DNA of 64,000 nt from Planctomycetota bacterium (GTDB taxonomy: Bacteria > Planctomycetota > Phycisphaerae > Phycisphaerales > UBA1924). Positions 1 through 64,000 of this stretch are shown here, piece by piece. The stretch covers positions 82,581 to 146,580 of the forward strand of contig JAFIFX010000006.1 of assembly GCA_020831805.1 (NCBI GenBank), given 5' to 3'. The notes under the pieces are model-generated. The model was not told the DNA's origin, ran no database searches, and was given only the letters and a program-made list of their open reading frames with translations. How positions within the stretch are numbered: position 1 is the stretch's first letter; each line of letters starts with the position of its first letter. A program made the position numbers and the translations under genes.

Positions 1-211
1 AGTTGGTGTTCGAGAAGCCGAACTTGGGCATGCGCCGGAAGAACGGCATCTGGCCGCCCTCGAACTGGAAACGGGTGGAGTGGCCGGAGCGGGAGCCGGC
101 GCCCTTCTGGCCGCGCCCGGAGGTCTTGCCGTGGCCCGAGCCGACGCCGCGTCCGACGCGCTTGCGCTTCTTGTATTGACCGGCGATCGCGGTGACTTCG
201 TGGATCATCAT
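1..211 (-). CDS. rplO: 50S ribosomal protein uL15, 5' part only
   Basis: This is the N-terminal 70 codons of uL15, a large-subunit assembly protein; the gene runs off the left edge of the window. The visible protein begins [20 protein letters not shown] and continues with the family's glycine/arginine-rich segment ([18 protein letters not shown]), which threads into 23S rRNA. It starts with two successive ATG codons (211 and 208); I could not separate them. It is the last visible gene of the minus-strand S10-spc operon and follows rpsE directly, with no rpmD between. Identification by motif and position is very secure; the C-terminus is not seen. Confidence 0.95.
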
Positions 212-281
212 CTCGGGGCACTCCCGGGAAACGGGTGTCTGGCTCGGTGACCGGCTCGGGGCCGGACTGGAAAAAACTCAA

Positions 282-1013
282 TCAGGTGCTGGATTCGGCG
301 GACTCGGTGGCCGGCGCACTCTGCGGTGCGGCGTCCTGCTGCTGGGCCGGGGCCGGGCCACGACCGCGGCCGCCCCCTCCGCCACCGCCACGGGGCCCGC
401 CGCGACCACCGCGACCCCCTCGGCGGTCCTGGCCGATGGTGTTGACGGGGGCCTTCATCTTTTCGCCCTCGGCACGGACAGGCATGAAGCGCTTGCCGCG
501 ATCGATCCGGTCCTCGATATCGGTGCTGGCGATCTCGACGCCGCGGAGCTCGGCGACCTGCTCGCGGGTGCGGAGCTGCTCGAAGCCGTCGAACATCGCC
601 TTGACGGTGTTGAGCTTGCCGGTCGAGCCGTAGCACTTGGAGAGGCAGTCGGTGATGCCGGCCATCTCGAGGACGGCGCGGACGGTGCCGCCGGCGACGA
701 CGCCGGTACCGGGCGAGGCCGGCAGCAGGCGCACCTTGCTCGAGCAGAAACGACCTTCGACCTCGTGGGGCAGGGTGGTGCCCGACATGGGGATGGTCGT
801 CAGCGATCGCTTGGCCTGCTTCTCGGCCTTCTCGATCGCGGTGGGCACCTCGGGGCTCTTGGCGTAGCCGTAGCCGACCCGGCCGCGTCGGTCACCGACG
901 ACCACAAGGGCGCCGAAGCTGAAGCGGCGGCCGCCCTTGACGGTGGCGCTGGTGCGGTAGATACCGACCGTGTGGGACTCGATATTGGTTGACTCTTCGA
1001 GGATCTCAGGCAT
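282..1013 (-). CDS. rpsE: 30S ribosomal protein uS5 with RGG-rich C-terminal tail
   Basis: uS5 lies at the mRNA entry tunnel of the 30S subunit and affects decoding accuracy. The 243-residue product shows the N-terminal double-stranded-RNA-binding-like fold (KGGRRFSFGALVVVGD, GRVGYGYAKS) and the C-terminal domain (GTGVVAGGTVRAVLEMAGI). The usual length is about 165-175 residues. The excess is a tail from about residue 195: an arginine/glycine block with repeated RGG, then a Gln/Ala/Ser-rich acidic end. Such tails are unusual in bacterial uS5 but resemble the RG-rich terminus of eukaryotic uS5 (RPS2); that similarity may be only convergent. It lies between rplR and rplO in the operon. Confidence 0.96.
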   Translation of the reverse strand: MPEILEESTNIESHTVGIYRTSATVKGGRRFSFGALVVVGDRRGRVGYGYAKSPEVPTAIEKAEKQAKRSLTTIPMSGTTLPHEVEGRFCSSKVRLLPASPGTGVVAGGTVRAVLEMAGITDCLSKCYGSTGKLNTVKAMFDGFEQLRTREQVAELRGVEIASTDIEDRIDRGKRFMPVRAEGEKMKAPVNTIGQDRRGGRGGRGGPRGGGGGGGRGRGPAPAQQQDAAPQSAPATESAESST

Positions 1014-1025
1014 CGTTTACTCTTT

Positions 1026-1391
1026 TCAGAACTCGAGGCCGGCCTTGCGGGCGGCATCAGCCAGCGCCTTGACGCGCCCGTGGTACTTGAACCCGCCGCG
1101 ATCGAACACGACCGCGGTGACGCCGGCCTGCTTGGCCCGCTCGGCGATGGCCGAGCCGACGACCTCGGCCGCGGAGGCATTCCCCGTGCCCCCGGAGACC
1201 GAGACGCCCTTGTCCCGGGTCGAGGCGCTGGCCAGGGTCACCCCGGCCAGGTCGTCCACGACCTGGACATACATGTGATTCAGCGAACGGTACACGGTCA
1301 GCCGCGGACGCTCGGGCGTGCCGATGACCCGCTTGCGGATCCCGGTGCGGCGTCGGCTGCGGCGGACGGCTTTCTGCTTGTTCTTGTTCAT
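1026..1391 (-). CDS. rplR: 50S ribosomal protein uL18
   Basis: uL18 binds 5S rRNA together with uL5 and mediates its attachment to 23S rRNA. The product has 121 residues, normal for the family, with a basic N-terminus ([20 protein letters not shown]), the [18 protein letters not shown] segment, and the C-terminal [20 protein letters not shown] motif that contacts 5S rRNA. I chose ATG 1391 rather than an in-frame ATG at 1406 because GGAGAG sits seven bases before 1391, whereas the upstream codon has no good Shine-Dalgarno sequence. It sits between rplF and rpsE in the operon. Confidence 0.95.
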
Positions 1392-1432
1392 AACTGCACT
1401 CTCCATCGCCCCGACCGGCGGGGCCGGAAGCC

Positions 1433-1987
1433 TTACTTGCCGAACGCCTTACCCTGCTTACGCTGGATGACCTCATCCGAGTACTTGATCCCCTTGCCGT
1501 TGTACGGCTCGGGCTTGCGCTTGGCCCGGACCTTGGCGGCGAAGTGGCCGACCTCCTGCTTGTCCGCGCCGGTGATGGTGATCAACTGCTTCTCCACCGC
1601 GACGGTCAGCCCCTGCGGCACCGGCACCTCGATGCGGTTGGCGAAGCCGACCTTCAGTGAGAGATTCTGGCCCTGGAGCGCGCCGCTCCAGCCGACGCCG
1701 ACGATCTCCAGCTTCTTCTCGTAGCCCTTGGTCACGCCCTCGATCATGTTGTTGATCAGCGAGCGGGTCGTGCCCCAGTATGCACGGAGCTGGCGGTCCT
1801 CAGTGGCCTTCGCCTCGTCCACACCGACCGAGATGCTCTTCTCCGACTCGTCCCAGGTCACGCTCAGCTCGGGGCGGTGCTCCATGCTCAGCTTGCCCTT
1901 GGGTCCTTCCACGGAGATAGTCCGGCCCGAGATCGAGACCTTCACATTCTTGGGAACGGAGACTGGTTTGCGGCCGATTCGGGACAT
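1433..1987 (-). CDS. rplF: 50S ribosomal protein uL6
   Basis: uL6 lies near the factor-binding site and sarcin-ricin loop of the 50S subunit. The 184-residue protein starts [19 protein letters not shown] and contains the two repeated L6 folds; the second carries the conserved signature near the C-terminus ([21 protein letters not shown]). The length is close to the family norm (about 178). It follows rpsH by 79 bases and precedes rplR in the canonical spc order. Nothing unusual is visible. Confidence 0.96.
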
Positions 1988-2066
1988 GATTCGTTTCCTT
2001 GTCTGTCGTCGTCATCCGACGCGTTCTGACGCCGGGGATTCCAGACGATCGGGGTGGTTCTCTCGG

Positions 2067-2465
2067 TCAGCTCACGGTGCAGAGCAGCTCGCCGCCGACC
2101 TTCTGGTCGCGGCACATACGGTCGGACAGCACGCCCCTGGAGGTCGAGACGATCGAGATGCCCAGGCCCTGCACGGGCGAGGGGATGTCGTCGACCTTCC
2201 TGTAGACCCGGCGGCCGGGCTTGGAGGCCCGGTCGAGGGCGTGGATCAGGGTTTCGCCGCGGGGGCCGTACTTGAGGGAGATGAGAATCTTCCCCTGGCG
2301 ACCGTCCTCGACGACCTCGTAGCCGGAGATGTAGCCCTCGGCCTGGAGGACATCGGCGATGCCGCGGCAGACCTTGCTGTTGAGCACGGTCACATGCTTG
2401 CCCCGGTTCCGCACGGTATTGCGGATGCGGGTGAGCATATCGGCGATGGGATCACTCATGGACAT
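2067..2465 (-). CDS. rpsH: 30S ribosomal protein uS8
   Basis: uS8 is a primary 16S rRNA binder that organises the central domain; in E. coli it is also the translational repressor of the spc operon. The 132-residue product starts MSMSDPIADMLTRIRN and ends with the family signature containing GISIVSTSRGVLSDRMCR. Two in-frame ATGs (2465 and 2459) are possible; AAAGG eight bases before 2465 favours the first. It lies between rpsN and rplF. I saw no clear uS8-binding mimic in the operon leader, so autoregulation here is unproven. Confidence 0.96.
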   Translation of the reverse strand: MSMSDPIADMLTRIRNTVRNRGKHVTVLNSKVCRGIADVLQAEGYISGYEVVEDGRQGKILISLKYGPRGETLIHALDRASKPGRRVYRKVDDIPSPVQGLGISIVSTSRGVLSDRMCRDQKVGGELLCTVS

Positions 2466-2516
2466 GGGTGTAGCCTTTTCCTTCCTGCCGCCGGCGTCAC
2501 GCGCCGGCGTTGCCGA

Positions 2517-2702
2517 TTACCAGCTCGCCTTCCGCATGCCTGGGATCTTGCCCTCGAGGGCGAGCTTCCGCAGCATGATGCGGGAAATCCTGAACTTGCG
2601 GTACACGCCCCGCGCGCGGCCGGTGAGCTGGCACCGGCGCACGATCCGCGAGGAGTACTTGGGGGTTCTGTTGCTTTTCGCCACCTGGGCCTTGGTCGCC
2701 AT
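2517..2702 (-). CDS. rpsN: 30S ribosomal protein uS14, short form lacking the zinc site
   Basis: uS14 sits in the 30S head and contacts 16S rRNA. At 61 residues it has the length and sequence of the short zinc-binding type ([23 protein letters not shown], ending MRKASW). The zinc-type protein normally has two CxxC pairs; here only one cysteine remains (RRCQLTGRA), and the second pair reads SRIM. It is therefore a short-type uS14 that probably does not bind zinc. The zinc-free form in most bacteria is the longer one of 89-101 residues, so this combination is uncommon. It lies between rplE and rpsH. Confidence 0.95.
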
Positions 2703-2726
2703 GGTCTTTCGCTCCTTCGGAAGGCG

Positions 2727-3359
2727 TTATTTCTTCGCCTTCTTGACGGCGGGCTTGCGGAAAGGCATGCCCAGCTCATCGAGGACGAACTTGCTCAGTT
2801 CGGGGTTCGAGTTGCTGAACGAGAAGTTGATGTTCATGCCGTGCGTAAAGTTCTGCTCGGCCATGTTGATCTCGGGGAACACGCCCTGCTCGGTCAGGCC
2901 CATCGAGTAGTTGCCCTGGCGGTCGAACGCCTTGTCGTTGAGCCCGCGGAAGTCCTTGATACGCGGGGTGGTCAGGTTGACCAGGCGGTCCATGAAGTGC
3001 CACATGCGGTCGCGCCGCAGCGTGACCATCGCCGCCGTGTCGTAGCCGGCACGCACCTTGAAGTTCGAGACCGACTTCTTCGCCGAGATCATCACGGGCT
3101 TCTGGCCGGAGATGGTCCGGAGCGTGTGGAGCACGGACTCTTTCACATTGGCGGGAACCTTGGTGCCGTCGAGATGGCGGCCCATGTTCACATTGATGGT
3201 GATCTTCTCGAGCTCGGGCTGGGCCATGCGGTTGGCCAGCCCGAACTTCTCGGCGATCTTGGGACGGACCTCGTCGTCGAAGCGGGCGCGCATCCGGGGC
3301 ATGTTCGGCTGCTTGGCCGCGTCCATCGTCGCCTGATCTACTTGCTGTTTCTTGGCCAT
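2727..3359 (-). CDS. rplE: 50S ribosomal protein uL5
   Basis: uL5 binds 5S rRNA and forms the B1b intersubunit bridge. The product is 210 residues, longer than the usual 179: it has an N-terminal extension of about 20 residues (MAKKQQVDQATMDAAKQPN) and a lysine-rich end (KPAVKKAKK). Core motifs include LEKITINVNMG, SAKKSVSNFKVRAG, and TTPRIKDFRGLNDKAFDRQG. ATG 3359 was chosen over a start at 3410 because GGAGG lies nine bases upstream of it. It lies between rplX and rpsN. Confidence 0.96.
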   Translation of the reverse strand: MAKKQQVDQATMDAAKQPNMPRMRARFDDEVRPKIAEKFGLANRMAQPELEKITINVNMGRHLDGTKVPANVKESVLHTLRTISGQKPVMISAKKSVSNFKVRAGYDTAAMVTLRRDRMWHFMDRLVNLTTPRIKDFRGLNDKAFDRQGNYSMGLTEQGVFPEINMAEQNFTHGMNINFSFSNSNPELSKFVLDELGMPFRKPAVKKAKK

Positions 3360-3428
3360 GGGTCTGTTCCCTCCGCCCCGGCGGGCGGGGTGGTTCGCCG
3401 CACGCCGCACTCAGCGGCGTGGGACTGA

Positions 3429-3761
3429 TTACTTCTTCGGTCCCCTGATCTCTCCGAACGACTGGCCGTCGCGGACCGCGACACGGTGCTTGCTGCCATC
3501 CTCGCGGCTCTCGAACCGGACGCGGGTGGCCCGGCCCTCTGCGATGGGCGACACATTGGAGATGTGGATGGGCATCTCCTTGGTGATGATCCCGCCCTGG
3601 GGGTTGAGCTGGGTCGGGCGGACATGGCGCTTGCGCACATTCACGCCTTTGACGAGCACGCGGTCGGTCTTGGTGATGATCTCGAGGACCTCACCGGTCT
3701 GACCTTTGTAGTCCCCGGCGGTCACGATGACCTGGTCACCTTTGCGGACATGCTTGGGCAT
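3429..3761 (-). CDS. rplX: 50S ribosomal protein uL24
   Basis: uL24 is an assembly-initiator protein near the peptide exit tunnel. The 110-residue product begins [20 protein letters not shown], the KOW motif region, and continues with GEVLEIITKTDRVLVKGVNV and a HVRPTQLNPQGG segment. ATG 3761 overlaps the rplN stop codon by one base (TGATG), implying translational coupling; a GTG three bases earlier is also in frame, but GGAGGT is better spaced for the ATG. It precedes rplE. Confidence 0.95.
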   Translation of the reverse strand: MPKHVRKGDQVIVTAGDYKGQTGEVLEIITKTDRVLVKGVNVRKRHVRPTQLNPQGGIITKEMPIHISNVSPIAEGRATRVRFESREDGSKHRVAVRDGQSFGEIRGPKK

Positions 3762-4147
3762 CACACCACCTCCGGAGCGAGCGAGACGATCTTCATATAG
3801 TTCTTCTCACGCAGCTCGCGGGCGACGGGCCCGAAAATGCGCGTCCCCTTGGGGTTGCCGTCGTCGTTGATCAGCACCACCGCGGAGGTGTCGAACTTCA
3901 CATAGGACCCGTCCTTGCGGCGGGTGCTCTTGGCCGTGCGGACGATGACGGCCTTGGACTTGTCGCCGGCCTTGATATCCGAGCCGGGCAGCGCCTTCTT
4001 GACGCTGACGAGCACGCGGTCGCCCACGCCCGCGGTCTTGCGGGTGAACGAGCCCGAGCTGGTCGAGCCGCCGTACACGCGGATGACATAGGCGATCTTG
4101 GCGCCCGAGTTGTCCGCGACTTCGCACCTGGATTCTTGCTGGAGCAT
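3761..4147 (-). CDS. rplN: 50S ribosomal protein uL14
   Basis: uL14 contributes to intersubunit bridges and binds the silencing factor RsfS. The 128-residue product has the family signature ([48 protein letters not shown]) and ends SLAPEVV. Compared with the usual 122 residues there is a small insertion after GGS ([10 protein letters not shown], about residues 29-38) in the loop before AGVGD. It is coupled to rplX by a one-base overlap and follows rpsQ. Confidence 0.96.
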
Positions 4148-4207
4148 GGTGGCCTTGCTTTCTTCGGTGGTGACCGGGCCTCGGGGAAGGCCGGGTTCGG
4201 GCGTCGT

Positions 4208-4468
4208 TTACCCGCCCCGCTTCTCGACGATCCGGTTGATCTTCCAGCTCTTGGTCTTGCTGATCGGGCGGCACTGGACGATCTCGACGATGTCGCCGTT
4301 GTGCGACTCGTTGTTCTCGTCGTGGCAGTGCAGCACGGTCCGCTTGCTGATGAACTTGCCGTACTTGGGGTGCTTGGCCCGGTACTCGATCACGACTTTG
4401 CGGGTTTTGTCCCGCGCGTCGGTCTGCACCACGCCGATCTGAGCGCCCGTGACTTCTGTTTCGCTCAT
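4208..4468 (-). CDS. rpsQ: 30S ribosomal protein uS17
   Basis: uS17 is a primary 16S rRNA binder with an OB fold. The 86-residue product contains GVVQTDARDKTRKVVIEY, KYGKFISKRTVLHCHDE and GDIVEIVQCRPISKTKSW, all conserved in the family. Two in-frame ATGs exist; 4468 is preferred because GGAG lies six bases upstream, but 4480 (four residues longer, preceded by GAAGG) is possible. The gene starts just after rpmC and precedes rplN. Confidence 0.95.
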   Translation of the reverse strand: MSETEVTGAQIGVVQTDARDKTRKVVIEYRAKHPKYGKFISKRTVLHCHDENNESHNGDIVEIVQCRPISKTKSWKINRIVEKRGG

Positions 4469-4482
4469 CGTCTGCTCCATCG

Positions 4483-4674
4483 TCAGGCCTTCGCCCGCGC
4501 GGTCTGCTCGGTCAGAAGCCTGGCGATATCCCGCCGGAGCTTCATGAACTGGGTGGTGTCCTCGATCTTCTCCGAGGCACGCTTGTTCTTCAGCGCGAAC
4601 AGCTTGGCCCGGAGTCGGCCCAGCTCTTCGGCAATCTCTTCGGTCTTCATCGCTCTGACCTCAGTGCCGTTCAT
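4483..4674 (-). CDS. rpmC: 50S ribosomal protein uL29
   Basis: uL29 is a small two-helix protein at the polypeptide exit, part of the docking platform for trigger factor and SRP. The product is 63 residues with the typical MKTEEIAEELGRLRAKLFALKN start of helix 1 and a second helix MKLRRDIARLLTEQ. ATG 4674 has AAGGAGG six bases upstream, an excellent Shine-Dalgarno match, so the longer reading frame to 4719 is rejected. It follows rplP by 11 bases. Confidence 0.95.
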   Translation of the reverse strand: MNGTEVRAMKTEEIAEELGRLRAKLFALKNKRASEKIEDTTQFMKLRRDIARLLTEQTARAKA

Positions 4675-4685
4675 GCCGAACCTCC

Positions 4686-5111
4686 TTACGCCTCGACCCG
4701 GCGGCCGATCATGCGGCAACGCACGGGCATCTTCATGGCCACGCGGAAGAACGCCTCCCGCGCACGCGTCTCGCTCACACCGGCCAGCTCGAACAGCACC
4801 GTCCCGGGCCGGACACGGGCCGCCCAGTAGTCCACGTCCGCCTTGCCCTTGCCCATGCGGGTTTCGAGCGGCTTCTTGGACACGGGCTTGTCCGGGAACA
4901 CCCGGATGAAGAGCTTGCCCTCACGCTTGAGGTAGTGCTGGCAGGCGATACGCCCCGCCTCGATGCAGTTGCTCTTCAGCCAGCACCCGTCGAGCGCCTG
5001 CAGGCCGTAGTCGCCGAAGGCGACATAGTTGCCCTTGGTCGCCTTCCGGTCGCGGACGCGGCGGAACTCTTTGCGGTGCTTGACTCGCTTGGGAATCTTA
5101 TAGGGAGGCAT
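4686..5111 (-). CDS. rplP: 50S ribosomal protein uL16
   Basis: uL16 is a late-assembly protein at the A site and peptidyl-transferase region. The 141-residue product starts [17 protein letters not shown] and contains the conserved [31 protein letters not shown], and [19 protein letters not shown] blocks. Its length is close to the usual 136-141 residues. It lies between rpsC and rpmC in canonical order; no oddity was seen. Confidence 0.97.
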
Positions 5112-5131
5112 CGCTCAAACCCCTTCCGGTC

Positions 5132-5836
5132 TCAACGGCGTCCGCGGGCGCGGGCCCGGGCGCCCGCCGCGTTGGACTGGTTTTCTTCCTGATCGTTCGC
5201 GGCGTACTCGCCCTTGTAGATCCACACCTTCACGCCGATGGCGCCGTAGGTCGTGAAGCTCTCCGCGAACCCGTAGTTCACATTGGCCTGCAGCGTGCTC
5301 AGTGGCAGCGAGCCCAGGCGGACATCCAGCGTGCGGCTCATCTCGGCCCCGCCCAGGCGGCCCGAGATCTGGATCTTCACGCCCTGCGCCCCGGCCTGCA
5401 TGACCGCCTCGGCACGCATCTTGACGACGCGCCGGAAGCCCATGCGCTTCTTGAGCTGCTCGGCCACGCTCTCGGCGACCAGCTGGGCCTCCAGGTCCGG
5501 CTCGCGGATCTCGATGATCGAGATCGACACCTTCCGGCCCGTCATGTACTGCAGCTCCTCGGTCATCCGGTCGACCTCGGCGCCCTTCGGCCCGATCACC
5601 AGACCCGGCCGGGCCGTGCGGATGATGATCTTCAGCTCCTCGCGGGTGCGCTCGATGTGGATCTCCGACACGGCCGCGTTCGGCGGCGTGCGGTTGAGCC
5701 GCTTGTCGAGGTGCTTGCGGATCAGCTCGTCCTCGACGAGCAGCTCCCCGTACAGCGCCTTGGGGGCGTACCAGCGGGAGCGGTGGGCCTCGGTCACCCC
5801 GAGGCGGAATCCGAATGGATGCGTCTTCTGTCCCAT
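5132..5836 (-). CDS. rpsC: 30S ribosomal protein uS3
   Basis: uS3 forms part of the mRNA entry channel helicase. The 234-residue product begins MGQKTHPFGFRLGVTEAHRS and has the KH domain (ARPGLVIGPKGAEVDRMTEEL) and C-terminal domain (GRLGGAEMSRTLDVRLGSLP, YGAIGVKVWIYKGEY), followed by a short basic tail (ARARARGRR). ATG 5836 lies two bases after the rplV stop codon, so translation is probably coupled. The upstream extension of the open frame is the shadow of rplV. Confidence 0.97.
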   Translation of the reverse strand: MGQKTHPFGFRLGVTEAHRSRWYAPKALYGELLVEDELIRKHLDKRLNRTPPNAAVSEIHIERTREELKIIIRTARPGLVIGPKGAEVDRMTEELQYMTGRKVSISIIEIREPDLEAQLVAESVAEQLKKRMGFRRVVKMRAEAVMQAGAQGVKIQISGRLGGAEMSRTLDVRLGSLPLSTLQANVNYGFAESFTTYGAIGVKVWIYKGEYAANDQEENQSNAAGARARARGRR

Positions 5837-5838
5837 GA

Positions 5839-6384
5839 TCAGTTCCGCTCCTGGACCGAGAGAGTGATGTGGCTCGTGCGCTTGATGATCTGGTGCGCCC
5901 GACCGCGGTCCTTGGCCTTGAACCGCTTGATGTGCATGCCGTTGTCCACCTTGGCCTCGCTGACTACCAGCGTGCCCTGGTCGGCACCGAACTGGTCGGC
6001 GTCCGCCATCGCGGCGATCAGTGCCTTGCGGAAGTTGACCGCAGCCCGCTTCGTCGAGAACCGGAGCATGTTGTCCGCGTCGATCGCGTCCTTGCCCCGG
6101 ATCAGGTCGGCCACCAGCTTCGCCTTCTTCGGCGAGCCGCGGTGGCCGCGGACCATGCTCGTGAACTTGCAGATGTCCTTCGGCAGCGCCCCCACCGCCG
6201 TCGCGAGGTTCTCCACATCCACGCGCCGGCACCGCGGGTGATCCCGCCCGGCCATCCAGTTCCGCACCGCGGACACCGCGGCGGGGCCCTTGAGCCCGTC
6301 GCGCGAGACGGCATCGGCGAGCTGCTCATCGCTCACACCGGCCTCGGCGGCACGCTTCTTCAGTTCTTCGGCTCGCAGTCGCAC
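5839..6384 (-). CDS. rplV: 50S ribosomal protein uL22 fused to an N-terminal Xre-like helix-turn-helix domain
   Basis: uL22 lines the nascent peptide tunnel. The core (about residues 77-181) has the family features: MVRGHRGSPKKAKLVADLIR, NFRKALIAAMADADQ and the C-terminal hairpin RFKAKDRGRAHQIIKRTSH. The protein is 181 residues instead of about 110. Residues 5-75 read like a Cro/C1-type helix-turn-helix: LKKRAAEAG-VSDEQLADAV, a turn, VSAVRNWMAGR, then VENLATAVGALPKDICKF. GTG 6384 is preceded by AAAGGG at seven bases and lies 25 bases after rpsS; starting at the internal ATG 6156 would leave 253 noncoding bases in a compact operon. The fold is inferred from pattern only; whether it binds DNA or rRNA is unknown. 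Confidence 0.93.
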   Translation of the reverse strand: MRLRAEELKKRAAEAGVSDEQLADAVSRDGLKGPAAVSAVRNWMAGRDHPRCRRVDVENLATAVGALPKDICKFTSMVRGHRGSPKKAKLVADLIRGKDAIDADNMLRFSTKRAAVNFRKALIAAMADADQFGADQGTLVVSEAKVDNGMHIKRFKAKDRGRAHQIIKRTSHITLSVQERN

Positions 6385-6409
6385 GGCTTTGCCCTTTCAA
6401 AGCCCGGGA

Positions 6410-6694
6410 TCACTTCCCGGTCTTGATGCCTTCCTTCTTGTTCGTGTGCCCGCGGAAGGTCCGCGAGTTTGAGAACTCTCCGAGCTTGTGCCCCACCATG
6501 TCCTCGGTCACGAACACGTCCAGGAAGACCCGGCCGTTGTGGACCTTGAAGGTGTGGCCGACGAACTCCGGCACGATCAGACACTGGCGGGCCCAGGTCT
6601 TGATCGGCGAACGCTCGCCGTCCTCGTTCTGGCGCTCCACCTTGCGGTAGAGCTTCTCATCAACATACGGGCCCTTCTTCAGGCTGCGTGACAT
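6410..6694 (-). CDS. rpsS: 30S ribosomal protein uS19
   Basis: uS19 is in the 30S head, contacting uS13 and the A-site tRNA. The 94-residue product starts [20 protein letters not shown] and contains [21 protein letters not shown] and [18 protein letters not shown], the signature motif. Length is normal. It follows rplB and precedes the extended rplV. Confidence 0.97.
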
Positions 6695-6719
6695 CGGTTC
6701 GCTTCCTTCCGTTTCCCGT

Positions 6720-7577
6720 TTACTTCAGCTGCCCGTAACGCTTGCTCTTGCGACGACGGATGATCAGATCGGACGATGGCTTGTTGCGGTTCCGGGTGCC
6801 CCCGCCCTTGGCCAGGGTGCCCGACTTGCTCGCCGGCGGACGCCCGCTCTTGGAGCGGCCCTCGCCGCCGCCCAGCGGGTGGGCGTGGTGCGACATGGCC
6901 ACGCCGCGGGTCTTGGGCCGGCGGCCCAGCTTGCGGTTCAGACCGGCCTTGCCGATCCGCCGGTTCTGGTGGTCCGAGTTGCCGACCGTGCCCATCGTGG
7001 CCCGGCAGTCGATCAGCACGCGACGCGTCTCGCCCGAGGGCATCACCAGCGTGGCGTGCTTGCCTTCCTTGTTCGTCAGGCGGGCGTACATGCCCGCGGA
7101 GCGGCACAGCTTGGCGCCGCCGCCCGGCTGCAGCTCCACCGCGTGCACATCCATGCCGGTCGGGATGAACCGCAGCGGCATGGTGTTGCCCACGCTCGGC
7201 TCCACCGCGGCGTCCGACGAGCTGATGACCTTGTCACCGTCCGTCAGGCCCTTGGGAGCCAGGATGTACCGCTTGACCCCGTCGGCGTACTCGATCAGGG
7301 CGATGTGGCAGGTGCGGTTGGGGTCGTACTCGATCCCGATGACCGTGCCCTCGATCCCGTCGCGGTCACGCCGCTTGAAATCGATCATGCGGTACAGACG
7401 CTTCACGCCGCCGCCGCGGCCGCGGACGGTGATCTTGCCCTGGGAGTTGCGACCGCCCTTGCGGTTCAGCGGGGCCAGCAGCGACTTCTCGGGGGTCTTC
7501 TTGGTGACTTCCTCGTGCGTGAGCACGGAAGCATTGCGACGCCCGGCGCTGGTCGGTTTGTAGACGCGGATGCCCAT
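6720..7577 (-). CDS. rplB: 50S ribosomal protein uL2
   Basis: uL2 is a primary 23S rRNA binder needed for subunit association and peptidyl-transferase activity. The 285-residue protein starts [18 protein letters not shown], has [20 protein letters not shown] and the C-terminal motif [20 protein letters not shown] containing the functionally important histidine region. ATG 7577 was chosen by homology to the family N-terminus; upstream frame to 7664 covers the intergenic spacer. It lies between rplW and rpsS. Confidence 0.97.
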
Positions 7578-7605
7578 GTCTTTCGTTCCTTCCTTCCGGT
7601 CGTCC

Positions 7606-7887
7606 TTAGAACAACTCGATCGTCTGGCCCTCGGCCACACGAACCATCGCACGCTTCCACTCACCCGCTTCGACCGTGCCGTAGCGGTACCGACGCGACC
7701 CGCCCTTGCGGGTCTGCGTGTTCACCTTCACAACCTTCACGCCGAAGAGTTCCTCCACGGCGTTCTTGATATCCGTCTTGCTCGCGCGGCGGTCGACCTC
7801 GAACGCGTACACGTTCGCGTCTTCCATCGCTCGGGTGCTCTTCTCCGTCAGCAGCGGGCGACGGAGGATGTAGTGCGGGGCATGCAT
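7606..7887 (-). CDS. rplW: 50S ribosomal protein uL23
   Basis: uL23 lies at the exit of the peptide tunnel and docks trigger factor and SRP. The 93-residue product starts MHAPHYILRRPLLTEKSTRA and carries NVYAFEVDRRASKTDIKNAVEE-type helix and VKVVKVNTQTRKG strand, both conserved. ATG 7887 overlaps the rplD stop codon by one base (TGATG), so the pair is likely translationally coupled. Confidence 0.96.
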   Translation of the reverse strand: MHAPHYILRRPLLTEKSTRAMEDANVYAFEVDRRASKTDIKNAVEELFGVKVVKVNTQTRKGGSRRYRYGTVEAGEWKRAMVRVAEGQTIELF

Positions 7888-8582
7888 CACGCAACCTCCT
7901 CGGCGGCCCGGCCCATCGGAGCCTGCTTCGCGTCCTTGCCGGTCTGGGAGGTCGGGCCGCTCAGCCAGGCCTCCAGGTCGGCCTTGTCGATCACCAGATA
8001 GCGGTGGTTGAGCATGTTGAACGCGGTGAGCTGATCGGCCCGGCACAGCTCGACCGAGTCGATGTTGCGGGCGCTCAGCCGGGCGTTCTTGCTCTTCTCC
8101 GCGTCCCCCGAGAGGGCCACCAGGGCAGACTGGTCCACGCCCATCGCGGCCAGCAGGTCGGTGAAGGCCCGGGTCTTCGGGGTGTCGAAGTGCAGGCCGT
8201 CCACCACCCGGACCTCCTGGTCGAGCAGCTTGGCCAGGAAGGCGTTGCGGTTCGCCTTCCGACGCATCTTCTTGGGCATGTCCTTGCGGTAGTCCTCGCG
8301 GGTGCGGGTCTTCTGCTTGGCGTGACCGCCCTTGCGGAACTGGGACACCTTCTTGTCGCCGTGGCGAGCGTGCCCGGTGCCCTTCTGCTTGTACATCTTC
8401 TTGCCGGTAAACGCGATCTCGGCGCGGTTCTTGGTCCGCGCAGAGCCCTGCCGCAGGTTCGCGTGATACATCACGAACGCCTGCTTGAGCAGAGTCGCGT
8501 TGACGGTCTCACCCAGCGCAACTTCGTCGACCGACATGGTGCCGGCCTCCTTGCCCTGGATGTCGTAGACGGGGACTTCCAT
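7887..8582 (-). CDS. rplD: 50S ribosomal protein uL4
   Basis: uL4 lines the exit tunnel; in E. coli it also represses its own operon. The 231-residue product has the core segments HANLRQGSARTKNRAEI and KKMYKQKGTGHARHGDKKV-like extended loop and the RKANRNAFLAKLLDQ helix. A short Ala/Lys-rich C-terminal tail (after about residue 212) exceeds the family average. The first gene after an unusually long 351-base gap from rplC, it is coupled to rplW by a one-base overlap. Confidence 0.96.
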   Translation of the reverse strand: MEVPVYDIQGKEAGTMSVDEVALGETVNATLLKQAFVMYHANLRQGSARTKNRAEIAFTGKKMYKQKGTGHARHGDKKVSQFRKGGHAKQKTRTREDYRKDMPKKMRRKANRNAFLAKLLDQEVRVVDGLHFDTPKTRAFTDLLAAMGVDQSALVALSGDAEKSKNARLSARNIDSVELCRADQLTAFNMLNHRYLVIDKADLEAWLSGPTSQTGKDAKQAPMGRAAEEVA

Positions 8583-8933
8583 GAGTCTTTACCTCGCCCG
8601 ACGCCTTCCGGATCTCCCCGGGCACCGTGCCCGGCGGAGTTCGCTTTGCCTCACCCGGTTCTCGGCTGTCGCTTTCGCACCCCCGAAAACTCGGGAGCGC
8701 CGACAACGCGGGGTCGACTCGGCATATGGCCCGTTCAGGTCGAAACGGGCCAGGGTTTCACTTGTCGCCGCCCGGTGGTTTCTCAACCAGACCTTCCGGG
8801 CCGTGCAGGGTCGAGATCATTGACCCGTCCCTGACAGAAATCAATCTTTCACACGCCCGAGACCCCAACTTTGTCGGTCCCGGCCGCCCCACCCCGCTCA
8901 TCAACCAGCCAATCAGCCAGCCAGAACAGCCGC
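8583..8933 (-). promoter_or_regulatory. Long rplC-rplD spacer with a perfect hairpin, possible leader or internal regulatory region
   Basis: This 351-base stretch lies inside an otherwise compact operon. No convincing gene is present: the open frames in it lack family resemblance and ribosome sites. It contains a 9-bp perfect inverted repeat (8727-8735 pairing with 8744-8752, loop of eight bases) built on GGCCCGTT/AACGGGCC. No T-run follows it, so it is not a simple terminator. By analogy with known uL4 leader regulation it could host an attenuator or internal promoter, but that is speculation. Confidence 0.4.
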
Positions 8934-9623
8934 TCAGCCCTTCTGGACCTTGCTCTTGTAGAGCCGGATCGCCGGGCGGATTTCCACCCAGGCCTTGTTG
9001 TGGCCCGGGACCGGGCCCTTGACCAGCAGCAGGTTGTTCTCGGCGTCGATCCGGACAATGTCCAGGCTCCGCACGGTCACCCGCTCGTTGCCCATCTGGC
9101 CGGACATCCGCTTGCCCTTCTTGAGCTTGCCGGAGTGGCCGCGGTTGGTCGCGTGACCGCCGATCGAGCCGGGCGAGCGGTGCTTTCGCTCGACGCCGTG
9201 GCTGGCCTGCTGGCCCTTGAAGTTGTGCCGCTTCATCGTGCCCTGGAAGCCCTTGCCCTTGCTCGTCCCGATCACATCGACGAACCGGACGCCCTCCAGA
9301 GCCCCCAGCGTCAGCTCCTGCCCCAGCTCGTAGTTGCCCAGGTCCTTCTCCGGAACACGGAACTCCTTGTGGTGACGCAGCGGGGCCGAACCGGCCTTCG
9401 CGTCGTGCCCGATCAGCGGCATCGTCGAGTTGCGGGGCTTGATGTCCCCCGCGCCGATCTGCACCGCGGCGTACCCGTCAACATCCGGCGAGCGGACCTG
9501 GGTCACCACATTGGCCCCGACCTGGATCACGGTGACGGGAACGGACACGCCCTTCTCGTCGAACACACGGGTCATGCCGATTTTCTGCCCGATCAGGTGG
9601 GCGCCGGAGGAGGAGAGCGTCAT
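8934..9623 (-). CDS. rplC: 50S ribosomal protein uL3
   Basis: uL3 is an early 23S rRNA binder near the peptidyl-transferase centre. The 229-residue product has GQKIGMTRVFDEKGVSVPVT at the N-terminus and the conserved signature FQGTMKRHNFKGQQASHGVE followed by HRSPGSIGG, with KKGKRMSGQMGNERVTVRSL near the end. The length is slightly above average. It is separated from rpsJ by a terminator-like hairpin and from rplD by a long spacer, so its transcription may differ from its neighbours. Confidence 0.97.
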   Translation of the reverse strand: MTLSSSGAHLIGQKIGMTRVFDEKGVSVPVTVIQVGANVVTQVRSPDVDGYAAVQIGAGDIKPRNSTMPLIGHDAKAGSAPLRHHKEFRVPEKDLGNYELGQELTLGALEGVRFVDVIGTSKGKGFQGTMKRHNFKGQQASHGVERKHRSPGSIGGHATNRGHSGKLKKGKRMSGQMGNERVTVRSLDIVRIDAENNLLLVKGPVPGHNKAWVEIRPAIRLYKSKVQKG

Positions 9624-9708
9624 CTCAGTACCTTTCAGCCCCGGTTCGGCCGGGCTCCGCTTCGTGCCCCCGGCCCCGTCGGGGTCGCGGCAGAGGAAGA
9701 TTTGCGTA

Positions 9709-9736
9709 AAAAAACCCCGGCGCTTCCGCGTCGGGG
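9709..9736 (-). terminator. Rho-independent terminator or attenuator between rpsJ and rplC
   Basis: On the minus strand a 9-bp stem with one mismatch (CCCCGACGC against GCGCCGGGG, loop GGAA) is followed immediately by six T residues. It begins nine bases after the rpsJ stop codon. Structurally it is a classical intrinsic terminator, yet it lies within the S10 operon, so it probably acts as a partial terminator or attenuator that makes rpsJ mRNA more abundant or regulates the rest. Confidence 0.75.
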
Positions 9737-9744
9737 CTTCTGGA

Positions 9745-10053
<309 letters not shown>

Positions 10054-10212
10054 CGAATCTCCGTCCTCATGCGGCCAAGCCGCCGGTCGGGCCGACCACC
10101 CAACCCGTTCCAATCCGGGCCAAGCCGTCGGCGAATCAGTCCTTGGGAACGCCGCACAAAGCGACGAGTTCGGCACAAAGCCAGCGTCTCTGCGACCCCG
10201 GCTGAGCCAAGA

Positions 10213-10240
10213 AGCGTAGACACCCATCCCCCCGAGTCAA
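10213..10240 (-). promoter_or_regulatory. Weak candidate sigma-70 promoter for the S10 operon
   Basis: In the 313-base divergent spacer upstream of rpsJ the minus strand has TTGACT (10240 down to 10235) and, after 16 bases, TACGCT (10218-10213). The -35 element is good (5/6); the -10 element matches only three positions. This is the best candidate I found; nothing else recognisable lies in 10054-10366. Confidence 0.3.
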
Positions 10241-10366
10241 TCCGCCCTGTCCGGCCCCCATATCCTTTTTTGACCTTCCGCCCGCCGTCCGCGGCTTTCC
10301 TCCACCCGCCCGGCCTTTCCGACCGAATCAGAGTAGGACCAGGACACCCCACCCCGGAGCCGAACC

Positions 10367-11845
10367 ATGCCCAAGACACCCCCCACGGCCTCCGCCCGCC
10401 AACCCGTCCGCCGGATGGCCCTTTTCGCCGCGGCGGTCGCTCTTAGCCTCCCGGCCTTGGCCGCCGCCCAATCGAGCCAGGGGTCTTCATCCCAAAGCCG
10501 TTCCGCCGAGCCGGTCGGCGTCCGCCTCCAGAATCAGGCGACCCGCATCGACCCCCTCGACCTGTCCTTCTTCCTCCCACAGGGATCCGTCGCAGAGACG
10601 ACCAGCTTCGGGGCCAACGCCACCATGGGGGTCGAGCTGCCCAACAAGCTCGGCGTGCTGGTCATCAAGGGCCAGCGGTCCAACAACAACGAGCTGACCG
10701 TCAAGGAAGTCGCCGACTCCATGATCGAGCAGCTCCAGCAGTCCCGCGGCGTCGAGGACGCCCGCACCGGCAACTTCCGGTCCGCCGCCACCCTGATCGA
10801 CCGCTCGAACGTCCGGGTCTCCGGCCTCTCCGGGGAACGGTTCTACCTCCGCTTCGCGCCGGGAGCCACCGGAACACCCGCGATGGTCCGCGGTATCTCC
10901 ATCTTCCGCACCGAGCCCGGCCGCTTCATCATCTTTGACCTCATGACCGAATCCGACGGATTCGACACCGCCCGACGCGTCTACGAGACGGTCGTCGGCA
11001 CCGCCCAGATCACCGATCGCGATGCCCTGGCCGCGCGCCGTTCCACCGCCATCGCCAACCTGCGTGCCGTCCTGGATTCGCTCACACCCGATGACCTCAA
11101 GCGCATCGCCGAGCGGTACCCGGAACGCTGGGAGCGCCTCCACACCCCCGCCGCCTCCGGCGACGAGATGGACGCCACCGAGCACGGCTACCGACGCATC
11201 CGCATCCGCACCGGCGTCCGCGGCGAGGTATCCGGCAGACCCGAACGTACCTGGCGGGCCGGGGACCGAATCCCGGGACTCATCGTTCAGCTCGACGCCA
11301 TGGCCCTTGAGTCCGAACTCCGCGTCGACACCCGCGCTATCTACTTCGTGTCCGAAGACTTCAAGGAAGAGTCCTGGACCGTCAAGATGGCGCTGCGCCA
11401 GGGCCCCACCACCACCGAATCGAGCATCACCGGCGCCCGCTCCGGCACCAGCATGACCGTGCAGCTCCAGCAGGGCTCTTCCTCCGCCCCCATCGTGACC
11501 CGCCCGGTGATCCAGGGCGAGGGCTACATCTCCCAGGCCATCATGCACATCCTCGCGCCGATCCTGGTCGAGAATGCCGAAACCGGCCCCTACGCCGGCT
11601 ACGCCTACAACCCCTCCACGAACACCATCTCCCTCCGATGGGACACCGTCGAGCAGCCCGCTGACAAGCCCGGCCTCTGGATCATCCGCTCCCGCCCAGA
11701 CGACAACACACCCGCGGTCAACCATGTCTTCAACGCCCGCGGCGACCTCATGCGGTCCGAAATGCACAACAGCCGCCTCTGGGAGCCGATCACCCTCGAC
11801 CGCCTCGTCAACCTCTGGCGTCGCAAGGGCCTCCCCCTCGAGTAA
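10367..11845 (+). CDS. Secreted protein of unknown function
   Basis: I do not recognise this 492-residue protein. It has a Sec-type signal peptide: a basic N-region (RQPVRR), a hydrophobic stretch MALFAAAVALSLPALAAA about residues 17-34, and a likely cleavage after AAAQ. The mature protein is a mixed alpha/beta sequence with no cysteine-rich or membrane segments; residues about 60-200 (FFLPQGSVAETTSFG, ADSMIEQLQQSRGVEDARTG) suggest a compact domain often seen in lipoproteins that handle small surface ligands, but this is only impression. CGGAG lies seven bases before the ATG. It is separated by 128 bases from an exported M28 peptidase in the same direction, possibly co-expressed. Confidence 0.75.
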   Translation: MPKTPPTASARQPVRRMALFAAAVALSLPALAAAQSSQGSSSQSRSAEPVGVRLQNQATRIDPLDLSFFLPQGSVAETTSFGANATMGVELPNKLGVLVIKGQRSNNNELTVKEVADSMIEQLQQSRGVEDARTGNFRSAATLIDRSNVRVSGLSGERFYLRFAPGATGTPAMVRGISIFRTEPGRFIIFDLMTESDGFDTARRVYETVVGTAQITDRDALAARRSTAIANLRAVLDSLTPDDLKRIAERYPERWERLHTPAASGDEMDATEHGYRRIRIRTGVRGEVSGRPERTWRAGDRIPGLIVQLDAMALESELRVDTRAIYFVSEDFKEESWTVKMALRQGPTTTESSITGARSGTSMTVQLQQGSSSAPIVTRPVIQGEGYISQAIMHILAPILVENAETGPYAGYAYNPSTNTISLRWDTVEQPADKPGLWIIRSRPDDNTPAVNHVFNARGDLMRSEMHNSRLWEPITLDRLVNLWRRKGLPLE

Positions 11846-11973
11846 CCCCCCCCACGCACCATCGCGTGTGATAGACTGACCCCGCAACCGTTCCGCAACC
11901 GGCGCGGTTCATCCAACTGTTCGGCCCGCTCGGGCCGCTTGTCTCATCGCAGGCCAACCCGGAGGTTCTCCCC

Positions 11974-13965
11974 ATGGGTCGCGTCCGTTCAACGGGTTTT
12001 TACGCCATCATCGCTGCTTCCGGCCTTCTCGCGGCCTGCCAGACCGCCGCTCCACGCGCCGAGAAGCTCCAGCCCCAACCCCAGTTCGAACGCTTCGCGG
12101 TCATCGACGGCGAACGCGTCCCCCCGCCGGACATCAAGATGGGTGACCCGGCCGTGATCCAGGCCATCCTCGAGGAAGGCAAGAACAACACACAGGTCAT
12201 GGCCCTGCTGACCGAGATGTGCGAAACCTTCGGCGCACGCCTGACCGGCTCGGCCGCCAACGAAGGCGCCCAGCACTGGGCCCTGGACCTCTTCCGCCAG
12301 TGGGGGCTCGACGCCCACCTCCACGAGTGGGGCACCATCGCCACCCGCTTCGACCGCGGACCCAGCACCGGAAGCGTCTACCGCGCCGGCGGCGGCGACC
12401 GCGACAAGATCCGCGATATGGAGTTCACCACCCTCTCCTGGAGCCGCGGCACCGACGGCCCGCTCCGGGGCCCAGCCATCATCATGCCTGATTCCCTCGA
12501 GGCGTATGAGGCCAACGCGGGTTCCTTCGAGGGCGCCTGGGTGCTGCTCGACCCGGACTACTCCGGCCGCCGCGGCATCCGCTCCGTCGGCTTCCTTATG
12601 CGCGAGCACATGCAGCTCCGCCACCGCATCCGCGAGCAGCTCACCGGCCCAGACCCCGCCGAAGATGAGGCAGACCGTCCCGCCCAGGCCTGGTCCGGCA
12701 CCCTCGATTACAACGGATCGGCCGTCCCCGTCGAGATCGTGCTCACCAGCCTCGGCGAGTCGCCCCAGGGCACCATGTCCATCCCCAACTTCCACACCGG
12801 CGCCATCCATGACGCACGCCTTGAGAACAACAACCTCCGCTTCCGCTTCGCCCACGCCATGGGCACCTCCGAGATCGAGTTGGCCATCGACGGCGACGCC
12901 GCCACCGGCACCTCCAAGGCCGAGAGCGGCAATGTCTTCGACATCGAACTGACCCGTTCCGACGAGCCCTCGTCGCCCGGCCAGACCGAGTTCGAGGACC
13001 CCATCCTCGCCCGGGTCCTCGCCGAGAACCCAGCCGGCTTCATCTCCAGCTCCAAGGACCACCGCGTCTGGACCACCAGCGCCAACGGCTGGCGCGAGCG
13101 CGTCATCGACGACTACCCCATCGATATCGAGGTCAATGTCCGCGAATCCGACCACGACTTCATCACCGCCCGCCTCGCCCAGGGCACCCCCGTGGACATC
13201 GAGTTCGACCTGCCCCACACCCTCGTGCAGGGCCCCATCCCCGTTTACAATGTCATCGCCGAGATCCGCGGCACGCACTACCCCGACGAGGTGATCATCA
13301 TCTCCGGCCACCAGGACTCCTGGGACGGCCCCGGCTCCCAGGGCACCGTCGACAACGGCACCGGCACCGCCGTCGCCATCGAGGCCGCCCGCATCCTCTC
13401 TACCGTCGGCGTCCGCCCCAAGCGCACCATCCGTTTCGCCCTCTGGTCCGGCGAGGAGCAGGGCCTGCTCGGATCCCGCGCCTATGTCCGCGAGATGTCC
13501 GCGGAAGAACTCTCCAAGGTCTCCGCCATGTTCGTCGACGACGGCGGCACCAACTACCAGGGCGGCCTCCCCGCCGCCGACTTCATGGTCGACTACCTCG
13601 CCGCAGCGACAAGCTGGTCCAACGGCCACTTCTATTCCGAGACCGACGGCGAGCACATGCTCGTCAACATCCGCCCCACCGGCGATCGCATCCGCACCCA
13701 CGGCGGCTCCGACCACGCCGCCTTCAACGCCGTCGGTGTCCCCGGCTTCTTCTGGGACGAGATCGGCCGCGCCGACTACCGCTTCGCCTGGCACACCCAG
13801 AACGACCGGCTCGACCAGGCCATCGAGGAGTACCTGATCCAGTCCGCCACCAACTCGGCCATCACCGCCTACAACCTCGCCAACGCCCCGGGCCTGCTGC
13901 CCCGCTCGGCCCCGGAGACCGAGGCCGAAGTTCAGGCCGAGCAGACCGCCGCCGCCGCGGACTGA
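11974..13965 (+). CDS. Lipoprotein M28-family zinc aminopeptidase/carboxypeptidase
   Basis: This 663-residue exported peptidase belongs to the M28 family, which removes N- or C-terminal residues with two zinc ions. A lipoprotein signal ends in the lipobox LLAAC (Cys22). The catalytic domain is C-terminal: GHQDSWDG (about 444-451), TVDNGTG (Asp near 460), SGEEQG (catalytic Glu pair near 493), VDDGGTN (near 521) and GGSDHAAF (last His near 581) give the full zinc ligand set. Residues about 60-400 form an inserted or accessory region typical of PA-domain-bearing members, not clearly classified. CCGGAGG lies before the start. A strong terminator follows. It probably degrades extracellular peptides. 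Confidence 0.9.
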   Translation: MGRVRSTGFYAIIAASGLLAACQTAAPRAEKLQPQPQFERFAVIDGERVPPPDIKMGDPAVIQAILEEGKNNTQVMALLTEMCETFGARLTGSAANEGAQHWALDLFRQWGLDAHLHEWGTIATRFDRGPSTGSVYRAGGGDRDKIRDMEFTTLSWSRGTDGPLRGPAIIMPDSLEAYEANAGSFEGAWVLLDPDYSGRRGIRSVGFLMREHMQLRHRIREQLTGPDPAEDEADRPAQAWSGTLDYNGSAVPVEIVLTSLGESPQGTMSIPNFHTGAIHDARLENNNLRFRFAHAMGTSEIELAIDGDAATGTSKAESGNVFDIELTRSDEPSSPGQTEFEDPILARVLAENPAGFISSSKDHRVWTTSANGWRERVIDDYPIDIEVNVRESDHDFITARLAQGTPVDIEFDLPHTLVQGPIPVYNVIAEIRGTHYPDEVIIISGHQDSWDGPGSQGTVDNGTGTAVAIEAARILSTVGVRPKRTIRFALWSGEEQGLLGSRAYVREMSAEELSKVSAMFVDDGGTNYQGGLPAADFMVDYLAAATSWSNGHFYSETDGEHMLVNIRPTGDRIRTHGGSDHAAFNAVGVPGFFWDEIGRADYRFAWHTQNDRLDQAIEEYLIQSATNSAITAYNLANAPGLLPRSAPETEAEVQAEQTAAAAD

Positions 13966-13993
13966 CCCCTGCCTTGAATCCAAGCACCTCCAA

Positions 13994-14019
13994 GGCCCGG
14001 CCGACGCCGGGCCTTTTTT
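13994..14019 (+). terminator. Rho-independent terminator after the M28 peptidase gene
   Basis: A perfect 8-bp stem (GGCCCGGC/GCCGGGCC) with a CGAC loop is followed by six T residues, 28 bases after the M28 stop codon. It ends transcription just before ruvB. Confidence 0.9.
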
Positions 14020-14064
14020 CTGTTCATGCCCGGCCGCCGCGACGACCCGATACACTCAACCCAT

Positions 14065-15117
14065 ATGGCCACCGAACGCCTGATCTCGCCCGCCCAGTCC
14101 CCCGAAGAGGAATCGGCCAACTGGGCCCTGCGCCCGCGCAGCCTGGACGAGTATGTCGGCCAGCACGAACTCGTTGAACGCATCCTGATCGCGGTCGAGG
14201 CCGTCCAGGCCCGCACCAAGGCCCGCCAGGACGGCTCCCGCGAGCACCTCGAGCATGTCCTCCTCCACGGCCCCCCCGGCCTGGGCAAGACCACCATCGC
14301 CCATGTCATCGGCGCCGAGCTGGGCACCCGCGTCCACACCACCTCCGGCCCGGCCCTCGCCCGCGGCACCGATTTGGTCGCCGTCCTCACCCGCCTCCAG
14401 CCCGGCGATGTCCTCTTCATCGACGAGATCCACCGGCTCCCGGTCGCCGTCGAGGAGTTCATCTACCCCGCGATGGAGGACTTCCGCATCGATGTCTGCC
14501 TGGACACCGGCCTCAACGCCCGCACCGTCCAGATCAACTGCGCCCCCTTCACCCTGATCGGGGCCACCACCCGCGCCGGCCTGCTCTCTTCACCCCTGCG
14601 CTCCCGCTTCGGCATCACCCACCACCTGCGCTACTACGACACCCCCGAACTCGTCCGCATCCTGGCCCGTTCCTGCGCCATGCTCGGCGTAACCGACGCG
14701 CAGCCGGACGCACTCGAGCGCATCGCCGACCGCTCCCGGGGCACGCCCCGCATCGCCAACCGCCTGCTGCGGCGCGTCCGCGACTTCGCTGATGTCCGCG
14801 CCGGGGGGCGCGTCTCCGCCGCCATCGTGGACGAGGCCCTCCGCCTCGAGGGCGTCGACGAACTCGGCCTTGACAACCTCGACCGCGCGTATCTCAAGAC
14901 CATCGCTGAGATCTACCGGGGCGGCCCCGTCGGCCTCGAGGCCGTCGCCGCGACCATGAACGAGGATGCCGGCACCCTCGAGGATGTGGTCGAGCCCTAC
15001 CTGCTCCAGATCGGCTTCCTCGCCCGCACCCGGCGCGGCCGCACCCTGACCGCCCGCGCGTGCGAACGCCTGGGCATCAGCCCCCCGGCTGACCCAGAGC
15101 AACCCCAGATGTTCTGA
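14065..15117 (+). CDS. ruvB: Holliday junction branch migration ATPase RuvB
   Basis: RuvB is the AAA+ motor that with RuvA drives branch migration of Holliday junctions. The 350-residue protein has Walker A GPPGLGKT (about 70-77), Walker B LFIDEIHR (about 116-123), the sensor-1 segment LIGATTRAG, the arginine finger region LRSRFGI, and the C-terminal winged helix ending LTARACERLG. Length is typical. The ATG at 14065 is used; a longer frame from 14026 lies in the spacer. ruvA and ruvC are not adjacent, so the resolvasome genes are dispersed here. Confidence 0.96.
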   Translation: MATERLISPAQSPEEESANWALRPRSLDEYVGQHELVERILIAVEAVQARTKARQDGSREHLEHVLLHGPPGLGKTTIAHVIGAELGTRVHTTSGPALARGTDLVAVLTRLQPGDVLFIDEIHRLPVAVEEFIYPAMEDFRIDVCLDTGLNARTVQINCAPFTLIGATTRAGLLSSPLRSRFGITHHLRYYDTPELVRILARSCAMLGVTDAQPDALERIADRSRGTPRIANRLLRRVRDFADVRAGGRVSAAIVDEALRLEGVDELGLDNLDRAYLKTIAEIYRGGPVGLEAVAATMNEDAGTLEDVVEPYLLQIGFLARTRRGRTLTARACERLGISPPADPEQPQMF

Positions 15118-15150
15118 TGCGAACCGGCCGCCCCGCCGAGCGGCCCGGAT

Positions 15151-15909
15151 TCAACGCCTGACGAACGAGGTGACCAGGATCTCCTCGGTCTGCTCGGTCA
15201 GGTACAGGATGCACCCGTCATTGGGCGAGAGCGTCAGCTTGCCCTGCACCAGCGACGCGGCGACCTCGATCGGCACCGACATCATCGACGACCCGCAGAT
15301 GTACTCGTGCCGCTTGCGGTCGACGACCTCCAGCGGGGCCATCGCCTCGTCGCCGCGCTGGGCCAGCAGCTCCTCGTAGATCCGCAGGGCGTCGGCGGGC
15401 ACCTCCGAGGCGAGCTGCTCGCGCTGGGCACGCAACTCGGCCAGCTTCCCGGCGATCTGGTCGGCCCGCTCCTGGCGGTCCGTCTCGGCCACCGAGCGAA
15501 CCTTTTCACGCTCCGCCTTGGCGGTCTGCAGCTCGCCCAGCCGCACCTTGATCTCCTCGATCTTCTCCATGTGGGCGAGCGCTTCGTCCTCAAACGAAGA
15601 ACGCTGCTCTTTCAGGTTGTTCACCTCGCTGAGCAGCGCCTTGTATTCTTTGTTCGTCTGGGCGGCGTTCATCTTCTCTCGCAGCCCGTTGATCTTCTCT
15701 TCCAGCCGCTTGCTCTCCCCCTCCGCGTTCGCGGCGGCCGCCTGCAACTGCCGGAGCTGGGCCTCCAGCGACGAGGCACGCGTGGCGATGTCCGCAAGCT
15801 GCCGGGTCTGCTCGCCGAGGAACCGCTCCGCCGCGTTCAGCCGCGTGCTCAGACCCCGGATTTCCTTGTCAACTCGGAACAACGCCAGCAGCTTTTTGGT
15901 CACCGTCAT
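15151..15909 (-). CDS. Coiled-coil protein with degenerate C-terminal zinc ribbon (CdsZ/DUF164-like)
   Basis: This 252-residue protein is a long antiparallel-type coiled coil (about residues 5-175, heptads such as LEAQLRQLQAAAANAEGESK and the KEYKALLSEVNNLK motif typical of the DUF164/CdsZ family) followed by a small C-terminal domain. In the family the end holds two CxxC pairs (zinc ribbon); here only two cysteines survive (YICGSSMMSV and NDGCILYLTE), so zinc binding is doubtful although the family's GRILY-like strand is kept as GCILYL. Members are general cytosolic proteins of unclear role. It is convergent with ruvB. Confidence 0.8.
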   Translation of the reverse strand: MTVTKKLLALFRVDKEIRGLSTRLNAAERFLGEQTRQLADIATRASSLEAQLRQLQAAAANAEGESKRLEEKINGLREKMNAAQTNKEYKALLSEVNNLKEQRSSFEDEALAHMEKIEEIKVRLGELQTAKAEREKVRSVAETDRQERADQIAGKLAELRAQREQLASEVPADALRIYEELLAQRGDEAMAPLEVVDRKRHEYICGSSMMSVPIEVAASLVQGKLTLSPNDGCILYLTEQTEEILVTSFVRR

Positions 15910-15986
15910 CCAGCCCTCCCGCCGACCGATGCGGCCGGCATTGGAGTCATGTTAGCACGCCCGAGCCTGCCGTTCACGCCCGCGGC

Positions 15987-16871
15987 TCACACCGCCAGCG
16001 CGTGCAGCAGCCAGAACGCCAGCGGCGCCACCAGCACCGGCGAATCGATCAGGTCCAGCACGCCGCCGAAGCCCGGCATCGATGAACCCGAGTCTTTTAC
16101 CCCAGCGTCCCGCTTGAAGAGGCTCGCCGCCAGATCGCCAAGCTGGCCGAACGCACCAAACAACGCCCCCATCGCCGCGCCGGCCGCCACGCCCACCCCC
16201 GAGATCCCCGTCCTGCCCATCCACCACGCCCCCACCGCGCCCGCCGCCCCCGCGGTGATGAGCCCCCCGGCCAGACCCTCCCAGGTCTTGCCCGGGCTCA
16301 GCCACGGGATCATCTTGTTCCTGCCGATCGTGGTGCCCGTGAAGTACGCCCCGATATCGCAGAACTTCACGCACGCCAGCACCCACACCAGCACCCAGAT
16401 CGGGTGCTCACGCCGGATGAGCACCAGGAACCCCGGCATCAGCCCCATGTAGACATGCACGAGAAGCACGGCCCCCGCCACCGCCACCGCGCCGCTGGTC
16501 GTCCTGTTCCGCACCGAGTAGAGCAGACCCAACGCCCAGCTGAGCACCGCCGCCCCCGCGCCGAGACCCAGACCGGCCACGCCCGTCATCCCCTCGGCCC
16601 CGAACGACATCACCGACACGCCCAGGAGCGCCGCCAGCACCGCCGGCGTGGTCTGGATCTCGACCCCTTTGGCCCGGAGGATCCGCGCCACCTCGCGCCC
16701 GCCCATCGCGCCCAGCAGCATCACCACCGGCACCAGCAGCACCGCCGGGGGCACGGTCTCGCGACCGGGCCACCAACCCGCCGGCCGGCCCTCCAGCCAC
16801 TGATCCACCAAAGCCATCCCCGCGATCGCGAGGATCAGCACCGTTCCCAGGCTCAGTCGCTGCTTCAGCAC
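15987..16871 (-). CDS. cdsA: Phosphatidate cytidylyltransferase
   Basis: CdsA makes CDP-diacylglycerol from phosphatidate and CTP at the cytoplasmic membrane, feeding phospholipid synthesis. The 294-residue protein has about eight hydrophobic segments. It shows the diagnostic C-terminal signature (GQLGDLAASLFKRDAGVKDS, then MPGFGGVLDLIDS) and an upstream DIGAYFTGTTIGRNKMIPWL segment with SPGKTWEG. It follows uppS with a 22-base gap, the same pairing seen in many bacteria, so uppS-cdsA are probably cotranscribed with purA. Confidence 0.95.
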   Translation of the reverse strand: MLKQRLSLGTVLILAIAGMALVDQWLEGRPAGWWPGRETVPPAVLLVPVVMLLGAMGGREVARILRAKGVEIQTTPAVLAALLGVSVMSFGAEGMTGVAGLGLGAGAAVLSWALGLLYSVRNRTTSGAVAVAGAVLLVHVYMGLMPGFLVLIRREHPIWVLVWVLACVKFCDIGAYFTGTTIGRNKMIPWLSPGKTWEGLAGGLITAGAAGAVGAWWMGRTGISGVGVAAGAAMGALFGAFGQLGDLAASLFKRDAGVKDSGSSMPGFGGVLDLIDSPVLVAPLAFWLLHALAV

Positions 16872-16893
16872 GGGCGGGAGGATAGCCGACCGG

Positions 16894-17712
16894 TCACGCG
16901 CCGGCGTCCAGCCCGCCGAACCGGCGCCGCCTCGACGCGAACGCCCGCACCGCGTTGAACAGGCTCGTTTCGACGAAGTCCGGCCAGTGCTCGTCGGTCA
17001 CATACAGCTCCGCGTAGCTGAGCTGCCACAGCAGGTAGTTGCTCAGCCGCATCTCCCCGCCCGTCCGGACCAGCAGGTCCGGGTCCGGGAGTCCGACGGT
17101 CGTCAGATGATCCTCCACCACCGACTCGTCGATCTGCTCCGGCCGGAGCCCGCCCGCAGCCGCCTTGTCCGCGATTGCCCGCACCGCGTCGACGATCTCG
17201 TCCCGCGACCCATAGTTGATCGCCAGGCACACCGTCAGCCCCGTGCACCCCGCGGTGGCCGCGGTCAGGTCGTCAAGCGCCGCCAGCACATCGTCCGGCA
17301 AGCCCCGGCGCCGGCCGATGACCCGCACGCGGATGTTGTGGCGGAGCAACTCGTTCTTTTCTCCCTCACAGTACGCCACGCACAGACGCATCAGCGCCTC
17401 GATCTCGTCCCCCGGCCGGCGCCAGTTCTCCGTGCTGAACGAGTACAGCGTGACGAACTCCACCCCGATCTTGGCGCACGCCCGGATCGTCTCGCGCACC
17501 GCCGACGCCCCGGCCCGGTGCCCGAACACCCGCGGGAACCCCCGCTCCTCGGCCCAACGCCCGTTGCCGTCCATGATCACCGCGATGTGCCGCGGGATGC
17601 GAGAGACCGGCACATCCGGGAGCAGGCCCGCCGGGTCCGCTTCGGGGAACTTCGCCCGGATCCGCTGCAGGGCCGCCGCGTCCGCCGGATCGCTCACCGA
17701 CGAGACCGTCAC
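16894..17712 (-). CDS. uppS: Isoprenyl (undecaprenyl diphosphate) synthase
   Basis: This cis-prenyltransferase makes the C55 carrier lipid for peptidoglycan and surface glycans. The 272-residue protein has the catalytic motif HIAVIMDGNGRWAEERG (about 42-58), HRAGASAVRE, the TLYSFSTENWRRP segment and the C-terminal RTGGEMRLSNYLLWQLSYAE with the conserved SYAE region. Its N-terminus is extended by about 35 residues. The ATG overlaps the purA stop (ATGA at 17709-17712), so translation is coupled. The product would support the glycan operon at 47-57 kb, as it does in any envelope synthesis. Confidence 0.95.
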   Translation of the reverse strand: MTVSSVSDPADAAALQRIRAKFPEADPAGLLPDVPVSRIPRHIAVIMDGNGRWAEERGFPRVFGHRAGASAVRETIRACAKIGVEFVTLYSFSTENWRRPGDEIEALMRLCVAYCEGEKNELLRHNIRVRVIGRRRGLPDDVLAALDDLTAATAGCTGLTVCLAINYGSRDEIVDAVRAIADKAAAGGLRPEQIDESVVEDHLTTVGLPDPDLLVRTGGEMRLSNYLLWQLSYAELYVTDEHWPDFVETSLFNAVRAFASRRRRFGGLDAGA

Positions 17713-19118
17713 GCCCGCCCCCCCGCCGGCACGCCCGCCTCGCGCTCGATCGTCTGCACCCGGTCCGGCCCCACGCCGATCGTCCGCACCGGCACGCCCA
17801 CGAACGCCTCGATGGCCTCCACATACCGTCGCGCCGCACCGGGCAGGTCCTCGAACGAACGCACGCCCGTGATCTCGTCACCGAACCCGGCCATGGACTC
17901 GTACACCGGCCGCACCTCGGCCAGATCGAACCCGTCCGGCAGGAACCGATCGGTCCGACCATCCGGCGTCTCGTACGCCACGCACAGCTTCAGCTCGTCG
18001 AAGCCAGCCAGCACATCCAGCAGCGTCAGCCCGATCTCGGTCACCCCCGAGACCATCGCCGCATACTTCAAGGCCACCAGGTCGATCCAGCCCACGCGGC
18101 GCGGCCGGCCCGTCGTCGTCCCGTACTCCCGCCCCCGCTCGCGGATCCGGTGCGCCGTCTCGTCGAACAGCTCGGTCGGCATCGGGCCCCCGCCCACCCG
18201 CGTCGAATAGGCCTTGACCACCCCGATGATCGTCCCGACCTTCTGAGGCGGTAGACCCGACCCCGGCCCGATCCCCAGGCTCGACGCATTGGAGCTGGTC
18301 ACATACGGGAAGGTCCCGTGGTCCACATCCAGCATCGTCGCGTTCGCGCCCTCGAACAGCAGCGTCTTGCCCGCCCGGTCCAGATCGTGCAGCAGGTAGG
18401 TCGTGTCCTTGATCACCGGACGCAGCCGCTCGCCGAAGCCGATCATCCGGTCGGCGATCTCCCCCGCGTTGAACGGGTCCGGCTCGCCCGGACGCAGCCC
18501 GCGGAAGATCGCGTTCTTCATCGAGCAGATCAGATCCAGCTTCGACCGCAGCAGCTCCGGACGCAGCAGGTCCCCCACCCGCACCGCAGTCGCCCGTTGC
18601 ACCTTGTCCGCGTACGCCGGCCCGATGCCCCGGCGGGTCGTCCCGATCGCCGACACGGCGTGCTTCGGCGGGCTCTTCTCGTCCACGGGCGCGGCGGTCA
18701 GCAGCTCCTCCCGCAGCGCATCCTCCGCCTTGTGGTACGGCAGCACCACATGGGCCCGGTCCGACAGCACAAGGGCTGAAACATCCACCCCGCGTGCCGA
18801 GAGCCCGTCCATCTCCTCGATCAACCGCTCCGGATCGACCACCACCCCGTTGCCCACGACCGCCAGCACCCCGGGGGCCAGGATCCCCGACGGCACGAGG
18901 TGGAGCGCGTACCGCACGCCGCCGACCACCACCGAGTGGCCCGCGTTCGCCCCGCCGTTGTACCGCACCACGGCGTCGAACCGGCCCGCCAGCCGGTCCA
19001 CCAGCTTGCCCTTGCCCTCATCCCCCCACTGCAACCCCACGACCGCCCAATGCCGGCCGACGCCGGCCGTTGCCGGACCCATCCCCGCGCCCGATCCGTC
19101 TTGGTCCGAAAACTGCAT
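17709..19118 (-). CDS. purA: Adenylosuccinate synthetase
   Basis: PurA converts IMP, aspartate and GTP to adenylosuccinate, the first committed step to AMP. The 469-residue protein has the signature HWAVVGLQWGDEGKGKLVD (about 22-40), the VRYNGGANAGHSVVV motif, AVSAIGTTRRGIGPAYADK and the C-terminal GPDRVQTI. ATG 19118 has GGAGG seven bases upstream; the longer frame begins with TTG and lacks such a site. The length is a little above the typical 430. It heads the purA-uppS-cdsA run. Confidence 0.96.
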   Translation of the reverse strand: MQFSDQDGSGAGMGPATAGVGRHWAVVGLQWGDEGKGKLVDRLAGRFDAVVRYNGGANAGHSVVVGGVRYALHLVPSGILAPGVLAVVGNGVVVDPERLIEEMDGLSARGVDVSALVLSDRAHVVLPYHKAEDALREELLTAAPVDEKSPPKHAVSAIGTTRRGIGPAYADKVQRATAVRVGDLLRPELLRSKLDLICSMKNAIFRGLRPGEPDPFNAGEIADRMIGFGERLRPVIKDTTYLLHDLDRAGKTLLFEGANATMLDVDHGTFPYVTSSNASSLGIGPGSGLPPQKVGTIIGVVKAYSTRVGGGPMPTELFDETAHRIRERGREYGTTTGRPRRVGWIDLVALKYAAMVSGVTEIGLTLLDVLAGFDELKLCVAYETPDGRTDRFLPDGFDLAEVRPVYESMAGFGDEITGVRSFEDLPGAARRYVEAIEAFVGVPVRTIGVGPDRVQTIEREAGVPAGGRA

Positions 19119-19303
19119 CACCGGGCCTCCCGCGTCGCTCAAAGGCAATCAACCATACGCGATCCTCACGCCCCGCGTTCGCCACCGCCCCCCCAAACCG
19201 GACAGACCGCACCCCGCCCGGCCCGTCTCGTCCGACAAACACGCCCGGAGGACAACACTCGGCCCAGAAACGCCGATCCTCCCCCCACGCGGAGACACGG
19301 CAT

Positions 19304-19486
19304 ATGGGCGAATCAACAGTCAGGATCATGTGCCCGAACCTGACCTGTCGCAAGGTCCTGGCCGTCCCCGCGGTCGCACGCGGCAAGACCGTCCGCTGCC
19401 GATCCTGCGGCACGAACATCCGCGTCCCCGAGACCAAGAAGGCCCCCAAGCCCACCGAGCAGCCCCAGACCAACGAACCCGACTAA
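19304..19486 (+). CDS. Small zinc-ribbon protein (MJ0042-like)
   Basis: This 60-residue protein has a four-cysteine zinc ribbon: CPNLTC (residues 10-15) and CRSC (residues 32-35) framing ARGKTVR, then a Lys/Pro/Glu-rich tail. Short proteins of the type MJ0042/zf-ribbon_3 are abundant in planctomycetes, often at the N-terminus of larger proteins. GGAGA precedes the ATG. Its own gene lies between purA (divergent) and a convergent FHA gene. Function is unknown; interaction with nucleic acid or protein is plausible. Confidence 0.75.
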   Translation: MGESTVRIMCPNLTCRKVLAVPAVARGKTVRCRSCGTNIRVPETKKAPKPTEQPQTNEPD

Positions 19487-19501
19487 GCCGCGTCGCCCGG
19501 C

Positions 19502-19975
19502 TTACAGGGGCGGCTGCTCGTCCTCGTCATCGTCGAGATCGAAGTCCATCAGGCTCGACTCGTCCGCCGCCGGCTTCGGAGCCGCCGCCGGCACCGACGC
19601 GCGGGGCGCGTCCCCCCCGACCTTGGACTCTTCCTCCGGCAGTCCGTCGTCATACAGGAACTCCGGATCGAACTCGTCCGGGTCCCCGTTCACCTGCACC
19701 AGGAAGACCTGCCCGCCCACGCTAAGCAGATCGCCCGGCGCCAACGGCTGCTCCGTGACCCGCTCCTGGTTGACATAGGTCCCGTTGCTCGATCCCAGGT
19801 CCCGCACCACGATCGACCCCCCCTCGATCATGATCTCGCAGTGCTTCCGCGAGACCCCGGCGATCGGGATCCGCAGCTGGCACCCTTCCTGGCGACCGAC
19901 CACCGTCCGGTCCTTGGCCAGGACCACCCGCTGGCTCTCACCCTCCGCCGTCACTCGCACAAGCGCCACTTCCAC
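19502..19975 (-). CDS. FHA-domain protein
   Basis: FHA domains read phosphothreonine peptides. The 157-residue protein has the fold at about residues 15-95 with its conserved residues: VGRQEGCQLRI (Gly27, Arg28), VSRKHCEI (Ser42, His45) and SSNGTYVN (Asn64, Gly65). A linker rich in Pro/Ala and a highly acidic C-terminus (FDLDDDEDEQPP) follow. No kinase gene is next to it. Likely a phospho-dependent signalling adaptor; the partner is unknown. Confidence 0.92.
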   Translation of the reverse strand: MEVALVRVTAEGESQRVVLAKDRTVVGRQEGCQLRIPIAGVSRKHCEIMIEGGSIVVRDLGSSNGTYVNQERVTEQPLAPGDLLSVGGQVFLVQVNGDPDEFDPEFLYDDGLPEEESKVGGDAPRASVPAAAPKPAADESSLMDFDLDDDEDEQPPL

Positions 19976-20079
19976 CGCGTTCTATCCTTTCTCAAGGCGT
20001 CCGATCCATCCCGGGCCCGCCCGATCCCCCGCAAGAGGCCACGAACCCGTTGCACGACGATACCGCCATCCGACTCCCC

Positions 20080-21294
20080 ATGCAACGCTCGATCGCCACG
20101 GCGGCGGTTCCCGCGGCCGCCTTGACCCCCCCGATTCACGCCGGGGACGCCCCAAAGCCCCGCTCGTTGTACCTCCATATCCCCTTCTGCGCCCACAAGT
20201 GCCATTACTGCGACTTTTACTCCATCGTGGACACCCGCGACCGCCAGGACGCGTTCACCGCCCGCATGGTCCGGGAACTCGCCGCCCTCGCCCCGCTGGC
20301 CGGGCCCCTCGACACCATCTTCGTCGGCGGGGGGACCCCCAGCCTGCTCCGCCCCGACCTCTGGGAACACCTTCTCACCATCTTTCACCAACTCTTCACC
20401 CTCGAACCGGGGGCCGAGTTCTCCGTCGAGTGCAACCCCGAGACGGTCACCGACGACCTGATGCCCGTCCTCGCCGCCGGCGGCGTTAACCGCGTTAGCA
20501 TGGGCGCTCAGTCCTTCAACCGCCACCATCTGACCACCCTCGAACGACGCCACGACCCCGACCGCCTGCCGCTGGCCGCCGACACCGTCCGACGCGCCGG
20601 CATTGAGCGCCTCTCCGTCGACCTGATCTCCGGCGTCCCGGGCCAGACCCTCGACCAATGGCACGCGGACCTGACGGCCGCCCTCGCCCTGGGCACCGAG
20701 CACCTCTCCGCCTACACACTCACCTACGAGCCAGGCACCGCCATGACCGCCCGCCTGCACAAGGGCGAGTTCACCAAGACCGACGACGACCTCGAAGCCG
20801 ATATGTACGAGCACACCGTCGCCACCCTCCGCGCCCGCGGGCTCGACCGGTACGAGGTCTCCAACCACGCCCGCCCCGGCGCTGAATGCCGCCACAACCT
20901 CGCCTATTGGCGCCAGGAATCCTGGCTCGCCGCCGGCCCCAGCGCCAGCGCCCATGTCCTCGGCTGGCGGTGGAAGAACACCCCGCGCCTCGACGACTAC
21001 CTCGCCGGAGACGACGACGGCTTCGCCCCCGTCTGCGAACTCGAACAGCCCGACCCGCGCCGGGCGCTCATGGACCGTCTGATGACCGGCGTCCGCCTGC
21101 GCGAGGGGGTCGATGCCCCCCGCGCCCTGGCCGACGCCCGCCCGCTCCACGCCGAGCAAGCGCTCGCCGAGGCCGCCGAAGCCTGCCGCCGCGAGGGCTG
21201 GCTCACGGTCACGGAGTCCCGCTGGACGCTGACCGATCCCGGGTTCCTCTTCGCCGACCGCGTCGCCGCCGATCTGATCAATGCGATCCCCTGA
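20080..21294 (+). CDS. hemW: Radical SAM heme chaperone HemW
   Basis: HemW is related to oxygen-independent coproporphyrinogen III oxidase but is thought to bind and insert heme. The protein (404 residues) has HIPFCAHKCHYCDFYS with the CxxxCxxC cluster at residues 37, 41 and 44 (from ATG 20080), GGGTPSLL, and the FSVECNPETV and VNRVSMGAQSFN motifs. The cysteine after CxxC is replaced by Asp-Phe, as in HemW rather than HemN. A TTG at 20050 (ten residues longer, AAGAGG upstream) is an alternative start. The gene is divergent from the FHA gene and convergent with an RluA gene. Confidence 0.93.
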   Translation: MQRSIATAAVPAAALTPPIHAGDAPKPRSLYLHIPFCAHKCHYCDFYSIVDTRDRQDAFTARMVRELAALAPLAGPLDTIFVGGGTPSLLRPDLWEHLLTIFHQLFTLEPGAEFSVECNPETVTDDLMPVLAAGGVNRVSMGAQSFNRHHLTTLERRHDPDRLPLAADTVRRAGIERLSVDLISGVPGQTLDQWHADLTAALALGTEHLSAYTLTYEPGTAMTARLHKGEFTKTDDDLEADMYEHTVATLRARGLDRYEVSNHARPGAECRHNLAYWRQESWLAAGPSASAHVLGWRWKNTPRLDDYLAGDDDGFAPVCELEQPDPRRALMDRLMTGVRLREGVDAPRALADARPLHAEQALAEAAEACRREGWLTVTESRWTLTDPGFLFADRVAADLINAIP

Positions 21295-21319
21295 ACGAGC
21301 CGCGCCACGCCCGCTCGGA

Positions 21320-22084
21320 TCATTCCCCTTCGCCCTCGTCCGGCCGCGACAACTCCAGCCGCTTGAGCAGCCCCCGCAGGTCCTTCGGGAACGCCGTCCG
21401 AACATCCAGCGTTTCCCCCGTGACCGGGTGCGCCAACGAGAGCCGGTGCGCGTGCAAGGCAAGCCGCTTGGAGGCGCCGCGCGAGCGGTGCGGCCCGTAC
21501 ACCGGATCGCCGAGCACCGGCGCACCGATCAGGTCCATGTGCACGCGGATCTGGTGCAGCCGCCCCGTCACCGGACGCGCCTCGATCAACGCCCCCAGCT
21601 CGCTCGCCTGCAGCACCCGGTACGCGGTCAGCGCCGACTTGCCCGACGCGCTCGGGCGAGCGATCCGCTCGGAGGTGTACCGGTTCTTGCGTCGCAGCAC
21701 CTCCTCGATCGGCTGGCGCACCACGCCCTCCGGCTCCCGAGGGGCCTTGAGCGTCACCGCCCAGTAGTACTTGCGGACCTCCCGTTGCTCGAACGCCGCA
21801 CGCAGGCCGTCGTACGCCGCGTGCGTCAACGCCACCGCCAGCACGCCGCTCGTCCCCTGGTCCAGCCGGTGCACCAGCCCGTGGTCCCGCGCCAGGCCCA
21901 GCTGACGCAGGCGCTCGCCCCACTTCTCGTACAGCCCGTTCAGCAGCGTGTCGTGCTGATGCCCCACGCCCGGCACCGTCACCGTGCCGGCCATCTTCTC
22001 GACGATCAGCAGGTGCTCGTCCTCGTGCAGCGTCCGGAAGGTCACCCGCGGGTTCGGCTCGATGTTCGTCCCGATCTCGCTCAC
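21320..22084 (-). CDS. RluA-family pseudouridine synthase
   Basis: The family converts uridine to pseudouridine in rRNA or tRNA. The 254-residue protein has the catalytic motif GLVHRLDQGTSGVLAVAL (Asp about residue 77), the KYYWAVTLKA segment, TAYRVL and RPVTGRLHQIRVHM. No S4 domain is visible, so it resembles short RluA/RluC-like enzymes more than RluD; the target site cannot be assigned. GTG 22084 overlaps the stop of the upstream gene (GTGA), giving translational coupling with the phosphogluconolactonase. Confidence 0.9.
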   Translation of the reverse strand: MSEIGTNIEPNPRVTFRTLHEDEHLLIVEKMAGTVTVPGVGHQHDTLLNGLYEKWGERLRQLGLARDHGLVHRLDQGTSGVLAVALTHAAYDGLRAAFEQREVRKYYWAVTLKAPREPEGVVRQPIEEVLRRKNRYTSERIARPSASGKSALTAYRVLQASELGALIEARPVTGRLHQIRVHMDLIGAPVLGDPVYGPHRSRGASKRLALHAHRLSLAHPVTGETLDVRTAFPKDLRGLLKRLELSRPDEGEGE

Positions 22085-22833
22085 ACGCTCTCCTCCGCCG
22101 GGCCTTCGCGGTTGTCGCCCCCGCACGCGCGGTGGTCCAGGTACCACCGCAGCTCGCCCCCCACGGGCAGCACGCCCACCGACGCGTGGTCCGCCTCGGC
22201 CGCACGCACCATCGCCATCGCCCCGCGCCCGGTGCCGATCACCATCAGCAGACGGCACCCCCGCAGCGCCCGCGCCGTCAGCGTCACCACCGAACCGTCC
22301 TCGCTCGAGCCCACCAGACGACCCATCGGGTCGTCCGTGCCCCGCAGCACCGCCGGCTCCGGCGGCAGCAGCACGCAGTCGAGCCGGTCCTGACCCGCGT
22401 CACGCTGACCCAGATGCCCGAGCAACTCCGCCTCGTACCGCTCCACCGCGTCGTGCAGATGCCCCGGCAGCGGATGGGCCTGGTCCTCGGGCATGTCCGT
22501 CGCCGCCAGCACCATCTCCCCCAGGTGCGTGTGGCTGTGCCGCTCGTCCCCCACCCCCACGCGGGGCTCGACCAGCGACCACAGGTGTGTCCGCGACCAC
22601 GGAAGATCCCGGTAGTTCGGGTCCGTCATCAGCCGCACCAGCAGCCGATGCTCAACCGGCCCATACCCCATCCCCAGGTGGAACGCCCCGAACGCCCGCA
22701 CGCACGCGTGGGCCTGGAGGAACAGGTCCGCCGCCGCCGCCCCCAGCGCATCGTCCACCGAGGGACGCAGGACCACCCGGCCCGGAAGCCGCGGCGCCTC
22801 GATCTCCCCGGCGAGTTCGTACGATGCGTCCAT
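22081..22833 (-). CDS. 6-phosphogluconolactonase family protein
   Basis: It is a member of the glucosamine-6-phosphate isomerase/6-phosphogluconolactonase family. At 250 residues it has the features expected of pgl: PNYRDLPWSRTHLWSLVEPRVG (in place of the consensus W..fwvDER.v), DERHSHTHLGEM (resembles D..SN), DCVLLPPEPA (in place of ..lGmG.DGHtASLFP), and MGRL.G. Several catalytic-loop residues deviate from the consensus. The assignment as Pgl rather than another isomerase-like protein is therefore moderate. It would hydrolyse 6-phosphogluconolactone in the oxidative pentose phosphate pathway. It overlaps the RluA gene by four bases and is divergent from thiE. Confidence 0.72.
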   Translation of the reverse strand: MDASYELAGEIEAPRLPGRVVLRPSVDDALGAAAADLFLQAHACVRAFGAFHLGMGYGPVEHRLLVRLMTDPNYRDLPWSRTHLWSLVEPRVGVGDERHSHTHLGEMVLAATDMPEDQAHPLPGHLHDAVERYEAELLGHLGQRDAGQDRLDCVLLPPEPAVLRGTDDPMGRLVGSSEDGSVVTLTARALRGCRLLMVIGTGRGAMAMVRAAEADHASVGVLPVGGELRWYLDHRACGGDNREGPAEESV

Positions 22834-22891
22834 GGGCGTGTATTGTGGCGCGTCCACCCCGCCCAAGCCACACGAGCACCGAAAACCGCAG

Positions 22892-23956
22892 ATGGACCCC
22901 CTCGCACGCCTGATCGACGCCTCCGCCAACCGCGCCCGCGAGGGCCTGCGTGTGATGGAGGACATCGCCCGCTTCGTGCTCGACGACCCCGAACTGACCG
23001 GATCGCTCAAACGACTCCGCCACGACCTCCGCGCCAACCTCGACGCCCTGCCCCTCCGCCCGGCCGACCTGCTCGCCGCCCGAGACACCCCCGGCGATAT
23101 CGGGACTGCCATCACCACCCCCGGCGAACTGGCCAGGCCCGACGCCCTGCCCGACCTCGCCGCCGCCGCCGCCAAACGCGCCCAGGAAGCCCTGCGCTCC
23201 CTGGAAGAATCCGCCAAAGCTCTGGCCCGCTCCGGCGCGGGCTTCGAATCGCTCCGCTACCGGCTCTACGACCTCGAAAAAACCCTCCGCGCCCGCCTCG
23301 CCCCGCCCTGCCCGCAGTGGACGCTGTGTGTCCTCGTCACCGCCGCGCTCTGCATCTATCACACGCCCGACGACCTTGTCCGCCTCGCCGCCGAGGGCGG
23401 GGCCGGCTGCGTGCAGATCCGCGAGAAGGACATGCCCGACGCCCAGCGCCTCGACCACACCGCCCGCCTGGTCGAGACCGCCCACCGCGCCGGCATCCAC
23501 GCCGTGGTCAACGACCGCCCCGACCTCGCCCGCCTGACCGACGCCGACGGGGTCCACCTCGGCCAGGACGACTTGCCTGTCGGCGCCGCCCGACGCATCC
23601 TCGGCCCGGCCCGCTGGATCGGTGTCTCCTGCTCGACGATCGAGCACGCCCGCCGAGCCGCCGCCGACCGCGCCGACACCATCGGCCTCGGCCCGATGTT
23701 CCCCAGCGCCACCAAGCCCAAGCCCGCGCTCTCCGGCCCCGGTCTGATCCGCGCCGTCCTCGAAGACCCCGCGGCCGCCCGCCTGCCCCACCTGGCCATC
23801 AGCGGCATCACCCCCGCCAACGCCCCCGAACTGGCCGCCGTCGGCTGCCGGGGCGTCGCCGTCAGCAGCGCTGTCTGCGCCGCCGAGGACCCCCGCGCCG
23901 TCTGCCGGGCCATCATCGACGCCCTCCGCCCCGCCGACGCTACCATCGACGCATGA
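22892..23956 (+). CDS. thiE: Thiamine phosphate synthase with N-terminal ThiD2-like domain
   Basis: The 354-residue protein fuses two domains. Residues about 1-150 (LIDASANRAREGLRVMEDIARF, LKRLRHDLRANL, KRAQEALRSLEE) resemble the ThiD2 family, an alternative hydroxymethylpyrimidine-phosphate kinase. Residues about 155-350 form the ThiE TIM barrel: GAGCVQIREKDMP (pyrophosphate/pyrimidine), VVNDRPDLARLTDADGVHLG, GVSCSTIEHA, IGLGPMFPSATKP and ISGITP. ThiE joins HMP-PP and thiazole phosphate to thiamine phosphate, so one protein may do consecutive steps. ATG 22892 is chosen over 22832. Its stop overlaps the start of the M16 gene (ATGA). Confidence 0.9.
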   Translation: MDPLARLIDASANRAREGLRVMEDIARFVLDDPELTGSLKRLRHDLRANLDALPLRPADLLAARDTPGDIGTAITTPGELARPDALPDLAAAAAKRAQEALRSLEESAKALARSGAGFESLRYRLYDLEKTLRARLAPPCPQWTLCVLVTAALCIYHTPDDLVRLAAEGGAGCVQIREKDMPDAQRLDHTARLVETAHRAGIHAVVNDRPDLARLTDADGVHLGQDDLPVGAARRILGPARWIGVSCSTIEHARRAAADRADTIGLGPMFPSATKPKPALSGPGLIRAVLEDPAAARLPHLAISGITPANAPELAAVGCRGVAVSSAVCAAEDPRAVCRAIIDALRPADATIDA

Positions 23957-25173
23957 GTGTCACCTACCAGGAAATCGTCCTCGACAACGGCCTGCGCATC
24001 GCCGCCGAGGTCGCCCCCGGCGCCCACTCCGCGGCCGTCGGCTTCTTCGTCCGCACCGGCGCCCGCGACGAGCCCACCGAGGTGATGGGCGTGTCCCACT
24101 ACCTCGAGCACATGATGTTCAAGGGCACCGAGGACCTCCCCGCCGACGCCATCAACCAGGCCTTCGACGACCTGGGCGCCTCCAACAACGCCTTCACCTC
24201 CCGCGAGATGACCTGCTTCTACGCCCACACCCTGCCCGAGGGCATGGACAAGGCGACCGACCTCATCGCCCGCATGCTGCGCCCCGCCCTGCGCAACACC
24301 GACTTCGACACCGAGAAACAGGTGATCCTCGAAGAGATCGCCATGTACGCCGACAACCCCTTCTGGGTCCTCTACGAGGAAACCATCGACCGGCGCTACA
24401 ACCGCGCCCGCCTGGGCCACCGCGTCCTGGGCACCAAGGACTCCGTCGGCGCGATGACCCGCGACCAGATGAACGCCTACTTCACCGACCGCTACGCGCC
24501 CGATTCCATGGTCGTCGCCCTCGCCGGCGCCGTCGACTTCGACCGCTGCGTCGACCTGATCAAAGACCGCTGCGCCGCCTGGCCCGCCACCGGCGCCCGA
24601 CGCGACCCCGCCCCCCCCGAGCGCGCCACCGGGCGCTTCGAGATGACCGACCCCAAGGTCAACCGCGGCTACCTCATCGGCGTCGCCGATGCCCCCGGCG
24701 TCGAGGACGAGCGCCGCCACGCCGCCGCCCTGCTCGCCCAGGTCCTCGGCGGGGCCGACAACTCCCGCCTCCACTGGGCCCTGATCGAGACTGGACTCGC
24801 CGAGGAGGCCCAGTCCGCCTACGACCCCATGGACCGCCACGGCGAGTTCTTCGTCTACGCCTCCGGCGACCCCGACAAACTCGGCGACATCGAAGAGGTC
24901 ATCCGCAACGAAATCCGCGGCCTCCGCGACTCCATCGAAGAAGACGACCTCGCCAAGCTCCGCGCCAAGGCCCTCACCGCCCTGACCCTCGCCTCCGAAC
25001 GCCCCTCCGGCCGCATGATGCGCCTCGGGCGCGTCTGGACCATGCTCGGCAAGTACATCACCCTCGACGAGGAACTCGAATCCCTCGCCAGGGTCACCGC
25101 CGACGATGTCAAGGCCGTCTGCGACGCCTTCCCCTTCGACAACTGGCTGCTCGGCACCATGAAGCCCGCTTGA
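23953..25173 (+). CDS. M16-family zinc metallopeptidase
   Basis: Pitrilysin-type peptidase of 406 residues with the inverted zinc motif HYLEHMMF (HxxEH, His49, Glu52, His53) and the distal glutamate region ILEEIAMYADNP about 75 residues later (Glu127/128). The length fits the single-chain bacterial M16B subtype similar to mitochondrial processing peptidase beta subunit. No signal peptide is seen, so it is probably cytosolic. It overlaps thiE by four bases; the coupling has no evident metabolic logic. A hairpin without T-run (25184-25203) follows and may terminate transcription. Confidence 0.93.
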   Translation: MSVTYQEIVLDNGLRIAAEVAPGAHSAAVGFFVRTGARDEPTEVMGVSHYLEHMMFKGTEDLPADAINQAFDDLGASNNAFTSREMTCFYAHTLPEGMDKATDLIARMLRPALRNTDFDTEKQVILEEIAMYADNPFWVLYEETIDRRYNRARLGHRVLGTKDSVGAMTRDQMNAYFTDRYAPDSMVVALAGAVDFDRCVDLIKDRCAAWPATGARRDPAPPERATGRFEMTDPKVNRGYLIGVADAPGVEDERRHAAALLAQVLGGADNSRLHWALIETGLAEEAQSAYDPMDRHGEFFVYASGDPDKLGDIEEVIRNEIRGLRDSIEEDDLAKLRAKALTALTLASERPSGRMMRLGRVWTMLGKYITLDEELESLARVTADDVKAVCDAFPFDNWLLGTMKPA

Positions 25174-25225
25174 GCCCTGGAGCGGGGGGCATACCTGCCC
25201 CCCGTCCGCCCGCAGGGCGGAGCCC

Positions 25226-25257
25226 AAAAACAGGAACGCCGACCCAACGGCCGGCGT
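25226..25257 (-). terminator. Probable terminator for the M42 peptidase gene
   Basis: On the minus strand, 30 bases after the M42 stop, an 8-bp stem with one mismatch (25257-25250 pairing 25243-25236) is followed after five bases by a run of five T residues (25230-25226). It is weaker than other terminators in this window. Confidence 0.5.
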
Positions 25258-25286
25258 CCTCTGATTGTTCACGATCAGCGGCCTGC

Positions 25287-26357
25287 TTACTTCATCTCCC
25301 CCATCGCCGCCGCCAGCACATCGCACGCCGCCTGCAGGTCCTTCTTATCGACCATCTCCGTCACCGTGTGGATGTACCGCGTCCCGACGGTGATGCCCAC
25401 CGCCTTCGCCCCCGCCGCGGCCTGCTGCGCCGCCGCGCCGTCCTGCCCGCCCGCGGCCAGGATCGTCCGCTGGTACGGGATCCGCTTCTTCTTCGCCACC
25501 GCCTCGACCGCGTCGGTCAGCTCATGATCCGAGATGAAGCTCCCGTCCTTGATGTGCAGCCCGAAACCCTTGCCCTGCGTGGTCACCGACTCGGCCGCGG
25601 GCACGCCCGGCGTGTCGCACGCCAGCGTGACATCGATCCCGAACCCGATGTCCGGCCGCACCGCGTACGACGCCGTCTTCGCGCCCCGCAGCCCGACCTC
25701 CTCCTGCACGGTGAAGGCCACCACGATGTCGCACGCGTGCGCCGACCCCGCCTTGTCCAGGGCCCGCACCGACTCGATCCCCAGCCAGCACGCCACCCGG
25801 TTGTCCAGCGCCTTCGAAACCACCTTGGTCCCGATCTCGATCAGCGGCTCGTCCATCACCACATAATCGCCGATCCGGAACTTCTTGTTCACCTGCTGGA
25901 TGGTCATCCCGGTGTCGACGAAGAACTCCTTGACCTCGGGCACTTTCTTGCGGTCCTCCGCGCTGGAGATGTGGACCGGCCGACCACCGGGGTTCATCAC
26001 CGCCTTGTGGTCCCCGTCCTGGGCGCACACCAGCACCCGGCGTGAGAACAGGTTCCGCGTATCGAACCCACCCGCGGGGTTCACCCACAGGAAACCCTTC
26101 TCGTCGATGCTCGACACATAGAACCCGATCTCGTCCATGTGGCACAGCAGCATGACCGTCCGCGCCTTGGACTTGCTCGTCGTCTTCTTGCCCTTGGCCC
26201 CCCGCGCCGACCGACGGCAGATCAGGTTGCCCATCGCGTCGGTCTCGACCGAGTCGAACAGCCCCTTGACTTCCTTCTCGATCAACACGCGGACGCGCTC
26301 CTCACGCCCGGGCACCCCGGGCGTCTCGCACAGACGCTTGAGCAGGTCGATATTCAC
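25287..26357 (-). CDS. M42-family aminopeptidase
   Basis: M42 enzymes are tetrahedral, metal-dependent cytosolic aminopeptidases. The 356-residue protein has MLLCHMDEIGFYV (His73 ligand), the PDIGFGIDVTLACDTPG strand with Asp ligand, VAFTVQEEVGLRGAKTA (catalytic Glu pair), and IPYQRTILAAGGQDGAAAQ towards the end; all ligand-bearing motifs are present. A short Lys/Ser/Gly insertion (ARGAKGKKTTSKSK, before the first ligand strand) is unusual. GTG 26357 has GGGAG six bases upstream. It stands alone between convergent and divergent genes. Confidence 0.92.
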   Translation of the reverse strand: MNIDLLKRLCETPGVPGREERVRVLIEKEVKGLFDSVETDAMGNLICRRSARGAKGKKTTSKSKARTVMLLCHMDEIGFYVSSIDEKGFLWVNPAGGFDTRNLFSRRVLVCAQDGDHKAVMNPGGRPVHISSAEDRKKVPEVKEFFVDTGMTIQQVNKKFRIGDYVVMDEPLIEIGTKVVSKALDNRVACWLGIESVRALDKAGSAHACDIVVAFTVQEEVGLRGAKTASYAVRPDIGFGIDVTLACDTPGVPAAESVTTQGKGFGLHIKDGSFISDHELTDAVEAVAKKKRIPYQRTILAAGGQDGAAAQQAAAGAKAVGITVGTRYIHTVTEMVDKKDLQAACDVLAAAMGEMK

Positions 26358-26465
26358 GAAAGACTCCCTCGTTGCTGGATAAAAGACCCGCGGCAGGCCC
26401 GCGGGCAGGCCCAAACAGTAGCCGCCCCCACCATCCCCCGACCATCACCCCCTCTATCCTCCGTC

Positions 26466-27638
26466 ATGGCCGCCACGACCCATCAGAGCCCCCTCCACCA
26501 CCGCTTCGCCGACTCCGACGCCCTCCTCCTCCCATACGGCCCGCCCGAATCGCCCGTCGATGTCGTCGGCGCCTTCGAGGAGGTCGGGCTCGAGTACGCC
26601 GCCGTCCGCAAGGCCGCCGTCCTCTTCGACGAGCCCCACACCGCCGCCCTCACCGTCCGCGGCGGCGACCGCCTCGGCTTCCTCAACAGCATGGTCACCC
26701 AGAAGGTCATCGACCTCGCCCCCGGCCGTTCGTGCCCGTCCTTCTGGCTCAACCGCAAGGGCCGCATCGACGCCGATCTCCGCATCATCGCACGCGAGGA
26801 CCACCTGGTCATCCTCCTCGACCGCCATCTCGCCGCCCCCACCGCCGAGGCGCTCAACAACTACATCTTCTCCGAAGACTGCACCATCGAGCCCGCCGCC
26901 GACACCCACCACACTCTTTCCCTCCACGGCGTCGCTGCACCCGCCCTCCTCGCCGCCAAGGCCGGCAATCCTGCGCTGGCCGACATGCAGCCCGGGGAGA
27001 ACGCCGTCTGCACCATCGACGGCGTGCACGCCCTCGTCGACCGTGACGACCTCACCGGCGACCCGGGACTGCGCCTCCTCGTCGCCCGTGAGCACGCCGA
27101 ACGCCTCTACGACGCGCTGCTCACGCCGACCGAAGGCGTCCCGGCCGCCAAGCCCACCGGCTGGTACGCCCTGAACACCGCCCGCATCGAGGCCGGCCGC
27201 CCGCTGTTCAACATTGACTTCGGCCCCGACACCCTCCCCGCCGAGACCAGCCTGCTCGATTCACGCATCGACTTCCGCAAGGGCTGCTACCTCGGCCAGG
27301 AGGTCGTCGCCCGCATGGACGCCCGCAAGGCCCGCAAACAGGGCCTCGCCGCCCTGCGCATCATCCATGACGATCCCAACACCGACGCCCCCCTGCCCGC
27401 CATGGGTGACCGCGTCTTCTCACTTGCCGATCCCGAGGGCAACCCCGTCGGCGTCGTCACCAGCTCCACCATCGCCCCCATGCTCGGCGCCGCGGCGGTC
27501 TGCTTCGCCATGCTCCGCGACGCCGAGACTGCCCCGGGCACCGACTTGCTCGTCCAGGCCGAAGGCGTGAAAGCCCCCGCCACCGTCCAGCCCACCCTGC
27601 GATTCTGGTCGAGGTCGCAGAGTTCCTCGTCTCGCTAA
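26466..27638 (+). CDS. ygfZ: Folate-binding protein YgfZ/GcvT family
   Basis: YgfZ-type proteins bind tetrahydrofolate and aid iron-sulfur cluster protein maturation. The 390-residue protein shows the diagnostic motif KGCYLGQEVVARM (about 280-292), the GcvT-like N-terminal domain with LNSMVTQKV.DL and DLRIIAREDHLVILLD, and a C-terminal beta-barrel (GVVTSSTIAPMLG). A Ser-rich tail (RSQSSSSR) ends it. ATG 26466 is used; the frame upstream is untranslated. Standing alone; no Fe-S assembly gene is adjacent. Confidence 0.9.
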   Translation: MAATTHQSPLHHRFADSDALLLPYGPPESPVDVVGAFEEVGLEYAAVRKAAVLFDEPHTAALTVRGGDRLGFLNSMVTQKVIDLAPGRSCPSFWLNRKGRIDADLRIIAREDHLVILLDRHLAAPTAEALNNYIFSEDCTIEPAADTHHTLSLHGVAAPALLAAKAGNPALADMQPGENAVCTIDGVHALVDRDDLTGDPGLRLLVAREHAERLYDALLTPTEGVPAAKPTGWYALNTARIEAGRPLFNIDFGPDTLPAETSLLDSRIDFRKGCYLGQEVVARMDARKARKQGLAALRIIHDDPNTDAPLPAMGDRVFSLADPEGNPVGVVTSSTIAPMLGAAAVCFAMLRDAETAPGTDLLVQAEGVKAPATVQPTLRFWSRSQSSSSR

Positions 27639-27789
27639 CTGCCACAGATATCCACGATTGTGCGCCGTTTTCGTGTCATCCGCGCGACGCGCCTCGCACA
27701 CGCCGGGGGATTCTGACCAGTTCGCCGGAACCATCCAGGCTTTGACCCAACCTTCATCCGCATCGGCCCCGTTCGCGTTAAACTCCGTC

Positions 27790-29184
27790 ATGCCGTCAAA
27801 GACACCCGCCGTTTCCCGCCGTTCGTTCCTCGCCGCCGGCGCCGCCTCCGCCGCCGCGATCTCCGTGCCGGCCTCCGCGGGGTCGAAGCGGCCCGAGATC
27901 CGCCGCGACCGCAAGCCGCTCAACCTCATCTTCCTCGTCTCCGACGGCATGAGCACCGGCACCCTGACCATCGCCGACCTGATGATCCAGGAACTCCACG
28001 GACGACGCTCCCACTGGTGGAACCTGTTCTCCAAGGAAGGCGTCCGCCGCTCCATGGTTGAGACGGCCTCGGCCAACTCCATGGTCACCGACTCCGCCGC
28101 CGCCTCCACCGCCTGGGGCGTCGGCGAACGCGTCTTCAGCGGCGCCATCGGTTACACCCCCGACCAGCGCATGCCCGAGCCCATCCTCCACCAGGCCAAA
28201 CGCGCCGGGAAGGCCACCGGACTCGTCACCACCACCACCCTCTCCCACGCCACCCCCGCCGGCTGGGCCTGCAATGTCTCCACCGGCCGCGGCGATGAGT
28301 CCGGTATTGCCCGCAACATGATGGCCCGCAACTACGATGTCCTCCTCGGCGGCGGCCGACGCTTCTACACCGACGAGGTCCTCGCCCTCGGCACAGACTA
28401 CACCAAGGTTTTCACCCGCGAATCGCTCCTCACCCTGGGCAACAGCCGCAACGACCGCCTCGTGGGCGTCTTCAACCACGGCCACCTCAGCTACACGCTC
28501 GACCGCACGCCCGAGGAGCCCACCCTTGCCGAGATGACCCGCGTGGCCATCGAACGCCTCAGCCGAAACCCCGACGGCTTCGTCATGCAGGTCGAGGGCG
28601 GCCGCGTCGACCACGCCGCCCACGCCAACGACGCCGGCGGGCTCATCCACGACCAGATGGCTTTTGACGATGCGCTCGGCGTGGCGCTCGAGTTCGCCGA
28701 GAACCGCGACGACACCCTCGTCATCGCCACCACCGACCACGGCAACGCCAACCCGGGCCTGACCCAGTACCTCCGCAACGGACGCCGCAACTTCCTCCGA
28801 CTCGCGGAGTGGAAGCACTCCTTCGAGTGGATGAACCGCCAACTCGCCGACACCGAGCGCACCCCCGAGGACCACCGCCGCGTCATCGCCGAGGCCACGA
28901 CCGTCGAACTGACCGACGACGAACTCGCCACGGTCATGCGCTGGCGCTCCGGCGAGCGGGTCATCCCCTTCACCGAACTCAACAAGGACCACGGCCCCCT
29001 CGGCTCCGTCCTTGCCAACCACAACGGCGTCTCGTTCATCAGCGGCAACCACACCGCCGACCACATCGAGCAGACCGCCATCGGCCCGGGCGCCGGCACC
29101 ATCCCCCCCATCCTCCACCTCGCCGACATGTACCCCGTCATGGTCAGTCTGCTCGATCTGCCCCCCGCACTGCCCAGCGTCTGA
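27790..29184 (+). CDS. Tat-exported alkaline phosphatase (PhoA family)
   Basis: It hydrolyses phosphomonoesters outside the cytoplasm. The 464-residue protein opens with a twin-arginine signal (SRRSFLAAGAASAAAISVPASA). Catalytic and metal residues are recognisable: FLVSDGMSTG (Asp ligand), the nucleophile segment VTDSAAASTAWGVG, QVEGGRVDHAAHANDAGG (Asp/His ligands), IATTDHGN (Asp-His) and the late His in NHTADHIEQTA. Length is close to the PhoA norm. The ATG has no clear Shine-Dalgarno; no PHO box was recognised. It precedes the cardiolipin synthase gene by 45 bases. Confidence 0.92.
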   Translation: MPSKTPAVSRRSFLAAGAASAAAISVPASAGSKRPEIRRDRKPLNLIFLVSDGMSTGTLTIADLMIQELHGRRSHWWNLFSKEGVRRSMVETASANSMVTDSAAASTAWGVGERVFSGAIGYTPDQRMPEPILHQAKRAGKATGLVTTTTLSHATPAGWACNVSTGRGDESGIARNMMARNYDVLLGGGRRFYTDEVLALGTDYTKVFTRESLLTLGNSRNDRLVGVFNHGHLSYTLDRTPEEPTLAEMTRVAIERLSRNPDGFVMQVEGGRVDHAAHANDAGGLIHDQMAFDDALGVALEFAENRDDTLVIATTDHGNANPGLTQYLRNGRRNFLRLAEWKHSFEWMNRQLADTERTPEDHRRVIAEATTVELTDDELATVMRWRSGERVIPFTELNKDHGPLGSVLANHNGVSFISGNHTADHIEQTAIGPGAGTIPPILHLADMYPVMVSLLDLPPALPSV

Positions 29185-29229
29185 CGTTTCCGTTCCGCCA
29201 CGGCCGAAGCAGCGACCCTATCCTCGATC

Positions 29230-30501
29230 ATGCCAACCTGGCTCGTGATCATCATCACCGCGACGGCAACCCTCACAATCACCGCCATCACACGCCTGAT
29301 CACGGCGCATGAAAAGAAACTTAACCACCGTATCGAAACGCTCTACAACGTGCACCAGGAGCAGTTCCTCCGTTCCATGGGTTCCCTGCTCCAACCCAGC
29401 CTCATACCCGACAACCGCATCGACATCTACAACAACGGCCACGAGATCTTCCCCCCCATGATCGAGGCCATCGCTTCCGCCCAGCGCACCATCACATTCG
29501 AAACCTTCATCTACTGGTCCGGCGACATCGGCCGCCGCTTCGCAGACGCCCTCTGCGAACGCGCCAGATCCGGCGTCCGAGTTCATGTCATACTCGACTC
29601 GTACGGCGCCGCCAAGATGGATCAGCAGCTTCTTGAGGACCTCGGGGCCGCCGGCGCCGAGGTCGAACGCTACCACCCAGTCCGCTGGTACACCCTCCGC
29701 AAGCTCAACAACCGAACCCACCGCAAGATCCTCGTCATCGACGGGCACACAGGTTTCACCGGCGGCGTCGGCATCGCCGACGAGTGGCTCGGAAACGCCC
29801 GCAACACCAACGAGTGGCGAGACTGCCACTTCCGCATCCGCGGCCCCGCGGTCGCCCAACTCCAACGCGCGTTCATGGACAACTGGCTCAAGACCCACGC
29901 CGATGTCCTCCACGGCGAGGACTACTTCCCCAGCCTCGAGCCCGCCGGAGATACGCCCGCCCAGGTCTTCATGAGTTCCGCCGCGGAGGGCAGCGAGTCG
30001 GCCCGGCTCATGTTCCTGCTCTCCATCGCATCCGCCGCCCAGTCCATTCGCATCGGCACCGCCTACTTCGTCCCCGACACGCTCACCATCCAAACTCTCA
30101 TCGAAGCCCGACGCCGAGGCGCCTCCGTCCGGATCATCACTCCCGGAAAACTGATCGACAAGCAAATCGTTCGTCATGCTTCCAGATCACGCTGGGGTGA
30201 CCTGCTCGACGCCGGTGTCGAAATCCATGAATACCAACCCACGATGTATCACTGCAAACTCATGATCATCGACGATGTCTGGATCTCCGTCGGCTCCGCC
30301 AACTTCGACAACCGCTCGTTCCGGCTCAACGACGAGGCCAACCTCAACGCCCACGACCCCGAACTCGCCCGCCGCCTCGCCGCCGACTTCGACGCCGACC
30401 TCAGCCGCTCCAAAAGCTTCACCCCCGAAGCCTGGCGCAAACGCCCCCTCACCCAGCGCATCCGCGAGCACGCCGCCGGCCTGCTCCGCGCTCAGCTCTG
30501 A
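29230..30501 (+). CDS. Phospholipase D-type cardiolipin synthase
   Basis: The protein (423 residues) carries an N-terminal membrane anchor (WLVIIITATATLTITAIT, residues 4-21) and two HKD motifs: HRKILVIDGHTGFTGG near residue 164 and HCKLMIIDDVWISVGSANFD near residue 340, which form the PLD active site. Such enzymes join phosphatidylglycerol or other lipids to make cardiolipin. Its tail overlaps the convergent ribD gene by ten bases (30492-30501). Classification as ClsA- or ClsB/C-type cannot be settled; the single anchor resembles the shorter types. Confidence 0.88.
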   Translation: MPTWLVIIITATATLTITAITRLITAHEKKLNHRIETLYNVHQEQFLRSMGSLLQPSLIPDNRIDIYNNGHEIFPPMIEAIASAQRTITFETFIYWSGDIGRRFADALCERARSGVRVHVILDSYGAAKMDQQLLEDLGAAGAEVERYHPVRWYTLRKLNNRTHRKILVIDGHTGFTGGVGIADEWLGNARNTNEWRDCHFRIRGPAVAQLQRAFMDNWLKTHADVLHGEDYFPSLEPAGDTPAQVFMSSAAEGSESARLMFLLSIASAAQSIRIGTAYFVPDTLTIQTLIEARRRGASVRIITPGKLIDKQIVRHASRSRWGDLLDAGVEIHEYQPTMYHCKLMIIDDVWISVGSANFDNRSFRLNDEANLNAHDPELARRLAADFDADLSRSKSFTPEAWRKRPLTQRIREHAAGLLRAQL

Positions 30502-31616
30502 CCCGTCCCGCGCCGTCGGCACCACAACTCCACATCCTCCCCCAGTGCCCTGGCCCGAACCACCGACAACCGCCGACCATCCGTCAGCCGCGGAGCCGTC
30601 CTCCCAACCGCCACGCTCATCGCCTCCGCATCGCCCAGCACCATCGGCGCGATGTGCACGAACGCCTCGTCGATCAGGCCGGCCTGCAGCAGCGACCCCA
30701 GCACCCGCGGCCCCGCCTCCACCAGCACGCTCGCCACGCCCAACTCCGTCCACAGCCGCCCCAACGCTTCCGTGACATCCACAACACCATCGCCCCCCCG
30801 CCCGACCCGGAGCACCCGAACCGACGCGGGGAAGGTCGCCTCCGAGGCCGTCACCACCACCGTCGGTGTCTGGCCCGCCGTCCGCACCAGCGCGGAATCG
30901 TGGGAGAGCCGCCCCCCGGTGTCCAGCACCACCCGTGTCGCCACCCGACGCACCCGTCGCACATCCCGGGCTGTCAGCATCGGATCATCGGCCGCCGCCG
31001 TGCCGGACCCGACCAAGACCGCGTCCACCCGCGACCGCAGCCGGTGCACCCGCCGGCGCATCAGCGGCCCGGTGATCCACTGGCTCTCCCCCGTCCGGGT
31101 CGCGATCTTGCCGTCCAGCGTCTGCGCCCACTTGGCGATCACCCAGGGGCGGTTTTCCCGCACGCGGCAAATGAACGGGTCTGACAGCCTCGTGGCGAGC
31201 ATGCTGGCGTCGCTGCACACCGACTCGACCCCGGCCGTCTCGAGCACCGCGCACCCGCCGCCGGACTCGTGCCCCGGGTCCCGCCGGGCGTACACCACCC
31301 GCGCGATCCCGGCCTCGATCACCGCCTCGGTGCACGGCGGCTGCTTGCCCACATGCCGGCACGGCTCCAGCGTGCAGTACAGCGTGGCTCCCTTTGGATC
31401 ATGCCCCCGGCGTCGGCAGTCCGCCAACGCTTCGCGTTCCGCGTGCAGCCCGCCGAACCGGCGGTGATGCCCGATCCCGATGATCTCATCCCCCCGCCCC
31501 CCCTCCCTGGCGATCACGCAGCCCACCAGCGGGTTCGGGTCCGTGTCGCCCCACGCCCGCCACGCCACGCGGGCGGCCAGGTCCAGCATCCGCTTTGTCC
31601 GCCGCTCGTCGGTCAT
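30492..31616 (-). CDS. ribD: Bifunctional riboflavin deaminase/reductase RibD
   Basis: RibD carries out the second and third steps of riboflavin synthesis. The 374-residue protein has an N-terminal deaminase with HAERE (His58, Glu60) and the zinc motif CTLEPCRHVGKQPPC (Cys86, Cys95), and a C-terminal NADPH reductase (about 150-365) beginning PWVIAKWAQTLDGKIATRTG with VLVEAGPRVLGSLLQ. Its ATG overlaps the stop of the RNase HII-like gene (ATGA, 31613-31616): ribD is first. Its stop overlaps the convergent cardiolipin synthase gene. No other rib genes or FMN riboswitch were seen. Confidence 0.95.
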   Translation of the reverse strand: MTDERRTKRMLDLAARVAWRAWGDTDPNPLVGCVIAREGGRGDEIIGIGHHRRFGGLHAEREALADCRRRGHDPKGATLYCTLEPCRHVGKQPPCTEAVIEAGIARVVYARRDPGHESGGGCAVLETAGVESVCSDASMLATRLSDPFICRVRENRPWVIAKWAQTLDGKIATRTGESQWITGPLMRRRVHRLRSRVDAVLVGSGTAAADDPMLTARDVRRVRRVATRVVLDTGGRLSHDSALVRTAGQTPTVVVTASEATFPASVRVLRVGRGGDGVVDVTEALGRLWTELGVASVLVEAGPRVLGSLLQAGLIDEAFVHIAPMVLGDAEAMSVAVGRTAPRLTDGRRLSVVRARALGEDVELWCRRRGTGQS

Positions 31617-32578
31617 GCCTTGCGCACCAGCCGTTCCCGCTCCGGAGCCGTGATGACGCCCTGCACATCGCCGAGCCACCGACGCGCGTCCTGGACATAC
31701 CCCGCCGTGGGCTTCAGCTCCGGCACCCGCGCCGACCAGTACCGGTTGAACCGGGCCATCGCCAGCTCCCGCACCAGCTTGGCGGCCATCGACGCCAGCG
31801 CGACAGGCAGGTGCGCGTCCTCGGCCTCTGAATGGAGGATCACCCCGTGCCGCCCGTCGACCTTGTACCGGCTGGCCCGCGCCGACTCCTCCTCCGCCTC
31901 GACCGATCCGAACACCCGCCCGAGCACATGGCCGTACCGGGTCCGCCCGCTCTGCCGGTCCGCCACGACGCGCAGGCACCCGCCATCGCCCGCCGCACCA
32001 AGCGCGCCGCGCAGGTGGTGCTCCAGCCCGGCCTCGACCACCGCCGCCTTGGACCGCCGCTCGGACAGCATCCGGTTGAACCCAGGCTCATCGAACACCA
32101 TCACGCGCAGGTCCACCAGCTCGACGCCCGCCTTGTGCATCGCGGCCCGCACGCCCGCGGCGTCGATCCGGAGCAGGTCGGCGGGCGAGCCGCAGGGAAG
32201 GCCGCGGGCATCTCCGGCGTACCACGGCCCGTCACCCAGTGCCGCGCCGAGCGAATGGAACAGGTCGGCATCCGTCGCCGGGATGCCGCCGTCGCGAGCG
32301 CCGAGCAGTGCGAGCACGCCGCGTTCGAGGTGGGTCAGCGGGTGCCGGGTGACCGAGGAGTTGGCGAGCTTGAGTCGTTTGGAATCGCCGACCGGGACAC
32401 CGCCCCTGGCGGCTTCCCTGGGCGTTCGGACGAGCGACGGGGCGAGGCGTTCCCACAGGTCCGGGGCGGGGTCGCCCGGGGACCAGCCCCGGACCCGGAA
32501 CACGGACAGCCCGACGCACAGCGGGCCGAGCATGGGTCCGTATCCGGCTTCGTCGATCCCGGCGTAGAGAAGGTCCAC
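31613..32578 (-). CDS. Divergent ribonuclease HII-like protein
   Basis: The 321-residue protein opens with AGIDEAGYGPMLGPLCVG, matching the RNase HII/HIII catalytic signature (G-D-E-A-G), followed by a GDSKRLKL segment comparable to the family's DSKKL, and ends with EDAHLPVALASMAAKLVREL like the family's late Asp/IAAASILAKVTRD. The expected carboxylates are thus present. Between them lies about 150 residues of unfamiliar sequence, so it is longer than the usual 200-220 residues. It might cut RNA-DNA hybrids or have another role. GTG 32578 has AAAGGA four bases upstream. Coupled to ribD by ATGA overlap. Confidence 0.75.
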   Translation of the reverse strand: MDLLYAGIDEAGYGPMLGPLCVGLSVFRVRGWSPGDPAPDLWERLAPSLVRTPREAARGGVPVGDSKRLKLANSSVTRHPLTHLERGVLALLGARDGGIPATDADLFHSLGAALGDGPWYAGDARGLPCGSPADLLRIDAAGVRAAMHKAGVELVDLRVMVFDEPGFNRMLSERRSKAAVVEAGLEHHLRGALGAAGDGGCLRVVADRQSGRTRYGHVLGRVFGSVEAEEESARASRYKVDGRHGVILHSEAEDAHLPVALASMAAKLVRELAMARFNRYWSARVPELKPTAGYVQDARRWLGDVQGVITAPERERLVRKA

Positions 32579-32794
32579 GGGGTCCTTTCGGGCTGGCGGG
32601 GTCCCTCCCGGTACAGGGGGCGGGACGGGGCCGAGAACATTAGCGGACGGGTCGCAGACGCGACGGGCCGCATAGACGGACGGGCGGGGGATCCGCCCAA
32701 AGTAAGTCCCTGTATCCCGGGCCCGCGGGCGTCGATGCACGGTCTGAGGCCCGACTGCGGGCCGGTGTACCGATCAACACACGAGGAACACACC

Positions 32795-35551
32795 GTGCAC
32801 GAGAACACACCCGTTCGAACCGTGGAGCCCCGTACGCTCCGTCGCCTGTCCCCGCTGGCTGTTGTGCTGGCCGCCGGCCTTGTGGGCGGCTGCGCCAACT
32901 CGCCGACCCGCCCGGTCGCCGACAACTTCAACGACAAGGGCCGCGCCTCCATGGCGACGGCCAGCATCGAGCCGACCCAGGCCAAGGGCCAGTTCACGCC
33001 CGAGTCGTTCATCGTTGAAGGCCACGGCATGAAGCTCGAGCAGCAGTGGGTCAGCGAGGCGCGCATCGGCGCCGCCGAGTTGGAGGCGCGTCGCGCCGCG
33101 GCGCAGGCCTACCAGGTCAAGGCGCTGGCCAACTTCGACGAGTCGGCCGCCGCTGCGGACGCGAAGCTGCAGACCTCGTTCATCGAGCGTGACAGCGGCT
33201 ACGCGGACGCCGAGCTGACCCGCAAGACCCATGACGCCCGCCTGTACCACATGGGCCGCCAGATCGAGTCGCGTCAGGTTGAGAAGGACATCGAGTTCCA
33301 GCGTCAGGAATCGTTCCTGAGCGCTTCGGTCAAGGAGTGGCAGGCCGAGGTCGAGCGGATCCGCTCGTCGGCCGAGAACGAGTGGAAGGACTCGCTGGCC
33401 GAGCACGACCGCATGATGGCGACCCGCGCCGCGGTCCAGGAGCGTGGGCAGGCCGAGATCGACCGGATGGTCCGCGCCGCGGACCTGACCGCCGATCGGG
33501 CCGAGACGAAGGTCCGCGCCCTTCGCACCGAGGCCCGCAGCGTGGCCGACCAGACCACCGCGGAGGTCGAGAAGCTCAACAAGCTGATCGAGACGACCCG
33601 GATCCAGACCGAGGCGACCGTCAAGGAGCTGACCGAGCGGGCGCACTCGCTCGACGACCAGCTGGCCAGCCGCATCGCCGAGATGAACGCCGAGGCCACG
33701 CTGCTCGAGACGACCGACGCCGACCAGGAGTACCAGCTCCGCGTCAGCCAGGCCCAGGTCAACTACGAGACCACGCTGGGCGAGGCCGAGGACATGCGTC
33801 TGTCCGCCGAGGAGCTCTCGCAGCAGAACGCCTCGCGCGTGGCGCGGATGACGGCCGAGGCCAACGCCCGGTTCGACTCGTCCCGCTCGTCGTACGAGGA
33901 ATCGATCAAGGGGATCCACGCCCACTACAGCAAGCTGATGGCCGATGTGGCCCGTTCGGTGGCCGAGGCGGACCGCGTGGAGCACACGGCCCGCAGCGCG
34001 TTCATCAAGGCCGAGATCGACGCGCGGACCAACGCGCTGCGTGAGGCCGCCGACCACACCCGCGCCATCGCCAAGAGCGAGGCGGAGAAGATCGAGGCCG
34101 AGTCGGTGGCCGAGGCCCGTCGCCTGCAGGCCCGGTTCGCCAAGGAGTTCGCCGATCAGGCCCGCAAGGGCAGCTTCGCGCTGCCGAGCAAGCTGAACGA
34201 GCGCAACCCCGGCGTGAAGAACGACGACGCGGCCCCGGAGTTCGCCAAGGCGAGCAAGAAGCCCGAGAACATCCACCCCGAGCACATCGCCACATTCCGG
34301 ACCGGGCTGGCCAAGGCCACCGAGCTCCGCGAGCAGGCGGATGCGTCCCGCCTCGACGCGATGGCGATGCGCGATTCGGAGATGGCCCGGTTCAACGACT
34401 GGTGGAACAACAAGCAGGCCGAGCACCGCTCCACGCTGGCGTCGATCGATGCGTTCCGCCAGAAGGCGGACGCGGATGTCACCCGGCTGATCTCGCGGGC
34501 CGACTCGATGATCGCCCGGGCCGAGACCGAGCGCGGCCGCGCCCTGGTGGAGGCCGAGGCGGACCGCAACGAGGTGTTCGCCCGCATCATGGCGCTGCGG
34601 GGCAACTCGCAGACGCTGGACAAGAAGAAGGACGCCCAGGTCCGCCAGCTCATGGCGCAGGCGGACGCGACGGCCCGGACCGGCGAGAGCAAGGTCGCTT
34701 CGCTGGTGGTCCAGCGCGACTCGACGGCCCGGCGCGGCGAGGCCAAGGGGCGCCAGCTTCTGGCCGAGGCCTCGAGCCTCGAGTCCTCGCAGCGTGCGGT
34801 GGTGGCCCAGATGGCCGAGGACATCAACGCCTCGCGTCAGATCCTGGCCGCCGAGCTGAACCGTCTGGGCCAGGGCGCTGAGAGCTTCCTGACGGTGGCC
34901 GAGGCCAACTACCACGAGTCCCGCGCGTTGGCGGACGCCTTCGAGCGGATCGCGGTGGCGAACACCAGCGAGCTGGCGGCCCGGCATGTGGCCAGCCGTC
35001 GCCAGGCGGAAGCCGACATCGAGTACATGGCGGCGCTGACCTCGGCGAACTCGCTGATCCGCGACGCCGATGTGACCCGGATCTACGCCCGCGCCGACGA
35101 GGCCCTGGGCATGGGCCGGGCGCGTGACATCGCGATCCGCGGCCAGATCGAGGCGGACCAGCAGGTCGCGCTGGCCAGCGTGACCCGGGAGTTCTCGGTG
35201 GCTGATGCGCAGGAGACCGGCGTCCGCGCCCGGTTCGATCAGCGCGTTGCCTCGACGATCGCCAGCCGGAACCGCTCGTACGCGGACATGTATCAGGCCA
35301 GCCAGTTCCAGCGTGTCCGCGCGGAGATGGCCTCGGCCGAGGCCGCCAGCTACGCGGAGCTTTCGGTGGCCGCCCTGCAGCGCCTGAGCGCGACGGCCGA
35401 GTCGTTCCGGCAGAACGCGCAGCGGAACTGGGACAGCCGCCTGGCGATGCCCGGCACGCTGCCCGCGCCGGCCAGCAGCGAGGAGCTGTTCGAGGCGACG
35501 ACGCCGTCGTTCAGCGCCCCGCAGTTCGTGGTTGTTCCGACGGGCGACTGA
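32795..35551 (+). CDS. Giant coiled-coil lipoprotein
   Basis: The 918-residue product has a lipoprotein signal with a basic N-region (TLRRLSP), hydrophobic VVLAAGLVGGC and the lipobox cysteine at residue 33. The rest is almost entirely alpha-helical with Ala/Glu/Arg/Lys-rich heptads and repeated words such as ARAETERGR, SLESSQRAVVAQ, ADAT.RTGESKVASL; no globular domain is recognisable until a short Pro-containing tail. It is likely a long envelope tether or filament spanning the periplasm. GTG 32795 has GAGGA seven bases upstream; the reading frame is open upstream to 31832 but that is antisense to the RNase HII gene. A strong terminator follows. Function unknown. Confidence 0.85.
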   Translation: MHENTPVRTVEPRTLRRLSPLAVVLAAGLVGGCANSPTRPVADNFNDKGRASMATASIEPTQAKGQFTPESFIVEGHGMKLEQQWVSEARIGAAELEARRAAAQAYQVKALANFDESAAAADAKLQTSFIERDSGYADAELTRKTHDARLYHMGRQIESRQVEKDIEFQRQESFLSASVKEWQAEVERIRSSAENEWKDSLAEHDRMMATRAAVQERGQAEIDRMVRAADLTADRAETKVRALRTEARSVADQTTAEVEKLNKLIETTRIQTEATVKELTERAHSLDDQLASRIAEMNAEATLLETTDADQEYQLRVSQAQVNYETTLGEAEDMRLSAEELSQQNASRVARMTAEANARFDSSRSSYEESIKGIHAHYSKLMADVARSVAEADRVEHTARSAFIKAEIDARTNALREAADHTRAIAKSEAEKIEAESVAEARRLQARFAKEFADQARKGSFALPSKLNERNPGVKNDDAAPEFAKASKKPENIHPEHIATFRTGLAKATELREQADASRLDAMAMRDSEMARFNDWWNNKQAEHRSTLASIDAFRQKADADVTRLISRADSMIARAETERGRALVEAEADRNEVFARIMALRGNSQTLDKKKDAQVRQLMAQADATARTGESKVASLVVQRDSTARRGEAKGRQLLAEASSLESSQRAVVAQMAEDINASRQILAAELNRLGQGAESFLTVAEANYHESRALADAFERIAVANTSELAARHVASRRQAEADIEYMAALTSANSLIRDADVTRIYARADEALGMGRARDIAIRGQIEADQQVALASVTREFSVADAQETGVRARFDQRVASTIASRNRSYADMYQASQFQRVRAEMASAEAASYAELSVAALQRLSATAESFRQNAQRNWDSRLAMPGTLPAPASSEELFEATTPSFSAPQFVVVPTGD

Positions 35552-35608
35552 TGCCCGCTGGGGCCCGGCCCGGTGGGCCGGGACACCATGAAACCTTGTG
35601 TTGATCAG

Positions 35609-35638
35609 CCGCCCGGGTGAAAGCCCGGGCGGTTTTTT
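35609..35638 (+). terminator. Rho-independent terminator after the coiled-coil lipoprotein gene
   Basis: A perfect 9-bp stem (CCGCCCGGG/CCCGGGCGG) with loop TGAAAG is followed by six T residues, 58 bases after the stop codon. Confidence 0.9.
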
Positions 35639-35692
35639 CAGGAAGGCCGGCCGGGAGGCCGCCCCCACCAAGAGGCCAGGCCCCACCAACAG

Positions 35693-35719
35693 AAAAGGGC
35701 CGGCGATGGCCGGCCCTTT
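35693..35719 (-). terminator. Terminator downstream of tRNA-Leu
   Basis: An 11-bp perfect stem (35694-35704 with 35709-35719, loop of four bases, GC-rich centre with A/T ends) lies nine bases beyond the tRNA 3' end on the minus strand, with T residues in the base of the stem. It is near-symmetrical and may work in both directions. Confidence 0.65.
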
Positions 35720-35727
35720 CGGGGAGT

Positions 35728-35812
35728 GCGGATGAGAGGGATCGAACCTCCACGGGATTTTACTCCCACTAGGACCTGAACCTAGCGCGTCTGCCAATTC
35801 CGCCACATCCGC
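35728..35812 (-). tRNA. tRNA-Leu (anticodon CAG)
   Basis: The 85-nt sequence folds as a class II tRNA: acceptor GCGGATG/CATCCGC, a D-arm with TGGC..GGAATTGGCAGACGC, anticodon stem CTAGG/CCTAG with loop TTCAGGT (anticodon CAG), a long variable arm, and T-arm with GGTTCGATCCC. The 3' CCA is not encoded, so it must be added. A terminator follows. It stands alone between the lipoprotein and SUKH genes; no sign of an integrated element at its 3' end was seen. Confidence 0.95.
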
Positions 35813-35964
35813 GTGGGGGAGAGAATGATTGGCGGGGTGGGGGCGGATGGCAAGTAGGTCGGGGGGGCAAGGTGAGGGAGGCCGGAGGTTGGCCTTCGCT
35901 GGGGACGGAAATGTCCTCGACAGGGAAAACCGACTCAATGGCGGCTCAGGCCACCCCCGGAGAC

Positions 35965-36624
35965 TCAGAATCCGAAGGCGTGTCTGAAGATGGCGGCATT
36001 GGTACACGCGGGATCAAGGCGGCTGGTGGGGGTGCCGTACTCATACTCATCGAGGGGTTGGCCGTTATCGGTCACGAAATGGCACAGGCTCCAGCCCTCC
36101 GGACCGACACAGCCAAGACCAAACCAAGCATCTATAAAGGATTCGAACGATGTGGCGAGCACGATGTGCTTCTCTGGCTCTTCGTGATTCAAATAGATGA
36201 CCGGGGGACGATCTCGGCTCGCTGCGATGTCTAATGCGATCGCGTCCCCGTTCGGCACTCCCACGAAGCGGAATGCGTGTTCCCACCTGGTGTAGGTCGA
36301 GTCAGAATCATCTGGGGACAAGAAGCCCGTTCTGTCCGCGTTGATGTTGTACAGCGATTCCGTATTGAACTCAAAGTAGCCGTCGGTCGGCTTGTCTGCA
36401 ACTTGGAGTGGGACAGCGTGCTCGCTCACGCTCCACCAGAAGTCAATCTGTGCAGCTTCAGAACACAGGAAGTTTTCGACATCGGCCGGAATTATCATGT
36501 CGGCTGTCGCGGCCCGGAGGGCTCCGGCGGTGAAGGGAGGTTTGATTTTGAAGTGGATCGGGCGTGACACATGCGGTGCAAGTGCGGCGGCCCACGCCTC
36601 AAGAGTTTGGACATGCTTGGGCAT
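35965..36624 (-). CDS. SMI1/KNR4 (SUKH) family protein
   Basis: The 219-residue protein matches the SUKH superfamily by pattern: IPADVENFLCSEAAQIDFWW (like the lP.dl..fl... start), FRFVGVPNGDAIALDI, RPPVIYLNHEEPEKHIVLATSFESFIDAW, and a final Trp/Gly-rich segment. Such proteins commonly protect bacteria from toxins, but many are orphan and regulatory. No toxin or contact-dependent inhibition gene is next to it. The GC content looks lower (near 55%) than the neighbours, suggesting transfer. Start chosen at ATG 36624 because of the AAGGG upstream; 36681 is possible. Confidence 0.8.
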   Translation of the reverse strand: MPKHVQTLEAWAAALAPHVSRPIHFKIKPPFTAGALRAATADMIIPADVENFLCSEAAQIDFWWSVSEHAVPLQVADKPTDGYFEFNTESLYNINADRTGFLSPDDSDSTYTRWEHAFRFVGVPNGDAIALDIAASRDRPPVIYLNHEEPEKHIVLATSFESFIDAWFGLGCVGPEGWSLCHFVTDNGQPLDEYEYGTPTSRLDPACTNAAIFRHAFGF

Positions 36625-36682
36625 CGGGGTGATTCCCTTCGGGCTTTGCCCAAACGGGGGGCTGGAAGCCCCCCGCTCCAAG

Positions 36683-36711
36683 AAAAACGGGGGCGGTCAG
36701 GCCCCCGTTTT
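36683..36711 (-). terminator. Terminator of recA
   Basis: A perfect stem (ACGGGGGC/GCCCCCGT, loop of six bases) flanked by A-runs on one side and T-run on the other lies just 9-10 bases after the recA stop on the minus strand, followed by five T residues. It is symmetrical and could also end transcription from the plus side. Confidence 0.85.
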
Positions 36712-36720
36712 CGCTACTCT

Positions 36721-37863
36721 TTACTCGGCGCCGACTTCCTCAAGCTCCTCGGCGGCCTCGGCCTCGACCTCGGCCATGTCCTCGGCGGGGATGAGCCCGG
36801 CCTTGGCCGCCGCCTTGGCGGGCAGGCGGTTGAGGAGGATGGCGTCGCGGATCTCCTTGAACAGGTCGGGGTTCTCGGCGAGGAACTCCTTGGCGCGCTC
36901 GCGTCCCTGGCCGAGGCGGATCTCGCCGTAGGAATACCAGGCGCCGGACTTCTGGGCGACCTTGTCCTCGACGGCCATGTCGATGAGGTCGCCGGTGGAG
37001 GAGATGCCCTCGTTGAACATAATGTCGAACTCGGCCTGGCGGAAGGGGGGCGCGACCTTGTTCTTGACGACGCGGGCGCGGGTGCGGTTGCCGGTGGCGA
37101 TGTCGCCCTCCTTGATCGAGCCGGTGCGTCGGATGTCGATGCGGACGGAGGCGTAGAACTTGAGGGCGCGGCCGCCGGGGGTGGTTTCGGGGCTGCCGAA
37201 CATGACGCCGATCTTCTCGCGGATCTGGTTGATGAAGATGACGGTGCAGTTGGAGCGGGCGATGACGCCGGTGAGCTTGCGCATGGCCTGGGACATCAGG
37301 CGGGCCTGGAGGCCGACCTGGGTGTCGCCCATCTCGCCCTCGATCTCGGCGCGGGGGATGAGGGCGGCGACGGAGTCGATGACGATGACATCGATGGCGT
37401 TGGAGCGGACGAGCAGCTCGCAGATTTCGAGGGCCTGCTCGCCGGTGTCGGGCTGGGAGACGAGCATGTCGTCGATGTTGACACCGATCTTGCGGGCCCA
37501 GGAGGGGTCGAGGGCGTGCTCGGCGTCGATGAAGGCGGCAACGCCGCCGTTTTTCTGGGCGTTGGCGATGACGGTCAGGGCGAGGGTGGTCTTGCCGGAG
37601 GATTCCGGGCCGAAGATCTCGACGATGCGGCCGCGGGGGATGCCCTTGCCGCCCAGCGCCAGATCGAGGGAGAGGGCGCCGGTGGAGATGCCGGGGATGT
37701 TGAGGTAGGCCTCCTCGTCGAGGCGCATGATCGAGCCCTTGCCGAAGGCCTTGTCGATCTGGGCGAGGGCGCGGTCGAGGGCCTGGGCCTTTTCCTTCTC
37801 GTTGGGATCGAGACGGGGGCCGGAGAGAACCTTGGACTCGGTGGAATCAGACTTGCGGGCCAT
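36721..37863 (-). CDS. recA: Recombinase RecA
   Basis: RecA polymerises on single-stranded DNA for strand exchange and, with LexA, controls SOS. The 380-residue protein has Walker A GPESSGKT (85-92), [11 protein letters not shown], the [19 protein letters not shown] segment, loop L2 region [20 protein letters not shown], and an acidic C-terminal tail (AEEELEEV-like). Length slightly exceeds the typical 350 because of N- and C-terminal extensions. A sigma-70 promoter candidate lies about 150 bases upstream (38014-38042); I did not recognise an SOS box. Confidence 0.97.
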
Positions 37864-38013
37864 GGGTGGGCCACCTTTCTGTTTGCCGTGCGTGGCCGCG
37901 GGCGTGTTTCAGCCGTGCGGGCGCATCGGGGAGCGACGCGGTGCGGGGCCCGCGGGATCCATCCCGGGGGTTGTCCGGCCGGGGGCGGCGTCGCACGCGG
38001 GCCCGGCGGGACC

Positions 38014-38042
38014 ACGGTACCAGACCCCGAACGGAGTGTCAA
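38014..38042 (-). promoter_or_regulatory. Candidate sigma-70 promoter for recA
   Basis: On the minus strand TTGACA (perfect -35; 38042-38037) is followed after exactly 17 bases by TACCGT (38019-38014). It would start transcription near 38007 and leave a leader of about 145 bases. No palindromic operator was recognised around it. The region between it and 38154 belongs to the divergent small-gene leader. Confidence 0.5.
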
Positions 38043-38154
38043 TGTGCGTGGTCTGTTTGGGGATAAGTTTTTTGAGGACTGGGTACTGGTCCCCAACTAC
38101 CGGATCCCAAGATGGGAGCAAGAAGCAGTTTCAATCGATTTTCACGGAGGGTTC

Positions 38155-38427
38155 ATGCGGGCATGGAGGCTGGGAAACAAACTGGGCGGCATGGAAACAC
38201 GCGAAGAGAACCGAGGAACGGGCAAGCCATCCGCTGACATGAGGCGGGGGCCTGCGGTACTGATCGCGGTGGTGGTGCTTGCGGCCGTCTTGATCGTGAT
38301 CTGGGTGGTGAGCGCTCAGGTCCGCACCGGGCGGGAGGCGCCGGTGTCGGAAACGGTGCCGCAAACCACGGCACCGAGAACCGCGCCCCTGGACGAGGGA
38401 ACCGGGCCGTTGGACCCGCCGCCCTGA
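38155..38427 (+). CDS. Small single-span membrane protein
   Basis: A 90-residue protein with a basic N-terminus (including EENRGTGKPSADMRR), one transmembrane helix (AVLIAVVVLAAVLIVIWVV, about 35-53) and a Thr/Pro-rich tail ending LDPPP. GGAGG lies four bases before ATG 38155. It resembles the next gene in architecture. No family recognised; function unknown. Confidence 0.65.
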   Translation: MRAWRLGNKLGGMETREENRGTGKPSADMRRGPAVLIAVVVLAAVLIVIWVVSAQVRTGREAPVSETVPQTTAPRTAPLDEGTGPLDPPP

Positions 38428-38494
38428 TCGGCGGGTCCCCAGAGGACAGGGGGGGCGCCGAACTCCATGATCCGGCGAAAGGGACGGTGGCGGC

Positions 38495-38698
38495 ATGGAC
38501 AACCGGAACAAGGGACGACAGCCGAGGCAGAAAAGCACCCTGTGGATCGCGTTGGGGGTGATCGCGGCGATCTTGTTGTTCGGGTGGCTGTTGAGCAATC
38601 AGTTCCGGCAGCGCGCGCCCGTACCGCCCCCGCCGGGGGCCGGAGCGGATGTGCCACCTCCTCCGACCGGGGACGAGGGGTCGATACCGCCGCCTTGA
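38495..38698 (+). CDS. Small single-span membrane protein, paralogue-like partner of the previous one
   Basis: A 67-residue protein: basic N-terminus (MDNRNKGRQPRQK), transmembrane helix (STLWIALGVIAAILLFGWLL, about 14-33), Arg-rich juxtamembrane segment, and a proline-rich tail ending SIPPP. It starts 67 bases after the previous gene with similar architecture, hinting at duplication and divergence. Its Shine-Dalgarno is weak (AAGGG at some distance). Unknown function. Confidence 0.6.
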   Translation: MDNRNKGRQPRQKSTLWIALGVIAAILLFGWLLSNQFRQRAPVPPPPGAGADVPPPPTGDEGSIPPP

Positions 38699-38747
38699 GC
38701 GTGCGGGACCGGATCGGTCACATGAATGCACTGCCAGGGTTTGCGGG

Positions 38748-40319
38748 CTAGGGCAGCGTGCGCTCGTAGAACCCGTCCAGATCCCGCTTGAGTTTCTCGA
38801 GGCTGGGGCGGTGGGTGTACATCATGTGGCCGGCCTCGTACTCATGGATCTCGATGTTGTCGCGCAGGTTGGGGCGGATCATGAGGTGGTTCATGGTGTA
38901 CTCGGTGGCGTAGTAGGGCGTGGCGAGGTCGTGGAAACCGCTGGCGACGAAGACTCGCATGAACGGGAGCTGCTGCATGGTGTTGCGGAGGTCCTCGGCG
39001 ACATTGGTGTAGCGGTTGACGCCGGTGTTGGCGAAGGACCACGGCTGCACGCTGGTGAGGATCTCGTAGGGCAGGTCGCTATTGAAGCGAAGTTCGCGGC
39101 GGAGGTAGTCGTTGAGCGATTCGGTGTAGATGCTCCTGATAGCGGTCATGGAGGGGTCGAACTCGTAGCGTTCGCCGGCGTCGTCGCGGTCGGCGGCGGT
39201 GTAGCGGGCGTCGAGGCGGCCGACGGTCTGGCCGCGGTCGCGGAGGAGCTCCTTGGGGAAGCGGGGCATGTCGGGGCGGAGGTTGACGCGGCGGACATAG
39301 TCGGCGGTCAGGCCGGTGTAGGCGGCGACACGCTCGGCGATGTCATCCGCCTCGTCGTCGGTGATGGCGCCGCCCTTCATCAGGGCGAGGGTGTAGTCGG
39401 TGATGGCGAACTGCTCGACTTCGCGGAGGAACTCACGCAGGGGGCGACGCTGGAGTTCGGGGCTGAGTTTCTCGTGGTAATGGGCGACGGCGGCGAAGGT
39501 GGGCAGGAAGAGGATGTGGGGCAGGTCGTTGCCGGTATCGAAGCGGATGGTCTGGAAGTTGAGGACGGCGGAGACGAGGATGACGCCGTTGGTGGCGATG
39601 CCGTGCGCGTTCTGGAGTTCGCGCGCCAGGCCGGCGGCGCGGGTGGTGCCGTAGCTCTCGCCGGCGAGGAAGCGGGGTGAGGACCAGCGGTTCTCGCGGC
39701 CGAGATAGAGGCGGATGAACTCGGCGACGGCGCGGATGTCCTCGCGGACGCCGTGGTAGGCCTTCTCGCTCTTGTCCGGCTCGGCGCGGGAGTAGCCGGT
39801 GGAGACGGGGTCGATGAAGACGAAGTCGGACTTGTCGAGGAGGGAGAACTCGTTGTTGACGACCTGGTGGGGCGGGGGGCCGGGGTTGCCGAAGTCGTCG
39901 ATGTGATTGACGCGGCGGGGACCGAAGATGCCCAGGTGGAGCCAGACGGAGCTGGAGCCGGGGCCGCCGTTGAAGGAGAAGGTCAGCGGGCGGGTGGCGG
40001 GGTCGGGAAAGGTGGGGGTCTCGCCCTCGGCGGCCGTCTCCGGGTCGAACGGGCCGTCGGTCATGCGGTAGGCGATGTAGAAGACGCGGGCCTCGGTGTC
40101 GTACTTGCGGGCGTTGGCGAGGGGGAGGGTGCCGGCGGTGGCCTGGTAGTGGATGGTCTGGCCGTTGATCTCGGCGGTGTGGTAGGTGACCGAGGGCGTC
40201 GCGGGGAAGGGCACGAAGGTGGCCTGATCGGGGGCCTTGGGGGCGTCCTGGGCCGCGGCGAGGGGCTGAAGGAGGGCGGCGAGGAGGGCGGTCAGGGTCA
40301 GGAGGATTCTGGTCTGCAT
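38748..40319 (-). CDS. Secreted serine carboxypeptidase (peptidase S10)
   Basis: The 523-residue protein has a Sec signal peptide (MQTRILLTLTALLAALLQPLAAA) and the S10 alpha/beta hydrolase motifs: oxyanion FSFNGGPGSSSVWLHLG (118-124), nucleophile GESYGTT (Ser222), SGFHDLATP (Asp464) and EAGHMMY (His498). S10 enzymes remove C-terminal residues at acidic pH. Such a peptidase is rare in most bacteria but recurrent in planctomycetes and related phyla. No metal ligands expected. It is convergent with the second small membrane-protein gene. Confidence 0.92.
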   Translation of the reverse strand: MQTRILLTLTALLAALLQPLAAAQDAPKAPDQATFVPFPATPSVTYHTAEINGQTIHYQATAGTLPLANARKYDTEARVFYIAYRMTDGPFDPETAAEGETPTFPDPATRPLTFSFNGGPGSSSVWLHLGIFGPRRVNHIDDFGNPGPPPHQVVNNEFSLLDKSDFVFIDPVSTGYSRAEPDKSEKAYHGVREDIRAVAEFIRLYLGRENRWSSPRFLAGESYGTTRAAGLARELQNAHGIATNGVILVSAVLNFQTIRFDTGNDLPHILFLPTFAAVAHYHEKLSPELQRRPLREFLREVEQFAITDYTLALMKGGAITDDEADDIAERVAAYTGLTADYVRRVNLRPDMPRFPKELLRDRGQTVGRLDARYTAADRDDAGERYEFDPSMTAIRSIYTESLNDYLRRELRFNSDLPYEILTSVQPWSFANTGVNRYTNVAEDLRNTMQQLPFMRVFVASGFHDLATPYYATEYTMNHLMIRPNLRDNIEIHEYEAGHMMYTHRPSLEKLKRDLDGFYERTLP

Positions 40320-40471
40320 GGGATCAGGATACCGGGAATCCGTGGAGTGGTGTTGGGGGGGGCGGACAGGTTTGCCGGGGACGGGGATGAGGTCTATCGT
40401 TGGGGCCCGGCCGGGCTGGTTGCCCGGCGTGGGTGCGCCCGGGGAGCCCGGGCGGTGCTTTGGAGCGAGCC

Positions 40472-40696
40472 ATGAAGAAGGACATCCATCCCACCTACTA
40501 CCCGTCCTGCAAGGTGATTCACAACGGTGAAGTTGTGATGACCGTCGGGGCGACCGTGCCGGAGATCCGGGTGGAGGTCTGGTCGGGCTCGCACCCGTTC
40601 TTCACGGGCAAGAGCGCGTTCGTGGACGCGGCCGGCCGGGTGGAGAAGTTCCAGAAGAAGTTCCAGGGGAGCTACTTCAAGGACAAGAAGAAGTAA
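40472..40696 (+). CDS. rpmE: 50S ribosomal protein bL31, cysteine-poor form
   Basis: bL31 bridges the subunits. The 74-residue protein starts MKKDIHPTYYPSCKVIHNGE and has WSGSHPFFTGKSAFVDAAGRV, the family signature. Zinc-type bL31 has four cysteines (CxC and a CxxC pair); here one cysteine (Cys13) survives, so this is probably a zinc-free form. A GGAG Shine-Dalgarno and a strong terminator flank it, so it forms a single-gene unit. Confidence 0.95.
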   Translation: MKKDIHPTYYPSCKVIHNGEVVMTVGATVPEIRVEVWSGSHPFFTGKSAFVDAAGRVEKFQKKFQGSYFKDKKK

Positions 40697-40756
40697 GCCC
40701 TCGCCAACTTCTGCGGGTCCGGCTTCTGTCGGATCCAAGCGGCTGCTTGATTGTCG

Positions 40757-40787
40757 GACCTGGCGCATACGTGCGCCGGGTCTTTTT
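40757..40787 (+). terminator. Rho-independent terminator after rpmE
   Basis: An 11-bp stem with one G-T pair (GACCTGGCGCA/TGCGCCGGGTC, loop TACG) is followed by five T residues, 60 bases after the rpmE stop codon. Confidence 0.9.
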
Positions 40788-41092
40788 GCATGGTTTCCCG
40801 AGCAGGTGAGATCCCCCTTTTGGACAAACTCGGGTCGCCATCGCATCACCGGTCGGGGTGTGTGCGTATGAGGGAGCATCTCTCGGTGGTGCGTGGCCGG
40901 TCTGTTTCGGCCACGGATTCACCGGCCCGGTCCCTCCCGGGCCTGGACAACGCATGACGGTGTAGACCTTTCCCCGGAGGATCCCGGTGGCCTGGTCTCG
41001 CTGTCTTTGGCTCTTAGTTGGGGCCCGCTGTTCTGGCGGGTTCGTGGAACAGGCGTCCGCTTTCGGCGGGCGAACATCGGACAGGAAGGTAC
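40788..41092 (+). other. Spacer and leader upstream of the matrixin-like gene
   Basis: About 305 bases without a convincing gene. It holds GC-rich segments (several CCCGG/CCGGG words) that may form hairpins and a good Shine-Dalgarno (AGGAAGGT) just before the next gene. I did not recognise a riboswitch, tRNA or promoter with confidence. Confidence 0.35.
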
Positions 41093-43729
41093 ATGATGAA
41101 GAGTGAAACCTCTCAGCTTGTGGGCCGGCTCGGCGGGCTCGGGTTGATCGCGTTGCTTGCCGGCTCGGCCGCGGGCGCGGACTGTGCGGCGGACGGCTGC
41201 ACGCATGAGTCGCACGGCGTGCCGCTCGCGTTGGTCGCCCCCGACGAGCTGGCGCAGCGCGAGATCGCGCGTCGGATGCTGCCGCTGATGCCGCGGGAGC
41301 ACCGCGACGCGATCATCGCGGCGGGCGGGATCGGTTCGGAAGATCACCCGGCACGGGGCCATGTGCACACGGACGCGTGCGAGCATGTGCCGTCGGACAT
41401 CACGCCGCGGGAGTACATGGAGCAGATTTTCTCGGCCGAGCTGGCCGAGCGGATGACGGACATCCAGTGGCAGATCGTCAACGGGATCGTGGACACGCTG
41501 GAGCGGGGCGAGTTCGCCCCGGCGCTGTGCTTCCACCCCGACACCGATCCGGAGTACGCGTACGCGGTCAACCAGCTGATTGAGTTCCCGTTCACGATCC
41601 AGTTCCAGCAGACGGGGCGCTGGACGCGGACGGCGACCGACGGGTCCGGCCTGACGCAGGGCACGCCGACGACGCTGACTTACTCCTTCGCACCGGACGG
41701 GACCTTCGTCCCGAACCTGATCGGCGTGTCGGGCAACTCGAGCCTGTTCGCGTGGCTGAACGGGATCTACGGCAGCCCCGAGAACTGGAAGCCGCTTTTC
41801 GACCAGGTGTTCGACCGCTGGGGTGAGCTGATCGGGACGACCTATGTGTACGAGCCGAACGACGACGGCGCCACACTGAACCGGACGAACGCGGCCGGCT
41901 GGGGCATCCTCGGCGTCCGTGGCGATGTGCGGATCGCGGCGATCCCGATCGACGGGAACGGCGGCGTGCTGGCCTACAACAACTTCCCCAACGACGGCGA
42001 CATGGTGTTCGACGCGGGGGACAGCTTCTACAACAACACCAACAACAACTCGCTCCGCATGCGGAACATCATCGCGCACGAGCATGGGCACGGGCTTGGC
42101 ATGCTGCATGTGTGCCCGGCGAACCAGACCAAGCTGATGGAGCCGTTCATCTCGACCGCGTTCGACGGCCCGCAGCTGGACGACATCCTCAACGGGCACC
42201 GGCACTACGGCGACCCGCTCGAGCCGCTGACGGACGACCCGACGACGGCGCCCAGCCTGGGTTCATTCGGGCTCGGGGGCAACACGCTGCTGACCAATGT
42301 CTCGATCGACGGTGTGAACGACCAGGACTTTTATCTCGTGACGGCGCAGGAGCGTTCCCGCCTGCAGGTGACGGTCGCGCCGGACGCGGGCGTCTACCAG
42401 CAGGGCCCGCAGACGCAGGCCTGCAACACCGGCACGACGACGAACTACAACAACATCCGCGACCTGCGGATCGACATCTACAGCCCCAACAACCCCTTCG
42501 CGCCGCTGGCCACGGCGGACGACACGGGCCTGGGCGGCACCGAGGTACTGCTGTTCGACATCGAAGAGCCGGGCGATTTCCTGGTTCGGGTGTCGGCTTC
42601 GGGGCCGGACAATGTGCAGCGCTACGCGTTGAGCCTGTTCTTCACGCAGCTCCCGTTCCAGGCCCCCACGCTGACCGGCGACCTGCCCGAAGAGGTGGAC
42701 CCCGGCGTGACGACGGATTTCGTGGTGTCGGTCGACCCGCGTGACGATGAGCTGGCGGGCGTGCCGCAGGTGTTCGTCAGCATCGGCGGGGCGCCGTTCA
42801 TCGGATCGGACCTGACGAGCCTGGGTGGGCCGCTGTACGAGGTCTCGCTGCCGGCTGTCCAGTGCGACAGCTCGCTGCGGTTCTACTTCTCGCTGGAAGG
42901 TCAGACCTCCGGGACGGTGACCGTGCCGGCGGGCGGCGCGTCGGCCGCGTTCGAGGCGATCATCGGCGAGCAGGTGATCGTGTTCGAGGACGATTTCAGC
43001 ACGGACCTGGGCTGGGTCGTCGGAGCGCCCGATGACGACGCGACGACCGGCATCTGGGAGCGTGTCAACCCGGTCGGCACCACCGTCGGAAGCACGCAGG
43101 TGCAGCCGAGCGAGCCGCTGTTCGGGACGGCCTGCTACGTGACCGGCCAGCACCCCGGCGGCGGAGCCGGCGCGAACGATGTGGACAACGGCAAGACGAC
43201 GCTATTCAGCCCAATCCTCGATCTGTCCGAGGTGTCCGAGCCGGTGACGATCAGCTACTGGCGCTGGTACTCCAACGCGGCCGGCGCGAACCCCAACAAC
43301 GACATCTTCGAGGTCGACATCTCCGCCGACGGCGGGGCGACCTGGACGAGCGTGGAAGTGGTCGGCCCGGCCGGTCCCGAGGTCAACGGCGGCTGGTTCC
43401 AGACCGTGTTCAACCCGGCCGACCTGATCCCGCTGACGGACCAGGTGCGGATGCGCTTCGTCGCGTCGGACTATGACCCGCAGGCGCTGGTCGAGGCGGC
43501 GGTGGACGGGTTCCGGGTGGAGGCCCGGGTCTGCGAGGACCCGGCTCCGGCGGGCTGCTCGCCGGCCGACCTGGCCGAGCCGTTCGGGGTGCTCAACTTC
43601 TTCGACCTGGCCGCCTATCTGGAGTTGTTCAACGCCGGCGACCCTGCGGCGGACTTCAACAATGACGGCGTGCTCAACTTCTTCGACCTGTCGACCTACC
43701 TGGAAATCTTCAACCAGGGCTGCCCATAA
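41093..43729 (+). CDS. Secreted matrixin-like zinc metalloprotease with paired dockerin-like tail
   Basis: The 878-residue protein has a signal peptide (LIALLAGSAAGADC) and a zinc motif IAHEHGHGLGMLHVC (HExxHxxGxxH, about 328-338) as in matrixins/MMPs. A long C-terminal part follows with beta-rich segments. It ends with two EF-hand-like repeats (FGVLNFFDLAAYLELFN and FNNDGVLNFFDLSTYLEIFNQGCP) that match the tail of the protein at 59545-60837. Such tails in Phycisphaerae are labelled dockerin-like and are thought to help surface or complex anchoring; this link is from memory. It stands alone, with a terminator after it. Substrate unknown. Confidence 0.88.
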   Translation: MMKSETSQLVGRLGGLGLIALLAGSAAGADCAADGCTHESHGVPLALVAPDELAQREIARRMLPLMPREHRDAIIAAGGIGSEDHPARGHVHTDACEHVPSDITPREYMEQIFSAELAERMTDIQWQIVNGIVDTLERGEFAPALCFHPDTDPEYAYAVNQLIEFPFTIQFQQTGRWTRTATDGSGLTQGTPTTLTYSFAPDGTFVPNLIGVSGNSSLFAWLNGIYGSPENWKPLFDQVFDRWGELIGTTYVYEPNDDGATLNRTNAAGWGILGVRGDVRIAAIPIDGNGGVLAYNNFPNDGDMVFDAGDSFYNNTNNNSLRMRNIIAHEHGHGLGMLHVCPANQTKLMEPFISTAFDGPQLDDILNGHRHYGDPLEPLTDDPTTAPSLGSFGLGGNTLLTNVSIDGVNDQDFYLVTAQERSRLQVTVAPDAGVYQQGPQTQACNTGTTTNYNNIRDLRIDIYSPNNPFAPLATADDTGLGGTEVLLFDIEEPGDFLVRVSASGPDNVQRYALSLFFTQLPFQAPTLTGDLPEEVDPGVTTDFVVSVDPRDDELAGVPQVFVSIGGAPFIGSDLTSLGGPLYEVSLPAVQCDSSLRFYFSLEGQTSGTVTVPAGGASAAFEAIIGEQVIVFEDDFSTDLGWVVGAPDDDATTGIWERVNPVGTTVGSTQVQPSEPLFGTACYVTGQHPGGGAGANDVDNGKTTLFSPILDLSEVSEPVTISYWRWYSNAAGANPNNDIFEVDISADGGATWTSVEVVGPAGPEVNGGWFQTVFNPADLIPLTDQVRMRFVASDYDPQALVEAAVDGFRVEARVCEDPAPAGCSPADLAEPFGVLNFFDLAAYLELFNAGDPAADFNNDGVLNFFDLSTYLEIFNQGCP

Positions 43730-43756
43730 TCGGGTTTCGTTCGTCAGTTTGACCAG

Positions 43757-43782
43757 CCGGGCCCCTCGGGGCCCGGTTTTTT
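43757..43782 (+). terminator. Rho-independent terminator between the metalloprotease gene and metH
   Basis: Perfect 8-bp stem (CCGGGCCC/GGGCCCGG) with a CTCG loop, followed by six T residues, 27 bases after the stop codon. Confidence 0.92.
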
Positions 43783-43848
43783 CTTGTCAAGGGCGGGCTT
43801 GATCCGTATATCCGGACAAGCGAATGATACGGGCACGGAGGTATCCGC

Positions 43849-46800
43849 ATGGCCGCGCCGACACTGCTTGAATCGCTCCGGGAACGCCTGCTCGTCTTCG
43901 ACGGGGCGATGGGCACGCAGGTCCATGATCTGGACCTGGATCTGGAGCGTGATTACCTCGGGTGCGAGAACTGCACGGATGTGCTGAGTCTCTCCTGCCC
44001 GGAGGCGGTCGGCTCAATTCACCGCTCGTACCTGGAAGCCGGGGCGGACGCGGTGACGACCAACAGCTTCGGCGGGGCGCGGCATGTGCTTGAGGAGTTT
44101 GGGCTGGAGGGGCGGACCTTCGAGCTGAACCGGCGGGCGGCGGAGATCGCCCGAATGGAGGCGGATGCCCTCTCAACGCCGGAGCGGCCGCGGTTCGTCC
44201 TGGGATCACTCGGGCCGGGGACGAAGCTGATCACACTGGGGCAGATCGGTTGGGAGCGGCTGTCTGACGCCTACCGCGAGGCGGCGGAGGGGCTGGTCGA
44301 GGGCGGGGTGGACGCAGTGCTGCTGGAGACGTGTCAGGACCTGCTGCAGGTCAAGTGCGCGGTGCAGGCGGCACGCGAGGCGATCCGCCGGCGGAAGGGC
44401 GATGCCCACGCGGTGCCGCTGCTGGTGTCGGTGACGATCGAGCTGACGGGGACCATGCTGGTGGGCAGCTCGATCGAGGCGGCGATCGAGTCGCTGCGGC
44501 CCTTGCCGATCGACGGGCTGGGTCTGAACTGCGCGACCGGGCCGGTGGAGATGATCGAGCCGGTGCGGGCTCTGGGCAGCCTGTGGGATCGAGCGATCAC
44601 GGTGATGCCCAACGCGGGTCTGCCGGTGCTGCAGGACGGCAAGACGGTGTACCCGCTGCAGCCGGCGGGCTTTGTGGATGCGATGGGGCGGCTGCTGGAC
44701 CTGGGGGTGATCTCCGCGGTGGGCGGGTGCTGCGGCACGACGCCGGAGCACATCCGGCGGCTGCGAGAGGCTGTCGAGAATCGGCCCGCGCCCACAGCAC
44801 GCACGGTCGACGCTCCGGCCGCCAGCGGGTCGCTGTTCTCGGTGGTCGAGCACCGGCAGGATTCCAGCGCGCTGCTGATCGGGGAGCGGTGCAACGCATC
44901 GGGTTCGCGGGCGTTCAAGCGGCTGCTCGAATCCGAGGACTGGGACGGGGTGGTGTCGCTGGCACGGTCGCAGGTCAAGAGCGGGTCGCACCTGCTGGAT
45001 GTGAATGTGGATGTGGCCGGGCGGGACAACCGGGCGGACATGCACGCGGTGGTGTCGCGGTTGTCGCGGGAGGTGGACGCGCCTGTGATGGTCGACTCGA
45101 CGCAGGCGGCGACGATCGAGGCTGGGCTGCGGGCGGCGGCGGGGCGGTGCGTGATCAACTCGGCGAACTTCGAGGACGGGGAGGAGAAGTTTGACGAGCT
45201 GTGCCGGCTGGCGAGGCTGTACGGGGCCGCGCTGGTGATCGGGACGATCGACGAGGACCCGCAGGAGGCGATGGCGCGGACGCGGGAGCGCAAGCTGGCG
45301 ATCGCGACGCGGGCGATCGAACGGGCGACGGGTAAGCACGGGCTGCGGGTGGAGGATCTGTTCATCGATCCGCTGGTGCTGCCGGTGTCGACAGGCATGG
45401 ACCAGGACCGGCGCAGCGCGATGGAGCTGATCGAGGGCGTGCGGCTGATCGCGGGGCGGTTCCCGGCGGTGCAGATCACTTGCGGGCTGTCCAACGCGTC
45501 GTTCGGGCTCAAGCCCGCGGCGCGGACGGTGCTCAACTCGGTGCTGATGCACGAGCTGACCGAGGCGGGGCTGACCAGCGCCATCCTCCACGCGGGTTCG
45601 ATCCTGCCGCTGGCGAAGATCCCGGCCGAGCAACTCGAGGCGTGCCTGGCGCTGATCTATGACAAGCGGGCCGTGTCGCTGGGCGGCACGGGGCTGCCGG
45701 AGGGGGTGACGGACGAGAGGTTCGACCCGCTGCAGGCGTTGATCGACCTGTTCATGGATGTCGAGTCGGTCAAGGAGGTCGGGGCGTCGATGGCGGACCT
45801 GCCGCTGCCGGAGCGGCTGCAGCGGCACATCATCGAGGGGGAGAACGACGGGCTGGCGGCGGCGCTGGACGAGGCGTTGGGGCTGTGGAAGCCGCTGGAG
45901 ATCGTCAACGACCACCTACTGGAGGGGATGAAGGTGGTGGGCGAGCAGTTCGCCAGCGGGCAGATGCAGCTTCCGTTCGTGCTGCGGTCGGCGGAGGTGA
46001 TGAAGAAGGCGGTGGCGCACCTTGAGCCGCACATGGAAAAGGTGGAGGGCCAGACGCGGGGGTCGATCGTGCTGGCGACGGTGAAGGGGGACGTGCACGA
46101 CATCGGCAAGAACCTGGTGGACATCATCCTGACCAACAACGGGTACACGGTGTACAACATCGGTATCAAGCAGCCGATCGCGGACATCCTCAGCGCGCTG
46201 GAGCGGACGAAGGCGGACGCGGTGGGGCTGTCGGGGTTGCTGGTCAAGAGCGTGCATGTGATGGAGGAGAATCTCAACGAGCTCAACGCACGCGGGATCA
46301 GGGTGCCGGTGCTGCTCGGTGGGGCGGCGCTCACCAGGACCTACGCGGAGGGGCATCTCAAGAGCGTGTACCAGGGGCCGCTGTACTACGGCAAGGACGC
46401 GTTCGAGGGGCTGGCGATCATGGACCGGCTGCGGTCGGGCAAGACGGCCGAGATCGACGCGCAGGTGGCCGAGCGGCAGGCCAAAAGGGCGACCGCGCTG
46501 GAGCGGGTCGCGGCGGGGTGCGTGGGCGGGGTGTCGCTGGAGGTCGAGGGGGCGAGCGCCGACGATAGCGTGCGGTCCGATGTGTCGCGGGCGATCGACG
46601 CGCCCGCGGCGCCGTTCCTGGGGTCGCGCATCGTGGCGTCGGTCTCGTTGAAAGAGGTTTTCTCGCTCATCAATCCCACCGCGCTGTACGCGGTGCAGTG
46701 GCAGATCAAGCGGGGGGCCAAGTCCAAGGCGGAGTACGAGGCGCAGCTCGACGAGGTGGCGCGGCCGGTGTTCAAGCGGCTGTGCGCCGAGGCGGAGCGG

Positions 46801-47406
46801 GAGGGCTTCCTGACGCCGAAGGTCGCGTACGGGTACTTCCCGTGCCGGTCGGAGGGCAACGCGGTGGTGCTGTTCGATCCAGCGGATCAGGAGCGGGAGA
46901 TCGAGCGGCTGGTGTTCCCGAGGCAGCCGAAGGGGAGAAGGCTGTGCATCGCGGACTTCTTCCGGGACGCGGAAGAGTGCGAACGGGCCGGTTCGCTGGA
47001 TGTGATCGGGATGTCGTGCGTGACGATGGGCGAACGGATCAGCGCCCACTGCAAGACGCTGTTCGACGCGGGGGCGTACCAGGACTACCTGTACTGGCAC
47101 GGGCTGGGCGTGGAGGCCGCCGAGGGGCTGGCGGAGCTGTGGCACAAGCGGATGCGCCAGGAACTCGGGATCGGGGGCGAGGACGCCCCGACGCCGGCCG
47201 GTCTGTTCAAGCAGGGCTACCGCGGGTCGCGGTACTCGTTCGGCTACCCGGCGTGCCCGGACATGGCGGGGCACGACGTGATCTGGCGGCTGATCGACCC
47301 GACGCGGATCGGGTGCGAGCTGACGGAGAACCACCAGATCGTGCCGGAGCAGTCGACGAGCGCGATCGTGGTGCATCACCCAGAGGCGCGATACTTCAAC
47401 GCGTGA
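43849..47406 (+). CDS. metH: Cobalamin-dependent methionine synthase
   Basis: MetH transfers a methyl group from methyltetrahydrofolate to homocysteine via cobalamin. The 1185-residue protein has four modules: homocysteine domain (about 1-310; GLNCATGP and GGCCGTTPEHI give the zinc cysteines), pterin domain (about 325-590; DVNVDVAGRDNRADMH, VMVDSTQ), cobalamin domain (about 610-880; DVHDIGKN at 747-754 with the cobalt-ligating His749), and the reactivation domain (about 900-1170; YFPCRSEGNAV, RYSFGYPACPDM). GGAGG lies seven bases before the ATG. No cobalamin riboswitch fits the 119-base spacer. It abuts the convergent methyltransferase gene with no gap. Confidence 0.97.
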   Translation: MAAPTLLESLRERLLVFDGAMGTQVHDLDLDLERDYLGCENCTDVLSLSCPEAVGSIHRSYLEAGADAVTTNSFGGARHVLEEFGLEGRTFELNRRAAEIARMEADALSTPERPRFVLGSLGPGTKLITLGQIGWERLSDAYREAAEGLVEGGVDAVLLETCQDLLQVKCAVQAAREAIRRRKGDAHAVPLLVSVTIELTGTMLVGSSIEAAIESLRPLPIDGLGLNCATGPVEMIEPVRALGSLWDRAITVMPNAGLPVLQDGKTVYPLQPAGFVDAMGRLLDLGVISAVGGCCGTTPEHIRRLREAVENRPAPTARTVDAPAASGSLFSVVEHRQDSSALLIGERCNASGSRAFKRLLESEDWDGVVSLARSQVKSGSHLLDVNVDVAGRDNRADMHAVVSRLSREVDAPVMVDSTQAATIEAGLRAAAGRCVINSANFEDGEEKFDELCRLARLYGAALVIGTIDEDPQEAMARTRERKLAIATRAIERATGKHGLRVEDLFIDPLVLPVSTGMDQDRRSAMELIEGVRLIAGRFPAVQITCGLSNASFGLKPAARTVLNSVLMHELTEAGLTSAILHAGSILPLAKIPAEQLEACLALIYDKRAVSLGGTGLPEGVTDERFDPLQALIDLFMDVESVKEVGASMADLPLPERLQRHIIEGENDGLAAALDEALGLWKPLEIVNDHLLEGMKVVGEQFASGQMQLPFVLRSAEVMKKAVAHLEPHMEKVEGQTRGSIVLATVKGDVHDIGKNLVDIILTNNGYTVYNIGIKQPIADILSALERTKADAVGLSGLLVKSVHVMEENLNELNARGIRVPVLLGGAALTRTYAEGHLKSVYQGPLYYGKDAFEGLAIMDRLRSGKTAEIDAQVAERQAKRATALERVAAGCVGGVSLEVEGASADDSVRSDVSRAIDAPAAPFLGSRIVASVSLKEVFSLINPTALYAVQWQIKRGAKSKAEYEAQLDEVARPVFKRLCAEAEREGFLTPKVAYGYFPCRSEGNAVVLFDPADQEREIERLVFPRQPKGRRLCIADFFRDAEECERAGSLDVIGMSCVTMGERISAHCKTLFDAGAYQDYLYWHGLGVEAAEGLAELWHKRMRQELGIGGEDAPTPAGLFKQGYRGSRYSFGYPACPDMAGHDVIWRLIDPTRIGCELTENHQIVPEQSTSAIVVHHPEARYFNA

Positions 47407-48333
47407 TCAGGGCTCGCGGCGCACGACGACGCGGACGATGCGGGAGATCAGGTCGATGGTCTCGGCCCGTGGATGGAGGCGCAAGATCACCTCCAGGGTG
47501 CCGGCGTCCAACGCCAGCAGGTCTTCGGTCCTGGTCCGGGGCAGGAGGGCGAGGATGGTCAGGCCGGCGGCGGCGATGTGATCCTTCAGATCCGCCAGGG
47601 ACATGCGGTTGATACGGTCACGGACGAACGCGGCGGCCTCGGGCCGGTGGTCGGGCATGAGTTCGTCGAGGGCGCGGGCGAAATCGGTGTCGTCCAGACG
47701 GGCGTGGGCCCAGGGCAGGTCGGTGGTGGCCAGCCAGTGGGCGCCGTCGATGGAGAAGAACGGGTTGTACTCGATGAACGCGACGCCGCCGGGGCGGAGC
47801 AGCCGCGCGACCTCGCGGAAAGCCGTGGCCGGATCGTTGATGTGCTCGAAGGTCTGCCAGGAATAGACCCGGTCGAAGGCGCGGTCGGGCAGGGCGGAAC
47901 GCTCGATGTTGTCCTGGCTCAGGAAGACGCGTCCCGCGGCTTGCGCTGCAGGAGGATCGTCCGGACCCCGGGCCTGCTCGTACCCCGCGTGGAGTCTGTC
48001 CGGGATCGACCCGGGTGGCGTGAGGTTGATGCCGATCACCCGATCGTGGTTGAGCGCGGCCAGCCACAGGCATTCCGCGCCGTCGTCCGCCCCGATCACG
48101 AGCGTGTCGCTCGTGGGCGTGCCGGGGGCGAGCAGGTCGATCGCGTGAACGCCGAGCGCAACGCGGTTGCGGACGCCAGCCATGGGGTTGGCCGCCGGCT
48201 GGGCGGCGGAGGGGTAGCCGGAGTGGATCGGTCCGACGACGAGCGAGCCGTCGAAGAGTGTGCGGGCGAATCCGGGGGTGAAGGCGTGGTCGACGCCGTG
48301 CCGGTCGCGGAAGGTCGCGGCGGAGGTGATCAT
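47407..48333 (-). CDS. SAM-dependent methyltransferase, last gene of the glycan operon
   Basis: The 308-residue class I methyltransferase has the SAM motif LVIGADDGAECLWLAAL (about 87-103; motif I), IERSALPDRAFDRVYSWQTFEHI (motif II/III) and LLRPGGVAFIEYNPFF. It probably methylates a glycan or lipid-linked sugar. Its start overlaps the GT9 stop by four bases (ATGA). It is the most distal of six same-strand overlapping genes and abuts metH end to end. Confidence 0.88.
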   Translation of the reverse strand: MITSAATFRDRHGVDHAFTPGFARTLFDGSLVVGPIHSGYPSAAQPAANPMAGVRNRVALGVHAIDLLAPGTPTSDTLVIGADDGAECLWLAALNHDRVIGINLTPPGSIPDRLHAGYEQARGPDDPPAAQAAGRVFLSQDNIERSALPDRAFDRVYSWQTFEHINDPATAFREVARLLRPGGVAFIEYNPFFSIDGAHWLATTDLPWAHARLDDTDFARALDELMPDHRPEAAAFVRDRINRMSLADLKDHIAAAGLTILALLPRTRTEDLLALDAGTLEVILRLHPRAETIDLISRIVRVVVRREP

Positions 48334-49532
48334 CGGGCGGGCTCCGGGAGCGGCTCGTGTTCAAGGGTGACGGCCGTGCGCGGGGCGAGCCAGGCGGGGA
48401 GCGGGGCCGCGTGCGGCTCGCCGGGCGCGGGCTCGTGGGGGGCGGTGGTGACGACGCGGGGACTGCCGGTTGGGTTGGGCGTCAGGGCGAGGCGGATGGC
48501 CTGGGCGACCAGGCGGGGGGCGATGTCGCGGATGCAGTGCGGGCGGGTGTAGGGGCAACGCCAGTCGCAGCCGGCGCAGGCGAGGGGGCGCACGGCGCAG
48601 ACCGAGCCTGGGTCGTAGGGCATGAAGCGGCCGAGGTGGCCGCCGCCGAGGAGGGTGGCGCTGGGGGTGGCGACCGCGGCGGCGGCGTGGGCGGTGAAGG
48701 TCTCGTTGCCGATGCAGAGGCGGGCGGCTTCGATGACGGCGATCGTGACTCGGAGATCGGTCCGACCGCAGAGATTGATGTGGCGGAGGTGGGGTGTCGC
48801 GTCGGCGATGGCGGCAACGCAGCTGTCGGCGGCGTCGCGGCACTCGGCCCCCCCCACCACCGCGATGGCGTCGATGACGGTCGTGCCGCGGAGGGCCAGG
48901 GTGACGGCCTCGGCCCAGTGGGGGTAGAGGCGGATGGGCCAGCGGGCGGCGGGGGCGAGGACCATGACGCGGCAAGGGTCGGTCCGCAGCGGTGCGAGGG
49001 CGGCGGCGGCGCTGGCGCGGTCGGTGTCGGTCAGGATGACCCGGGGGTGCACGGCCTGAAGGGGGGCCTCGAAGAATCGCAGGATGTCGGCGTGGCGTTC
49101 GAGTTCGGGCTTGTTGATCCCGGGGCTTGGGATGACCGTGTGGTAGGCGGCGTCGAAGGCGGCGCGTTCGTCGGGCGTGCAGTTGGCCAGGTCGGATTCG
49201 AGGGCGATCTTGCGGGGCGCTCGGACCCGGGCGACGAGGGCTTCGGTGTGCTTCTCGCGGCTGCGGGTGGGGTGGAGGAGCAGGTCGGCGCCCCAGGCGG
49301 AGAGACGGGCGGCGGGCTCGTCGGCCGTGGAGGGGTCGCGGGCGATGGCGGCGATGTCGACCGGGATGATGTCGTCGATCTCCGGGGCGGTTTCGTAGAT
49401 CGGCGCGACGGCATCGCGGCAGGCGATGGCGATGCGGGCCCGCGGGAATGCGGCGCGCAGTCCCGGCAACGCGCCGTTCCAGAGGATGGCGTCGCCGATC
49501 GCATCGGTGCGGACGATCAGGAGGCGGCGCAT
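48330..49532 (-). CDS. Glycosyltransferase family 9 (heptosyltransferase-like)
   Basis: The 400-residue GT-B protein has the GT9 start (MRRLLIVRTDAIGDAILWNG) and C-terminal site GNETFTAHAAAAVATPSATL, then a cysteine-containing segment (CAGCDWRCPYTRPHCIRDI) typical of the family. Heptosyltransferases build lipopolysaccharide core; in this lineage the sugar is unknown. It overlaps the upstream gene by 16 bases and the downstream methyltransferase gene by four. Confidence 0.9.
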   Translation of the reverse strand: MRRLLIVRTDAIGDAILWNGALPGLRAAFPRARIAIACRDAVAPIYETAPEIDDIIPVDIAAIARDPSTADEPAARLSAWGADLLLHPTRSREKHTEALVARVRAPRKIALESDLANCTPDERAAFDAAYHTVIPSPGINKPELERHADILRFFEAPLQAVHPRVILTDTDRASAAAALAPLRTDPCRVMVLAPAARWPIRLYPHWAEAVTLALRGTTVIDAIAVVGGAECRDAADSCVAAIADATPHLRHINLCGRTDLRVTIAVIEAARLCIGNETFTAHAAAAVATPSATLLGGGHLGRFMPYDPGSVCAVRPLACAGCDWRCPYTRPHCIRDIAPRLVAQAIRLALTPNPTGSPRVVTTAPHEPAPGEPHAAPLPAWLAPRTAVTLEHEPLPEPAR

Positions 49533-52500
49533 GCCGTGGATTCCTGGACAACGGGTCCGGACAGGTCGATCATGGGCGCGACGCCCGCCGCGGAGGCGAG
49601 ATCGACGGTGGTCTCGTCCTGCACCCAGGCGAAGTAGTGCTTGAGCATGACGGGGAAGGCATCGGCGTCCTGCAGCCGACGCCACTGCGCGACGGCGTCG
49701 GCGTAGCCGTAGTAGGACTCCTTGAAGCGGAGCTGGGCCTCGGTGGCGTAGGCGAAGTGCTGGAAGACCAGGCCGCGGGCGGCGGTCTCGTCGTGCTTGA
49801 TGGGTTTGAGGCGTGCGAGGTCCCGCCAGCCGTTCTCGGTGGGCTTCATGAGCTGCGGCGGCTCGTGGGCCTGCCAGCGGCAGCCGGGCGTGAACCGCCA
49901 GGTGCGGATCCATTCGTAGTCGGTGTGGTTTCCGTAGGTGTTGGCGCTGGTGATGACCTTGTCGGGGCCGACGAAGTAATGGCAGTGGTAGTAGGCGGCG
50001 GTGGCGTCGGGGTGCTCGGCAAACATGCGTCGGACGCCCTCGGCCTGCTCGGCGGTCCACATCTCGTCGGCGTCGACCTGCCAGAGCAGGCAGGGCTCGT
50101 GGATGTTGGCTAGGGGGGCGCTGACCATCTCGGTCTTGCCGTCCCAGAACCGGCCGGGGGGCTTGCGGTAGACGGTGACATTGTCCGGGAACTCGGCGGC
50201 GAGGCGGTCGAGGTACTCGCTGGTTCCGTCGATGCTGCGTCCGGCGCGGTGGAGGTCGTGCGGGATGCGCCCGCCGCGGCTGAGGCTCCAGGCGGTGTCG
50301 TGGGCGAGTTCGGAGACGCCCTCGACGATGTGCCAGTGCCAGGGGCCCTCGGTGCGGCGGAACTGCTCGATGTGCCGTTCGATGAATGGGCTGCCGTTGA
50401 GGACGATGGTGAAGAAGTGGATGGGTGTCCGGCGGTCGGCGGGGGTGAGCAGGCGGGGGCGGTGGGGCGCGACGGCGATGAACTGCTGATGCAGGGCGGC
50501 GGAGTCGTGCACCGCGTCGCCGAGCCCGCCGGCTGGCGTGATGGCGTGGCAGCGGTAGGCGTGGGCGGCGAGGGCGTCGAACGCGGCCCGGGTCGTCTCG
50601 CCCGCGCCCTGGATGGGGACGCGGGAGATCTCGAACTGGACGAAGGAGACGGCGGCACGGGCGAGGGCGTCGCACATGCCGCGGATGACGGCGGGCTCGA
50701 AGCCCTCGGCGTCGATCTTGCAGTAGTGGACGCGGTCGATGCCGTGGGACGCGAGGAGGGTGTCGAGGCGGTTGGTGCGGACCGGGATGGTGGACTCGAC
50801 CGGTACGAGGGTGGAAGGGTCGTGGAACTGGCGCCGGTGTTCTGGTGCGCCGAGCGTGCTCCAGGCCGAGCATGGGCCGCCGTAGAGATTCATGGCGGCG
50901 ACGGCGTCGGTGTCGGAGGCCGCGGCGCGTTCGACCGTGATGTTGTCGAGGGCGAGGCGTCGGGCCTGGGACTGGAGCGCGGATGCGGACGCGGGGTTGG
51001 GTTCGAGCGCAATGACGCGTCCTTCGGGGCCGACGAGCCGGGCCATGGCGCGGGTGTAGCGGCCGGCGTGGGCGCCGATGTCGACGGCGGTCATGCCCGG
51101 CTTGAGGAGGCGGCGCATGAGGGTTTCCGCGCCGGGCTCGCTGCCGACGGGTTCGGCCGCGAGCGCGGCGTCGCAGGCTTGCTGCGTCCAGGCGTCGAGC
51201 CGGGCTTCGAGGCGGTCGAAGGGCGGGCGGACCGCGATGGCGATGCCGTTGCGGGCAGGGTCTTTCGCGAAGATCCAGTCGGGGCGTTCGGCTTGGAAGG
51301 ACTCCCACACGTCGAGCAGTTCGGGGTGGCTGGGATGGGAAATGTCGTCGAACAGGATCGCGCCGCCGGGGGCCAGATGGTCGAAGGCGTGCTGCAGGTC
51401 CTGGCGGGCTCCGTCGGCGGTGTGATCACCATCGACGAGGATCAGGTCGAACTCCTGAGGTGTGTCGTGGGACGCGAAGAAGGCGGGTAGCGTCTTGTGC
51501 GAGCAGCCGGCCTTCAGTTCCAACGGCTCGGCGGCGCCGACGCGGCGCAACTCCTCGCGCACGAAGTCCGGGCCCGGGTTCTCGGTGTGGATTTTCTGGT
51601 CGGGGATTGAGCCGTACTCGGGGATCCAGAGGTCGAAGCCCCAGGCGTGGGTGTCCGGGGACTCGGTGAGGACCTGGGCCATGGAGCGGCCGCGGCGGAC
51701 GCCGATCTCGAGGTAGGTTCGCGGCTGCATGGCGCGGGCCCACCAGTTGAGCACCGTGACGGCGTCGATCCAGGTCTCGCCATCCTTGCAGGCGGCGGCG
51801 AAGTCTCGGAGGTTTGCTTCGAGCCAGTGGTCGGGGGTCAGGGCGCGGAGAACGGAGAGCACGCGGTGCTTGACGGGGGTGGAGCCGCAGGCGGTCAGCA
51901 GACGACGGGCGGTGCGGTCGCGCCGAAACCGGTTCGGGTCGTTGTTTCGGGGGGTTGCGAGCGGCTCACGCAGGGCGTCGAGGTAGCTGGCCATCAACGC
52001 TTCTTTCTGCGATTGGAGTTCGGTGGCGACGGCGTGCAGGTCGGCCCGGAGCAATCGGTCCAGACAGGCGTCGACGCCGGCACGATCATTGGCCCGAGCG
52101 GAATGGGAGAAGCCGTCGAGGGCGTGGGTGTGTCGGTCGGTGTCGTTGATGATCAACGCGGGGACGCCGTGGGCGTTGGCGCCCAGGCCGGCGTGGAGCC
52201 GGGTGGTGACGATCAGGTCGAGCGATCGGTATGTCTCGGCCAGGTCGCGGGCGAAGCTCTGGAAGACGGTACGAATACGCGGATGGTCGAAACGGCGGAT
52301 GAAGTCCAGGTATTCGGTCTTGTGATGGGCGATGAGGGTGATCTCAAAGCGCTCGGCGAGGCGCAGCATGGTCTCGATCGCAAGATCCGATGCATCGACG
52401 CCGGTGGACTGGTTGACGATGCCGTGTTCGTGCGGGAGCTGGATCGAAAATCCGATCCGGCGCACCGTCGCACCCGTGGCGACCTCCTTGACCCGTTCGA

Positions 52501-53005
52501 CGCTCAGCACGGACGGGCAGGGCAGGCGGACATAGGGAGTGCCGAGTGATTCGAGGAAGGCGGGCTTCTTCTCGGTACGGCCGGTGATCAGGCGCGCGTT
52601 GGCGAAAATCGTCGCTTCAGGATCCATGCGGCAGTGCTTTTCGACATACGAGTTCTCATAGCCGGCCCCCACCATCACCACACGGTCGGTCAGGCCCGCG
52701 CCGATAATCCATTCATAGAGGTCCTTGACCTCATAGCCGGCGGCGAGGCCCGCAATGACTACCGCGTCGCAGTATCCTCCGAGTTTCTCGAGATCGCCAG
52801 GGCCGACCGTGTTCCCGACACCGCCGAGCCTGCCGTGTGGCGGGAGGACATCGGCGCTGAAGTTGTAGAAGAACAGGTTGAGCGGGCGGGGCGCGTAGTG
52901 GGCGCGGAGGATCGCGATCACACCCTCGCGGACGAAGTCGTCGCCGGGGTTCCATAGGGTGGTGCCGGAGATGACGATGTGAACGGGCTTATCGCTGCTC
53001 GGCAT
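49517..53005 (-). CDS. Four-domain glycan-modifying protein: pyruvyl transferase, two methyltransferases, glycosyltransferase
   Basis: The 1162-residue protein appears to be a natural fusion. Residues about 1-330: polysaccharide pyruvyltransferase-like (ISGTTLWNPGDDFVREGVIA, VVMVGAGYENSYVE, TTRLHAGLGANAHGVPAL). About 430-610: a class I methyltransferase resembling the FkbM-adjacent Methyltransf_24 type (YLEIGVRRGRSMAQV, FDLILVDGDHTADGA). About 640-850: FkbM-type (MTAVDIGAHAGRYTRAMA, HYCKIDAEGFEPAVIRGM). About 860-1100: glycosyltransferase-like (FFTIVLNGSPFIERHIEQF, VDADEM). ATG 53005 fits AAAGGG six bases upstream. It would add pyruvate ketals, methyl groups and sugar to a glycan. A sequencing or frameshift artefact is unlikely because all four domains share one unbroken frame. 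Confidence 0.85.
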   Translation of the reverse strand: MPSSDKPVHIVISGTTLWNPGDDFVREGVIAILRAHYAPRPLNLFFYNFSADVLPPHGRLGGVGNTVGPGDLEKLGGYCDAVVIAGLAAGYEVKDLYEWIIGAGLTDRVVMVGAGYENSYVEKHCRMDPEATIFANARLITGRTEKKPAFLESLGTPYVRLPCPSVLSVERVKEVATGATVRRIGFSIQLPHEHGIVNQSTGVDASDLAIETMLRLAERFEITLIAHHKTEYLDFIRRFDHPRIRTVFQSFARDLAETYRSLDLIVTTRLHAGLGANAHGVPALIINDTDRHTHALDGFSHSARANDRAGVDACLDRLLRADLHAVATELQSQKEALMASYLDALREPLATPRNNDPNRFRRDRTARRLLTACGSTPVKHRVLSVLRALTPDHWLEANLRDFAAACKDGETWIDAVTVLNWWARAMQPRTYLEIGVRRGRSMAQVLTESPDTHAWGFDLWIPEYGSIPDQKIHTENPGPDFVREELRRVGAAEPLELKAGCSHKTLPAFFASHDTPQEFDLILVDGDHTADGARQDLQHAFDHLAPGGAILFDDISHPSHPELLDVWESFQAERPDWIFAKDPARNGIAIAVRPPFDRLEARLDAWTQQACDAALAAEPVGSEPGAETLMRRLLKPGMTAVDIGAHAGRYTRAMARLVGPEGRVIALEPNPASASALQSQARRLALDNITVERAAASDTDAVAAMNLYGGPCSAWSTLGAPEHRRQFHDPSTLVPVESTIPVRTNRLDTLLASHGIDRVHYCKIDAEGFEPAVIRGMCDALARAAVSFVQFEISRVPIQGAGETTRAAFDALAAHAYRCHAITPAGGLGDAVHDSAALHQQFIAVAPHRPRLLTPADRRTPIHFFTIVLNGSPFIERHIEQFRRTEGPWHWHIVEGVSELAHDTAWSLSRGGRIPHDLHRAGRSIDGTSEYLDRLAAEFPDNVTVYRKPPGRFWDGKTEMVSAPLANIHEPCLLWQVDADEMWTAEQAEGVRRMFAEHPDATAAYYHCHYFVGPDKVITSANTYGNHTDYEWIRTWRFTPGCRWQAHEPPQLMKPTENGWRDLARLKPIKHDETAARGLVFQHFAYATEAQLRFKESYYGYADAVAQWRRLQDADAFPVMLKHYFAWVQDETTVDLASAAGVAPMIDLSGPVVQESTACAAS

Positions 53006-53054
53006 GTTCATCCCTTTCGGAAGATGCAGATGACTCGCGGAATGTTTTTCTTGT

Positions 53055-54296
53055 TCAGTTTTCCACCGGCTGTGGCGCCCCGAGCAAGCGATCGATGAAG
53101 TGGCTCGGGCTGCGGTCGCGGCCCCAGGCGTCGCGGGCGGCGGCGGCACGGTCCAGGAGGGTGTCGCGCTTGTCGATGGCCCGGGTGACGGCGTGGGCGA
53201 GCGCGTCGGGGTCGGCGTGATCGAAGGCGACGCAGCCCAGACGCCAGGCTTGGGCCTGTTCGGCGATCCAGGTGCCCGCGGGCAGGACGAGGGCCTTGGC
53301 GTTCGCCGCGGCCTCGGCGAACACGCCGGAGCCGAGCGCGGCGTAGACGCCGGGGTCGAGCGGGAGGACGACGATGTCGGTGTTGCGGAGTTCGGAGGCG
53401 TAGGCCTCCGGGCTGAGCACGCCCCGCAGGACGCGGACCGACGGGACGCGGGTCGTGAGGCGGGCGATCGCGGCCTCGGTTTGGGCGGGGTCCCACGCGT
53501 GGGCGTGGACGGTGAACGCCGTGCCGGGGTGCGCGGCGACGAGGGCGGGCAGGGCGTCCGTGAAACGGGCGAGGCCACGTGCGGGGGCCGCGCCCCCGAG
53601 GAAGGACACGCGGGTCGGGCCGGGGGGGCGCGTGCTGGGTGGGGCGGTGGAGGTGGGGTCGGCCACGGGCCACGGCAGGAGTTGGACGGGCGGCGCGCCG
53701 AGGCGTTCGAAGATCGTGGCCAGGGCCTTGGTCTCGGCGAAGAGGCGGACGCGACCCGGCGGGAGGGACGCCAGGCGGGTCATCGCCTCGGCGTAGACCT
53801 TGATCTCCGCGGCGCGGAGGGCGTCGTCGCCGCCCCAGCCGGGCGGGAACATCAGGACCATCGCGACCGGGCAGGCGTGGGCCTCGGGCATCGAGCCGAT
53901 CCACTCGGCCAGGGCGAGCACACAGCGCGCCGTGAGCGTGGGCACGATCGCGAGCGTGCCGGCGCCGAGGTGGTCGGTCGCCAGGGTGCGGAGGTCCTCG
54001 GAGGTGTCGCGGTTGCACCGGCGGAGGAAGGCCTCGGGGTCGGTGGGGTCGGGTGGGGCGTAGGCGGAGACTCGGAACAGGGGGCGGATGGGGATGTCGC
54101 CGGGGCGGCGGTCTTCGCGCTGGCCGCCGAAGAGGAGGGTCTGGACACCGCGGCGGGTCGCCTCGTCGCGGACAAGGCGGGCAAGGGTGGCGTGGTGGCC
54201 GCCGTCATAGAAGAGGCCGGGATCAAGGACAAGCAGGCGGGCGCACGCGGGCGGGGGCTCGGGCCGCGCGAGGGCTGGCTGAAGCGTGGGGATCAC
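53055..54296 (-). CDS. Glycosyltransferase, GT-B fold
   Basis: The 413-residue protein has an N-terminal Rossmann-like half (LLVLDPGLFYDGGHHATLAR) and a C-terminal half with TRVSFLGGAAPARGLARF, VHAHAWDP and a donor-binding helix IVVLPLDPGVYAALGSGVFAEAAA, as in GT1/GT4 family enzymes. The exact family and sugar cannot be told. GTG 54296 overlaps the stop of the upstream gene (GTGA); GGGAG lies six bases upstream. It lies in the middle of the glycan operon, 49 bases from the four-domain gene. Confidence 0.82.
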   Translation of the reverse strand: MIPTLQPALARPEPPPACARLLVLDPGLFYDGGHHATLARLVRDEATRRGVQTLLFGGQREDRRPGDIPIRPLFRVSAYAPPDPTDPEAFLRRCNRDTSEDLRTLATDHLGAGTLAIVPTLTARCVLALAEWIGSMPEAHACPVAMVLMFPPGWGGDDALRAAEIKVYAEAMTRLASLPPGRVRLFAETKALATIFERLGAPPVQLLPWPVADPTSTAPPSTRPPGPTRVSFLGGAAPARGLARFTDALPALVAAHPGTAFTVHAHAWDPAQTEAAIARLTTRVPSVRVLRGVLSPEAYASELRNTDIVVLPLDPGVYAALGSGVFAEAAANAKALVLPAGTWIAEQAQAWRLGCVAFDHADPDALAHAVTRAIDKRDTLLDRAAAARDAWGRDRSPSHFIDRLLGAPQPVEN

Positions 54297-56404
54297 AGGG
54301 GACTCCCGGCCGGCGCGGGGCGGCGGGACCGCTCGGCTTCGAGGGCGGCGCGGACGCGTCCGAGCAGGAGTCGGAGCCCGGCGGGGTACGCGTGGCGGGC
54401 GTTGATGGCCGCACGCTGTTCGGCGAGCAGCGCGTCTCGCCGGGGCCGGTCGGCGAGGAAGCGGTCGACGAGCCCGCCGAGCTCGGTTTCGTTGCCGAAG
54501 ACGGTGTCGAAGAACCCGGGCGGGTGCTCCGAGTGGATGTAGTCGGCCAGGGAGCCGCTCTGGAGTCGTTGCTGGTAGTAGGTGACGAGGTCGGCGTCGG
54601 CGAGGCGTGGGATCGCAGCACGCAACCGGTCGAGCAGGGCGACGAAGCCCGGGCGTTCGTGCGGCTCCAGCAGGGCGATCGCGTGCGTGGTGGTGGGCGC
54701 GCGCTCGGCGAGGCGGTCGAGGAAGATCCGAGCGAAGCGGGCCTCGGGTTCCTCGGCGTCGGAGAAGCGGCGGTTGAGGACGAAGCCGCCGGCGGCGATC
54801 GAGTCGATGAGGCGCTGGTGGCACATGGCGGGGTAGGGTTCGAGGCGGAGGTTGAAGTCGGCGTGGCGCGTGACGCGGTCGAGGTCGTCGCCGTAGGCAA
54901 TCGGGCCTCGGGCGTGGGGCGCGAGGGTTGGGTGGCGGTCCCAGCCGGGGCCGTAGACGCTCAGCGTCAGACCGCGCGATTCCGCCACCCGCGCCGCCCA
55001 GGCGAGGCCCTGCTGGCGGTACAGCGGGTTGTTGAGGTGGAGCGAGAGCAGCTCGGCCACCTTTGAGAGCCAGCCCTCGTCGGGCTCGGCGACGCCCTCG
55101 TCGCGGGCGGCGTCAGCGAGCATCCGGCGCAGGACGCGCTGGTCGGCGAGGCTCTCGCCCGCGGCGTAAAGCGCGATCAAGTCGAGGCCCGTGCGGGCGG
55201 CGGCCCGCGCCTGGGGGGTGCCCGTGCCCACGCCCGCGGTCAGCCGGTCGAGGATCTTCTCGGGTGCGCCGGAGTGACTGGACACGTAAACCATCTCAGG
55301 GGCGGTAACGGTTGGCGAGGGACCCGGCGAGCAACCCCCCGCGTCGGTCATCCGCGGCACGACAACGCAGCGGTCGGCCGGATAACCCCATTCCGTCGCA
55401 TACCGGTGCGCCCAGGTTCCCATGACAAAGTCGCTGGGACCGAGCCGATCGCCCGCACCCGGCTCGATCAGGTGCAGCATGTCGTCCTGAATCCAGCAGA
55501 CGAACGGCACGCCGTCGGGCACGCCGGTGAAGTGATGCCGGTGGTAGTTCACCGCAAGGATCAGGTGGGGCCGGAACTCCGCAACCTCCGCAACAACCGC
55601 CTCGGGGCTGAGTCGCTCATGGTCGGCGGCTTCGGTGCAGACGCGGGCTTTCCAGCCCAGTTGCTCGAATCCGCGTGCGGCGGCGGCGATGCTGTGACGC
55701 ACAACCGTGGTGAATCGCGGCGTGATCAGCAGCACACGCGGAGGCATGGCATCCTGACCAGAAATGATCGGGGCCAGATCCGTCTCCATGACCGCGTCAG
55801 ACCATGATTTCGCGGCGCGGGCGCGTTCCTGCCGGGCGTCCTCGCGTGCCCGCAGGGCTACCCGCCACTGTGCCTCGGTTTCCGGGCCGGTTCCGAGCCT
55901 GGCGTGGATGTCCGGCAGCGGCAGCCGCGGGTTGCTCGTGATCGCCTCCGTGTAGTCGGCATGCCAGGATGGGCCGACAAACCAGAGAACCGAGCCGGAC
56001 GCGATCGGCCCGTCGTTCGCGGACAGGTCCTGCACAGAGAGCGCCGCGAGCAGCCGGTCAGTGTCGGGCTCGCAGAGATACACGGCCTGGGTGGCGCCGT
56101 GCTGCCCGGGCGGACGGGGCGCGAGCAATGGCAGCACGCACCCGTCGCCAACGCCGCCGATGACCGCCGCGCCGGGTTGCATGATCGCGTTGCGCAGAGA
56201 CTGTTCGACCGCCGCCCCCCCAGGGACGCGATCCCGCTCATCGTGCTCGACGCGGAGCCTGCCGTCCGCACCGGCCCGGACCCGATAGCCCGACTGCCGC
56301 CAGTCGTCCGCACGGGAACGCAACACCATGGCCGCGCCGGGGTGATGGACCGACATCGCTTCGAGGTTTCGCCGGAGCACCCCTTCTTGGTCCGGCGCCG
56401 TCAC
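54293..56404 (-). CDS. CgeB-like glycosyltransferase, large
   Basis: The 703-residue protein has an uncharacterised N-terminal part (about 1-220; perhaps a second sensing or sugar-binding module) and a C-terminal glycosyltransferase resembling CgeB/DUF3880 enzymes (RVLLITPRFTTVVRHSIAAAA about residue 221, VPFVCWIQDD, LTLSVYGPGWDRHPTLAP, DFNLRLEPYPAMCHQRLIDS, near the end AGGFVLNRRF). GTG 56404 and the stop of the upstream GT2 gene overlap (GTGA). It probably elongates the same surface glycan. Confidence 0.82.
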   Translation of the reverse strand: MTAPDQEGVLRRNLEAMSVHHPGAAMVLRSRADDWRQSGYRVRAGADGRLRVEHDERDRVPGGAAVEQSLRNAIMQPGAAVIGGVGDGCVLPLLAPRPPGQHGATQAVYLCEPDTDRLLAALSVQDLSANDGPIASGSVLWFVGPSWHADYTEAITSNPRLPLPDIHARLGTGPETEAQWRVALRAREDARQERARAAKSWSDAVMETDLAPIISGQDAMPPRVLLITPRFTTVVRHSIAAAARGFEQLGWKARVCTEAADHERLSPEAVVAEVAEFRPHLILAVNYHRHHFTGVPDGVPFVCWIQDDMLHLIEPGAGDRLGPSDFVMGTWAHRYATEWGYPADRCVVVPRMTDAGGCSPGPSPTVTAPEMVYVSSHSGAPEKILDRLTAGVGTGTPQARAAARTGLDLIALYAAGESLADQRVLRRMLADAARDEGVAEPDEGWLSKVAELLSLHLNNPLYRQQGLAWAARVAESRGLTLSVYGPGWDRHPTLAPHARGPIAYGDDLDRVTRHADFNLRLEPYPAMCHQRLIDSIAAGGFVLNRRFSDAEEPEARFARIFLDRLAERAPTTTHAIALLEPHERPGFVALLDRLRAAIPRLADADLVTYYQQRLQSGSLADYIHSEHPPGFFDTVFGNETELGGLVDRFLADRPRRDALLAEQRAAINARHAYPAGLRLLLGRVRAALEAERSRRPAPAGSPL

Positions 56405-57426
56405 GCCGCACCCCCGTATCGTCTCGGTTGCTCCGCACCGGCGATCGCGTGCTCCACCTCGCGCATGGCGTCCTCAGCCGTGTCGCCCTGCGCATACAGG
56501 ACACTCCCGACGAGACGCGCGGTCTCACGCCACGCGCGGCATGCGTTGAACACGCCGAACAAATGATCGCGCGAGCCGACCGTCCGGGCCGGAGCGTTCG
56601 CCAGATCGGCAAAGACCCGGTAGCCCTTGGCCGCATCGCGCAACAGGTCAGGCAGCGCGTCGCGTGCGGCGGAAACCGTGGCGTCATCCGGCTTGAACCG
56701 GCAACCGAACGCGGCCTGCGCGCACACGGGATTGATCCGGTGCAGCATCGCGGCCTGGTGGCCCAGCAGCGCCTCACGCCGCAGGAGCGCCCGCGGCTCG
56801 TAGCGGTGCTCGTGCACCACCCGGGCGTCCGGGCGAAACAGCACCGGCCGCTTCACCCGCCATGCCCATTCCAGATCGTCGAACATCGGATACGCCAGCC
56901 GCTCTTCGAAGGGAACGACGGCATCGCGCGGAACGGAGAGATTCAGCGTCCACGCATGCCGAAAACCCCAGTCGTGATCGGGATGCTCGCCGCCCATCCG
57001 GTCGTAGAAGAAGATCCATGAGGTCTCGCGCACGAGCCGGTCGATGACGCGGTCCTCGGCCCCCGCCGCCCAGGGCGCATCGCCGAGGACCATCGCGGCA
57101 GAACCCTCGTGCGCCTGCAGGTGCGTCCCGATCAGGCCCGGCTGCGGGACCACATCATCATTGAGAAACAGCACGATGCGCCCGTTCGACGCCGCGACAG
57201 CCCGGTTGCGCACGCCCGCGGGACCGACGCGGTCGCCGGTGATGACCCGGAGGCGGTCATCGGGCGTCAGCCGCGGATCGGCGTCGTGGCCGTCGACGGA
57301 GACGATGACCTCGTCGGCGTCGGTCAGTTGCGACCGCAACGCCGCGACACACCGGGCGGCCGGGCCGGGACCGGGGCGGGTCGGGATGACGACCGAGCAT
57401 CGCACGGGCTGACCCCATCGGTTCAC
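56401..57426 (-). CDS. Glycosyltransferase family 2, first gene of the glycan operon
   Basis: The 341-residue GT-A enzyme shows SVVIPTRPGPGPAARCVAAL, VSVDGHDADPRL, NRAVAASNGRIVLFLNDDVV (DxD-like metal site) and a downstream LEWAWRVKR (ED-W-like base). Such proteins start or extend polysaccharides from nucleotide sugars. GTG 57426 is the annotated start; ribosome site weak. It heads the six-gene run (57426 to 47407) in which almost all junctions overlap by four bases. No membrane segment is visible, so no initiating transferase or flippase is encoded here. Confidence 0.88.
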   Translation of the reverse strand: MNRWGQPVRCSVVIPTRPGPGPAARCVAALRSQLTDADEVIVSVDGHDADPRLTPDDRLRVITGDRVGPAGVRNRAVAASNGRIVLFLNDDVVPQPGLIGTHLQAHEGSAAMVLGDAPWAAGAEDRVIDRLVRETSWIFFYDRMGGEHPDHDWGFRHAWTLNLSVPRDAVVPFEERLAYPMFDDLEWAWRVKRPVLFRPDARVVHEHRYEPRALLRREALLGHQAAMLHRINPVCAQAAFGCRFKPDDATVSAARDALPDLLRDAAKGYRVFADLANAPARTVGSRDHLFGVFNACRAWRETARLVGSVLYAQGDTAEDAMREVEHAIAGAEQPRRYGGAA

Positions 57427-57537
57427 ACGACCCGCCGACGCGACGGGCCCGATGAGGGCTTATCGGGCGTACCAAGGGCCATGCTGGAAAGAAAACCGCC
57501 CGACGAAGGCCTGTTTTGGTCGATCAAGCCCGGCGGA

Positions 57538-58512
57538 TCACGCCGCGTCGGACCGCCGGGCGCGGAGCAGCATCACCAGGAACACCGGCCCGCCGATCAG
57601 GGAGGTGATGATCCCCACCGGGATCCGCCCGGCTGGCCCGGGGAACGCCTTGACCATCGCGTCCGCCCCCACCACCAGGGCGATCCCGGCCAGCGCCGCC
57701 CCGACGATCAGCACCCGGTGCCCCGGCCCGAGCAGCAGCCGCGCCGCGTGCGGGCAGACCAGCCCGACGAACCCCACCGGCCCGGCCAGCACGATCGTCC
57801 CCGCCGTCAGCACGCCCGCCCCGATCAACTGCACCACCCGCACCAGCCCGATCGGCACCCCGGACGACCGGGCCTCGTCCTCGCCCAAACTGGCGGCGTC
57901 GAACAGCCGCCCGAGCCAGACCGACACCCCCGCCACCGCCAGCGTCACCGCCCAGACCCCCCCCACCATCGGGCGCGACGCGTCGTCGGAGATCACCCCC
58001 ATCATCCAGCGGGCCGCCGACTGGCCCTGATCGGGCAGCAGCGTCCGCACCATCGCGGTCACCGACCCGAGCAGCACGGCCAGGATCACGCCGACCAGAA
58101 TCATCGTCACCGGGTCGATCAGCCCCCGGCGCTGGGCCAGCAGCCAGACGAACCCCAGCACCGCCATCGCCCCGGCCAGCGCCGGGATCGCCGACGCCGC
58201 CACGCCGATCGCGGCCCCGGTCGCCAGCGACCAGACCGTCACCGCCAGCCCCGCCCCCGCGCTCAGCCCCAGCAAATCCGGCGCCGCCAGCGGGTTGCGA
58301 AGCAGCGACTGCAGCAGCACCCCCGCGATCGCCAGCCCCGCCCCCACCACGGCCCCGGTCGCCAGGCGGGCCGCCCGCAGCTCCAGGATCGCCCCGGACT
58401 CGGGCCACGCCAGCCCCCCACCACCCACTAGCAGCCGCAGCAAACACGCCGCGCCGGCCAGCGCCAGCAGCAGCCCGAGCCGCAACCCGATCTGACGCGG
58501 CGTCAGGCTCAC
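57538..58512 (-). CDS. FecCD-family metal-siderophore ABC transporter permease
   Basis: The 324-residue membrane protein has about nine hydrophobic segments and matches iron-siderophore/cobalamin permeases (PLAAPDLLGLSAGAGLAV, VLLGSVTAMVRTLLPDQG, RSSGVPIGLVRVV, GFVGLVCPHAARLLLGPGH). The substrate could be iron-siderophore, heme or cobalamin. GTG 58512 overlaps the stop of the FAH-family gene (GTGA). No ATPase or binding protein gene is adjacent in the window; the partner genes may be elsewhere. Confidence 0.88.
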   Translation of the reverse strand: MSLTPRQIGLRLGLLLALAGAACLLRLLVGGGGLAWPESGAILELRAARLATGAVVGAGLAIAGVLLQSLLRNPLAAPDLLGLSAGAGLAVTVWSLATGAAIGVAASAIPALAGAMAVLGFVWLLAQRRGLIDPVTMILVGVILAVLLGSVTAMVRTLLPDQGQSAARWMMGVISDDASRPMVGGVWAVTLAVAGVSVWLGRLFDAASLGEDEARSSGVPIGLVRVVQLIGAGVLTAGTIVLAGPVGFVGLVCPHAARLLLGPGHRVLIVGAALAGIALVVGADAMVKAFPGPAGRIPVGIITSLIGGPVFLVMLLRARRSDAA

Positions 58513-59255
58513 CCGAACCGTACCCGGTTGGTCAGCGTCCCGATCCCATCGATCTCCACCTCCACCGTGTCCCCGTCCTGCAGCCACACCGGCGGCGTCC
58601 GCGCCATCCCCACCCCCGAGGGCGTCCCGGTCAGGATCACCGTCCCCGCCTCCAGCGTCATCCCCCGCGACAGGTCCGCGATCAGCCGGGCCACCGGGAA
58701 GATCATGTCCGCCGTCGTCCCGTCCTGCATCGTCTCCCCGTTCACGCGGCACCGCACCCGCAGCCCCTGCGGATCCTCGATCCCCCCCGCCCCCGCCGCC
58801 CCCGCCGGCACCACCGCCGGCCCCAGCGGGCAGAAAGTATCAAACGACTTCCCCCGCCAGAACTGCCCGCCCGACCCCTGCTTCTGCCACCACCGCGCCG
58901 AGACATCATTCGCGCAGCAATACCCCAGCACGGCCGACAGGGCCTCCGACTCCGGAATATCCCGCACCGCCCGGCCCAGGATCACCCCCAGCTCGGCCTC
59001 GAAATCCGTCTGGTTCCCGCCGTGGTCAGGGTCCCGAGCCACCTGCGGCACCACGATCTCATCCCCCGACAGGCACAGACTGCCCGGGTTCTTGGTGAAA
59101 ACCATCGGCCGGTCCGGCACCGCCGCCGCCTGCTCCCGGGCGTGCTCGGCGTAGTTCCGCCCGATGCCGAGGATGGTGCGGATGGGGAGCGGGCCGGAGG
59201 GGGTCTGGACGGCGATGCCGCCCTGGTCGCGGAGGAGGGGGAGGGGGTTGGGCAT
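58509..59255 (-). CDS. Fumarylacetoacetate hydrolase family protein
   Basis: The family cleaves carbon-carbon bonds of beta-diketones or decarboxylates. The 248-residue protein shows LGIGRNYAEHAREQ, MVFTKNPGSLCLSGDE, DFEAELGVILGRAV (Asp/Glu metal ligands), YCCANDVSARWWQK, KSFDTFCPLGPAVV, GTVILTGTPSGVGMAR and GDTVEVEIDGIGTLTNRV. All expected metal-ligand motifs are present; length typical of the small FahA-like proteins. It overlaps the permease gene by four bases, a pairing with no known logic. Substrate not assignable. Confidence 0.9.
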   Translation of the reverse strand: MPNPLPLLRDQGGIAVQTPSGPLPIRTILGIGRNYAEHAREQAAAVPDRPMVFTKNPGSLCLSGDEIVVPQVARDPDHGGNQTDFEAELGVILGRAVRDIPESEALSAVLGYCCANDVSARWWQKQGSGGQFWRGKSFDTFCPLGPAVVPAGAAGAGGIEDPQGLRVRCRVNGETMQDGTTADMIFPVARLIADLSRGMTLEAGTVILTGTPSGVGMARTPPVWLQDGDTVEVEIDGIGTLTNRVRFG

Positions 59256-59283
59256 GGCGGGATCCTTGGCACGATGGCGGCAA

Positions 59284-59343
59284 GGTGGCACAGGCGTCCC
59301 GCCTGTACTCAAACAGCCCCGCAGCCGGGACCCCCGTGCCACC
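59284..59343. repeat. Palindromic intergenic repeat (GGTGGCAC/GTGCCACC)
   Basis: A 60-base element with an 8-base perfect inverted repeat at its ends (59284-59291 and 59336-59343) and inner complementary words (GGCGTCCC/GGGACCCCC-like). A similar sequence (containing GGCACAGGCGTCCCGCCTGT) is, from memory, a common intergenic repeat in planctomycete genomes. It lies upstream of the FAH gene in its own leader. Confidence 0.5.
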
Positions 59344-59544
59344 GAAAGTTTTTGTCCAAGAGTTGAACCCGGACCCGCTGATTCCCCCTCGCTTTAAGCG
59401 GTCTTTTGGCACCATTTGGGTTGTGTTTGCACAGGATTTGCATTAGCCTCGCCAGGGGATCCAGATTTATTCTGATGGGTTTCCTGCAGCCCAGTCTGCA
59501 CACATCTTTCGAACCGCGGGTTTCTACCTGGGAGGGGTTTGGGC

Positions 59545-60837
59545 ATGCGAGTAAAACAGTTCAAGGTTGTGTTGTTCTCGGCGGTGGTGTGCGGCGAGGC
59601 TGCGGGACAGTGCGACCCTGCGACGCTGTTAGGACCCCAGACCCGCATACCCGCGGGCGATGGACCTACCCGTGTCTCACTGGGCGACCTGAACGGGGAC
59701 GGCATCCTCGACATGGTGGTTCTAAACTGGAACAGCGGCGACTTCAGCGTGATGCTTGGAAACGGGGACGGGACCTTCGCGCCACAGAACCGCTACGCCG
59801 CGGGCTCGAGTGCACGGGGCATATCGCTGGGCGATCTAAACGGGAACGGCATCCTCGATATGGTCCTCGCGAACGCGACCAGCGGCGACGTGAGCGTACT
59901 ACTTGGTAACGGGAACGGGACCTTCGCGACAGAAAACCGATATGCCGCGGGTGATGGACCGGGGGGCGTGTCTCTGGGCGACCTAACCGGGGACGGCAAT
60001 CTCGACATCGTGGTAGTAAATTATAGCAGCAAAGATGCGAGTGTGCTGCTGAACAACGGAGGCGGGACCTTCGCGCCCCAGATCACCTTTTCTGTGGGCG
60101 ATGGGCCAGTTAGTGTGTCGCTGGGCGACTTGGACGGGAACGACAACCTCGATATGGTGGTTGTAAACCTCAGCAGCAACGATGTGAGCGTGCTGCTGGG
60201 CAACGGGGATGGAACCTTCCAGCCACGCCAGGATTTTGCCAACCTCGAACGTCCCATTTCCGTGGCAATCGGTGACCTCAACGGCGACGGAGTGCCCGAT
60301 CTCGCCATCACAAACCTCAGGACAGGAACCAATGTAGGTAACAAAGTCAGCGTGCTGCTGGGCAACGGGGACGGGACCTTCGCGCCCCAGACCCTCTACA
60401 CCACGGGCAGTTCGCCGTCGGGCGTGTCGCTGGGGGACATGGACGGAGATGGCAATCTCGACATGGTCGTATCGAATAGGTTCAGTGGCGAAGTGAGCGT
60501 GCTGCTGGGCAACGGGGACGGGACTTTTGCGCCCCAGACCCGCTTCGACACGGGCAATGGACAGAGCGTGTCGCTGGGCGACCTTAACGGCAATGGAAAC
60601 CTCGATGTGGTCGTCCCGAACTTATCCAGCAATGATGTGAGTGTACTGCTGAATCAGTGTAGTTCGCCATGCCCGGCTGATTTCAACAACGACGGCGAAC
60701 TGAACTTCTTCGATGTCGCCGCCTTCCTGGTCGCTTTCAACAACGCGGACCCGATCGCGGATTTCAACGGCGACGGCCTCTTCAACTTCTTCGATTTCAG
60801 CGCCTTCCTCCATGCCTTCAACGCGGGCTGCCCGTAA
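59545..60837 (+). CDS. Secreted FG-GAP/VCBS repeat protein with paired dockerin-like tail
   Basis: The 430-residue exported protein carries seven repeats of the FG-GAP/VCBS type: a GD.NGDG.LD.VV element followed by a ..G.GDGTFAPQ.. element, repeated from about residue 35 to 370. Each repeat binds calcium with the DxNxDGxxD loop. It has a weak signal peptide (VVLFSAVVCGEAAG). Two EF-hand-like repeats (FNNDGELNFFD, FNGDGLFNFFD) close it, nearly identical to the tail of the metalloprotease at 41093. GGAGGGG precedes the ATG. Lower GC (about 58%) and near-identical DNA repeats suggest recent expansion. Probably a surface adhesion protein. Confidence 0.88.
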   Translation: MRVKQFKVVLFSAVVCGEAAGQCDPATLLGPQTRIPAGDGPTRVSLGDLNGDGILDMVVLNWNSGDFSVMLGNGDGTFAPQNRYAAGSSARGISLGDLNGNGILDMVLANATSGDVSVLLGNGNGTFATENRYAAGDGPGGVSLGDLTGDGNLDIVVVNYSSKDASVLLNNGGGTFAPQITFSVGDGPVSVSLGDLDGNDNLDMVVVNLSSNDVSVLLGNGDGTFQPRQDFANLERPISVAIGDLNGDGVPDLAITNLRTGTNVGNKVSVLLGNGDGTFAPQTLYTTGSSPSGVSLGDMDGDGNLDMVVSNRFSGEVSVLLGNGDGTFAPQTRFDTGNGQSVSLGDLNGNGNLDVVVPNLSSNDVSVLLNQCSSPCPADFNNDGELNFFDVAAFLVAFNNADPIADFNGDGLFNFFDFSAFLHAFNAGCP

Positions 60838-60862
60838 GCAGGGGCATTCCCTGATGCCCACC

Positions 60863-60889
60863 CCGCCCGGCCGCACACCGGGCGGATTT
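60863..60889 (+). terminator. Probable terminator after the VCBS protein gene
   Basis: An 8-bp perfect stem (CCGCCCGG/CCGGGCGG, loop of seven bases) is followed by ATTT then a T-poor sequence, 25 bases after the stop. The T-run is short, so confidence is moderate. Confidence 0.5.
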
Positions 60890-60940
60890 CTCAATGGGGC
60901 TGGCCGGGGTGCTGGCGGGGGCGCTCATCCAGCCCCCCAT

Positions 60941-60969
60941 TTGACCCCGCCCCCTCCCCCTCCTTCAAT
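60941..60969 (+). promoter_or_regulatory. Candidate sigma-70 promoter for rpsD
   Basis: TTGACC (5/6 to the -35 consensus) at 60941-60946 is separated by exactly 17 bases from TTCAAT (4/6) at 60964-60969. Transcription would begin near 60976, giving a leader of about 130 bases before rpsD. This is the best promoter-like pair near the gene. Confidence 0.5.
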
Positions 60970-61105
60970 AGAGGCCCCTCGGGCACCGTGCCCGGGCCAT
61001 CACGCCGGACCGAAGCCTCGGCCCCCCGGCAGGTCGCTGGACCCCCCCCAGCACCGCGTGACCGCCTCCGGCGGGCTGCGCGGACGGAAGTAAAGGATTC
61101 GCCCC

Positions 61106-61705
61106 ATGGCCACCTACACCGGCCCCAAGGTCAAGCTGTCCCGCCGCGTCGGCGTCCCCATCGCCGACATCCCCAAGCACACCAGCAAGCGCCAGCTCGT
61201 CGCCCCCGGCATGCACGGCTACCGCGGCCGCCGCCTGCGCGACTACGGCGTCCGCCTCGTCGAGAAGCAGAAGCTCCGCTATCACTACAACATCCTCGAG
61301 AAGCAGTTCGCCCGCACCGTCGACGAGGCCAAGCGCATGCGCGGCAACTCGGGCGACGTGCTGCTCCAGCTCCTCGAGCGCCGCCTCGACAACGTCATCC
61401 GCCGCATGGGCGTGGCCCGGACCATCTGGTCCGCCCGCCAGCTCGTCTCGCACGGCCATGTGCTGGTCAACGGCAAGAAGGTGGACATCCCCTCCTACCG
61501 CCTCAAGGTCGGCGACAAGGTGACCCTCAAGGACGACATCCAGAAGAACGCCCGCGAGAACATGGAGTCCCTGGGCGGGCACGAGGTGCCCGGCTGGATC
61601 GACTTCAACCCCTCGGAGCTGACCGCCCGGATCGTGGCCCTGCCCACCCCGGATCAGGTGCCCTTCGATGTGAACATGAACCTCATCATCGAGTTCTATC
61701 GTTAA
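61106..61705 (+). CDS. rpsD: 30S ribosomal protein uS4
   Basis: uS4 is a primary 16S rRNA binder and a fidelity protein. The 199-residue protein has YTGPKVKLSRRVGVPI at the start, KRQLVAPGMHGYRGRRLRDY, ARTVDEAKRMRGNSGDVLLQLLERRLDNVIRR, and S4-type RNA-binding domain (ARTIWSARQLVSHGHVLVNG, SYRLKVGDKVTL). Cysteines expected in zinc-type uS4 are absent. It stands alone, not in the usual rpsM-rpsK-rpsD-rpoA-rplQ cluster, and has its own promoter and terminator. Direct feedback regulation is possible but unproven. Confidence 0.96.
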   Translation: MATYTGPKVKLSRRVGVPIADIPKHTSKRQLVAPGMHGYRGRRLRDYGVRLVEKQKLRYHYNILEKQFARTVDEAKRMRGNSGDVLLQLLERRLDNVIRRMGVARTIWSARQLVSHGHVLVNGKKVDIPSYRLKVGDKVTLKDDIQKNARENMESLGGHEVPGWIDFNPSELTARIVALPTPDQVPFDVNMNLIIEFYR

Positions 61706-61756
61706 GACGGACGGCCCGCCGAACCGTCGCGAAAGACGGCGAGGATGACGACCACC

Positions 61757-61793
61757 GGGCCGTGGACGACGATGTCCGCGGCCCTTCTTCTTT
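61757..61793 (+). terminator. Rho-independent terminator after rpsD
   Basis: An 11-bp stem with one G-T pair (GGGCCGTGGAC/GTCCGCGGCCC, loop of six bases) is followed by a T/C-rich tail (TTCTTCTTT), 51 bases after the stop codon. Confidence 0.7.
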
Positions 61794-61838
61794 GGCGGAC
61801 GCACCGCGGACGCCCGGACAGCCCGACACGGAGCGGAC

Positions 61839-63866
61839 ATGCTCAAGTTCATTCGCAAGTTCCAGCTCGTCATCCTCGCCATCGGCGGCACCCTGCTGAT
61901 GGTCGTGTTCCTGCTCGAGCCGGTGCTGACCTCGTTCCAGCGCTCGCAGCTCAACCGGCCGGTGGCCCGGCTCGCCGACGGCGGTCGGATCACGCTGCTC
62001 GACACCGACCGCGCCCGGTCCGAGATCGACCTGGCCAGGCGGGTGGCCCCGGTGGTCTTCCTGCCGCGGGAGTTCGGCGGCCTGGGCCTGAGCCCGGACA
62101 GCGGCGCCACCAACGAGCACCTGTACCACTGGATCATGCTCGCCCGGCTCGCCGAGGAGGCGGGGCTGGTCGGCGGGGCGCAGGACGGACGCCAGCTCAT
62201 CGAGATGGAGCTCCAGGTCGAGATCCGCGAGCTCGCCCAGCAGCTCCAGTTCGCGCTGATGCAGGGCGCCGTGTCCTGGCAGGAGGCGCAGGAGCAACTC
62301 GGGATGTACGAGGACATGCGCCGCAGCCAGCTCTACCGCGAGGTCGCCGCCACCGCGAGCTACTCGCGCACCGCGACCGAGGACGACATCTGGCGCGCCC
62401 TGGCCCGGTTCATGGGCGCCTACCGGCTCGTGCGGCTCTACAACAGCGCCCCCGCGTTCTCCCCCGCCGGGGCGATCGCCGGGCTGCGGGAACTGGGCGA
62501 CTCGATCGCCGTGGACGCGGCCCTGATCCCCGGCAGCGTGCTGGGGGCCGGCCTGCCGGACCCGGACGAGTCGGAGCTCGAATCCTTCTTTGAGCCCCGC
62601 GCGGGCCTGCAGCCCGACGAGGACGAGTTCGGCGTCGGCTACGCCCAGCCGGCGCGGGTCCGCATGGGCTGGCTCGTGCTCTCACGCGAGGATTTCAACG
62701 CGGCCGTGGAGATCGACCGCGTCGAGCTGCGCAAGATGTGGGAGCTGGACAGCCGCAAGCCGGAGAACCAGCGCGAGTACCCCGGCGACTTCGCCTCGGA
62801 GCGTGCGAACCTCGAGCGGGCCTTCCGGGCCGAGCGGGTCGATCAGCTGATGGTCGAGGCCGACCGGGTGATCCGCGCCCAGGTCCTCCAGGCGACCCGC
62901 GCGCTGCCCCGCGAGGACGGACGCCTGCAGCTGCCCGAAAACTGGGCCAGCATCCGCCCGAGCCTGGACACCATCGCCGAGGCGGTCGTGACCCGGCTGG
63001 GCGAGCAGGGCGTGCCCCTGCGGACGCCGACCGTCGAGATCCGCGACGACGCGTGGCTGAGCAGCCAGCAACTGGCACAGATCCCGGGCGTCGGCAACTC
63101 GTTCTTCCGCGTGGGATCCCGGACACTGCTGACGCAGGAGATCCCCACGCTGATCCGCGAGAACGGGCTCCTGCCCGATCTCAATCTGCAGGTCGGCGTG
63201 CCGCTGGTGGATCCCGCCGCGACGGACCAGAACGGCAACCGCTACTACCTGCTCGTCTTCGCCCACCGCGAGGCCGGGCCGGCGCGATCGATCGATGACG
63301 CCGGACGCCGGCGGGTGATCGACGACTACAAGTCGCTGGAAGGCTACCGCGGGCTGCTCACGATGCTCGACGGGCTGAACGAGCTGGCCTCGGCCGAGGG
63401 CGGCGTGCGGGCCGCCGTGGACCGCGTCATGGAGAACGCCGACCCCTCACGAGTGGTCCGGCCCGGCGTCCTGCGGAACATCCGCGTCAGCTCCCTGCAG
63501 GTGGCCCCGAGCGTCCAGGCCCGCAATGTGGACCCCCGGCTCAACGACGAACGCTTCCGCCGTGCGGTCCTCGAGGCGGCGGAGGGCATCGACCCACTGA
63601 CCCCCCCGGAGAACCTCGCCGACGATCCGCGCGGCTTGGCCGTGGCCCTGCCCTCGTCCCGATCGGTGGCTGTGGCCCGCATCATCGCGCCGCGCCCGTT
63701 CACCACGGAGGACTTCACCAGCAATGTGCAGACCGCGCTGGGTTTCCTGACGAACCGGACACTGCAAACCGCCCTGGAAGGCGAGGACGCCGAAGACCCC
63801 TTCTCCTACGAGGTCCTCCGCCAGCGTTTCGGCCTCGAGCCGATCGGCGACCAGCAGGACCTCTGA
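61839..63866 (+). CDS. Membrane-anchored SurA/PpiD-like protein
   Basis: The 675-residue protein has one N-terminal membrane anchor (LVILAIGGTLLMVVFLLEPVLT, residues 9-30) and a large periplasmic part with long helices (EMELQVEIRELAQQLQFALM, EQLGMYEDMRRSQLYREVA) resembling the N-terminal chaperone domain of SurA/PpiD, the peptidyl-prolyl isomerase chaperones. A PPIase signature (rotamase) is not recognisable. It may assist outer membrane or surface protein folding. No clear partner lies in the window beyond rpsD. Placement in this family rests on overall architecture, not a motif. Confidence 0.55.
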   Translation: MLKFIRKFQLVILAIGGTLLMVVFLLEPVLTSFQRSQLNRPVARLADGGRITLLDTDRARSEIDLARRVAPVVFLPREFGGLGLSPDSGATNEHLYHWIMLARLAEEAGLVGGAQDGRQLIEMELQVEIRELAQQLQFALMQGAVSWQEAQEQLGMYEDMRRSQLYREVAATASYSRTATEDDIWRALARFMGAYRLVRLYNSAPAFSPAGAIAGLRELGDSIAVDAALIPGSVLGAGLPDPDESELESFFEPRAGLQPDEDEFGVGYAQPARVRMGWLVLSREDFNAAVEIDRVELRKMWELDSRKPENQREYPGDFASERANLERAFRAERVDQLMVEADRVIRAQVLQATRALPREDGRLQLPENWASIRPSLDTIAEAVVTRLGEQGVPLRTPTVEIRDDAWLSSQQLAQIPGVGNSFFRVGSRTLLTQEIPTLIRENGLLPDLNLQVGVPLVDPAATDQNGNRYYLLVFAHREAGPARSIDDAGRRRVIDDYKSLEGYRGLLTMLDGLNELASAEGGVRAAVDRVMENADPSRVVRPGVLRNIRVSSLQVAPSVQARNVDPRLNDERFRRAVLEAAEGIDPLTPPENLADDPRGLAVALPSSRSVAVARIIAPRPFTTEDFTSNVQTALGFLTNRTLQTALEGEDAEDPFSYEVLRQRFGLEPIGDQQDL

Positions 63867-64000
63867 TATGGATCTCGCGTGAAACTCGTGCGTGGACCGC
63901 GATAGAGAGAGGGCCGCGAGCCGCGATGCGCCGAGCCTGAAAGAAGCCCTGAGCGTCAGCGACGGGGACGAGCGCACCGGGCGCCGGCCACGCATTTCTC
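63867..64000. other. Noncoding end of window with a possible dispersed repeat
   Basis: After the last gene, 134 bases remain. I see no gene. A segment near 63937-63970 (GCCCTGAGCGTCAGCGACGGGG) resembles words often repeated between planctomycete genes, an impression from memory only. Confidence 0.2.

Follow-up and report, generated by a model that had tools for sequence, protein, structure and literature searches.

A predicted Cro/C1-type helix-turn-helix domain fused to ribosomal protein uL22 in Phycisphaerae

We identified a ribosomal protein uL22 that carries an extra N-terminal domain (residues 1–71), whose overall fold is confidently modelled as a Cro/C1 (XRE) helix-turn-helix (HTH), and from the model and by analogy we lean towards reading this domain as a domesticated ribosome-docking module on the large subunit, near the tunnel exit. 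The window (the whole stretch of 64,000 nucleotides that was analyzed, G000:C5:82581-146580, where G000 is its genome) contains an S10-type ribosomal protein operon on its minus strand, with uL22 between S19 and S3. The rplV gene (5839..6384, minus strand) starts with GTG and encodes 181 amino acids, of which residues 72–181 (5842..6171, minus strand) form the uL22 core; the next ORF upstream (6410..6694, minus strand) we take, by similarity, to be the S19 gene, and the next one downstream (5132..5836, minus strand) is presumably the S3 gene, with MGQKTHPFGF as its likely start. Ribosomal_L22 (PF00237) matches residues 79–177 with 91.6 bits (Pfam cut-off: 28) and TIGR01044 scores 88.1 bits (NCBIfam cut-off: 73.65). 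This is the single uL22 match in the genome, and a match was found in 59 of the 61 genomes searched. The first-pass annotation let the core begin at around residue 77; the first core strand spans residues 72–81 in the AlphaFold2 model, which moves the boundary to about residue 72. We note that the start of the core (residues 79–89) is unusual in much of family f1 (RGHRGSPKKAK in the window), while domain-less relatives have forms like RFARISARKAR. On the same strand, S5 (282-1013) has a 49-residue tail (282-431), Gly/Arg-rich and then Pro/Ala/Gln-rich; the two Pfam domains of the protein extend to residue 157.

The fusion itself is confirmed. Only 25 bases separate the S19 stop from the GTG, with GAAAGGG in between, and the start is identical in 35 out of 37 aligned relatives (7 or 9 residues earlier in the other two). 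For the extension, 12 relatives together show 177 differences at first, 152 at second and 486 at third codon positions; for the core, the totals are 301, 238 and 638. This pattern indicates that the extension is under selection at the protein level. The query is covered to 98% or more by 115 of the 120 homologues listed (of 482 found) and to 91% by the other five, so the extension is not due to chance. Translation from the internal Met at 6156, in which case residues 1–76 would not be made, could be suspected from the GTG, from an HTH_31 score in the window below the cut-off, and from five of the 120 listed homologues having 165 residues and a later start; given the codon-position pattern, the GAAAGGG motif, the start shared by 35 of 37 relatives and the gap of about 250 bases that it would leave, we consider it extremely improbable.

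AlphaFold2 modelled the extension alone with a pLDDT of 94.4 and five helices (residues 5–15, 19–26, 33–44, 54–64 and 68–71), and the closest PDB structures are phage repressors, C-proteins and SinR. The prediction thus bears out, for residues 1–71 (6172..6384, minus strand), the Cro/C1-type fold proposed in the first-pass annotation for a domain fused to uL22. DNA-binding proteins predominate among the PDB neighbors, which also include the enzymes HppE and cyanase; this mixture speaks against a docking module. By sequence profile the resemblance is near the threshold: HTH_31 (cut-off: 27) scores 21.4 bits (E 3.1e-4) on the window's extension and 27.0, 27.6 and 27.9 bits in proteins P0083, P0096 and P0005, respectively, and ten of the 120 homologues listed have a precomputed PF13560 match. 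The predicted parts include an enlarged loop (residues 27–33; 6286..6306, minus strand) that joins helices 2 and 3 and has a conserved R28-x-G30-L31, and helix 3, the 'recognition' helix (residues 34–44; 6253..6285, minus strand), with N42-W43 at 6256-6261.

Conservation was computed from 174 distinct carrier sequences (weighted, f1-rich, and excluding rows whose match does not start in the first 8 positions). Conserved positions of the extension are W43 (1.00), N42 (0.99), P50 (0.99), A39 (0.96), L22 (0.96), A23 (0.93), G46 (0.92) and R28 (0.82); information content averages 2.30 bits per position over the extension and 2.79 bits over the core. As a yardstick we used ordinary XRE domains from 30 HTH_31 loci in 25 class genomes, 29 of which loci gave 31 aligned matches; this set is biased towards canonical members because it was drawn from the best HTH_31 matches. 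Among these best matches, an Arg in helix 1 is found in 31/31 and a Glu two residues before the Gly that follows helix 3 in 30/31. In the 434 repressor, the two residues pair with each other at the DNA backbone. By hand alignment on shared Gly residues, the corresponding residues of the window's uL22 are A12 (6349..6351, minus strand) and M44; across carriers the positions are taken by Ala and by Met/Ile/Leu, respectively (with R and E each at 0.04 in the family). The distance from the helix 2 Ala to the Gly after helix 3 is 23 residues in uL22 (A23–G46) and 16 in the ordinary profile (insert columns omitted); in uL22 the turn joining helices 2 and 3 is longer by about 7 residues than in ordinary XREs (four longer in f4). 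The uL22 domain therefore keeps the XRE fold in the model and has lost the usual sequence signature, and because those signature residues are gone, a docking part is likelier than a gene switch; that the yardstick leans canonical weakens the point.

As a docking module, the domain would be present on the assembled 50S subunit, as a core that matches uL22 in full suggests, and would lie on the solvent side near the exit, judging from the position of uL22 in known ribosomes. Helix 3, N42-W43 and positions 9, 28, 41, 51 and 53, which are often basic, could grip rRNA or a neighboring ribosomal protein, much as the MBF1/EDF1 Cro/C1 domain holds on to 18S rRNA helices of the eukaryotic small subunit, and this grip may stiffen the ribosome surface; in the AlphaFold2 model the domain meets the uL22 core without a linker, which predicts a rigid join. 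The net charge of the extension (mean +3.8, sd 2.1, range −5 to +10 in the 174 sequences) is modest for an rRNA clamp and counts against docking.

A survey of rplV, an idea of the first-pass annotation, brought up the domain in many genomes of the class: at least 88 of the 283 with a uL22 match (298 sampled) carry it among the matches listed, including 28 in family f1, 2 in f4 and 58 in f13, f18, f20, f23, f24, f26 and f27. Here a carrier is a listed row that starts at profile position 1–6, and listed matches go down to about E 7e-37. Outside the class, none of the 28 genomes with a uL22 match (30 sampled) has the domain, with no match starting before profile position 50. Across the phylum, profile A2 (15 first-look candidates scored per genome) matched in 25 of 392 genomes, with 22 uL22 domains, one per genome (E 9e-35 to 6e-6), and three weak non-uL22 matches (E 7e-5 to 3.5e-4). 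The 80 named loci retained from genome records are metagenome-assembled genomes, nearly all labelled Phycisphaerales, Phycisphaeraceae, Phycisphaerae or Planctomycetota, except L082 and L138 (cyanobacterial names) and L086 ('uncultured bacterium'). In the f4 locus L226 (G051), a recognizable remainder of the domain stands in another frame than the uL22 start, which points to either decay of the domain or an error in sequencing. We also sought the domain as a free-standing protein with profile A3, in a search that could show only proteins of about 40–126 residues, and rejected such a source: by reading, each of the 14 proteins with E ≤ 10 is a truncated or frame-shifted start of a uL22, and the last of them has an unrelated end. 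A cut-off copy, P0121, is annotated as 'transcriptional regulator with XRE-family HTH domain'. The domain is absent from the related families f2, f3, f5 and f6 and is therefore dispensable; that these families manage without it is a further point against a docking module.

The species tree was built from seven ribosomal proteins without uL22 (88 rows, with 20 of the 81 f1 rows used), and in it the carriers fall into three separate clades: f1, f4, and a third clade of f13, f18, f20, f23, f24, f26 and f27. Family f3 is sister to f1 (0.99), with f2 placed between f1 and f4 (0.67). Both f2 and f3 lack the domain, and at least three changes of domain state are required. A single clade of all carriers was rejected with the seven proteins (p-AU 3.6e-5) and a grouping of f1 with f4 weakly so (p-AU 0.032). 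The tree of the uL22 core (about 103 residues) resembles the species tree, and with it neither an all-carrier clade (p 0.154) nor f1+f4 (p 0.542) is rejected; as the core is too short for rejection, transfer of the whole uL22 gene may have occurred. Domain profiles of the three clades (65–68 residues) score 17.9–74.0 bits against one another and no more than 8.9 bits on reading frames of the 30 ordinary XRE loci. Since the clades' domains score each other far above ordinary XREs, the domain likely arose once, judging from these profiles, and was later lost in places or transferred: an old fusion would imply about eight losses (counted on the species tree), the alternative at least two transfers. 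The several related families without the domain, and its repeated loss on one of these readings, would suit a folded but almost functionless remnant that the ribosome tolerates on its surface, a reading that we find very unlikely in view of the excess of changes at codon position 3, a conservation near that of the core, and N42 and W43 being nearly fixed in three clades.

The first-pass annotation also suggested that the domain could serve control of its own operon, i.e., that free uL22 would bind the S10 promoter or leader via the domain and repress the operon when ribosomal proteins are in excess. Most structure neighbors bind DNA and the gene sits in the very operon to be controlled, both in favor of such a regulator. 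In the window, we predicted an S10 operon promoter (TTGACT-16-TACGCT; 10213..10240, minus strand) about 160 bases before the S10 start. Divergent from the operon is a gene for 492 residues (10367-11845, plus strand) that matches no Pfam family at E ≤ 0.01. Of 121 sequences, 114 yielded an S10, 74 of them from f1; in 73 of these 74, the sequence before S10 was 250 bases or longer, and these leaders were screened for words in common. TTGACT- and CTAyGCTT-type words are above shuffles; the −10-like word CTA[CT][GCA]CTT is found in 36 of the 73 leaders and is missing in 37. CGGGCGG (26 leaders, shuffled maximum 22) and GCCGGGCGG and CGGAGCGAT (8 versus 6) are narrowly above shuffles, and we saw no palindrome or shared operator in these 73 leaders. 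Autoregulation through a shared operator was thus rejected, as the f1 leaders share only a promoter-like element and a few marginal words; with the Arg-Glu pair and the tight turn lost and no linker in the model, we did not retain the suggested control of the operon, and we hold an autogenous regulator to be distinctly unlikely.

Leaders of the third clade have a different element. Starting from the word CGGAGCGA, we found a two-stem structured RNA located 196–450 bases before S10, consisting of CAGCCGnAGCGAGC, a variable hairpin and then GCGTnnCGAGTTGGGCTG; its parts are an outer stem CAGCC/GGGCTG, AGCGAGC, the variable hairpin and GCGTnnCGAGTTGG. Copies include L194:5053-5126 (minus strand), L195:2090-2164 (plus), L198:2033-2103 (plus), L214:5113-5180 (minus) and L216:4998-5063 (minus), among others. 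A model built from 19 copies found 24 in the 99 sources searched, all in third-clade carriers (24 of 25 loci of f18, f20, f23, f24, f26 and f27, and 24 of 30 third-clade loci when f13 is included). It had no match below E 0.4 in the window, 30 f1 and 3 f4 loci, nor in 27 non-carrier class loci and 8 outgroup loci, and none at E < 0.5 in 5 f13 loci; L211 (f13) scored E 0.78 and L256 (outgroup) E 0.48. The outer stem shows both-side changes at two pairs, and Rfam at gathering score gave no match to the leader RNA in the 11 loci scanned. It is a candidate new regulatory RNA that may control that operon. Because it is absent from the window and from the f1, f4 and f13 loci searched, all carriers, the RNA does not track the domain, and this absence counts against an autogenous regulator; its presence, with the operon probably RNA-controlled in the third clade, makes autoregulation slightly likelier and protein docking slightly less so.

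We also searched for a ribosomal site that co-evolved with the domain. After dropping two of 27 23S stretches at contig ends, 16 carrier and 9 non-carrier genomes were compared. No 23S segment length tracks the domain in this set; the segment at E. coli 484–511 has 26 bases in 11/16 carriers and 0/9 others, but it overlaps and follows kinship. No nucleotide position tracks the domain either (0 positions, as compared to 21 and 13 for kinship-following groupings). A co-evolved rRNA site was thus rejected, as neither segment length nor nucleotide separates the two groups, which argues against a docking module; an anchor would therefore use conserved rRNA, the backbone, or a protein. Of the two roles proposed in the first-pass annotation, a lineage-specific anchor still fits best. 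Apart from this comparison, the exact sarcin-ricin stretch AGTACGAGAGGACCGG is found in 2 of 298 class genomes, and several 23S copies (loci L167–L193) have AGTACGAGAGGATTGG or similar. By alignment gaps, segments far longer than elsewhere were assigned to L176 (G043; 341 bases at E. coli 530–559) and L180 (G077; 304 bases at E. coli 1861–1879), which are possible intervening sequences.

Compensation for a lost neighbor was rejected as well, since bL32 and bL17 were each found in 31/31 genomes, carriers and non-carriers alike; all loci inspected, among them some of the f1 loci, show a uL29 frame, except outgroup L254, where it is ambiguous. The bL17 match (G000:C5:76887-77336 in the window's genome; two f1 matches are split) spans about 417–462 bases in f1, f2, f8 and f22 and about 330–366 in others. 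The longer form is thus shared by f2, f8 and f22, which lack the domain, and is not seen in f4; the spans suggest an insertion distributed differently from the uL22 domain.

The main rival of the docking module is protein docking at the exit, in which the domain would receive a factor acting on nascent chains, in targeting or at the membrane, and rRNA contact would be secondary. The modest net charge and the lack of a 23S position tracking the domain favor this reading, as does uL22 being, in the portions of PMC5071890 drawn on, one of four proteins around the exit. Nevertheless it lacks a known partner, and bL17 and bL32 are present regardless of the domain. Also against protein docking, N42 falls, by hand alignment to the 434 repressor, on the face of the fold that contacts DNA in that repressor. 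We rate protein docking as unlikely, though a real contender, and continue to prefer the docking module.

We found no publication on an HTH domain in uL22 in the open-licence PMC literature. A universal ribosomal protein took in a whole repressor-fold domain, which is kept in much of a bacterial class, and this looks like a transcription-factor fold domesticated into the ribosome, with a parallel in MBF1 of eukaryotes and archaea; related families with and without the domain make gain and loss of ribosomal domains testable.

The uL22 extension has its predicted fold in common with Cro/C1 (XRE) HTH domains such as C.Csp231I, SinR, P22 c2 and 434 Cro, but differs from ordinary XREs in its fusion to a ribosomal protein, its longer turn, its nearly invariant Asn-Trp, and the replacement of the signature Arg by Ala and of Glu by Met/Ile/Leu. 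Its nearest working analogue is MBF1/EDF1, whose Cro/C1 domain sits between 18S rRNA helices h16 and h33 according to passages of PMC7486125 and PMC8040806; the former describes MBF1 as found in eukaryotes and archaea and not in bacteria. MBF1/EDF1 is a separate small-subunit factor with another N-terminal part (same passages of PMC7486125), whereas the uL22 domain is covalently built into a large-subunit protein, N-terminal and fused, and not free-standing with an MBF1 or zinc-ribbon N-terminal part. It is quite improbable, though conceivable, that the domain is a built-in bacterial counterpart of MBF1 that would touch its own or a collided neighbor's rRNA near the exit and sense or signal the state of the ribosome. 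Extra residues on uL22 (placed among the proteins around the tunnel exit in the parts of PMC5071890 and PMC13338714 consulted) are also seen in the NF008917/PRK12279 L22 fusion, whose profile scores 40.8 on the window's uL22 (cut-off: 526, core only), and in chloroplast uL22c, likewise a universal exit-tunnel protein with extra residues, for which the cited sections of PMC5071890 describe no repressor fold. The uL22 domain is thus a lineage-specific ribosomal protein extension that is new in being a repressor fold.
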